Shown one piece after another: positions 1 through 31,497 of a stretch of DNA of 31,497 bases (its first letter is position 1; every line of letters begins with the position of its first letter). The notes beneath the pieces were generated by a model. It was not told the origin of the DNA and did not search any database. It saw only the letters and a program-made list of their open reading frames with translations. A program made the translations under genes and the position numbers. Location of the stretch: positions 1 through 31,497 of IMG/VR virus record IMGVR_UViG_3300048922_000079, one strand, 5' to 3'. Origin of the DNA: a virus.

Positions 1-2
1 AA

Positions 3-134
3 AAAATTCTGAGTCACCCGAATAAAATCACAGATTACCTCGTCAACTTAAACGACATTATTAAAGCACAGATGAGAAATATTGTTTGGCTATTTGAAGC
101 TATGAGTTTTCACATAGCCTGCGCTCAAAGCTGA
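3..134 (+). CDS. Possible 3' end of an unknown protein, open at the left edge
   Basis: This frame is open from the first bases of the window and ends at TGA 132-134, giving about 43 residues (ends HIACAQS). The composition is AT-rich and the peptide is amphipathic, without a motif I recognise. It could be the tail of a gene that starts outside the window, or chance read-through in an AT-rich stretch. No function is proposed. Confidence 0.25.
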   Translation, partial: KILSHPNKITDYLVNLNDIIKAQMRNIVWLFEAMSFHIACAQS

Positions 135-198
135 CCGTCAGTTTTGATTATGCACTCCCTGAAAAAATTGTCAGCTCAAGTTTGAGTTAAGGCATCTT

Positions 199-297
199 AT
201 GGGAAGGGGGCGCTACTACCGCGAGCAGAGCATCCAGTTGCCGCGGGCATCCGATCCGCGTTACATCGAGATGGCAGAGCAAAGCCAAAAAAAGTAA
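199..297 (+). CDS. Small basic protein, 32 aa, unknown
   Basis: A short open frame starts at ATG 199 with a good ribosome-binding site (AAGG about 7 bases upstream) and ends at TAA 295-297, directly before a strong terminator. The peptide begins MGRGRYYREQ, is rich in Arg and Tyr, and ends in a Lys/Gln-rich tail. I do not recognise the family. The binding site and the terminator 14 bases downstream make it a credible last gene of an early transcript, but the length alone would not. Confidence 0.45.
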   Translation: MGRGRYYREQSIQLPRASDPRYIEMAEQSQKK

Positions 298-310
298 ATC
301 CTGATAAATC

Positions 311-332
311 AACCCGCTACGTCGGGTTTTTA
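311..332 (+). terminator. Rho-independent terminator
   Basis: Stem AACCCG/CGGGTT (311-316 with 323-328), loop CTACGT, followed by a T run. It lies just after the 32-codon gene and isolates it from the SOS-type promoter region that follows. Confidence 0.75.
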
Positions 333-399
333 TTTAGCACACTAATTAAAAATTAACGTTTTGTGCTGTTAAGATATTGATAAAATCCCGGCATCGGTG

Positions 400-419
400 T
401 ACTGTTTATTTATACAGTA
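400..419. promoter_or_regulatory. LexA (SOS) box
   Basis: The 20-base sequence TACTGTTTATTTATACAGTA matches the LexA consensus TACTGT(AT)4ACAGTA: both CTG/CAG half-sites are intact with the correct 10-base spacing and a fully A/T core. It ends 16 bases before the ATG of the DinI-like gene, where it would cover promoter or start-site DNA. SOS induction of the downstream gene is therefore the expected regulation. Confidence 0.9.
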
Positions 420-435
420 TTGTGGCGGGGTAGCT

Positions 436-669
436 ATGAAAGTTGAAATCACGATCGACCGTAAGAAAAAATTGCCTGATGGCGCAGTCCCTGCTCTGGA
501 AGTTGAACTGCTACGGCGTTTAAGTCAGAGCTATGAGGACTGTAAATTAACGATACGACGTGCAGGGGCCGACGGTCTCAGCGTTTTCGGTGGTATGGAA
601 AGCGACAAAGAGACCATCGAAGATATTCTCCAGGAGACGAGGGAAAGCGCTGACGACTGGTTTTACTGA
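436..669 (+). CDS. DinI-like family protein
   Basis: A 77-residue protein of the DinI type (Pfam DinI-like). It starts MKVEITIDR, has an acidic helical C-terminal half (SDKETIEDILQETRESADDWFY) and a compact alpha/beta layout. DinI in E. coli binds RecA filaments and modulates SOS cleavage reactions; phage copies are common and may tune prophage induction. I chose ATG 436, after GGCGGGG, because an in-frame GTG at 397 would put the LexA box inside the coding sequence. The LexA box directly upstream agrees with the family assignment. Whether this copy stabilises or inhibits RecA filaments cannot be told from sequence. Confidence 0.85.
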   Translation: MKVEITIDRKKKLPDGAVPALEVELLRRLSQSYEDCKLTIRRAGADGLSVFGGMESDKETIEDILQETRESADDWFY

Positions 670-765
670 TTCGCCTTTATGGTGGCGGGCATTTCCCAAA
701 GTGTTTCCCTTTGAGGCTGCTACCGGACTTGATTGAGTGCGTCGGAATGTCGCTCAGGGGGTTAT

Positions 766-987
766 GTGACGGGTGATGTTGAGCCAAGTCCAGACGAGGA
801 TCTTAATGCGACAATTACGGATGGTGCGGGTCGCGAACTTATCTCGTTTAAGTTAGGAAAAAATGAAAGGTTTCTCATGTCATTCTTTGATGGAGATCTG
901 ATTTGCAGGAAACTGGCCAGGGATGAGCATCTTTGGTCGAAAGAGACAATGCTCGAAGTTATCAGGGAAATGGTTGCTAAGAATTGA
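766..987 (+). CDS. Small acidic protein, 73 aa, unknown
   Basis: This frame could start at TTG 733, but GTG 766 is better placed: the run AGGGGG ends 4 bases upstream and no in-frame ATG exists early. The protein is acidic at the N-terminus (DVEPSPDEDLNATI), has a likely beta-strand centre (ELISFKLGKNERFLMSFF) and ends in an amphipathic helix (ETMLEVIREMVAKN). I do not recognise the family. Its position between the SOS-regulated gene and the nin-like genes suggests an early or middle phage function. Confidence 0.55.
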   Translation: MTGDVEPSPDEDLNATITDGAGRELISFKLGKNERFLMSFFDGDLICRKLARDEHLWSKETMLEVIREMVAKN

Positions 988-1070
988 CTGCCTCCAACTG
1001 ACTAAAGCATAATTAAATCGCTGGCCTGAACAACCAGCCGCCTGACAGTAATGCGCCACCGGAGAAAACG

Positions 1071-1670
1071 ATGGCGCAGCAACTACACCTAATAAAGCAT
1101 TCTCAAGGTATCCTGATCCCTGCCACGCAGGAGACCAGCGATTTTCTGCAAACAAAATGCAGGCTCGGCGCCGTCCTGGAAGCCGACTACAAACTCGTCC
1201 GCAATCCGGCGTTTCATCGCCGCTACTTTGCTTTACTCAATCTCGGATTCGAATACTGGGAGCCTACTGGCGGGGCGATCTCATCCAATGAACGCAGACT
1301 GGTGACCGGATATGCAAAATACCTGGCAGCCTATGGCGGCAATGAATCAGCATTACTCGATGCCGCCGAGCAATACCTCGACCGGATAGCAGAGAAACGC
1401 TCCGGCAGCATCAGCATCTGTAAATCCTTTGATGCCTATCGTGCATGGGTAATCGTAGAAGCTGGCCACTATGACGCCATACAGCTGCCGGACGGCACGC
1501 TGAAAAAACACCCTCGCAGCATTTCTTTCGCCAGCATGGACGAATGCGAATTTCAGGAACTGTACAAAGCATCGCTGGATGTTCTCTGGCGGTGGATCCT
1601 CTCTCGCTCTTTCAACAGCCAGCTGGAAGTAGAGAACGCCGCAAATCAGCTTTTAAGCTTCGCGGGGTGA
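1071..1670 (+). CDS. DUF1367 family phage protein
   Basis: A 199-residue protein of the DUF1367 family, recognised by its opening MAQQLHLIKHSQGILIPAT, the early NPAFHRRYFALLNLGFEYW segment, and the EKRSGSISICKSFDAYRAWV region around residues 106-125. The family occurs in the nin-type region of many enterobacterial lambdoid phages, just upstream of ninG; its biochemical role is not established to my knowledge. A GGAG precedes the ATG. The stop overlaps the next start (GTGATG at 1667-1672), so the genes are translationally coupled. Confidence 0.8.
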   Translation: MAQQLHLIKHSQGILIPATQETSDFLQTKCRLGAVLEADYKLVRNPAFHRRYFALLNLGFEYWEPTGGAISSNERRLVTGYAKYLAAYGGNESALLDAAEQYLDRIAEKRSGSISICKSFDAYRAWVIVEAGHYDAIQLPDGTLKKHPRSISFASMDECEFQELYKASLDVLWRWILSRSFNSQLEVENAANQLLSFAG

Positions 1671-1876
1671 TGCCGATGAAATATTCATGGTTTTACCATA
1701 CCGACTGCACCACGCAGCAGGCTGATGAGCTGATGGCGAAATATCGCCAGCGGGGCGTAAGGGTCGAACGCAGACTGAATCAGGATTTAATCACCTGGAC
1801 CGTCAGTGCGCAGCTGGTGGAAGACAAGAATCCACCGCGTCCTGATTCCCGCTGGCGCAACCGGATGTGGGGGTGA
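1670..1876 (+). CDS. Small nin-region protein, 68 aa
   Basis: It begins at ATG 1670, overlapping the TGA of the DUF1367 gene; a second in-frame ATG at 1676 is an alternative start. The product begins MPMKYSWFYHTDCTTQQAD and ends in an Arg/Trp-rich tail. It looks like one helix (ADELMAKYRQRGVRVERRL) followed by strands, with no catalytic motif. Placement between DUF1367 and ninG in one overlapping operon argues that it is a real gene. Function unknown. Confidence 0.65.
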   Translation: MPMKYSWFYHTDCTTQQADELMAKYRQRGVRVERRLNQDLITWTVSAQLVEDKNPPRPDSRWRNRMWG

Positions 1877-1878
1877 AT

Positions 1879-2460
1879 ATGGCAAAGAAACCCCAACGAC
1901 GCTGCAAAATCTGCCGGGCGAAATTCACTCCAGCATTCGAGAACCACCGCTGGTGCTCTCCTGAGCATGGTGCTGAATTTGCCATGCAGGAACTGGAGAA
2001 GAGGCGCGAAAAACAGGCGCAGGCGAATGCGAAGAAAGAGCGCGCCGAATGGCGTAAACGCAAAGCCTCGGTGAAGCCCCTCAGGCACTGGGAAGATATG
2101 ACCCAGCGTGTCGTTAACGACTATATCCGCGAACGAGACTACGACTTGCCTTGCATCAGTTGCGGCACGTTCGACACGGTTCAGTGGGAAGCCGGCCATT
2201 ACCGTTCCCGCGGTAAAGCATCGCACCTGCGCTACAACGAGGACAATATTCACAAGCAGTGCCATCACTGCAACGTGCAGATGTCAGGAAACCAGCAGCA
2301 GTACCGCATTGGCCTGGTAGAGAAAATCGGCGCTGAGCGCGTCGAGGCGCTGGAAAACAACAACACCCCTCACCGATACACCATCGAAGAACTGGAAGGC
2401 ATCAGGCGCCATTACAGCGCGCTACGCCGTACGCTAATAAAACAACGGGAGGCCGCATGA
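1879..2460 (+). CDS. ninG: NinG/Rap recombination protein
   Basis: A 193-residue NinG (Rap) homologue. In lambda this protein binds branched DNA such as Holliday junctions and supports RecBCD/RecA-dependent phage recombination. Visible features are an N-terminal zinc-finger-like CKICRAKF...WCSPEH segment (residues 10-34), a strongly basic coiled-coil stretch (EKRREKQAQANAKKERAEWR), and an HNH-like core with CISC, the GHYRSRGKASHLRY motif and CHHCN. I start it at ATG 1879 with GGGGG (1869-1873) as ribosome-binding site; a GTG at 1867 would add four residues. It overlaps the next gene by four bases. Confidence 0.93.
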   Translation: MAKKPQRRCKICRAKFTPAFENHRWCSPEHGAEFAMQELEKRREKQAQANAKKERAEWRKRKASVKPLRHWEDMTQRVVNDYIRERDYDLPCISCGTFDTVQWEAGHYRSRGKASHLRYNEDNIHKQCHHCNVQMSGNQQQYRIGLVEKIGAERVEALENNNTPHRYTIEELEGIRRHYSALRRTLIKQREAA

Positions 2461-2597
2461 GCCGTGACGTTATCGAACGCATCCGCGAACGCTGGCAAAA
2501 GCTCCGTCTCTGGCGGCACCGCGGAACTGTAATGACCGATTATCGAATTTTGAAAAACTTTGTCCGCATTTATCAGTCTCTGGGAGAAACCGCATGA
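2457..2597 (+). CDS. Small protein preceding Q, 46 aa
   Basis: ATGA overlap with the ninG stop at the front and another ATGA overlap with Q at the back place this frame in a tightly coupled operon. The product starts MSRDVIERIRERWQKLRLWRH, is strongly basic and looks like an amphipathic helix pair. GGGAGG in the ninG end provides a ribosome-binding site. Unknown function. The overlaps on both sides are the main evidence that it is translated; it may also serve to couple Q translation to NinG. Confidence 0.65.
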   Translation: MSRDVIERIRERWQKLRLWRHRGTVMTDYRILKNFVRIYQSLGETA

Positions 2598-3415
2598 ACC
2601 TTGAAAATACAGTGAAATACCACTTCGCGAAGTCCACGATGATTAGCGATTCTCCAAGAGCGACGGCATCTGACTCATTAACCGGCACTGACATTATGGC
2701 TGCAATGGGCATGACACAGGAACGAGCCGCTATGGGGTATAGCGCTTTCCTGGGCAAGATGGGCATAAGCAACAATGATCGGGAACGAGCTATCAGTCTA
2801 TTAGCTGAGTATGCGCTGACAAAATGCGATAAAGTTGCCGCGCTGCGTAAGCTCTCGGCGAACGTAAAACCTCAGGTGATCAGGATCCTCGCAGCGTTCG
2901 CTTTTGAGGATTATTCCCGAAGCGCTTCCAGCAAAAAAAAATGTGACTGCTGCTGCGGTTCCGGATTCATCGACGCAGAGGTATTCACCAACAAAGTATC
3001 GTATCCAGATGGGAAACCGCCAAAGTGGGTCAAAGTAACAAAGGGAATCTCGCCGTCGGACTGGGAAGAAGTAAAGTCTGTACGGGAACAGGTTCGGGTG
3101 CTTTGTCAAAAGTGCAAGGGAAAAGGGACGGTAAGTGCCTCGTGTAACGACTGCCACGGTCGAGGGAAGGTAGTGAACCAGGATGAGACCGAGAAGCAGG
3201 GTGTACCTGTCATGGGCAACTGCAAGCGCTGTGGTGGTCGTGGGTATGAACGAATCCTCTCCACTGCTGTGCACGGTGCCATTTGTCAGGTAACGGACGC
3301 CATCACCCTGGATACATGGAAGAAGATGGTTAAACCATTCTTTGACGAACTGATCACTAAATTCGATATAGAAGAGGCGTGGGCCGAGGCTCAGCTCAAA
3401 CAAATAACGCGCTGA
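2594..3415 (+). CDS. Q: Late-gene antitermination protein Q (phage 82 type)
   Basis: A 273-residue member of the Antiterm/phage 82 Q family. It contains four DnaJ-like CxxCxGxG repeats beginning near residues 117, 171, 184 and 210, expected to bind zinc. Q loads onto RNA polymerase paused just after the late promoter and makes it resistant to terminators, so it switches on lysis, head and tail genes. The promoter-like sequence directly downstream (3420-3458) and two terminators at 3496-3551 form its expected target. Translation is coupled to the 46-codon gene by an ATGA overlap. Length and zinc repeats are normal for the family. Confidence 0.93.
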   Translation: MNLENTVKYHFAKSTMISDSPRATASDSLTGTDIMAAMGMTQERAAMGYSAFLGKMGISNNDRERAISLLAEYALTKCDKVAALRKLSANVKPQVIRILAAFAFEDYSRSASSKKKCDCCCGSGFIDAEVFTNKVSYPDGKPPKWVKVTKGISPSDWEEVKSVREQVRVLCQKCKGKGTVSASCNDCHGRGKVVNQDETEKQGVPVMGNCKRCGGRGYERILSTAVHGAICQVTDAITLDTWKKMVKPFFDELITKFDIEEAWAEAQLKQITR

Positions 3416-3419
3416 GATA

Positions 3420-3458
3420 TTTACTTTTCCCGAATTCGTGTTAATTTGTTCTAACGAT
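3420..3458 (+). promoter_or_regulatory. Late promoter pR' with Q-loading pause element
   Basis: The stretch 3441-3461 (TTAATT-TGTTCT-AACGATGGG) aligns base for base with the lambda pR' core TAAATT-TGACTC-AACGATGGG as I recall it: -10 hexamer, six-base spacer, start site at A3453, and AACGAT at +1 to +6, which in lambda is the sigma-dependent pause signal used by Q. A TTTACT at 3420-3425 is a plausible -35 (15-16 base spacer). It lies immediately after the Q stop codon, as in lambda. The exact Q-binding element is not identified. Confidence 0.7.
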
Positions 3459-3495
3459 GGGCATTGTATGTTCACCGTTGAAGACGAAATTTTAG

Positions 3496-3551
3496 AGCCT
3501 CGGCAAACGCCGGGGCTTTCTGCATTTAGGGCTCGCATTCGCGGGCCTTTT
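3496..3551 (+). terminator. Tandem tR'-like terminators
   Basis: Two GC-rich hairpins follow the late promoter: GCCTCGGC/GCCGGGGC (3497-3504 with 3509-3516, loop AAAC), then GGCTCGC/GCGGGCC (3530-3536 with 3541-3547) followed by TTTT. They would stop late transcripts roughly 70-100 bases after the start unless Q is present, leaving a short leader RNA analogous to lambda 6S RNA. Confidence 0.75.
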
Positions 3552-3659
3552 CTATTCTGGTCGCCAGAACGTCATTCACTTTGTGCTTTGTCGTAAATCC
3601 ATCTGGCGGCCATTCCCATCTATACGCAGCGCCATCCGAACTGTCGGAGGTGAGAGACT

Positions 3660-3995
3660 ATGAAAATGAACGAGAAAACTCCTGACTTCTGGGCAGAGGT
3701 ACTGAACGGCCTGAAAAACTCCTGGCCCCAGATATCAGGGGCGTTGTTTGCTGGCCTCATTGCCTATGGACGCCTGATATATGACGGTGCCACCCGTAAA
3801 AACAAATGGATTGAGGGCGTCCTTTGCGGCGCTCTTTCTTTATGTATCACCAGTGCGCTTGATGTTGTCGGCCTTCCGGTATCGGTATCCCCATTTGTTG
3901 GCGGAGTGATTGGTTTCGTTGGAGTGGACAAGCTGCGTGAAATTGCCATTAGCGCACTTAAAAAACGGGCAGGAGTGAATGATGAAAACCAGTAA
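3660..3995 (+). CDS. Holin (lambda-like holin family 3)
   Basis: A 111-residue membrane protein with three hydrophobic segments: about 27-43 (GALFAGLIAYGRL), 50-71 (WIEGVLCGALSLCITSALDVVG) and 76-92 (SPFVGGVIGFVGV), ending in a basic tail (ALKKRAG). This fits the class I holin layout and the Phage_holin_3 family. It opens the inner membrane at a set time so that the endolysin can reach the cell wall. GGAGG 3646-3650 precedes ATG 3660; a second in-frame ATG at 3666 could give a shorter form as in dual-start holins, though with two codons' difference only. The end overlaps the endolysin gene. Confidence 0.88.
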   Translation: MKMNEKTPDFWAEVLNGLKNSWPQISGALFAGLIAYGRLIYDGATRKNKWIEGVLCGALSLCITSALDVVGLPVSVSPFVGGVIGFVGVDKLREIAISALKKRAGVNDENQ

Positions 3996-4401
3996 TGTTT
4001 CCCGCGGTATACGCAACAACAATCCCGGTAATATCCGCTGGGGTGATGAATGGCAGGGGCTGGTGCCAAAAGCACAGCGCACAGATAAATCATTCTGCCA
4101 GTTTATGTCACCGGAATACGGCATCCGGGCGATGATTATCATCCTGCGCAACTATCAGCGTAAGCATGGTCTGAACACGGTAAGCGGCATTATCAAGCGC
4201 TGGGCTCCGCCGAATGAGAACAACACACAGGCGTATATCAACAGCGTGGCTCAGGCAACGGGTGTTACCCCCGACCATAGCATTGATACCAGTGACAGCC
4301 GGTTCATGGTGAAGCTGTTACAGGCCATCATCAAGCATGAGAACGGTAATCAGCCGTACAGCTTCGATACCTTTGTTAGCGCCGTCGAACTGGCTGGTTA
4401 G
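3982..4401 (+). CDS. Endolysin-like peptidoglycan hydrolase (P5-like)
   Basis: A 139-residue soluble protein whose RGIRNNNPGNIRWG opening and FMSPEYGIRAM segment are hallmarks of a family often labelled structural protein P5 or lytic enzyme. It has no signal peptide or SAR segment, so it should depend on the holin for release. It sits exactly where lambdoid phages keep the endolysin, between holin and Rz. I prefer ATG 3982 (six bases after AGGAG) over the ATG three bases earlier. The catalytic mechanism is inferred; muramidase or transglycosylase activity is likeliest, and catalytic residues are not assigned. Confidence 0.75.
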   Translation: MKTSNVSRGIRNNNPGNIRWGDEWQGLVPKAQRTDKSFCQFMSPEYGIRAMIIILRNYQRKHGLNTVSGIIKRWAPPNENNTQAYINSVAQATGVTPDHSIDTSDSRFMVKLLQAIIKHENGNQPYSFDTFVSAVELAG

Positions 4402-4403
4402 TC

Positions 4404-4871
4404 ATGAGCCGATCCGCAGAGATTGTGTGCGCTGTTGTAATTGTCGCCCTGTCCATTATAGGGTGGCTAGCCAATCACTACCACGGCAAGTACCAGCAGG
4501 AGCAGAAGCGCGCTGATACCGCCGAGCAGAGTCTTAAGCTGGCGAACGAGACCATCACCAACATGCAGGCCCGGCAGCATGAGATTGCTGCGCTGGATGC
4601 GAAGTACACGAAGGAGTTAGCGAATGCGAAAGCTGAAAATGATGTACTGCGTCGCAGGCTTGATGCTGGTGGTCGGGTGCTCGTCAAAGGAAGGTGTCCA
4701 GTGTCAGCCTCAGCCAAAACCACCGGCTCCGCCAGCATGGGCGATGATGCCGCCGTCGAACTCTCTTCAGTTGCTGGACGAAACGTTCTCGGTATCCGGG
4801 CTGGAATCATCAGCGACCAGACAGCCCTGAGGGCGCTGCAGGAATACATCAATACGCAGTGTTTGAGATAA
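4404..4871 (+). CDS. Rz: Rz inner-membrane spanin
   Basis: A 155-residue i-spanin. An N-terminal signal-anchor (AEIVCAVVIVALSIIGWLA, about residues 5-23) is followed by a long charged coiled-coil region (YQQEQKRADTAEQSLKLANE onward) that spans the periplasm, then a Ser/Ala-rich part. It joins with the Rz1 lipoprotein to disrupt the outer membrane in the last step of lysis. It follows the endolysin by two bases and contains the whole Rz1 frame. Length is normal for the family. Confidence 0.92.
   Translation: MSRSAEIVCAVVIVALSIIGWLANHYHGKYQQEQKRADTAEQSLKLANETITNMQARQHEIAALDAKYTKELANAKAENDVLRRRLDAGGRVLVKGRCPVSASAKTTGSASMGDDAAVELSSVAGRNVLGIRAGIISDQTALRALQEYINTQCLR
4624..4830 (+). CDS. Rz1: Rz1 outer-membrane lipoprotein spanin, nested in Rz
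   Basis: A 68-residue frame lying entirely inside Rz in another reading frame, the classical embedded Rz1 arrangement. A basic start (MRKLKMM), a hydrophobic stretch and the lipobox LVVGC (Cys19) predict signal peptidase II processing and lipid attachment. After that come Pro-rich residues (QPQPKPPAPPAW) typical of o-spanins. It pairs with Rz to fuse inner and outer membranes during lysis. The overlap, lipobox and prolines together make this firm. Confidence 0.92.
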   Translation: MRKLKMMYCVAGLMLVVGCSSKEGVQCQPQPKPPAPPAWAMMPPSNSLQLLDETFSVSGLESSATRQP

Positions 4872-4873
4872 AA

Positions 4874-4894
4874 AAATCCCGCCAGTTCAGGCGG
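4874..4894 (-). terminator. Terminator facing the late operon (minus strand)
   Basis: CCGCC (4879-4883) pairs with GGCGG (4890-4894) around AGTTCA. On the plus strand no T run follows, but on the minus strand the hairpin is followed by ATTTTTTTA. It would therefore stop leftward transcription coming from the minus-strand genes of the accessory island before it runs antisense into Rz. Confidence 0.55.
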
Positions 4895-5101
4895 AAAACG
4901 TGTTCACAAATACAATTCGTTACGGGATGGATAGTAGCACGATGAAGAAAATGCGAAGTGTTGAAAAATCCGAAAGCACAGGCTCTGAGAAGACACTTGA
5001 AGGTTGGTTCTGAAAAAAATCAACGATTTAGAGCATGTTTAATCCATTGGTTATGGCATGTATAGTGAAAGAAATTTGGCATTTTCATTCAGGGAATAGT
5101 T

Positions 5102-5332
5102 ATGGTTACTCAAAAACTTATCGAAACATACATGTTAGTTAATGAACATAAGCGCCTGTCGCGTGTGAAATATGAGATTTTTTCTGGTACTGACAACACA
5201 ATTTACGCATTGATTACTGTTTATGCATATGAACCTGTTTTTCACATTAAGGGCTATGACTCATTGACATTAAACGAGAGCGTAGACACAAGGGCGCAGG
5301 TTGAGGAGCATTTTGCGGCCTATTATTCCTAG
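5102..5332 (+). CDS. Small accessory protein, 76 aa, unknown
   Basis: Begins MVTQKLIETYMLVNEHKRLS after a CAGGGA ribosome-binding site and ends just before a terminator. Likely secondary structure is an N-terminal helix followed by a beta-rich centre (KYEIFSGTDNTIYALITVYA). The gene, its AT-rich leader and its own terminator form a self-contained unit, the usual form of a moron. A weak promoter candidate is TTTAAT (5038-5043) with TATAGT (5061-5066) at 17-base spacing. No family recognised. Confidence 0.6.
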   Translation: MVTQKLIETYMLVNEHKRLSRVKYEIFSGTDNTIYALITVYAYEPVFHIKGYDSLTLNESVDTRAQVEEHFAAYYS

Positions 5333-5361
5333 GTTCAGTTAAACCAAACATTGACCAAATA

Positions 5362-5384
5362 AACCTCGCATCCGCGGTTTTTAT
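5362..5384 (+). terminator. Rho-independent terminator
   Basis: AACCTCG pairs with CGCGGTT (one mismatch) around CATC, followed by TTTTATT. It closes the transcript of the 76-residue accessory gene. Confidence 0.6.
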
Positions 5385-5523
5385 TATCAGAAGCAGGAGA
5401 AGAAGCATGTTAACACTTGGGATTTTGAGCGAATGAATCGCCTGAAAGGAGTGAGCCGTCATTTTTGCCATCTGCTGGATGCAGGCTGTAGAGCGTCCTG
5501 ACGCTGATTGCTGTGTCGTTTCG

Positions 5524-5561
5524 TTTACTGAAGCCTAAGAGTGAACTTCAGCTTCAGTAAA
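5524..5561. repeat. 11-bp perfect inverted repeat
   Basis: TTTACTGAAGC at 5524-5534 is repeated in inverted form as GCTTCAGTAAA at 5551-5561 with a 16-base loop. It lies just past the end of the minus-strand zinc-ribbon gene, where a transcript-end hairpin would be expected, but there is no U tract. It could equally be a protein-binding site. Confidence 0.6.
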
Positions 5562-5573
5562 GTATTCGATCAG

Positions 5574-5744
5574 TTACTTGATAGGTTTACTTTCTGAGGG
5601 AAGGAAAATATTTCCGCAGTATGGGCAGATCAATGTTATATCGTTTTTTATTCTCGACAGGCTATGTGTTGACTGGCGAGAGCAGTGAGGACAGGTGCTT
5701 TTTACAGGTCTGAGTGTACGTATCTTGTCTTTGAGCATCGACAT
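5574..5744 (-). CDS. Two-CPxC zinc-ribbon microprotein 1 (56 aa)
   Basis: Starts at the ATG complementary to 5742-5744, preceded by GAGGAT at a normal distance, and ends at TAA (5576-5574). The product starts MSMLKDKIRT and has C18-P-H-C21 and C40-P-Y-C43, a small zinc ribbon with 18 residues between the cysteine pairs. Two further genes in the window (6371-6535 and 7999-8160) have the same spacing, so the three are paralogues. The layout recalls the small zinc-binding YnfU-type proteins of cryptic enterobacterial prophages (from memory). It runs against the late operon, so expression from its own promoter is likely. Function unknown; nucleic-acid or protein binding is possible. Confidence 0.75.
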   Translation of the reverse strand: MSMLKDKIRTLRPVKSTCPHCSRQSTHSLSRIKNDITLICPYCGNIFLPSESKPIK

Positions 5745-6183
5745 GGTTTTTATCCTCGTGAGTGATTGCTAACCATACACCACAGGGCAGGAAATAGCTC
5801 ACTTTATAACCTTTATGTTTTTGTGACTACTTTGTTTGTGTGGTAGATGACAACGAACGACTAAAGCTAATTTCGTTAGGGCAAGGCCGCTGCACCTGTT
5901 CGACGGCGAGTAAACCAGCTAATGACATTTTCAAAGATTTTCATTGAGTGTGACAATGCTCTCAGAGCAATCATCTGCATATATAGGCTATTTGAATGGT
6001 ATTTGTCGGTTAAAAAGGCGAACTGCCATTATTATATGTTTATTAGTATGAAGAAAAATAAAACACACTACTATCATTGCACCTCCGTCCCAACACCAGT
6101 CTGTCGGAGGTCAGTTACTCGTTTTTAGGTAATCTCTCCCGGATGGCTCCTGAGAGTTTATTTAATTGATAACTGTGCATAAC
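5745..6183. other. AT-rich stretch without an accepted gene
   Basis: From the start of zinc-ribbon gene 1 to the terminator at 6184 I see no convincing gene. A 68-codon plus-strand frame (5922-6128) lacks a ribosome-binding site and has unusual composition. The stretch has several TATAAT-like words (for example TATATAGG near 5980) and would be the natural place for promoters of the minus-strand gene on its left and of the plus-strand zinc-ribbon gene on its right. Confidence 0.5.
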
Positions 6184-6212
6184 AAAAGGCCGCATCTTTT
6201 TGCGGCCTTTTT
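6184..6212 (+). terminator. Strong hairpin terminator, usable in both directions
   Basis: AAAAGGCCGCA (6184-6194) pairs with TGCGGCCTTTT (6201-6211) around TCTTTT, giving an 11-bp stem with A and T tracts on its flanks, so it can end transcripts from either side. It precedes the leader of the second zinc-ribbon gene. Confidence 0.75.
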
Positions 6213-6370
6213 CATAACCATCAGAAAGGGCACCCCCGGTTTTTTTATGGTATTGCGAAGCCACTTTAGCCAGGGAGTCATCCCGGAAACAGCAAGCGTA
6301 AGCGCTGAGTTGATTAAAAAACGCTCTATTGGTGATATGATAAGACCCATTTATTGAAAGGGTAATCATC

Positions 6371-6535
6371 ATGTCATTTTTCGATTACGCATTAAAACGT
6401 ATAAATATTGCGACAAAAATAACAGTGACTTGTCCTGTTTGTGGGCATAAATCCAATCATCCGACTACAAAGGTACGCAAGGAACAGGCGTTACTCTGTC
6501 CGAGATGCAAATCACTGTTTGTCATTCACAGGTAA
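6371..6535 (+). CDS. Two-CPxC zinc-ribbon microprotein 2 (54 aa)
   Basis: Starts MSFFDYALKRINIATK at ATG 6371, with GAAAGGG about ten bases upstream, and ends at TAA 6533-6535 just before a terminator. C21-P-V-C24 and C43-P-R-C46 form a zinc ribbon with the same 18-residue spacer as the other two copies, here on the plus strand. The resemblance to YnfU-type prophage proteins is closest for this copy. The roughly 160-base leader after the terminator at 6184 suggests its own promoter. Role unknown. Confidence 0.75.
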   Translation: MSFFDYALKRINIATKITVTCPVCGHKSNHPTTKVRKEQALLCPRCKSLFVIHR

Positions 6536-6555
6536 CATGCCGCCAGACTGAAACT

Positions 6556-6577
6556 AACCGCCTCAGGGCGGTTTTTA
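6556..6577 (+). terminator. Rho-independent terminator
   Basis: AACCGCC (6556-6562) pairs perfectly with GGCGGTT (6567-6573) around TCAG, followed by TTTATT. It ends the zinc-ribbon 2 transcript. Confidence 0.8.
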
Positions 6578-6740
6578 TTGCCTGAATTAGAGGGTCTCTT
6601 TGCGGGATGACTCTGTACTGCTAAGTCGAATGGTTGTTACTTTCTCTTTCGAAAGGATAAAAGCAGACCAGGCGCGACATTCTGGCGCACAACAAATCAG
6701 TGCTGGCCAACTGCCCGCAACCAACCAACAGGGTTACGCG

Positions 6741-6890
6741 ATGACCAAGGCAAAGAATATTGAATTTCGACTGAGCAAACTAGAGAAAGGGCCAGACAAG
6801 AATGTTCTGGCCATCATGGAGATAAGGTCGAGGGCTATTGCAGGTACGGTGTTGAACCAGGTACGAAATCAGGTGTTGAAAGGTCAATAA
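6741..6890 (+). CDS. Possible small protein, 49 aa
   Basis: The frame starts MTKAKNIEFRLSKLEKG with AGGG about eight bases upstream and ends QVRNQVLKGQ. It is basic and helical. Its last 56 bases overlap the opposite-strand gene at 6835-7119 tail to tail, which weakens the case for one of the two; the minus-strand gene is better supported. No family recognised. Confidence 0.3.
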   Translation: MTKAKNIEFRLSKLEKGPDKNVLAIMEIRSRAIAGTVLNQVRNQVLKGQ

Positions 6891-7119
6891 TTTCTCTAAA
6901 TACAGCCTCATAGGCCTTATCCATCTTATCTACTGTTTCTGAAGTGATATCACTTGTTGAAGGTATATTGATACCATCCATAAGTTTTATTTCAGCGAAT
7001 TTTTCTAAAAATTGAAGGACGTCCTTTTTTTGGTCTTCAGGCATTGTTTGCACGATACAAGCAACAACGTTTCTGAGGGCCAAAATTTGGGCGTGAGTAA
7101 CATAATAAGGATCATTCAT
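6835..7119 (-). CDS. Helical accessory protein, 94 aa, unknown
   Basis: Starts at 7119 with AGGTAAG upstream. The sequence MNDPYYVTHAQILALRNVVA continues into predicted helices (EDQKKDVLQFLEKFAEIKL; ETVDKMDKAYEAVFREII) and ends with a Pro-rich tail. Composition and the ribosome-binding site look like those of a real soluble protein. It is transcribed against the late operon, so lysogenic expression is likely. I do not recognise the family. Confidence 0.6.
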   Translation of the reverse strand: MNDPYYVTHAQILALRNVVACIVQTMPEDQKKDVLQFLEKFAEIKLMDGINIPSTSDITSETVDKMDKAYEAVFREIIDLSTPDFVPGSTPYLQ

Positions 7120-7208
7120 AGCTTCTTACCTGTTCTGTTGAGTTTGGTGATTTAACAGTATCAGGCTGAGATGACGGCCGCCACCATGTGGCAACAGTTA
7201 CACGTTAT

Positions 7209-7233
7209 GCCTCGCACAAGCGGGGCTTTTTTT
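7209..7233 (+). terminator. Rho-independent terminator
   Basis: GCCTCGC (7209-7215) pairs with GCGGGGC (7220-7226) around ACAA, followed by seven T. It stands just before the HNH fragment and would block rightward reading into it in the absence of Q. Confidence 0.8.
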
Positions 7234-7249
7234 ATTGGAGATGATAAGG

Positions 7250-7378
7250 ATGCCCGCACTGATCCTCCGTGCCTGCCGTAAGCATGGATGCGTAGGTACA
7301 ACCACCGAGCGCTCAGGCTACTGCGAGATGCATCGTAATGAAGGCTGGCAACAGCATCAGCAGGGCAAGAGCAGGTAG
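7250..7378 (+). pseudogene. Truncated HNH endonuclease (N-terminal remnant, 42 codons)
   Basis: AAGG precedes ATG 7250. The peptide begins MPALILRACRKHGCVGTT and includes ERSGYCEMHRNEGW and QQGKSR, then stops at TAG 7376-7378. This is the characteristic N-terminus (RACRKxGC, SGYC..H, a GW..HQQGKSR turn) of phage HNH endonucleases that normally sit next to the small terminase gene and assist packaging. The catalytic HNH part is missing; the following 140 bases hold no continuation in any frame that I see. About 2.2 kb of accessory genes now separate it from terS. Confidence 0.65.
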
Positions 7379-7517
7379 ATATAGAAACCGCCATTGTCTT
7401 CGCCAGCTCAGGTTAGATAAATACCATTGGCAGGCCTATTACACTGCAATTACCGAATAGTGATAATAGCTGTATAACCTGAAATACAGGCTGAACAAAC
7501 ATTTACAACTAATAGCA

Positions 7518-7727
7518 TTAGCAACTAATTGTTAAAGTGAAGGGGCTTAGCACCTCGGCATTGAACTTGCTTTCTGCGACTGAGCGACATTCAGGCAGCA
7601 GATCTGCAATACGTTCTATAAGTGCCCCTGGTGTTGAGGATGAAGGTTCTTTAGCTGCTAGCGCTAAAGCCAGATCATAAGCAACAGACTCTTTCGTTCT
7701 GCCGCCAGAAAACACATTGTATGACAT
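7518..7727 (-). CDS. Small accessory protein, 69 aa, unknown
   Basis: Starts at 7727 with AAGGTC upstream; product begins MSYNVFSGGRTKESVAYDLA and contains an Ala/Leu-rich helix (LALALAAKEP) and a second helix (GALIERIADLLPECRS). It is the last of a leftward group of three (7999-8160, 7763-8002, this gene), 35 bases after the previous stop. No catalytic or metal-binding motif. Unknown function. Confidence 0.6.
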   Translation of the reverse strand: MSYNVFSGGRTKESVAYDLALALAAKEPSSSTPGALIERIADLLPECRSVAESKFNAEVLSPFTLTISC

Positions 7728-7762
7728 AGTTGACCTTACTTTTTTAAGTTGAGAAAAATGAT

Positions 7763-8002
7763 TTATATCTTTTTTCTATATTCTTCGCCCAGGAACTGAT
7801 AGAGCGATCTGAACTGGTTCGTTTGACTTACAGGAAGATAATTACTGCTGAGCACCATTCCTGAAATAATGATGCATGTAAGTGTGAACAGATAGTCCTT
7901 AAGTTCGATATCTGTCATTTGATAGGATTCTTCATTTGCAGCTGAAAGTCCTAAGCGATATGGCTTAAAAAGCAAAGAAGGAAATTTTTTAATGTCTTTC
8001 AC
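7763..8002 (-). CDS. Small accessory protein with one hydrophobic segment, 79 aa
   Basis: I place the start at GTG 8002 rather than at the ATG at 8032. The GTG overlaps the TGA of the preceding zinc-ribbon gene (GTGA) and has GGAGGAAGG just upstream, whereas the ATG lies deep inside that gene. The product contains one hydrophobic stretch, LFTLTCIIISGMVLSS, possibly a membrane helix, and ends FLGEEYRKKI. Translational coupling to the zinc-ribbon protein suggests joint function. Family unknown. Confidence 0.55.
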   Translation of the reverse strand: MKDIKKFPSLLFKPYRLGLSAANEESYQMTDIELKDYLFTLTCIIISGMVLSSNYLPVSQTNQFRSLYQFLGEEYRKKI

Positions 8003-8160
8003 CCTTCCTCCGGAAGGAAAAAGTATCCACATTTAGGGCAAATACACGTGATGTTTTTACGTATTTTGCTGGAACTTTGCTCCATGATATGAGAGCAGTG
8101 AGGGCAAGTCACCTTCACCTGTTTATCCATGTACATCTTAAGATCATCAAAGATAGTCAT
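7999..8160 (-). CDS. Two-CPxC zinc-ribbon microprotein 3 (53 aa)
   Basis: Starts at 8160 (MTIFDDLKMYMDKQVKV) with CCAGG upstream and ends at TGA 8001-7999. C19-P-H-C22 and C41-P-K-C44 give the same CPxC-X18-CPxC ribbon as the copies at 5574-5744 and 6371-6535; this one ends YFFLPEEG, close to the NIFLPSES ending of copy 1. It heads a leftward three-gene group. A TATACT (minus strand, 8196-8191) is a good -10 about 30 bases upstream of the start, but its -35 is weak. Confidence 0.75.
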   Translation of the reverse strand: MTIFDDLKMYMDKQVKVTCPHCSHIMEQSSSKIRKNITCICPKCGYFFLPEEG

Positions 8161-8321
8161 AAATATTACCTGGTGGATGTATGGGTACTTAGTATACTCC
8201 CGTAATTAATGGATTGCTCACTTATTGACCAGTCAAGCCCGGCACAGGCCTTCTCTGTGCAAGTGCAGGGAGGTAACATATCTGGCTGGCATGATGATCC
8301 CTAAGCATCCTCGGGGAAGAT

Positions 8322-8343
8322 AACCTATTATTTATAATAGGTT
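8322..8343. promoter_or_regulatory. 22-bp palindrome containing a perfect -10 box
   Basis: AACCTATTAT and ATAATAGGTT (8322-8331 and 8334-8343) form a perfect inverted repeat around TT. It contains TATAAT at 8333-8338 and lies 24 bases before the start of the next gene, so it could be an operator covering a promoter. A matching -35 about 17 bases upstream is poor, and there is no downstream U tract, so attenuator or operator remain open. Confidence 0.55.
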
Positions 8344-8366
8344 GGGATCACTTAAGGAGTGTTTGA

Positions 8367-8540
8367 ATGAAAAATGAAGAATTTGAACGTAAAGTCGAAG
8401 ATGAGATTTCTGCGCTCATTAAGAAAAAAATCGCTGAAATCAGGAAAAAAACTGGTAAAGAGGTTTCTGAAATCGAGTTTATTCCAGTTGAGACAATGAA
8501 TGGGCTTGATGGATACGAAGTAAAAATCAAGCTGATGTAA
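8367..8540 (+). CDS. Highly charged helical protein, 57 aa
   Basis: ATG 8367 follows AAGGAG at ideal spacing and the frame ends 6 bases before a terminator. The product is mostly Lys/Glu in a heptad-like arrangement (EEFERKVEDEISALIKKKIAE, ending IRKKTGKEVSEIEF), so a short coiled coil followed by a beta segment (GYEVKIKLM) is likely. The unit promoter/palindrome-gene-terminator is a typical moron. Function not recognised. Confidence 0.65.
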   Translation: MKNEEFERKVEDEISALIKKKIAEIRKKTGKEVSEIEFIPVETMNGLDGYEVKIKLM

Positions 8541-8545
8541 ACGTT

Positions 8546-8570
8546 AAAAAGGTCGCCGCGGCGGCCTTTT
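8546..8570 (+). terminator. Rho-independent terminator
   Basis: AAAAGGTCGC pairs with GCGGCCTTTT (one T-G pair) around CGCG. It closes the 57-residue gene; the A and T flanks make it potentially bidirectional. Confidence 0.7.
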
Positions 8571-8591
8571 CTGTTACCAGAAGCAGGGTGA

Positions 8592-8708
8592 AGTGGCGTA
8601 TGTGATAAACGCCAACGGCAAGACGACTCCCCGTCACGAACAGACGACCCAGCAGTAGACATTACAGAAGCTCGTCAGCGGATGAAGGACTTCGATGTCT
8701 ACCATTAA
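8592..8708 (+). pseudogene. Possible C-terminal gene fragment
   Basis: After the terminator this frame is open for 38 codons without a start or ribosome-binding site and ends FDVYH. The part SRTDDPAVDITEARQRMKDF reads like a natural protein C-terminus (helix then short tail). It may be the remnant of a gene displaced when accessory genes arrived. I do not recognise the parent family, and chance is possible. Confidence 0.2.
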
Positions 8709-8779
8709 TAAGTATTTTCTTCTACAGGGAAGGCTGTACCTTGATAATATTAATTATCATTCACGATACTGGTGGGGTT

Positions 8780-9115
8780 ATGAAAAAGGGACTTATCGGT
8801 ATGATTCTTCTGTGTAGCATGCTTATGGGGTGTGCCAGCTCCGCTAAAAACTCGCATCCAAAACTGCTATATTCGCCAACTCCGGCATATCCGTATTACG
8901 CACTGGCTAACAGGATTGAAGGAGATGTCAGGGTCAGATATAACGTAGGTGTCGATGGAAAGGTATCAAAGGTATGGATCCTGAAATCAGAACCGCAGCA
9001 CCTCTTCGACTCAGCAGTCATTGCGGCAATGTCACAATGGCGTTATGAAACCAATAAACCTAGTCAGGGACTAACGAAAACGATATATTTCAAACTCCAG
9101 GCTCCGCCTGGCTAA
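8780..9115 (+). CDS. Lipoprotein with TonB C-terminal-like domain
   Basis: A 111-residue protein from ATG 8780 (GGTGGGG upstream; an earlier start at 8741 would add an unlikely hydrophobic leader). MKKGLIGMILLCSMLMGC is a signal peptide with lipobox LMGC (Cys18). The mature part matches the TonB C-terminal domain pattern: YSPTPAYPYYALANRIEGDV, VRYNVGVDGKVSKVWILKSE, then FDSAVIAAMSQWRYE. Unlike TonB it has no proline spacer or ExbB-contacting anchor, so it is not an energy transducer by itself. As a phage accessory gene it may act at the cell envelope, for example interfering with TonB-dependent receptors used by phages; that is inference. Confidence 0.75.
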   Translation: MKKGLIGMILLCSMLMGCASSAKNSHPKLLYSPTPAYPYYALANRIEGDVRVRYNVGVDGKVSKVWILKSEPQHLFDSAVIAAMSQWRYETNKPSQGLTKTIYFKLQAPPG

Positions 9116-9193
9116 ACTCGATAGCAGAGTAATTATGGGATTATGAGCATCGAGACCTACTTCATTCATTCTGCATTGATTGCCATCGCAGAG

Positions 9194-9215
9194 GCCACCC
9201 CCGGGTGGCTTTTTT
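9194..9215 (+). terminator. Rho-independent terminator
   Basis: GCCACC pairs with GGTGGC around CCCGG (9194-9209), followed by TTTTTT. It ends the lipoprotein transcript and is followed by the tail-to-tail end of the minus-strand gene 9234-9554. Confidence 0.75.
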
Positions 9216-9233
9216 AATGGCTTTAACAACATA

Positions 9234-9554
9234 TCAGATGCATAGGCATTTCTTCACTCTTGCCAGCCCAGTAACCGATCTTGCTTCTCTCTCTGCCAAT
9301 TCAAAGGTAGCTGCGCAAAGCTTCTGGTATCTACCAGTTGTGAAGCCTTTCTTTTCCGTCAGTCCAAGTAGCGGGTTGATTCTTTTACAATTAGCCCGAT
9401 GAATCCTGGTAAAGCGTTCATCACTCTTGCTTGCCTTACCACTGGCGGTTTTTAAGGTGTTGACGACATATCCATCAGGATTATCGCTAAGCCAATGACG
9501 ATATGCAGATTCACTATCCGGTTGAAGTTCACTTCTGAATACTTTTACGCCCAT
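9234..9554 (-). CDS. Accessory protein with HRxxC motif, 106 aa
   Basis: Starts at 9554 with ACGGAGA upstream. Features: MGVKVFRSELQPDSESAYRH, the NPDGYVVNTLKTAS strand, RFTRIHRANCKRINPLLG and KGFTTGRYQKLCAATFELAE. The order YVVNT / HRANCxRI / TTxxYxKxCA recalls a small domain scattered through bacterial and phage proteins of uncertain function, sometimes fused to nuclease-like domains; I cannot name it with certainty. It lies directly before terS on the opposite strand, so it is a non-structural accessory gene. Confidence 0.65.
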   Translation of the reverse strand: MGVKVFRSELQPDSESAYRHWLSDNPDGYVVNTLKTASGKASKSDERFTRIHRANCKRINPLLGLTEKKGFTTGRYQKLCAATFELAEREARSVTGLARVKKCLCI

Positions 9555-9600
9555 ACGATATCTCCGTGTTGTTTTTAATGAATTATAACAGGATTAAACC

Positions 9601-10605
9601 ATGGCAAAACCGGACTGGGGCGAGCTTCAGCAACGGTTCCTGTCCGATCATGCCGCAACCGGCGTATCACCGAAGGATTGGTGTAAAACGCAGGGACTGA
9701 ATTATGCTACCGCCCGTCGATACATCAAAAAACCTTCTGCGCAAACTGCGCAAAAACCTGCGCAGAAGAAACTGCGCACTGCGCAAAAGGAAAAATGCGC
9801 AGAAGAGCTGGTGGACGATGATGGTCTTACTGCCCCGCAGCGTTCATTTGTAGCGGAGTACCTGAAGGACAACAATGCCACGCAGGCCGCTATCCGTGCC
9901 GGGTACAGCAAGAAGACTGCTGAACAAATTGGTTATCAGCTGCTTCAGAAAACTTCAGTTGCGCAGGCCATTGCGCAGCAGCAGAAAGCATCCATTGTGC
10001 GCACGCTTGGCAGTGCTGATGTAGTGCTTGAGCAGATGTGGCGACTGGCAACGTTCGACGCCAACCAGCTATCACAGTATCGCCGCGGGAGCTGCCGTTA
10101 CTGTTGGGGCTTTGGTCACCAGTACCAATGGCGTGATGCCGTGGAGTACGAAGAGAAGCGACTCGAAGCGCTTGAGCGTAAACGTCGTGAGCCTCTCGAT
10201 GTGGGCGGTTACGGTTACGACCATACCAGCGCACCTAACCCTGAATGCCCCCGCTGCAATGGTGATGGCATCGGTCAGCCGTTCTTCGCGGATACGCGCA
10301 AGCTGTCGCCAGATGCTGCGCTTGCCTATTCAGGTGTAAAGCTCGGCAAGAATGGTGTTGAGATAACCGCTATCAGTCGTGAGCGAATGTACGAGGCGGT
10401 GATGAAGCGCCTCGGCCTGGCTGATAGTGAATTCGCCCAGCGTCTGCAGCAGATAGAAATCGAGCGTCGGCAGCTGGAGATCGACAAACTCCGCAAAGAA
10501 CTGGCCGCTGACCCGGAGGATGACGAACCAACGCCAGTTGCAATCAATATCAACGTAGTCGATGCGCGAGTGAGGGAAGAGGATGGCGATAGCACCGACG
10601 CTTAA
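9601..10605 (+). CDS. terS: Terminase small subunit
   Basis: A 334-residue Terminase_2-type small subunit. An N-terminal helix-turn-helix-like region (residues 1-45) is joined by a basic AQ-rich linker (about 45-72) to the conserved LTAPQRSFVAEYLKDNNATQ / AAIRAGYSKKTAEQIGYQLL core (about 76-115). A C-terminal extension has two CxxC pairs (CRYC and CPRC, about 165-220) and a coiled coil (FAQRLQQIEIERRQLEIDKL). The protein selects phage DNA for packaging. It is longer than many homologues because of the extension. AGGA lies upstream of ATG 9601; the end overlaps terL by 23 bases. The linker DNA carries TGCGCA repeats (see 9738-10003). Confidence 0.9.
   Translation: MAKPDWGELQQRFLSDHAATGVSPKDWCKTQGLNYATARRYIKKPSAQTAQKPAQKKLRTAQKEKCAEELVDDDGLTAPQRSFVAEYLKDNNATQAAIRAGYSKKTAEQIGYQLLQKTSVAQAIAQQQKASIVRTLGSADVVLEQMWRLATFDANQLSQYRRGSCRYCWGFGHQYQWRDAVEYEEKRLEALERKRREPLDVGGYGYDHTSAPNPECPRCNGDGIGQPFFADTRKLSPDAALAYSGVKLGKNGVEITAISRERMYEAVMKRLGLADSEFAQRLQQIEIERRQLEIDKLRKELAADPEDDEPTPVAININVVDARVREEDGDSTDA
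9738..10003. repeat. Nine TGCGCA palindromes inside terS
   Basis: TGCGCA starts at 9738, 9747, 9759, 9773, 9780, 9796, 9960, 9972 and 9998; six of the nine fall in 64 bases. Most encode Ala-Gln (GCG CAA/CAG) dipeptides in the linker. The hexamer is self-complementary, so each is a symmetric site. Clusters of short repeats within terS are where pac-type phages such as P22 and SPP1 keep their packaging recognition sites, so a role as TerS binding site is a candidate. Confidence 0.75.
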
Positions 10606-11887
10606 CATCCCTCAGGCCAAATTCCTTGCGATGCAGTACAAGTTTAAGGCTTACGTGGCCGGGTTTGGTTCTGGCAAGACATGGGTTGGTTGCGGCGGTA
10701 TCTGCAAGGGGATGTGGGAACACCCTAAAATCAACCAGGGCTACTTTGCACCAACGTATCCGCAGATCCGCGACATCTTTTATCCCACGGTTGAAGAGGT
10801 GGCCTATGACTGGGGGCTGAATGTCAAAATCAATGAGGGAAACAAAGAGGTCCATTTCTACGCCGGGAAGCAGTTCCGTGGGACGACGATATGCCGCTCG
10901 ATGGAAAAGCCACATACCATCGTTGGTTTCAAAATTGGTAATGCCCTGATAGATGAGCTCGACGTGATGCCCGCCAAAAAGGCACAGTTAGCCTGGCGGA
11001 AAATCATTGCGCGTATGCGTTACAACGTGCCCGGTTTGCGTAACGGAATAGACGTCACCACGACGCCAGAAGGGTTTAAGTTTGTTTATCAACAGTTCGC
11101 AAAGGCTGTACGCGATAAACCTTCGCTCTCAACGCTATACGGGCTGGTTCAGGCCTCAACCTTCGACAACGAAAAGAACCTGCCGGCAGACTACATTCCA
11201 TCCCTGATGGAGTCTTATCCGCCGGAGCTGATTAAGGCTTATCTGCGCGGGCAGTTTACCAACCTGACCAGCGGGACTATTTACCATCAATTTGACCGTA
11301 AGCTGAATAACTGCCAGGAGGAAGAGCAGCCCGGCGAACCTCTGTATATCGGTATGGATTTCAACGTCGGGAAAATGACCGGAATTGTTCATGTGCTGCG
11401 CCTTGGGCTTCCCTGTGCAGTTACGGAAATCATTAAGGCTTACGACACACCGGACATTATTCGCATCATTAAAGAGCGGTTCTGGCTATATGACGGCCAT
11501 GACTACCGGAAGGTGAGGGAAATCTATATTTACCCGGATGCCTCTGGTGATTCTCGTAAATCAGCTCATGCCAGCACTACGGATATCGCCCAGCTCAAAC
11601 AGGCTGGCTTCAATGTGATTGTGAACGATTCAAACCCGCCAGTAAAAGATCGTATCAATTCCATGAACGCCATGTTCTGCAATGGAAACGGTGAGCGTCG
11701 CTACAAAGTGAATGTAAAGCGCTGTCCGGTCTACACGGAATCGCTTGAACAGCAGGTATGGGGTGAAAACGGTGAACCTGACAAAAAAGCCGATAATGAC
11801 CACCCTAACGACGCTGGCGGCTACTTCATCGTGAAACAGTTCCCAATCATCAAACCAACCGGGAAAGTCACCAAACTGCGGATGTAA
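10583..11887 (+). CDS. terL: Terminase large subunit
   Basis: A 434-residue packaging ATPase and nuclease (Terminase_6 type). Walker A GFGSGKT at residues 27-33, Walker B LIDELD at 122-127. The nuclease domain shows the three acidic positions expected: MDFN (D259), PDASG (D319) and NDHPNDAGG (near 405-413). It cuts concatemeric DNA and pumps it into the prohead through the portal. Start ATG 10583 follows GAGGGAAGAGG and overlaps terS, giving coupled expression. All key residues are present; the length is at the short end but complete. Confidence 0.95.
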   Translation: MAIAPTLNIPQAKFLAMQYKFKAYVAGFGSGKTWVGCGGICKGMWEHPKINQGYFAPTYPQIRDIFYPTVEEVAYDWGLNVKINEGNKEVHFYAGKQFRGTTICRSMEKPHTIVGFKIGNALIDELDVMPAKKAQLAWRKIIARMRYNVPGLRNGIDVTTTPEGFKFVYQQFAKAVRDKPSLSTLYGLVQASTFDNEKNLPADYIPSLMESYPPELIKAYLRGQFTNLTSGTIYHQFDRKLNNCQEEEQPGEPLYIGMDFNVGKMTGIVHVLRLGLPCAVTEIIKAYDTPDIIRIIKERFWLYDGHDYRKVREIYIYPDASGDSRKSAHASTTDIAQLKQAGFNVIVNDSNPPVKDRINSMNAMFCNGNGERRYKVNVKRCPVYTESLEQQVWGENGEPDKKADNDHPNDAGGYFIVKQFPIIKPTGKVTKLRM

Positions 11888-11891
11888 AACC

Positions 11892-13298
11892 ATGCCTGAT
11901 ATTTCAACACCCAACCTCGACTATAACGACATGGTTGAGGCCTGGGATATCAACGATGCGCTAATGGGCGGTACGCTTGAAATGCGCCGACAGGGTAAGT
12001 TGTATCTTCCGAAATGGCCCAACGAAGACCCTGACAGCTACAAAGAACGATTAGCAGCTGCAACCTTGCTGCCTGCCTATGAAGAAGCGATTAAACAGAA
12101 CATTGGACGCGTATTTGCTGAGCCAACGGTATTGAGCGAAAGCGCGCCGGAAATTATCCGAAAGCTTTCTGCCGACATCGATATGGAAGGCAACCGCCTT
12201 GATGTATGGGCTCAGCAATTCTTCAGCATTGGATTTCAGTATGGTCTGGTTCATGCGCTGGTGGACTACCCGCGAGTGGATCCGAAATCTGTAAGGACAA
12301 AAGCAGATGAAAAAGCGATTGGAAACCGGCCATACGTAACGATGCTAAATCCCCGTCAGGTGATCGGCTGGAAGTCGAAAGTCGAGGGTGGAAAGGTCAT
12401 CCTTACTGATTTGCGTATTCGTGAAACCATCATTATTGACGGTGATGACTACGGGCAAACGAAGGTAGAACAGATCCGGCATATCATGCCTGGTAAGGTT
12501 GAAATCTATCGGCGTAACAGGGGCGATAATGGTGAAGCACAATGGACGCTTCACGAAGAATGGCAAACCAGCCGTAACGATATCACGCTAGTGACGCTCT
12601 ACACGAAACGAACAGGATTTATGCGCGGATCTCCGCCGCTGCTTAACCTGGCTTTGCTGAATATCAAGCACTGGCAAAGTCAGAGTGAGCAGGACAACAT
12701 CCTGCATGTTGCCCGTGTGCCGTTGCTGGTGGCTTATGGACTGGCAGAAGGTGAAACGTTAACGATCGGCTCATCAACAGCGACTCATTTCGACAACCGC
12801 GAAAGGCAGGGTCTTGAATATGTCGAACATACCGGATCGGCCATTGAATCCGGTGAAACGTCGCTGGAAAAACTGGAAGATCAGATGCGACAGGCCGGGG
12901 CAAAACTCTTACGTGCCGAGAACACCTCGACCAAATCTGTTGACCAGACCAATGAAGAGCGCATGCAGGAGAATTCGCCGCTGTATACGATGGCGAGTTC
13001 GCTGGAGGACGCGCTCGATAACATCCTGCAGATCATGGCGGAATGGCTCGGTGAAACTGAGGGTGGCAATGTCGATGTACGCACTGAACTGGATGTTTCT
13101 GCTCAGACGTTTGATGCCTCAGCTGCAACGGCTGTTCAGTCACTTCGGCAGGGTGGTGATATTCGCCAGATTGATGCGGTTCGCGTTCTTCAGGCGCTGA
13201 AATTCATCGACCCGGACGCGAAACCTGAAGAGGTGATCGACGAACTGAGGAACCAGCAGGTGACGCTTGTCGGCGGCCTGAATAATCCAGGTGGTTGA
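11892..13298 (+). CDS. Portal protein (DUF4055 family)
   Basis: A 468-residue protein with the DUF4055 signature: WDINDALMGG, the LYLPKWPNEDPDSYKERL segment (about residues 38-56), YEEAIKQNIGRVFAEP, and MLNPRQVIGW near 150. DUF4055 proteins occupy the portal slot between terL and the Mu-F-like head gene in many siphophages, and I assign the portal role on that basis: a dodecameric ring at one capsid vertex through which DNA passes. A long helix near residues 330-380 (LEKLEDQMRQAGAKLLRAEN) fits the stem/clip helices of portals. No clear Shine-Dalgarno precedes ATG 11892; it follows terL by four bases. Confidence 0.85.
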   Translation: MPDISTPNLDYNDMVEAWDINDALMGGTLEMRRQGKLYLPKWPNEDPDSYKERLAAATLLPAYEEAIKQNIGRVFAEPTVLSESAPEIIRKLSADIDMEGNRLDVWAQQFFSIGFQYGLVHALVDYPRVDPKSVRTKADEKAIGNRPYVTMLNPRQVIGWKSKVEGGKVILTDLRIRETIIIDGDDYGQTKVEQIRHIMPGKVEIYRRNRGDNGEAQWTLHEEWQTSRNDITLVTLYTKRTGFMRGSPPLLNLALLNIKHWQSQSEQDNILHVARVPLLVAYGLAEGETLTIGSSTATHFDNRERQGLEYVEHTGSAIESGETSLEKLEDQMRQAGAKLLRAENTSTKSVDQTNEERMQENSPLYTMASSLEDALDNILQIMAEWLGETEGGNVDVRTELDVSAQTFDASAATAVQSLRQGGDIRQIDAVRVLQALKFIDPDAKPEEVIDELRNQQVTLVGGLNNPGG

Positions 13299-13299
13299 G

Positions 13300-14412
13300 A
13301 TGGCGACGGCGAATGAAAAACTCAGTGACGAAAGCCTGGCTCATGCGATTTGGGTGAGTCAGTACAGCACCGGTGTCGCAAACAGGATGATAAAAATCCT
13401 GAATGACAGCGATGCAGAGCTGACGGCCAGGCTGCTGGTGGCGATGGATACCCTCGATGCGGAAAGTTTCACGGTGTCGAGGCTAGAATCTCTTCTGGTC
13501 AGCGTCAGGGCGTTAAATCGTGATGTGGTTCAGTCGATGAGCGAAAGCCTCGCCGGCGAGCTGCAGGAACTGGCGCAGCATGAGGCAGGATTTCAGCTAA
13601 GTCTCTTCCAGTTTGCGATCCCCGATGATGTGCTGGCGCTTCATCCGCTGGTGGGAATTTCACCGGACGCCGTTTATGCCGCGGCAATGGCCCGGCCTTT
13701 TCAGGGGCGGTTACTGAGCGAGTGGGCCAGTAGCCTTGAAGCCGACCGCATGACGCGCATCACCAATACCGTCAGGCAGGGCTTCCTGCTGGGCGATACG
13801 CATGAGCAAATCGCCAGAAAGGTCCGTGGTCATGCTAACCGTGGCTATCAGGACGGCGCGCTGCAAATGAGCCGGTCAAACGCGGGCAGTATTGCCAAAA
13901 CAGCCGTAGGACACCTTGCGCAGACAGCGAGGCAGAGTTTTGCGACGGCGAACGACGACATTCTGAAGGGTAAACAGTGGTTGTCTACTTTGGATAACCG
14001 GACATCAAAGGATTGTCGGATCCGCGACCGCCTCAAGTACACGCTGGATAACAAACCAATAGGGCACAAGGTGCCTTATCTGCAGGGACCGGGGAAAATC
14101 CACTATTGCTGTCGAAGCACCGAAACTTACATCCTGAAATCGTCCGAGGAGTTGGGTATCAAAGTCGGCGAAATCAAGGATAGCTCGCGCGCCAGTATGG
14201 ACGGGCAGGTTCCGGCTGACACGAATTACCAGGAATGGTTCTCCCGGCAGTCGTTAACACGACAATCAGAGATTGTCGGTGTGACACGCGCCAGGCTCAT
14301 ACGTGATGGTGGCATGTCTCCTGATGAATTCTATAGCGACAGAGGCGAATGGCTGACGCTGGAGCAGTTGCGGGAACGTGACGAACGGGCATTTAAAGAT
14401 GCTGGGTTGTGA
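13300..14412 (+). CDS. Head morphogenesis protein (Mu gpF-like)
   Basis: A 370-residue minor head protein. Start at ATG 13300 with CCAGGTGG upstream; the GTG at 13291 overlaps the portal end and is less likely. The C-terminal half carries the Mu F domain: KQWLSTLDNRTSKDCRIRD, VPYLQGPGKIHYCCRSTE (about residues 225-280), with paired cysteines that may bind metal. The N-terminal part is helical. These proteins sit inside or at the portal of the prohead and are needed for head assembly. Position after the portal is canonical. Confidence 0.88.
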   Translation: MATANEKLSDESLAHAIWVSQYSTGVANRMIKILNDSDAELTARLLVAMDTLDAESFTVSRLESLLVSVRALNRDVVQSMSESLAGELQELAQHEAGFQLSLFQFAIPDDVLALHPLVGISPDAVYAAAMARPFQGRLLSEWASSLEADRMTRITNTVRQGFLLGDTHEQIARKVRGHANRGYQDGALQMSRSNAGSIAKTAVGHLAQTARQSFATANDDILKGKQWLSTLDNRTSKDCRIRDRLKYTLDNKPIGHKVPYLQGPGKIHYCCRSTETYILKSSEELGIKVGEIKDSSRASMDGQVPADTNYQEWFSRQSLTRQSEIVGVTRARLIRDGGMSPDEFYSDRGEWLTLEQLRERDERAFKDAGL

Positions 14413-14424
14413 TAGGGTAAATTC

Positions 14425-14554
14425 GTGGTGAATGTAGGATGCTGACCTGCGCGCCAAAGCGTCCCGTGAGAAACGGGCAAGCCGGATACCAGATTCACTT
14501 AGGTGAATCCCCGCCGAACGTTTTAGCGTTTGCCGTGGCAGCACCGGCCACCAC
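14425..14554 (+). ncRNA. Candidate structured RNA in the head operon
   Basis: A non-coding stretch in an otherwise tightly packed operon folds by eye into a closed structure. An outer stem pairs GTGGTG (14425-14430) with CACCAC (14549-14554), and an inner stem pairs TGCTG (14440-14444) with CAGCA (14539-14543). Inside lie three hairpins: CCCGT/ACGGG (14463-14477), GATTCAC/GTGAATC with a UUAG tetraloop (14492-14509), and CGAACG/CGTTTG (14515-14532). GCCGG (14481-14485) can also pair with CCGGC (14544-14548) as a pseudoknot. Possibilities are an orphan HEARO/omega-like RNA, a leader regulator of the small gene at 14588, or a phage sRNA. I cannot name the class. Confidence 0.5.
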
Positions 14555-14587
14555 ACTTTATCATAATGGCTCAGGAGGACTTTTAGC

Positions 14588-14827
14588 ATGAAGATTTTCT
14601 TAAGAGGCGGGCCACTGGATGGTGAGTCCACGCCTCTTCGCACTGATGACTACCGTGTACCAATTGAACGAGTAGAATTTCTTCGGCCTATTTCTGATGT
14701 ATCCCCGTTGTTTGATAAAGGTTTTGACGCTCACAACCTAAAGCAAGATGTCCTGATATACACACTCAAGAGGATAGCAATCGACAGGGAACACCATTAC
14801 TACGAATACCACTATCAAGGTCGCTAA
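14588..14827 (+). CDS. Small GGPLDG-motif protein, 79 aa
   Basis: Starts MKIFLRGGPLDGESTPLRTD after CAGGAGGA. The GGPLDG turn near the N-terminus, a central strand (VPIERVEFLRPI) and a final HHYYEYHYQGR segment are features of a widespread small phage/bacterial protein type without known function. The gene is preceded by the structured segment and followed at once by two terminators, so it looks like an insert within the head operon rather than a virion gene. Confidence 0.65.
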   Translation: MKIFLRGGPLDGESTPLRTDDYRVPIERVEFLRPISDVSPLFDKGFDAHNLKQDVLIYTLKRIAIDREHHYYEYHYQGR

Positions 14828-14884
14828 GGCGGCCTTTTTTATTATCTGAATTACACAACAGGCTGCCTAAGGGCGGCCTTTTTT
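14819..14884 (+). terminator. Two tandem, nearly duplicated terminators
   Basis: GGTCGC/GCGGCC (14819-14834, loop TAAG) with TTTTTT, then GGCTGCC/GGCGGCC (14861-14878, loop TAAG) with TTTTTT. Loops, downstream strands and T tracts are almost identical, suggesting duplication of a roughly 42-base unit. The first stem includes the stop codon of the small gene. In the middle of a virion operon such terminators require Q-modified polymerase. Confidence 0.8.
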
Positions 14885-14944
14885 ATTGCCGCAATCCGGA
14901 TGGTGAGCGGTGCAACGGTCGGATGACCCTGAAAAGGTACCAAC

Positions 14945-15709
14945 ATGAAACTGAAGACAGTCGAAGTAAATGGCAAACACTATGCAGAAGTTGATACAAA
15001 CGGTCTGCCCGTCTACGTACACGATGACGGCCAGGAAGTCGGCTTTGATGCCGTGCAGGCCGTTGGGAAAATCTCCGCTCTGAATGGGGAGGCGAAATCT
15101 CATCGTGAAGCTAAAGAAGCGGCTGAAGCCAATCTGGCTAAGTTCGCCAAAATTGGTGACCCGACCAAGGCACTCGAAGCGCTGGAGATGATGACCAAAA
15201 TCGACCAGAAAAAGCTGATCGATGCAGGCGCTGTTGACCAGGTGAAAGCGGATATCACCAAATCATTCCAGACTCAGCTTGATGAGGCCACCCAACGGGC
15301 GACAACGCTCGAAGGTCAGCTCTATCAGGAAATGATTGGCGGCCGGTTCTCTGGCTCGAAATTCATCGCGGATAAAGTGGCAATCCCGGCCGATATGCTG
15401 CAAGCGCGCTTTGGTCAGTCTTTCAAAGTCGAGGACGGCAAAGTCGTTGCCTATGATGGCTCCGGCAACAAAATTTATTCCCGCTCTAAACCGGGCGAGC
15501 TGGCAGCCTTTGATGAGGCGCTGGAGTTCCTGGTGGAGCAGTACCCACAGAAAGACCACATCCTTAAGGCCAGCGGCAATCAAGGAGGAGGCTCTCGCCA
15601 GTCTCAGCATTCACTCGGGCAGAAAACGATGAAACGCGATGCGTTTACCAGTCTGAGCCCGACAGATCAGCAATCAACTCTCAAAGACGGTATCACGATC
15701 GTCGATTAA
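14945..15709 (+). CDS. Capsid scaffold protein
   Basis: A 254-residue acidic, coiled-coil-rich protein directly before the coat gene. It starts MKLKTVEVNGKHYAEVDTNG, has long helices (EAKSHREAKEAAEANLAKFA, then QLDEATQRATTLEGQLYQEM), a conserved GGRFSGSKFIADKVAIPADM segment (about residues 137-156) and a basic, Gln/Ser-rich tail. The GGRFxxSKFI segment is typical of scaffold proteins paired with P22-type coats. It would direct assembly of the procapsid shell and then leave. GGTACC lies upstream of the ATG; the T-rich double terminator stands before it. Confidence 0.8.
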   Translation: MKLKTVEVNGKHYAEVDTNGLPVYVHDDGQEVGFDAVQAVGKISALNGEAKSHREAKEAAEANLAKFAKIGDPTKALEALEMMTKIDQKKLIDAGAVDQVKADITKSFQTQLDEATQRATTLEGQLYQEMIGGRFSGSKFIADKVAIPADMLQARFGQSFKVEDGKVVAYDGSGNKIYSRSKPGELAAFDEALEFLVEQYPQKDHILKASGNQGGGSRQSQHSLGQKTMKRDAFTSLSPTDQQSTLKDGITIVD

Positions 15710-15797
15710 TTCTTTGCCAGCCGTCGGATGGCAGCTGGTGCCAGAGCTGGATAGCTCAACCAACCCTATTTTTTTAATCTCCAAGGAATCCATACAC

Positions 15798-16934
15798 ATG
15801 GCTAATACGCTTACCGGGTTGATCCCGACTATCTTCACGGCTCTGGATACCGTATCTCGCGAACAGGTCGGTTTTATCCCGGCTGTATCGCGCAATGCTA
15901 AGGCTGATGCGGCCGCGAAGGACCAGACTGTTACTGCGCCGGTCGCGCCACCGGCAACCACTGTTGATATTACCCCGGGGGCTACTGCGCCAAATGACGG
16001 CGACCAGACGATCGGCTCCGTTGATGTCAAAATCACCAAATCCAAAATGGCCCCGGTCAAATGGAACGGTGAGGAACAACTGGCGCTGGGGCCCGCAGGG
16101 ACATACAACACCATTCTTGCGGATCAGTTTAAGCAGGCTTTTCGCGCGCTGGCTAATGAGATGGATGCAGATCTCGCAGCTCTGTACTTCGCATCTTCTC
16201 GTGCTGTTGGTACGGCCGGCACAGCTCCTTTCGGTATTGCAGGTGATTTGTCTGATGCAGCAAATGCGCGTCAGGTTCTCTCTGACAACGGTTCGCCGAC
16301 AACTGATCTGCAGATGGTTCTCGGTTCTTCGGCTATCGCTAACCTCCGCGGTAAACAGTCTGTTCTGTTCAAAGTAAACGAGTCCGGTACTGATGCGCTT
16401 CTGCGTGAAGGTATTGTGGGGCGACTGGAAGGTTTCAACATCCACGAATCCGCGCATGTTAAGAAACGCGCTGCATCCCCGGCCGCCGGATACCTGGTGA
16501 ATGGTGCAAAAGCTGAAGGCGAAATCCTGATTGCGATTGATACCGGGACAGGTGCTTTTGCTGCCGGCGATATCGTGACTTTCGACGGGGACAACAATAA
16601 CTACCTGGTTGCTGCGGCGACTGCCACGACCATTACTCTGGCTTCTCCGGGCTTACGTCAGGCGCTGGCCGATAATACCGCTATTACTGCTGGTGGCGCC
16701 TACACCGCAAACATGGCGTTTGATCGTAATGCATTCCTGCTGGCATCCCGAACTCCGGCAATGCCGCAGGGCGGCGATACCGCAGATGATGTGATGAACG
16801 TAACCGACCCGGTCTCGGGCATCACTTATCAGGTGGCGCTGTACCGTCAGTACCGCCAGGTGCGTTACGAAGTCGGCCTGTCATGGGGCGTAGCGGCAGT
16901 GAAAACTGAACATTCGGCTCTGCTGCTGGGTTAA
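15798..16934 (+). CDS. Major capsid protein (P22 coat type)
   Basis: A 378-residue coat protein with the P22_CoatProtein pattern: MANTLTGLIPTIFTALDTVSR at the start, GFIPAVSRNAKADAAAKDQT, and VKWNGEEQLALGPAGTYNTI near residue 95. ATG 15798 has AAGGA ten bases upstream; earlier in-frame codons back to 15714 give an unrelated leader. It forms the icosahedral shell (HK97 fold). A region around residues 250-300 (IDTGTGAFAAGDIVTFDGDN) reads like an inserted beta domain, as in the telokin-like insertion domain of P22 coat. It is closed by a UUCG terminator. Confidence 0.9.
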   Translation: MANTLTGLIPTIFTALDTVSREQVGFIPAVSRNAKADAAAKDQTVTAPVAPPATTVDITPGATAPNDGDQTIGSVDVKITKSKMAPVKWNGEEQLALGPAGTYNTILADQFKQAFRALANEMDADLAALYFASSRAVGTAGTAPFGIAGDLSDAANARQVLSDNGSPTTDLQMVLGSSAIANLRGKQSVLFKVNESGTDALLREGIVGRLEGFNIHESAHVKKRAASPAAGYLVNGAKAEGEILIAIDTGTGAFAAGDIVTFDGDNNNYLVAAATATTITLASPGLRQALADNTAITAGGAYTANMAFDRNAFLLASRTPAMPQGGDTADDVMNVTDPVSGITYQVALYRQYRQVRYEVGLSWGVAAVKTEHSALLLG

Positions 16935-16940
16935 TTATCA

Positions 16941-16961
16941 GGGGCTTCGGCCCCTTTTTTT
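16941..16961 (+). terminator. UUCG-tetraloop terminator
   Basis: GGGGC-TTCG-GCCCC followed by seven T. The textbook stem-loop lies just after the coat gene, where it would lower expression of downstream connector genes relative to coat. Confidence 0.85.
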
Positions 16962-16973
16962 AATGGAGGTCGT

Positions 16974-17186
16974 ATGGCTGGATTAACAAAAGAGCAGCGC
17001 GCCCAACGAGCTGCTGAGCAAATTGCGCCTACACAGGCGGATAACAACGTACCTGTATCGACCACATCGCAGCTGGTGGTGATGGTTACCGATTTCCCGG
17101 CATTCCCCGGTGCGCCCAATACCGCCAACGTTCACCCTGATGAAGTGGAGAACTGGAAGGCGCACGGCTGGAAAGAAATGGAGTGA
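16974..17186 (+). CDS. Small virion-region protein, 70 aa
   Basis: Starts MAGLTKEQRAQRAAEQIAPT after GGAGG at good spacing. An Ala/Gln-rich basic helix is followed by a beta segment (SQLVVMVTDFPAFPGAPNTA) and a Trp-containing end (ENWKAHGWKEME). Position directly after the coat gene is that of small head-decoration or head-completion proteins in related phages; no specific role can be assigned. Confidence 0.7.
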   Translation: MAGLTKEQRAQRAAEQIAPTQADNNVPVSTTSQLVVMVTDFPAFPGAPNTANVHPDEVENWKAHGWKEME

Positions 17187-17189
17187 TGC

Positions 17190-17600
17190 ATGATCACCTT
17201 CATCACCGTTGAAGACGTCAATTCGATTCTCGGTGCCTCCTGGACGGATGAAAGCAAAAAAGCCAAATCTGTGCTGATGGCTAATACCTGGATGAATGGA
17301 CTTAACCTGAAACTGCCATGCAATAAGGCAACTCACGAAACCATTATTCCTGACGATGTGAAACAGGCCGGCGCCTATGCGGCGCTGTCGGCGGCAAATG
17401 GCGGGCTGTATCAGCAGAAAACTGATTCTGGGGTGTTACTGAGTAAGACGGTCGATGCTGACGATGTATCTGTTTCAAAGTCTTTTGCAGAGCTCGCCAC
17501 CAACAGCACGGCGTTACTTGATTCCGACCTTCAGCTTGCGCTTGCCATGCTTAAGCCCTATGGCGTTAGTCAGTCGCAAGTGCGGCTGGTGAGGGGGTGA
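17190..17600 (+). CDS. Head-tail connector / DnaT-like domain protein
   Basis: A 136-residue protein beginning MITFITVEDVNSILGASWTD, with helices typical of gp6-type head-tail adaptors (KKAKSVLMANTWMNGLNLKL; DDVKQAGAYAALSAANGGLY) and the LKPYGVSQSQVRLVRG end. Homologues are often labelled putative DnaT-like ssDNA-binding domain, but position after the coat protein indicates an adaptor ring protein between portal and tail. It follows the previous gene by three bases. Confidence 0.75.
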   Translation: MITFITVEDVNSILGASWTDESKKAKSVLMANTWMNGLNLKLPCNKATHETIIPDDVKQAGAYAALSAANGGLYQQKTDSGVLLSKTVDADDVSVSKSFAELATNSTALLDSDLQLALAMLKPYGVSQSQVRLVRG

Positions 17601-17601
17601 T

Positions 17602-17856
17602 ATGTCCGATTTGAAGGTGGTCCCATTTCAAAAGCCCAGCCATCACAACATCGATAACGACCAGGTTATTAGCCTACTGAAACAGGCTCTGGAGCGAGCC
17701 GAAAACGGCGGCTGCCACAGTGTCGCAGTGATACTGCTTGATGATGAGGGTAACTCGATTGATTGCTGGCATAGCGGCGGGCGCCCCTATGTGATGGTTG
17801 GTGCTATGGAGTCGCTTAAAACCGACTTTATCCATGCTCATATTGAGCGGCGGTAA
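17602..17856 (+). CDS. Small protein in connector operon, 84 aa
   Basis: Starts MSDLKVVPFQKPSHHNIDND after GAGGGGG. A helix (VISLLKQALERAENGG) is followed by strands (SVAVILLDDEGNSIDCWHSG) and a second helix (MVGAMESLKTDF). Similar small alpha/beta proteins are common in proteobacterial phages and plasmids. It is not an obvious structural component despite its location, so it may be an accessory gene in the operon. Confidence 0.65.
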   Translation: MSDLKVVPFQKPSHHNIDNDQVISLLKQALERAENGGCHSVAVILLDDEGNSIDCWHSGGRPYVMVGAMESLKTDFIHAHIERR

Positions 17857-17865
17857 GGGGGTAAC

Positions 17866-18162
17866 ATGCAAAATCCAGATGTGCATTATGCCAGTGACGG
17901 GCTCGGTCCTCGCGATGTGTTTGTGAATGGAAACCCGATCATACATGTCGTTTACGCAAACCTGGCAAAGGGCGTTGTTGAGTTTGCTCCGCTCCCGCTC
18001 AGGGTTAAACGCAACGGCGAAATCTATACCAGGAAACTGCGTGGTAACGTTCTGGTCCTTTTTACTGGCGGATATGTTTCTAACAATATCCCGCTTCAGC
18101 GTTTTGGTGAAAAAGGCATAGAGGAGGTAGACCGTGGGTATCCGCGACCAACTCCAAACTGA
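17866..18162 (+). CDS. Phage protein in connector operon, 98 aa
   Basis: ATG 17866 follows GGGGG. The product has a DVFVNGNPIIHVVYANLAKG core followed by KRNGEIYTRKLRGNVLVLF, a beta-rich pattern that recurs in phage proteins of this position; its role is unknown to me. The end overlaps the next gene by 29 bases, indicating coupled translation. The Pro/Arg-rich C-terminus (DRGYPRPTPN) lies in that overlap. Confidence 0.65.
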   Translation: MQNPDVHYASDGLGPRDVFVNGNPIIHVVYANLAKGVVEFAPLPLRVKRNGEIYTRKLRGNVLVLFTGGYVSNNIPLQRFGEKGIEEVDRGYPRPTPN

Positions 18163-18517
18163 AGTCGCCGCAGCATTCGATACCGACCTTCAGGATGCTG
18201 TTAAGGATTTCACTGGCGCATACACCGTACGTGGCGCCTGGGACCCGGTAACGGAAACCGGCAGCGAAACGCAGGTGACGTATTCAGGGCGCGGTGTTCT
18301 GGCGAGGTACAAACTCCGCCGTATCGATGGCGTTAACATTCTGCATGGTGATGTGAAGCTAACCGCCCTGGTTAACGAGGTGACTGATCAGCCGGCCGTC
18401 GGGCATATCATCACCGCACCGGATCCGATTGCGGGTGAGCTTCAGCGCTACGAGGTCATCACCGCTTCTGCCGACTCTGCTGGCGCTGCATACTCCATTC
18501 AATTACGGAGGGCATGA
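18134..18517 (+). CDS. Head-tail joining protein
   Basis: A 127-residue protein starting with GTG 18134 (GAGGAGG upstream), MGIRDQLQTEVAAAFDTDLQ. A helix at the N-terminus is followed by beta strands (YTVRGAWDPVTETGSETQVT; GDVKLTALVNEVTDQPAVGH). This layout and position match the stopper/head-completion protein class that seals the portal end and binds the tail. Assignment rests on order within the operon and fold pattern, not a catalytic motif. Confidence 0.65.
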   Translation: MGIRDQLQTEVAAAFDTDLQDAVKDFTGAYTVRGAWDPVTETGSETQVTYSGRGVLARYKLRRIDGVNILHGDVKLTALVNEVTDQPAVGHIITAPDPIAGELQRYEVITASADSAGAAYSIQLRRA

Positions 18518-18518
18518 T

Positions 18519-19070
18519 ATGGCAAAGGGCTGGAACATTGACCCGGCGGCATTCGCCGGGCTGGTGGCTGATGATGTGAGATTGCGCCAGCGAACCATCG
18601 CAACACAGCTGCTTAATGAAATCGTCCAGCGCTCACCTGTTGGCAAACCGGAGCTATGGGCTATCAACGCCACCGCGGTTCAGTACAACAAAGCGGTAGG
18701 TGAGTGGAACGAATTTCTTTATGCCGACCCCGCAAATCTGACCAAAACCGGGCGACTCAGGAAGAAAGTCCGTGTTAACGACAGCATGGATATCCGGCGC
18801 CCGGCGGAATACCGTGCGGGTACGTTCCGGGCATCCCACTTTGTCAGTATCGGCGAACCAGATCACTCAGTACCGTCTGAGCCAGACCCGCGTGGAACGA
18901 TGACCTTTCTCAATGGCAAAAACATCATCAACCAGGCACCAGCCTATTCAGTGATTTACATCCAGTCGAACCTGCCTTATTCCGTGCCGCTGGAGAATGG
19001 TCACTCAACTCAGGCCCCGGCGGGCGTCTATGCAGTTTCATTTAACGGTGTCGTTCAGGCCTACAAATGA
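18519..19070 (+). CDS. HK97 gp10-like neck/tail-completion protein
   Basis: A 183-residue protein from ATG 18519 with GGAGGG upstream; the frame is open further upstream but only inside the previous gene. It begins MAKGWNIDPAAFAGLVADDV, has the RTIATQLLNEIVQRSPVGKP helix and the TKTGRLRKKVRVNDSMDIRR segment, and ends with a symmetric-looking YSVPLENGHSTQAPAGVY motif. The combination SPV(D/G)...TGxLR...Y...LExGxSxQAPxG is characteristic of gp10-type connector proteins. It overlaps the tail terminator gene by four bases. Confidence 0.82.
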   Translation: MAKGWNIDPAAFAGLVADDVRLRQRTIATQLLNEIVQRSPVGKPELWAINATAVQYNKAVGEWNEFLYADPANLTKTGRLRKKVRVNDSMDIRRPAEYRAGTFRASHFVSIGEPDHSVPSEPDPRGTMTFLNGKNIINQAPAYSVIYIQSNLPYSVPLENGHSTQAPAGVYAVSFNGVVQAYK

Positions 19071-19459
19071 CCCTTACAGAAATCAGAAACGCTGTCATTT
19101 CCCGAATGACGGCGCAGACCGCTATTGCTTCTGATGCGGTGGACTATCCCAACGGGCCGATATTTGATCCGAGTGGCCGCGATATCTGGGCACGCTTCAC
19201 CAATATTTCAGGGCAGGCGGGAGCCAACGAAATCGGGGCCGGGCCGGTAGTCCATCGAACCGGTGTTCTCATCATTCAGCTATTTGTTCCGATCGGTTCA
19301 GGCACGCTGCTGATATCTCAAACCGCAGACCAGCTAACGAAGCACTTCGAATTCCAGAATGACGGACGACTGAGTTACTTCGCTGTATCTGTGGTCCCGG
19401 CGGGCGAGGCCGACGGCTGGTCGCAGCTAAATCTCCAAATTCCATATCGCGCTCTGTAG
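19067..19459 (+). CDS. Tail terminator protein (DUF4128-like)
   Basis: A 130-residue protein (MTLTEIRNAVISRMTAQTAI) with the mixed alpha/beta pattern of lambda gpU-type terminators and the DUF4128 family; the segment NEIGAGPVVHRTGVLIIQLF and the downstream SQTADQLTKHFEF helix support this. It caps the growing tail tube at the length set by the tape measure and offers the surface that joins to the head. It directly precedes the tail tube gene, as usual. Confidence 0.75.
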   Translation: MTLTEIRNAVISRMTAQTAIASDAVDYPNGPIFDPSGRDIWARFTNISGQAGANEIGAGPVVHRTGVLIIQLFVPIGSGTLLISQTADQLTKHFEFQNDGRLSYFAVSVVPAGEADGWSQLNLQIPYRAL

Positions 19460-19481
19460 CGCACAATAACAGGAGGCTCCT

Positions 19482-20414
19482 GTGAGTTCAGGCGCAAAAG
19501 TAGTAACCGCGTTTATACGCGAAACCACTCCGGGTGTTACACCCACAACTGGGGCGTGGGATCTGTTAAGGCGTGCATCATATGGCCTTGCACCGACCCA
19601 GAATACCAACGATAACGACGAAATCGCCGGCAACCGAATGGCCCAGGGCGTATCGCGCGGCACGATTGATGTTGGCGGAGATGTCGGCACCAAATTTCGC
19701 TGGAATCAGCACGATGCTTTTCTGGCGAGCTGCTTTGGTGCGGAATGGGTAAACAACGTGCTGACGATGGGCAACGGGCGCATTACGTTCTCCGTGGCTT
19801 CCTACGCTGAAGACGTGGGGATTGCGCAGATTGCCCGCGGATGCCAGGTATCCACGCTTCAGGTTGAAATCCCGAATGATGGTGATATCACCGCCACGGT
19901 CACTTTTGCTGGACTGGACTGGGAAACGAAAGGCGACGATACCAGCTTTTTTACTGCGCCGGTCGATAATGCGGGGGCGCTCCGCTATTCGTTCAAAGAG
20001 GTAACGGCACTTAGCCTGAATGGTGTTGCTGGTGGTAATGGTTTCTGTGTCGATACCTTCAATATCAAGTTCGACAATAATATGCAGACCCAGCGTTGTG
20101 TCGGGACCGGTTCGGCGTTCGCCGGCGCAAACATTCCCACCACGTTTACGCCGTCAGGTCAGGTCACTTTGTCCTGGTCAAAAGCAGCCTGGGAAATCTA
20201 TAAGAAGACGTTCACCGGTGAAACGGTGCCGTTCAGTTTCACCCTGGAGAATGCTGAAGGTGCCTATATCTTCGAATTCCCGGAAGTGCAGATTTCCGGT
20301 GACTGGCCCGATGCGGGCAGCACCGATATTGTCCAGGTTCAGCTCGATATCACCGCGGCCAATACTCCGCCAACCATTACCCGCGTTCCTGCCACTACTG
20401 GCGGTGATGATTAA
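19482..20414 (+). CDS. Major tail tube protein
   Basis: A 310-residue protein starting at GTG 19482 with AGGAGG six bases upstream. It begins MSSGAKVVTAFIRETTPGVT (the ETTPG-T pattern is typical of this tail tube family), continues WDLLRRASYGLAPTQNTNDN, and has repeated beta-rich parts such as VSTLQVEIPNDGDITATVTF. The last about 90 residues (TFTPSGQVTLSWSKAAWEIY onward) look like an extra C-terminal beta domain. It polymerises into the hollow tail tube. Confidence 0.85.
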   Translation: MSSGAKVVTAFIRETTPGVTPTTGAWDLLRRASYGLAPTQNTNDNDEIAGNRMAQGVSRGTIDVGGDVGTKFRWNQHDAFLASCFGAEWVNNVLTMGNGRITFSVASYAEDVGIAQIARGCQVSTLQVEIPNDGDITATVTFAGLDWETKGDDTSFFTAPVDNAGALRYSFKEVTALSLNGVAGGNGFCVDTFNIKFDNNMQTQRCVGTGSAFAGANIPTTFTPSGQVTLSWSKAAWEIYKKTFTGETVPFSFTLENAEGAYIFEFPEVQISGDWPDAGSTDIVQVQLDITAANTPPTITRVPATTGGDD

Positions 20415-20420
20415 CACTGG

Positions 20421-20440
20421 CCCTCTTCGGAGGGTTTTTT
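20421..20440 (+). terminator. UUCG-tetraloop terminator
   Basis: CCCTC-TTCG-GAGGG followed by six T. It separates the abundantly needed tail tube protein from the chaperones. Confidence 0.85.
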
Positions 20441-20452
20441 CATGGAGTTTTT

Positions 20453-20935
20453 ATGCTGATTGTTACCCCAAAAATTGATTTAGACGGCGAGCGCTGGTTT
20501 TACCCTTACAAAAAGCCAGAAGACAGCAAAAAGGAATTTTCACCGGAAGAAGAATCGCTGTTCAAACTTCGCCTGCTGGTGGCCAGCAGCGAGAATTCAC
20601 AATATCGCTCACGTAACGCGCTGGTGCGTCGCCACATCGATAAGATGGACGCAGGATATAAGGTAGGGACCAAAGAATTTAATCTCGCCAGCGTGGGCGA
20701 TATCGACTCTGTTGATGACCTGCTGATCGATAACGTGGCCCGGTTCTTGTTGAAAGGCTGGGAAGGCGTGGGCAAACTGGTGAACGGTATAGAGGTTGCT
20801 CTCGATTACACCCCAGAACTCGGGGCCGCCATGCTTAAACAGCACCCGGAGCTGTACTGGCTGATACTGGCCGAGGCCGCAAATATTGCTCAGGGTAAAG
20901 AGCAGCAGACTCAGGAAACCGTAAAAAAGCCTTAG
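20453..20935 (+). CDS. Tail assembly chaperone (gpG analogue)
   Basis: A 160-residue protein, the upstream member of a G/GT chaperone pair. It starts MLIVTPKIDLDGERWFYPYK, is rich in charged helices, and ends in frame at TAG after VKKP. In lambda, gpG and its frameshift product gpGT bind tape measure and recruit tail tube subunits. Position between tail tube and tape measure genes and the slippery sequence near the end both support the role. The short form shown here is the normal termination product. Confidence 0.82.
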   Translation: MLIVTPKIDLDGERWFYPYKKPEDSKKEFSPEEESLFKLRLLVASSENSQYRSRNALVRRHIDKMDAGYKVGTKEFNLASVGDIDSVDDLLIDNVARFLLKGWEGVGKLVNGIEVALDYTPELGAAMLKQHPELYWLILAEAANIAQGKEQQTQETVKKP

Positions 20936-21270
20936 AGGCGCAGAGGTGGCTAAAGGAGTTCGGGGGAGCGCAGGGCGAAAAAGCAAAGTGGCGGCGGAAG
21001 AAATTAAACCTCCCGCCAATCCCTGAGCCTGAGATTGACGCTGTAACGGGGGAGATCCTCAACGCTTACGCGATGATTTCTCGCGGCAGGCAGTATGCAG
21101 GAATGGCTTGCGTACCGCTCCCGTTGTCCCTGAGTGATATCGAGCACTATCTGGCTTCTCGCTCCATCCTAATTGACCGTACCGAGTTTGATGCTGCGAT
21201 ACTTGCGCTCGATGATGCCTGGCGGGATGCGTGGGCAGCGGAGCAGAAAAGAATCAGCAAGAAGAATTAA
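20453..21270 (+). CDS. Frameshifted tail chaperone (gpGT analogue), via -1 shift
   Basis: The G frame continues in the -1 frame to TAA at 21268-21270. At A-AAA-AAG (20923-20929, frame GTA AAA AAG) a -1 slip re-reads G20929 and continues GCC TTA GAG GCG CAG, bypassing the TAG. The T part is about 113 residues (EAQRWLKEFGGAQGEKAKW, then PLSLSDIEHYLASRSILIDR), making about 272 residues in total. The T part has no start codon of its own near the junction. This is the conserved siphophage G/GT arrangement. Confidence 0.85.
20923..20929 (+). promoter_or_regulatory. -1 ribosomal frameshift site A AAA AAG
   Basis: The heptamer AAAAAAG is in the X XXY YYZ phase (GTA AAA AAG) and lies 3 bases before the zero-frame stop TAG; A AAA AAG is among the most efficient slippery heptamers in E. 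coli. I did not identify a certain downstream stimulatory hairpin or pseudoknot. Confidence 0.88.
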
Positions 21271-21744
21271 GCCCACTCAGGTGATTTCTGCGTAAGATTT
21301 GGTTGTGTTTGATTGATTGTTGATTAAAAAATAATCGCTCCGTTAAGAGGGGGCAGAATATTACAGCAATATGAGCATGAGTACATTGTCAAAGTTCGAT
21401 GATTTTGTGCAAAAAGTGCGGTTTTTGTTTGCCTTGTATACCCATAGTTAGCATCTATCATGTAGACATCCTCTGCATACAACATTGAACTGAAGGTTAA
21501 AATTCTTCGAACGTGTGGGTATCGTGAATATGCCTCAATGATAACGTCGCCGATCGTGCAGACTTCTTAGCTCTCTCACTGATTGCTCAAATATGATGAA
21601 TGGTATTAAATAGACTTTAATAGCCTTGAATTGCCTTTAGTGGCTAGGGGTTCTTTGGATGTGGATTACATCTATGTCGATGTATCCCCGCTTCTAAAGT
21701 CAAAAATTTCTTTCTTAATCCCTTTTTATCTCATTGAGGTTCAT
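21271..21744. other. 474-bp AT-rich intergenic region before the Panacea gene
   Basis: No gene with a ribosome-binding site is visible. Base composition drops to AT-rich, unlike the flanking tail genes. A promoter candidate is TTGTAT with TATCAT 16 bases later (near 21436-21463). Three tandem ten-base units CTTTAATAGC, CTTGAATTGC and CTTTAGTGGC occur at 21615-21644. The region probably carries the promoter and control sites of the downstream pair, so that it can be expressed outside the late operon. Confidence 0.55.
21615..21644. repeat. Three tandem imperfect 10-bp repeats
   Basis: CTTTAATAGC, CTTGAATTGC and CTTTAGTGGC follow each other without gaps, giving a helical-turn spacing about 100 bases before the Panacea gene start. 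They could be a regulator-binding array, such as autoregulation by the encoded pair, or a chance microrepeat. Confidence 0.4.
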
Positions 21745-22317
21745 ATGTTCAGCGAAGAAAAAGTGGCTCAGATGGCTGCTTACCTGCTACTTAAACGCGG
21801 CGGGCGCATGGCATATCTGAAGCTAATGAAACTGCTCTATTTGGCTAACCGCCAGTCTATGATTCGGCATGGGCGTATGATGGGCGAAGATCGCCTATAT
21901 TCAATGCGGCATGGGCCAGTAATGTCGACAACTCTCGATTTGATTCGTGGCAAAGCCGATATCAAAGGGGAGTACTGGTATAACCTCATTCAGACTGATC
22001 GTCATGATGTGGCCTTGTGTACAGATCCTCGAGAGATGGATGTTGATGAAGTCTTTGATGAGTTAAGTCGAGCAGATATAAGAATTCTTGATGAAATCTA
22101 TGCTCAGTACGGTCATATGAACAGGTTTGAATTGCGTGATATGACGCATTTGAGAGATGTATGCCCTGAATGGCACGATCCAGGCAATTCTCGTAACCCC
22201 ATTGATGTACGAGAGATTTTCCTTAATGAAGGGAAATCACGAGAAGAAGCAGAAAGTATTTTCAAAAGCATGTGTGAATCACAGCAACTTAAGGAATTTT
22301 CTTCTCAATTGTCATGA
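21745..22317 (+). CDS. Panacea-domain (DUF4065/GepA-like) protein, candidate antitoxin
   Basis: A 190-residue protein from ATG 21745 (GAGG five bases upstream). It matches the Panacea (SocA/GepA-like, DUF4065) pattern: MAAYLLLKRGGRMAYLKLMK, LLYLANRQSMIRHGRMMGED (about residues 27-52), YSMRHGPVMSTTLDLIRG, and the late MTHLRDVCPEWHDPG segment (about 133-148). Panacea domains are known as adaptable antitoxin domains that neutralise many unrelated toxins when paired in two-gene operons. Here the stop overlaps the next start (TCATGAGC), the expected TA layout. The antitoxin role is inferred from family and gene order. Confidence 0.85.
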   Translation: MFSEEKVAQMAAYLLLKRGGRMAYLKLMKLLYLANRQSMIRHGRMMGEDRLYSMRHGPVMSTTLDLIRGKADIKGEYWYNLIQTDRHDVALCTDPREMDVDEVFDELSRADIRILDEIYAQYGHMNRFELRDMTHLRDVCPEWHDPGNSRNPIDVREIFLNEGKSREEAESIFKSMCESQQLKEFSSQLS

Positions 22318-22766
22318 GCACATTACAGCCCTACAGAAAAGGAACAGTTTTGGCTCCGAGTGGGCCATGCAATCACCTTCATGTGATATGCAATGATCCT
22401 GTCTTTTATCCAGTTAACGACTGTTACTGCATATTGGTTGTAAATGTATCCAGCATTAAACAAGGCATTCCTTACGATGATGCCTGTGTGCTCAACCCGG
22501 GCGATCACCGGTTCATCCAGCACCCCAGTTATATCGTATACGCCGAAGCGGTGATTTGGCGTGTTGATAGTGTCGAAAGAAAGTACGCGGCAGGTGAAAT
22601 AACAGCTCATGAAGACATGCCAGAGGCTGCATTCGAACGGGTTCTTTCCGGCTTTGATATTTCCGAACAAGCAAAACCCAAGCACATAAGATTTAAGGAA
22701 AAGTACTGTACTTTGGAGAGTCTAATAGACCAGGTTGAACCACGGGATGAAAACACAGGTACATGA
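22314..22766 (+). CDS. Partner of Panacea protein, candidate toxin (150 aa)
   Basis: Starts at ATG 22314, overlapping the Panacea stop by four bases, and ends before a strong terminator, so the two genes form a closed unit. The product begins MSTLQPYRKGTVLAPSGPCN and has a strand-rich core (HLHVICNDPVFYPVND; ILVVNVSSIKQGIPYDD), a CVLNPGDHRFIQHPSYIVYA motif (about 60-80) and a helical tail (PEAAFERVLSGFDIS). The KGTVL...VICND...ILVVxVSS...HPSYI layout is reminiscent of PemK/MazF-like beta-barrel proteins, but I cannot confirm homology. Conserved polar residues around GDH and HPSY could be functional. Confidence 0.7.
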   Translation: MSTLQPYRKGTVLAPSGPCNHLHVICNDPVFYPVNDCYCILVVNVSSIKQGIPYDDACVLNPGDHRFIQHPSYIVYAEAVIWRVDSVERKYAAGEITAHEDMPEAAFERVLSGFDISEQAKPKHIRFKEKYCTLESLIDQVEPRDENTGT

Positions 22767-22771
22767 TGTAT

Positions 22772-22793
22772 AACCCGCGCCCGGCGGGTTTTT
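22772..22793 (+). terminator. Rho-independent terminator
   Basis: AACCCGC (22772-22778) pairs with GCGGGTT (22784-22790) around GCCCG, followed by TTT. It closes the Panacea pair and lies tail to tail with the minus-strand microprotein gene. Confidence 0.8.
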
Positions 22794-22803
22794 GCTTTAT
22801 TGA

Positions 22804-22959
22804 TTAGCGGATGTGCGTGATCACAATTGCAAAACCTAGGCAAATTGCCATGAAAAGTGGCACCGTGCCCGCCGTCCCGCCCACAGACACCATTACTGCC
22901 AATCTTGAGCACATCGTCTTGAATCGTGGATCATTCACTGCATCTTTAAGATTTTGCAT
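22804..22959 (-). CDS. Single-helix membrane microprotein (51 aa)
   Basis: On the minus strand ATG 22959-22957 has GAGG eight bases upstream and the frame ends at TAA 22806-22804. The product, MQNLKDAVNDPRFKTMCSRL then AVMVSVGGTAGTVPLFMAIC and LGFAIVITHIR, has a charged start and one or two hydrophobic stretches, so an inner-membrane location is likely. It lies between a candidate toxin-antitoxin pair and a membrane-anchored exclusion-type protein, against the direction of late transcription, and so is probably expressed in the lysogen. I know no family for it. Confidence 0.65.
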   Translation of the reverse strand: MQNLKDAVNDPRFKTMCSRLAVMVSVGGTAGTVPLFMAICLGFAIVITHIR

Positions 22960-23149
22960 CGGTCAAACCTCGACATTATGGGTTGTATTGAGTGCTGCGG
23001 TCTTAGGCTAACCTGGAGAGGTGAATATACTGCAGGATAAAACACGACAAAACGCCCTGTTTTATTAAATAGTTTCCGACCCGCGAGTTTTGTCGAAGCC
23101 TCGCATCCCTGCTAACCTGTGTGCAAATGTTAATGATGGGGATAGGGAT

Positions 23150-23548
23150 ATGAAATTTCTGGGGTACATAATTGGAGCTTTTTTTGTGATCATTGTGCTG
23201 GTGGTTGTGGTGACTAATGTATCAGATCCCTCCCCAAGCGATGCCACTTCTTTTGTTGAAAAAGGGGTGCGTAATATGATGAAAGACCCTGACTCAGCAA
23301 CTTTTGATAATGTTGGATTTTATCCAGATTCAAGTCCGCAGGGTGAACAGATAAGCGGCGCTGTCTGTGGATATGTTAATGGAAAGAATAGCTTTAATGC
23401 ATACACGGGAAGAGTACGATTCTTTTCAAGAATAACTGTATCTAACAATGGAAGAACTGCCGACTATTCACGCCCAACGATTGAAGACCCGAGTAATCCA
23501 ATCTCTGTTGGAGGAATGGATAATGCTTGGAGTGAGTCATGCAAATAG
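23150..23548 (+). CDS. Membrane-anchored periplasmic protein, HK97 gp15-like exclusion candidate
   Basis: A 132-residue protein from ATG 23150 (GATAGGGAT upstream; the frame extends upstream to 23090 without a better start). Residues 4-22 (LGYIIGAFFVIIVLVVVVT) form an N-terminal membrane anchor; the rest is polar and probably periplasmic, with KDPDSATFDNVGFYPDSSPQ, an AVCGYVNGKNSFNAYTGRVR strand and a second Cys at the end. HK97 gp15, an inner-membrane protein that blocks DNA entry of related phages, has the same anchor-plus-YajI-like-domain plan, includes a similar D-P-x-S-A-x-F segment as I recall, and sits in the same place, just upstream of the tape measure gene. Exclusion function is inferred. 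Confidence 0.7.
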   Translation: MKFLGYIIGAFFVIIVLVVVVTNVSDPSPSDATSFVEKGVRNMMKDPDSATFDNVGFYPDSSPQGEQISGAVCGYVNGKNSFNAYTGRVRFFSRITVSNNGRTADYSRPTIEDPSNPISVGGMDNAWSESCK

Positions 23549-23673
23549 TCTAAATGGGTATTTAATTACTTAACTCGCTTGTCTGGGTTCTTCGGTTAGG
23601 TATAAAGATTTTTTGTCTTGATGAAGGATTACAGATAAACGTCTGTTATGTAGGAAAATTACCTGATGTGATC

Positions 23674-23696
23674 AACCTCGCCTAGGCGAGGTTTTT
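23674..23696 (+). terminator. Rho-independent terminator
   Basis: AACCTCGCC (23674-23682) pairs with GGCGAGGTT (23685-23693), followed by a T run. It ends the exclusion-type gene, 20 bases before the tape measure start. Confidence 0.82.
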
Positions 23697-23716
23697 TATT
23701 GCCCGGAGAAAAGTAA

Positions 23717-26700
23717 ATGGCAGAACAAGAATCACGACTAGCGATACGCCTGGACAGCTCCGGGGCAGAGAAGCAGGCTGAAAGTCTGGTTGAAGCTCTG
23801 GTAAAAATGACACGCGCAGGTGAAGAGGCCGAAAGAGCCGCTGATGATCTAGGAGGGGCAACCCAAAATCTCAACTCACGGCTGAAGGATGGCGCTACTG
23901 CAACAGGAAGAGCAACAAAGTTCACTGAGGAGCAGCGAGAGGCATTTAGTAAACTACGCGATCAGATTGATCCTGTAGGCGCTGCTATCGACAGAATTGG
24001 CAAAAAATATACTGAACTTAAAGGATATTTTGAGCGTGGTCAGATTGACCTTGATGAGTATCGAACTTTAGCGAAAAGCCTTGATGCTGCCACTAATGAA
24101 TTAACTGGCGTGGCGAAAGCAGAACGTGAAGCCGCAAAAGCAGCTGATGAGCAAAAAGCTGCATTACAGCGCCTGGCTGCACAGTTAGACCCTATATCTG
24201 ATGGTTTTCGCAAAATTGCTGACAACCAGAAATTATTGGATAGCGCAAAATCTAAGGGAATGCTCTCTACAGATCAGTACGACTCACTTTCTGGAAAGCT
24301 AAAACAAATGCGAAGCGAGCTTGAACTGACTCAGGCCCAACTCGGAAAAACGGGGATGTCAGCCAGACAAACCGCTTTTGCAATGCGCATGATCCCCGCT
24401 CAGATGACGGATATCGTTGTCGGCCTCTCCACTGGTCAATCTCCATTCATGGTGCTCATGCAGCAGGGCGGTCAGCTTAAGGATATGTTCGGCGGCATTG
24501 GACCAGCGATTAAAGGCGTTGGTGGGTATGTGGCGGGACTGATTAACCCCTTCACACTTGCAGCAGCGGCGGTCGGCGTTCTTGGGCTTGCTTATTATAA
24601 AGGCACTCAAGAGCAGGACGAGTTTTATAAATCACTCACGTTAACCGGCAATCTTATTGGAAAAACATCCGGCCAATTAGCAGATATAGCTGCTCGCGCT
24701 GGGGTCGCGGCGGATTCAACCACAGGCAAGGCTGCGTCAACACTTAATCTGTTAGTTTCATCGGGGAAGGTGGCTGGCGATTCGCTGGAACGCGTGACAA
24801 CCGCTATCGTTAAAACCAGTGACGCCACAGGTATTGCCATCGATAAGCTGATTGGTGATTTCAACGATATCGCCGCCGACCCCGTTGCAGCCATTACCAA
24901 ACTGAATGACCAGTATCATTTTTTGACGTTGGCAACCTATAGCCAGATTAAAGCTCTTCAGGATGAGGGGAATCAGCAGGATGCTGCCCGCATGGCGACT
25001 GATGCCTACGCCAACACGATGCAGCAACGAGCGAATGATATTCATGAGAATCTGGGTCTTCTCGAGCGAGGGTGGAATTCCGTTACCAATGCCATAAAAG
25101 GGGCTACCGATGCATTATTGGATTTTGGGCGAGAAAAGGGACCAACTGAAAGATTAGCGGAGATAAGAAAAGAAATTGATTGGATTGATAATGCTGCTGG
25201 TGGGAAGTTATTTTTTGGAGGAAGAAAGAATGAACTCGAAGCCGAGTTAAATAATCTTCAATCTCAAATCACCACAGAAGACGTTTTAACTGGGATAATC
25301 AGCAATCATGATAAGGCAGAACAAAAGCGCATTAAAACTCAGCAGGAAGCGGATCGAGTTAACCAGCAATATCTCAGCAATGCGGACAAGCGCAATAAAG
25401 CCATTAAGCAGCAGAGTGCGTTCCTGAAAGCTGGCGCAATCACAGCGGACCAATACGCTAAAAACGTTTCCCGCATTAACGAGATGTACAAGGATCCCAA
25501 AGCACCAAAAACGCCCAAAACGCCCAAGGGGAAAGCCTACACAGAAGATGCCGCCACCCGCCTACTCGATCAAATCAATCAGCAGATTGCTGCTATGCAG
25601 TCTCAGCTGGAAGCAAGCGATAAACTCAACAGCGCGACACAGGCACGCGTTAAGTTTGAACAGCAGATTGCCGACCTCAAGTCTAAAACGCAGCTTACCG
25701 CCGACCAGAAGTCGATTCTTGCCCGTTCTGATTCAATCTTGCAGGCCTACAAGCAGCAGGAGGCGTTGCAGAACTCCGTTAAGACTTTGGACGACTACCG
25801 GAAAATGCAGGAGCAGGTCACTCCGAAGGAGCTACGGCAAAATGAGGCGCTGCAAAAACGCCTCGAAATCCTGCAAAAGATGGTTGAACTCAAAAAACTA
25901 TCACCAGAGGACGCCGGAAAGCAGGCAACTGACCTGATTAGCAAATCCATACTGCCGGATTCTGTCATATCAGGGGTTAACAAAGCCGGTGGGACACTCA
26001 CTTCAAGTGCAACCAATAACGACCTGACAGGGCAAGGGCTTAACATGATCGGGCTGCAAATCGATCCGCAGCTCGAAATCATTGAGAAGCTAAAAATTGC
26101 CCAGACTGATTATGCGGCATGGTTGAATCAGCAACAGCAGGCGATAACGCAGAGCACAGTCCTGAACGAGCAGCAGAAGCAGCAACAACTCCTGGCCTTG
26201 CAGCAACAGGGCCAGCAGAATCAGGAGGCGTTAAGCACGGCTGTCTACGTTGCGCAGATGCAGTCCGCTCAAAACTCCTTCTCCGGCATCACCGATTCGA
26301 TGGGGTCGATGTTTGGTGAGCAATCCGCGATGTATAAAGCCGCTTTTGTGACGCAAAAGGCATTCGCTATCGCTCAGGCAGCCCTGCAGCTTCCTATGGC
26401 GATGGGGCAGGCGATGGCTGGCTTGCCGTTCCCGGCTAACCTTGCAGCTGTCGCTCAGGTTATCGGGCTCATGGCCTCCATTACTTCCAGCATCACCAGT
26501 GCCGCTGCTGTTGGCTTCGCCTCTGGCGGTTATACCGGCCCCGGTGGTAAATATCAGCCCGCAGGTATCGTTCATAAAGGTGAATACGTCTTCGACCAGG
26601 CATCAACGAACCGGATCGGTGTGTCTCAGCTCGAAGCTCTTCGGAATGGAAAACCGCTCGATGCCACGCTGGGCCGCTCTGGATTTGGGACCGGGGTGCA

Positions 26701-26929
26701 GAATGTTAGTAATAGCCAGCAGACGACGGTGATTAAGCCGAATATCAACATGCCACCAATAAGCATTAACGGAAACCCCACTAATGCAACCATCCAGCTT
26801 GTCAAACAGGCGTCGCGTGATGGTGCCCTGCAAGGTTATCAGATGGGGGTTAACGACCTGGCATCGGGTAAAGGAAAGATGTCTCGGGCCCTTAAAGGCA
26901 GCTTCAATGCGAATAACAGGATTAGCTGA
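23717..26929 (+). CDS. Tape measure protein (lambda gpH type)
   Basis: A 1070-residue tail-length protein. The N-terminal half is helical coiled coil ([40 protein letters not shown]), followed by the conserved region [20 protein letters not shown] / [20 protein letters not shown] (about residues 217-256), then hydrophobic [18 protein letters not shown] (about 268-285). The C-terminal region ([20 protein letters not shown] onward, about 885-930) and the [20 protein letters not shown] motif near 940 are the lambda-type tape measure C-terminus. It sets tail length and helps DNA pass the membrane. Start ATG 23717 follows CCGGAG. Confidence 0.93.
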
Positions 26930-27402
26930 TGGCAGATATTTCATATCCCCATGAGAGCCTTCCCATGCCTTTACAAGAGGGTTATGGTTTTCAGCCAATA
27001 AGCCCGTTAAAGAGAACTCAGCTTATATCAGGGCGAGCACGACAACGGCGCGCTTATAGCTCTACGCCAACCCAAGCCACTGTGGCTTGGTTTATGGAAA
27101 CTGACGCACAAGGATTGGCGTTCGAATCCTGGTTCAGGGATGCGCTTTCTGATGGAATGGCATGGTTCCAGATGAGATTGCAAACACCCGCCGGGATTAA
27201 GTTTTACAAGTGCCGTTTCACGGATATTTACGAGGGCCCGACGCTGGTGCCCCCAATTTACTGGAAATATTCGGCGATTCTGGAACTCTGGGAGCGTCCG
27301 CTTATGCCTGCGCCGTGGGGCAATTATCCGGAATGGATAGTTGGAAGTTCGCTGCTCGATATCGCCCTGAATAAGGAGTGGCCAAAGCATGGAGATACTT
27401 GA
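26929..27402 (+). CDS. Tail tip assembly protein, 157 aa
   Basis: Starts [20 protein letters not shown]; the first base of ATG overlaps the tape measure stop. The core has aromatic-rich strands (AWFMETDAQGLAFESWFRDA; MAWFQMRLQTPAGIKFYKCR) and PPIYWKYSAILELWERP. Proteins of this pattern follow the tape measure in many lambda-like tails and take the place of gpM; a distal-tail role is likely from position. It overlaps the next gene by 14 bases. Confidence 0.7.
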   Translation: MADISYPHESLPMPLQEGYGFQPISPLKRTQLISGRARQRRAYSSTPTQATVAWFMETDAQGLAFESWFRDALSDGMAWFQMRLQTPAGIKFYKCRFTDIYEGPTLVPPIYWKYSAILELWERPLMPAPWGNYPEWIVGSSLLDIALNKEWPKHGDT

Positions 27403-27871
27403 GCGTCTATACGCCAGCAGCGGGTCGGAAGTGATCCACGACACGCTGGAAATTTCTACGGAGGATGAAAGCTATTGGCTAACACAGGGTTATGACGACA
27501 TCACGGTTACTCTTGAGAACGGCGATATAGCGACTTTTGAAGCCTGCGCCGTCAGTATTGCACTGCCGGCTCGCAATGCTGATGGTACACAAGATTTAAA
27601 ATTTTCTATCAGTAATATCGACGGTGTTGTTTCTGCTGCTATCGATAAAACACTCGATGAACAGAAATCGGCAAAACTCACTTTCAGACGGTATGTTTCC
27701 ACGGATTTATCAGCCCCGGCAGCAGCCCCATATACCCTGGATATAAAAAACGGTTCATGGACACCGGTAGCGGTACAGATTACCGCGGGTTACATGAACA
27801 TTCTGCAAACCGCCTGGCCCCGCTATCGATACAACCTCGCCGATCATCCTGGTCTGCGCTATCTGTCCTGA
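27389..27871 (+). CDS. DUF1833 tail protein (gpL position)
   Basis: A 160-residue protein (MEILERLYASSGSEVIHDTL). The opening EILERLYASSGS, followed by strands VIHDTLEISTEDESYWLTQG, and the later PAAAPYTLDIKNGSWTPVAV segment match the DUF1833 pattern. It sits where lambda has gpL, the tip protein that links to the J hub. No cysteines for an iron-sulphur cluster are visible, unlike lambda gpL, so the equivalence is positional only. Confidence 0.8.
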   Translation: MEILERLYASSGSEVIHDTLEISTEDESYWLTQGYDDITVTLENGDIATFEACAVSIALPARNADGTQDLKFSISNIDGVVSAAIDKTLDEQKSAKLTFRRYVSTDLSAPAAAPYTLDIKNGSWTPVAVQITAGYMNILQTAWPRYRYNLADHPGLRYLS

Positions 27872-27880
27872 GGTTTTTCT

Positions 27881-28261
27881 ATGTTTCAACCAGATAAATA
27901 TCTTTCGGTCAAATGGCTGAAAGGCGGGAGAGTGTACCCGCATCTTGACTGTTTCGGCATTGTGAATGAAATCCGCGCAGATCTCGGATTACCCCTCTGG
28001 CCTGATTTTGCAGGGGTAACAAAAGACGGCGGCGGACTGGATCGTGAGGCCAGAAAACTGATGCTCTCTCTGGAGCGCTGCGAACCCTGTGAGGGAGCAG
28101 GAGTAGCCTGTTATTCCTGCTCGGTAGTGACGCATGTCGGTATCATTGTCTGGCTGGATAATCAACTACAGGTTGCGGAGTGTAATCACGGTACCAATGT
28201 GACGTTTCTTCCCCTCAACCGCTTTATTCGTCGATTTTACCGTGTGGAGTTCTGGCGATAA
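27881..28261 (+). CDS. NlpC/P60-type tail tip protein (gpK-like)
   Basis: A 126-residue protein in the gpK position. LDCFGIV gives the catalytic cysteine (C24) and THVGII the histidine (H85) in the order of NlpC/P60 (C40) peptidases; a polar third residue could be around N101-H102 in ECNHG. Extra cysteines (CEPCEGAG and CYSC, residues 67-80) form two CxxC pairs between the catalytic residues, a feature that could bind metal. Lambda gpK has an additional JAMM domain that is absent here. Likely role: tip assembly or local opening of peptidoglycan during DNA entry. Confidence 0.8.
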   Translation: MFQPDKYLSVKWLKGGRVYPHLDCFGIVNEIRADLGLPLWPDFAGVTKDGGGLDREARKLMLSLERCEPCEGAGVACYSCSVVTHVGIIVWLDNQLQVAECNHGTNVTFLPLNRFIRRFYRVEFWR

Positions 28262-31200
28262 TGACTATCCGATTTTTTCCGTCACGTCTGCCGGGTGAAC
28301 CGCTGGCGAAGCGTGAACACGCCGAAATGACCCTCCATGACTGGCTGAGGAAAAACGTTCCCAGCTATACGTTGGACAGAACACACCCAATAACAGTCGA
28401 TGTTGACGGGTGTCCAGTCCCGCCCGCTGAATGGCCGTTATGCTATTTACGCCCGGACAGTGATGTTCGTATTTACCCCGTTCCGTATGGTACAGGGCTT
28501 GAAATCGCTGCCTGGGCGGCGGTGGCCGTAGCGGTAGCGTCAGCGGCTTACAGTATCATCATGATGTCTCAATTGGGTAAATCTGGGGCGTCAACGGCCA
28601 ACGGTGACCAGCTTGATTTATCACCTGCAAAAGCGAATACCGCGAAATTAGGCAGTCCTATTCGCGAGGTCTTCGGGCGCTGTAAAGTTTATCCTGATTA
28701 CCTTGTCCAGCCTGTCAGTCGGTTCGACCCGGATGATCCGCAGGTATACCGCACTGAGATGTTTTTATCCGTGGCTTATGGCGAGTACGCTGATTTTCGC
28801 AATGCTTTGAAAATTGGTAATACACCGCTTTCCGCCTTCGGAGACGATGCCAGCATAACGATTTATCCACCTGGGTCGGATGTCAGTGGCGACCGCAGGG
28901 CGGATAACTGGTTTAACTCGACAGAAGTCGGTGGCACCACTTCAGGCACTGCGGGCCTTGACCTCGCATCGACGGGGCCGAATAACGTGAGTATCAGCGC
29001 TGATGCTGTGGCTGTTTCCGGGGATGCAATCTCACTTATCGGGCAGACGTCAGATGATGATGAAGATGACGACACGTCGATCCCTGAATCATGGAGTGAG
29101 GGAACTATTATCACGGTTGTGGCGCCAGACACGTTTACCGTTGGTCATGATAGCGGTCGAAACATTATTATGGGCGACTTCGCGGAGCTGAATCCGTCAG
29201 TGGGGCAGGCGGTGAGTCTGCACTGGACGAATTACGATTATGATCTGTTTGTTTCGTCTTATACGCCTGGTTCTCCGGCTGTTCCCGGCGTGGGTGGTTC
29301 GGCGGCGTCCCTTACTGCTTCGGCAGCGCCAGCGACATATGACTTTAGCAGCTCTCCGGTTTCCTTCACGCTGAACTGGGCAGGGGCCAGCTATGTCATT
29401 GCACTGTCAGCGAACTACGCCACCATGTCCTCTTTGCTTGATGCCATTACTGACCAGTTAACCGGCTCGGGCCTTATTGCCCGCGATGACGGTACCCGCA
29501 TACAGATAACTGAAAAAAACAGCCCGTACAGCGGAAACAGTATCGCTTACACCGTATTACCGTTGGCGGTATTTGGTGATGCGCCCGTAAACGTTGCGGG
29601 CGTGGCATCTACTGGCGGGACACCGGAAGTATTACCCGCTATCACTCTGGCGTGGGGTAGTGCTACAGGGACCGCTTTCTCAGGTATTCCTGACGGTATA
29701 CAGCGAATAGCCCTAAGTACGCGGGGAGACCAGTACCAGATCAGTTCTGTTGATGGTCTGACGATTACCGTCAGCAGGCTGATGGAGGACAGCGCCGGTA
29801 ATCTTGTGTTGGATCCTGACTGGACTGGTTTCACTCCCCGTACGCTGCTCGATGCCAGTGTCACAGGGGTGAATGACTCATTTGACTGGATGGGGCCGTT
29901 CTTGTGCTGCCCGGACGGGGAAACCACCACAGAGGTGGAGCTTAATTTCTCCTATCCGCAGGGGCTGGTGGATATCGGCAGCAAGGACGGGAAAATTCAC
30001 TGGCATGACGTGCAGTTAACGGTGCAATACCGGCTCTCAGGTTCAACGGACTGGACATCGGTTGTGATAAAACACGGGAATAACACGGTGAACATGATCG
30101 GCTATACCGAGAGGATCATTTTCCCCCAGCCCGGCAACTATGAGATTCGCGTCAAGCGGGACACGCCAGTGTGGGGCGGGACGACGCGCGATTCTGTGCA
30201 GTGGCAATCCCTGAAAGCCAGGTTGCCCGCCCGTCCGACCAGGTATCAGAACATCACCACGATGGGGATTACCCTGAGAACTGGCGCTCGTCTGGCGTCT
30301 CAGTCCGATCGCCGTGTGAGTGCGGTGATTACCCGGCTGTATGACGGCAGTCCGTCACGCAGTATTTCGGGTGGTTTTTTCTACCTTGCCCGCAGTCTGG
30401 GTTACAGCGACAGTCAGATTGACATTGCGGCCATTAATCATCTGGAGGCAACGTACTGGACCCCGCGCGGTGAGACGTTCGATTATGTGGCAGACAGCGA
30501 CAGCACATCAGCAAAGGATGTTTTCGATCGCATCACTGAGGCGGGGATGGGCTACTTCCTTCTGTCAGACGGAAAGATTTCTGCTGGCCGGGAAGGGGTG
30601 AAGAGCTGGGCAGGTATCATCACTCCGCAGGAAATGACTGAGGAAATGCAGACCACTTTCCGCGCGGTGACTGATGATGATTTCGACGGTGTGGACGTGA
30701 AGTATATCAACCCCACCACCTGGGCAGAGGAGACCGTACAGTGCCGAACGCCGGATAATCCTGTACCGAGAAAAATTGAGTCTTACACCATAGACATGGT
30801 GATGAGCGCTGATCGTGCCTGGCGTATCGGTATGCGCCGCCTGATGAAGCATATCCACCAACGGCGAACCTACTCAACATCCACAGAGATGGATGCATGG
30901 TGCTATCAGTACAGCGATCGCCTGGTGCTGGCCGATGATATCCCGACCTCAGGGACTATCAGTTGCCTGATAGAAGCGATGACGTATGACGACAAAACTA
31001 TCACTTTACAGGTCTCTGAGCCGCTGAATCGCGGTTATGAAAGCCCGCGCTGCTGGTTACGCTTCCAGAACGGCAAAGCTTCTCGTTTGCTGGTACCAAC
31101 ATTAATCAATGATTACATGCTGACTGTACCCTATAGCGCCGATCTTGAGCCTGAATACTGGATTTATGACGATTCGAGCGTAGAGCCGCTGAGACTGCTG

Positions 31201-31347
31201 TTTTGCGAAAGTGAACAGCGGGCGCGGCATGGTTTGGTGGCAGAAATTACGCCGTCAGACGATGGGACTTTCCAGGTCACCGCCCCGGAATACAAAGACA
31301 TTTTTTACCAGTACGACGACGCCACATACCCCGGCGACGCCGCTTAA
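28261..31347 (+). CDS. Tail tip/central fibre protein (J-like host specificity)
   Basis: A 1028-residue J-like protein whose ATG overlaps the previous stop by one base. The N-terminus fuses a gpI-like part (MTIRFFPSRLPGEPLAKREH to about residue 75) to a membrane-passing hydrophobic helix (GLEIAAWAAVAVAVASAAYS, about 80-100). The hub part begins AKLGSPIREVFGRCKVYPDY (about 134-153), and the C-terminal part has MVMSADRAWRIGMRRLMKHI. An extra domain at about 337-458 (ANYATMSSLLDAITDQL, then DDGTRIQITEKNSP) reads like a flagellin-IN-type insertion. The protein ends at the hub; the long lambda fibre part is missing, and receptor binding probably passes to the following gene. Confidence 0.87.
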   Translation: MTIRFFPSRLPGEPLAKREHAEMTLHDWLRKNVPSYTLDRTHPITVDVDGCPVPPAEWPLCYLRPDSDVRIYPVPYGTGLEIAAWAAVAVAVASAAYSIIMMSQLGKSGASTANGDQLDLSPAKANTAKLGSPIREVFGRCKVYPDYLVQPVSRFDPDDPQVYRTEMFLSVAYGEYADFRNALKIGNTPLSAFGDDASITIYPPGSDVSGDRRADNWFNSTEVGGTTSGTAGLDLASTGPNNVSISADAVAVSGDAISLIGQTSDDDEDDDTSIPESWSEGTIITVVAPDTFTVGHDSGRNIIMGDFAELNPSVGQAVSLHWTNYDYDLFVSSYTPGSPAVPGVGGSAASLTASAAPATYDFSSSPVSFTLNWAGASYVIALSANYATMSSLLDAITDQLTGSGLIARDDGTRIQITEKNSPYSGNSIAYTVLPLAVFGDAPVNVAGVASTGGTPEVLPAITLAWGSATGTAFSGIPDGIQRIALSTRGDQYQISSVDGLTITVSRLMEDSAGNLVLDPDWTGFTPRTLLDASVTGVNDSFDWMGPFLCCPDGETTTEVELNFSYPQGLVDIGSKDGKIHWHDVQLTVQYRLSGSTDWTSVVIKHGNNTVNMIGYTERIIFPQPGNYEIRVKRDTPVWGGTTRDSVQWQSLKARLPARPTRYQNITTMGITLRTGARLASQSDRRVSAVITRLYDGSPSRSISGGFFYLARSLGYSDSQIDIAAINHLEATYWTPRGETFDYVADSDSTSAKDVFDRITEAGMGYFLLSDGKISAGREGVKSWAGIITPQEMTEEMQTTFRAVTDDDFDGVDVKYINPTTWAEETVQCRTPDNPVPRKIESYTIDMVMSADRAWRIGMRRLMKHIHQRRTYSTSTEMDAWCYQYSDRLVLADDIPTSGTISCLIEAMTYDDKTITLQVSEPLNRGYESPRCWLRFQNGKASRLLVPTLINDYMLTVPYSADLEPEYWIYDDSSVEPLRLLFCESEQRARHGLVAEITPSDDGTFQVTAPEYKDIFYQYDDATYPGDAA

Positions 31348-31377
31348 AACCACAAAAATCTCCCTTTCAACTTTCTT

Positions 31378-31401
31378 TCGCTCAAACCCTCGTTTGGGCG
31401 A
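31378..31401. repeat. 10-bp hairpin before the tail fibre gene
   Basis: TCGCTCAAAC (31378-31387) pairs completely, with one T-G pair, with GTTTGGGCGA (31392-31401) around CCTC. No T run follows, so it is a weak terminator at best. It lies 22 bases before the start of the fibre gene and could affect its translation or mark a recombination joint. Confidence 0.6.
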
Positions 31402-31423
31402 AGCCTCTTATTGGAGCAAAAAC

Positions 31424-31497
31424 ATGGCCTTTAACCCGGAGCTGGGGAGCACGTCTCCCGCAGTGCTGCTCGATAATGCCGAGCGCCTGGATAAGCT
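31424..31497 (+). CDS. Tail fibre or tailspike, N-terminal fragment (runs off the window)
   Basis: ATG 31424 has GGAG seven bases upstream. The 24 visible residues begin MAFNPELGSTSPAVLLDNAE and continue RLDK; this opening is typical of the particle-binding N-terminal domain of fibre or spike (often depolymerase) genes downstream of J in Klebsiella-type siphophages. The C-terminal receptor-binding or enzymatic part lies outside the window, so receptor type cannot be stated. Confidence 0.7.
   Translation, partial: MAFNPELGSTSPAVLLDNAERLDK

What the first reader, a model, noticed from the sequence alone, without database searches (positions are those of the whole stretch)
14425..14554. Unexplained structured RNA candidate between head genes
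Two nested closing stems, three internal hairpins (one with a perfect 7-bp stem and UUAG loop) and a possible GCCGG/CCGGC pseudoknot occur in a 175-base gap in a dense operon. The segment GCCGGATACCAG followed by a hairpin faintly resembles what I remember of HEARO/omega RNAs, but no IscB/IsrB gene is present. Alternatives are a translation-control element for the small gene 33 bases downstream or a packaged phage sRNA.
Basis: partly seen in the sequence, partly recalled or inferred. Interest (0 to 1): 0.65.

Follow-up and report, generated by a model that had tools for sequence, protein, structure and literature searches.

The report
Phage RNA with fixed chassis, swappable arms
The gap between two head genes holds a real folded RNA, and it turns out to belong to a very common but apparently unnamed family of phage RNAs that keep one rigid, loop-locked core while swapping the rest of the molecule, often beside phage tRNA genes; what they do is unknown and can now be tested.

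Summary
The RNA at 14425-14554 (+) is real. It folds better than all 200 shuffles, and stems P5-P7 show compensatory changes in relatives.

It is not HEARO, and it is not a control element for the small gene. In relatives it sits before three other genes, or stands alone between a promoter and a terminator.

A covariance model trained without it finds it at exactly 14425-14554. That model describes a large family absent from Rfam 15, with hits in 317 of 50,697 phage records and 1,153 of 5,426 E. coli genomes. The family has a closing helix P1, hairpins P2 and P5, and a kissing loop between P2 and P5, arranged like a tRNA elbow. This chassis carries exchangeable inserts: 52 types among 82 distinct sequences.

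In 99 members fetched with other P1 sequences, 83 kept the P1/P5 fold, against 16-24 when P1 was swapped between members. One kissing-loop change is compensated (GCUGA:UCAGC to GUUGA:UCAAC).

Rfam STnc100, an expressed prophage sRNA family, has the same layout, but its model does not match the window.

Likely role: a trans-acting structural RNA whose chassis binds a conserved host factor, perhaps of the tRNA/translation machinery, while the insert sets specificity. That function is inferred, not shown.

The parts
14425..14554 (+). the structured RNA (whole element)
   Evidence: fold z -3.72; independent covariance model R2 hits exactly these coordinates, E 7e-6; conserved in phages
14425..14430 (+). 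P1 5' strand GUGGUG (pairs with 14549-14554 CACCAC)
   Evidence: paired in 16/16 group members; wholesale compensatory changes across the family
14549..14554 (+). P1 3' strand, continuous with the P5 3' strand
14434..14450 (+). P2 hairpin GUAGG[AUGCUGA]CCUGC
   Evidence: family P2 GCGCA[GGCUGA]UGCGC
14440..14444 (+). kissing-loop half UGCUG in the P2 loop (partner 14539-14543)
   Evidence: 100% paired but invariant in the group; family counterpart GCUGA:UCAGC with one compensated change
14539..14543 (+). kissing-loop half CAGCA
14451..14477 (+). exchangeable arm: P3 (14451-14454/14459-14462) and P4 (14463-14467/14473-14477)
   Evidence: this stretch differs completely in other family members
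14481..14485 (+). P5 5' strand GCCGG (pairs with 14544-14548 CCGGC)
   Evidence: compensatory GCCUG/CAGGC in L161-L163
14544..14548 (+). P5 3' strand CCGGC
14492..14509 (+). P6 hairpin, 7-bp stem, UUAG loop, inserted in the P5 loop
   Evidence: compensatory GAUUCAC/GUGAAUC to GACUCAC/GUGAGUC
14512..14535 (+). P7 hairpin, inserted in the P5 loop
   Evidence: 4 of 9 pairs changed on both sides
14408..14424 (+). remnant of the moron promoter -10 box (TGTGATAGGGTAAATTC) that also supplies the stop codon of the upstream MuF gene
   Evidence: aligned with TGTGATAATGTCAAATT before the RNA in L134, L161, L167, L179, L289; promoter activity not tested

Best explanation
The element is an independently folding, trans-acting noncoding RNA of the phage, one member of a large family with a fixed chassis and exchangeable arms. 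Shown by comparison: a closing helix P1, hairpin P2 and hairpin P5 (whose 3' strand runs straight into P1) form a tRNA-like layout; a kissing loop links the P2 and P5 loops (well supported family-wide, invariant in the window's own group). Between P2 and P5 sits an insert that differs almost completely between insert types but is kept nearly letter for letter within a type across unrelated phages. Inferred: the chassis gives nuclease-resistant ends and is recognised by a conserved host component, because it is the same in phages of several genera and no phage gene travels with it. That component is most likely part of the tRNA/translation or RNA-processing machinery. The insert carries the specificity and acts as a decoy or antagonist of a host or rival-phage RNA-directed factor, or as a regulator. 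In the window the insert is two hairpins (P3, P4) plus two more (P6, P7) set into the P5 loop, with little free single strand, which favours recognition by shape over antisense pairing.
For: Fold z -3.72. Model R2, trained without the window, hits 14425-14554 at E 7e-6 in 195 kb and gives no hit in the 88-kb phage PAK_P3. Covariation in the window's group: 97.8% of cells paired, 7 pairs and 22 cells changed on both sides, 0 of 500 shuffles reach the cell count or covariation score. Across 37 chassis: 99.0% paired, 10 of 16 pairs compensated, slid controls at most 55% paired. P1-swap test: 83 of 99 members with other P1 sequences keep the P1 and P5 partners, against 16-24 with swapped P1; 68 of the 83 P5 loops hold UCAGC although the search did not fix that side; GUUGA:UCAAC in L416. 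Stand-alone transcription units: promoter-RNA-terminator in L161-L163 and L289, RNA-terminator in L138. tRNA or late-transcript context: HK620 between pR' and tQ, P1-like plasmid directly after tRNA-Asn and tRNA-Thr. 52 insert types in 82 sequences; one insert near-identical in IME11, Bas80 and Tyrion and also on chassis with a different P1. Spread: 317 phage records, 1,153 E. coli genomes.
Against: No transcript of this RNA was seen here, and no partner is known. Inserts show no general likeness to E. coli 16S/23S/5S rRNA or the ssrA region (one type of 52 shares 13 nt with 23S), which weakens an rRNA-decoy reading. The related STnc100/PasD RNAs are discussed as base-pairing sRNAs, and PasD was found on Hfq (PMC13192938), which favours regulation by pairing. 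The window's own kissing loop is invariant, so it has no covariation of its own, and three of the five P2-loop variants fetched (two of them the same sequence) are not compensated. ARAGORN and Rfam do not see a tRNA.
Confidence: 0.6

Rival explanations
1. Base-pairing regulatory sRNA of the STnc100/PasD type: the chassis is a stability cap and the insert holds a seed that pairs with host or rival-phage mRNA, possibly with Hfq.
For: Rfam STnc100 has the same layout and occurs in the same arrays; STnc100 copies in EHEC are transcribed and one was seen on a Northern blot (PMC5331693); PasD is Hfq-associated and structurally related to STnc100 (PMC13192938). Intrinsic terminators follow the RNA in L138, L161-L163 and L289.
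Against: In the window the insert is almost fully paired; most family members have no terminator of their own and lie inside tRNA/RNA arrays; the STnc100 model does not match the window.
Confidence: 0.27
2. Cis-acting leader (riboswitch or translation control) of the small gene at 14588.
For: It lies 33 nt upstream of that gene in the same operon.
Against: The same RNA precedes three other genes (MDSQKQ.., DUF551-like, terminase small subunit) or only a terminator; the gene's own ribosome-binding site lies outside the fold.
Confidence: 0.04
3. DNA-level element: a recombination or insertion sequence whose hairpins are used as DNA, for example a cassette boundary that lets morons move.
For: It marks a hot spot where cassettes come and go; 29 of 85 MuF-scaffold junctions carry it; identical chassis could promote recombination.
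Against: G-U pairs, a kissing loop and a P2/P5/P1 junction kept by compensatory changes are RNA features; the fold signal is on one strand; promoters and terminators bracket it.
Confidence: 0.05
4. HEARO/omega-like guide RNA without its nuclease.
For: Only the recalled resemblance of GCCGGATACCAG.
Confidence: 0.01

Closest known systems
STnc100 (Rfam RF02076) and its relative PasD
   Same: Prophage RNA; closing helix ending ...GGUG/CACC..., GAAU linker, 5-bp P2 hairpin, long variable middle, C/G-rich P5-type hairpin running straight into the closing helix (Rfam structure line shown); occurs in the same phage RNA arrays.
   Different: No STnc100 match to the window even at E 5; different conserved sequences (GCGCAGGCUGAUGCGC, GCCGGAGAUCAGCACCGGC); inserts of the chassis family are far more diverse. 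R2 finds one STnc100-like RNA only weakly (E 0.04).
T4 band C/D RNAs and Pseudomonas phage PAK_P3 sRNA1/sRNA2
   Same: Phage RNAs of unknown function; sRNA2 lies between phage tRNA genes and both sRNAs are abundant late in infection (PMC4933390).
   Different: PAK_P3 has no R2 match; T4 RNAs were not compared.
Lambda late 6S RNA (pR' to tR')
   Same: In HK620 the chassis RNA occupies the same late-leader position between pR'/qut and the terminator tQ.
   Different: Sequence not compared; most family members are elsewhere.
int-alpA RNA (RF02996)
   Same: Phage-borne structured RNA, found just downstream of the chassis RNA in L134 and L167.
   Different: A separate family and a separate element.

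Membership tests
Kissing-loop chassis family described here | P1 helix, P2 hairpin, P5 hairpin continuous with P1 | tested here: met
   R2 model hit at 14425-14554, E 7e-6; pairs counted
Kissing-loop chassis family described here | complementary P2 and P5 loops | tested here: met
   UGCUG:CAGCA, 16/16 paired but invariant; register shifted by one from the family GCUGA:UCAGC
HEARO / omega RNA (RF02033) | match to the Rfam model | tested here: not met
HEARO / omega RNA (RF02033) | adjacent IscB/IsrB-type gene | not tested
   The seven neighbouring proteins scanned are head and packaging or small proteins; the rest of the window was not scanned for IscB/IsrB
STnc100 (RF02076) | match to the Rfam model | tested here: not met
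   no match up to E 5 in 14250-14750
STnc100 (RF02076) | overall layout of helices | tested here: met
   structure line of RF02076 compared
STnc100/PasD-type sRNA | expressed, Hfq-bound, pairs with mRNAs | not testable with these tools
   no expression or binding data for this RNA
tRNA / tmRNA | ARAGORN or Rfam match | tested here: not met
cis-regulatory leader | linkage to one gene family | tested here: not met
packaging RNA (phi29 pRNA-like) | needed by the head/packaging module it sits in | tested here: not met
   absent from 56 of 85 related MuF-scaffold junctions

The most novel reading that the evidence does not exclude
The window RNA belongs to a new, very widespread class of modular phage RNA effectors: one kissing-loop chassis recognised by a conserved host machine, loaded with dozens of unrelated, exchangeable arms that act as weapons or counter-weapons in phage-host or phage-phage conflict, and carried in phage tRNA loci together with tmRNA-like RNAs.
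Probability: 0.3. Interest if true: 0.92.

Novelty: new variant of a known kind. Interest (0 to 1): 0.8.

Why it matters
Phage tRNA loci and 'gene deserts' have long held unexplained stable RNAs (T4 bands C and D, PAK_P3 sRNAs). This work gives one chassis, with strong covariation support, that recognises a large set of such RNAs across Escherichia, Klebsiella, Pseudomonas and other phages, and separates a fixed core from dozens of swappable arms. That makes the question testable: pull down with the chassis, swap arms, and score phage fitness, immunity and defence phenotypes. It also means that many phage intergenic regions now read as empty are likely to hold RNA genes.

Tried and rejected
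HEARO and all other Rfam families on the window. tRNA/tmRNA by ARAGORN. The 16-mer GCCGGATACCAGATTC as a probe: 10 matches, about what chance gives. A 24/25-nt match in a coding gene of Erwinia jumbo phages: no structure around it, judged chance. The genome contigs pattern scan: 13 of 14 hits were chance coding matches. Coding reading of ORF 14439-14591: frame not kept. Riboswitch or leader reading: downstream genes differ. Packaging RNA: often absent in close relatives. rRNA mimicry by inserts: no excess over shuffles except one type. Identity with PAK_P3 sRNA1/2: not supported. A SAM_alpha match on the minus strand scores 12.3 against a cut-off of 36.

Full report
1. The observation. The stretch 14425-14554 (+) lies in the 175-base gap between a MuF-type head morphogenesis gene (13291-14412; Phage_Mu_F) and a 79-aa gene of unknown function (14588-14827), followed by two terminator-like hairpins and a scaffold-like gene. 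Folded alone it reaches -52.6 kcal/mol, z = -3.72, with no shuffle as good. The minus strand and the wider gap are much weaker. The fold has P1 (14425-14430/14549-14554), P2, P3 and P4 in a row, P5 (14481-14485/14544-14548) nested inside P1 with a continuous 3' strand, and P6 and P7 inside the P5 loop. GCCGG/CCGGC is therefore the stem P5, not a pseudoknot. A real long-range candidate is UGCUG (14440-14444) with CAGCA (14539-14543). The outer closing stem seen is not kept in close relatives. No Rfam family matches.

2. Close relatives. BLAST finds the RNA in four Klebsiella phages at about 85% identity. Scans of IMG/VR find it in dozens of related prophages. Of 85 MuF junctions examined, 29 carry the RNA and 56 go straight to the terminator or hold another gene, so it is an accessory cassette. 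Downstream of it lie the MKIF.. gene (as in the window), an MDSQKQ.. gene, a DUF551-like gene behind an Rfam int-alpA element, or nothing but a terminator (L138). In L161-L163 the RNA stands between lysis genes and the terminase small subunit, bracketed by a promoter (GGCATTCACTGAGTGCCTGTGATAATGTC) and an intrinsic terminator. The same promoter drives other morons in phi80, ZF40, mEp390 and others. In the window only its -10 part survives (TGTGATAGGGTAAATTC) and provides the stop codon of MuF.

3. Covariation in the window's group. In 16 distinct sequences, 97.8% of cells are paired. Seven pairs and 22 cells are changed on both sides (shuffles: mean 3.9 pairs and 5.7 cells), and slid controls reach at most 47% paired. 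Changes fall in P5 (GCCGG/CCGGC to GCCUG/CAGGC), P6 and P7. P1, P2, P3, P4 and the kissing loop are nearly invariant there and so are not tested by this set alone. The alignment was fitted to the structure, so the counts lean towards it; the same changes can be read by eye.

4. The family. A BLAST match of promoter plus RNA start in E. coli revealed a shorter RNA with the same two ends. A pattern for those ends hit 90 IMG/VR contigs: GUGGUGAAUGCGCAGGCUGAUGCGC, then a hypervariable insert, then GCCGGAGAUCAGCACCGGCCACCAC. The layout is P1, hairpin P2 and hairpin P5 continuous with P1, with complementary P2 and P5 loops: the topology of a tRNA with acceptor, D-arm, variable middle and T-arm. A model (R2) built from 21 such RNAs, none of them from the window's group, recovers the window at exactly 14425-14554 with E 7e-6, and also L134, L138, L155 and L161. 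It has no match in the 88-kb PAK_P3 control. None of these RNAs matches Rfam.

5. Tests of the chassis. On 37 matches, 99.0% of cells pair, 10 of 16 pairs show changes on both sides, and slid controls reach at most 55%. A stricter test used only members whose P1 is not GTGGTG. Of 99 unique sequences, 83 have a P5 hairpin followed directly by the complement of their own P1 (TGGATG:CATCCA, CAGATG:CATCTG, GATCTG:CAGATC, GGTCTG:CAGACC, TTGTTG:CAACAA and others). With P1 exchanged between members only 16-24 do. The 3' side was free in that search, yet 68 of the 83 P5 loops hold UCAGC, the complement of the fixed P2 loop. Among five P2-loop variants, one is compensated (GUUGA:UCAAC, L416), one is a G-U pair, and three (two of them the same sequence) are mismatched. 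The kissing loop is thus well supported for the family and only inferred for the window.

6. Inserts. Among 82 distinct chassis RNAs there are 52 insert types. Types recur in unrelated phages. One insert is near-identical in Gamaleyavirus IME11, Bas80 and Tyrion, and also appears on chassis with a TGGATG P1. Arms therefore move between chassis and are under selection of their own. They do not generally resemble rRNA.

7. Where the RNAs live. 317 of 50,697 phage records (Klebsiella, Escherichia, Pseudomonas, Salmonella and others) and 1,153 of 5,426 E. coli genomes (403 places on plasmids) have a BLAST match; short matches are included, so these counts are approximate. Examples: HK620 between pR'/qut and the late terminator tQ; a P1-like plasmid right after tRNA-Asn and tRNA-Thr, with several related RNAs; and stretches of 2-3 kb without annotated genes in Taipeivirus and Gamaleyavirus phages, packed with structured RNAs.

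8. Closest known. Rfam STnc100 (RF02076) has the same helix layout (structure line) and occurs in the same arrays. STnc100 copies are transcribed in EHEC and one was seen on a Northern blot (PMC5331693). A 2026 preprint relates STnc100 to the Hfq-associated sRNA PasD (PMC13192938). The STnc100 model does not match the window, so this is a sister family at most. I found no paper describing the chassis family in the open-access library searched. That search is limited, and large motif catalogues such as PMC8040213 could contain it under a number.

9. Mechanism. Shown: a conserved RNA fold, accessory and horizontally mobile, not tied to a downstream gene, with an exchangeable arm. Inferred: action in trans; recognition of the chassis by a host factor; specificity in the arm. 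The tRNA-like layout and tRNA-locus context point to the translation or RNA-processing machinery. The STnc100/PasD relatives point to regulatory pairing. I give the trans-acting chassis-plus-arm reading 0.6, with the choice of host machinery open, and the base-pairing rival 0.27.

Noticed in passing
L272 (HK620) near 1600, L273 (UPM 2146) near 1620, L274 (IME11) near 1618, L277 (Bas80), L278 (Magnus), L196, L260: tmRNA-like segments in phage RNA arrays: AUAAAUGCAAACGA.. opens a short frame with tag-like peptides ANEEMYLAVA, ANDNTFLAVA, ANDDVVLMAA, ANDDLMLMAA (E. coli tmRNA tag: ANDENYALAA). Neither Rfam nor ARAGORN calls a tmRNA there.
   Followed up: partly
L164 (Enterobacteria phage mEp390) about 2034-2165: Behind the same moron promoter lies a tRNA-like RNA with a T-arm (GGGTTCGAATCCC) and a CCTGATTACCA end that ARAGORN does not call.
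   Followed up: no
L134, L161, L164-L168, L170, L179, L289: A conserved moron promoter (GGCATTACAGCAGGCATTCACTGAGTGCCTGTGATAATGTC) precedes unrelated cargo genes and RNAs between lysis genes and terminase in many lambdoid phages and 204 E. coli genomes.
   Followed up: partly
L273 700-3706 (Klebsiella phage UPM 2146) and L278: About 3 kb with almost no credible gene, packed with several different structured or tRNA-like RNAs with long closing helices; a rich place to look for new RNA families.
   Followed up: no
L182, L218, L229: The insert of one chassis type shares 13 nt (CGTAACTTCGGGA) with 23S rRNA position 1686; possible rRNA mimic or chance.
   Followed up: partly
L281 41216-41578 (PAK_P3 sRNA2): PAK_P3 sRNA2 sits inside a larger unit with a 7-bp acceptor-like helix (GCTGTGT..ACACAGC) and a T-arm, i.e. 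a tRNA-like RNA with an enlarged middle.
   Followed up: no
window 14588-14827: 79-aa gene MKIFLRGGPLDGES.. downstream of the RNA has no Pfam or PHROG family above cut-off; it travels with its own terminator as part of the accessory cassette.
   Followed up: no
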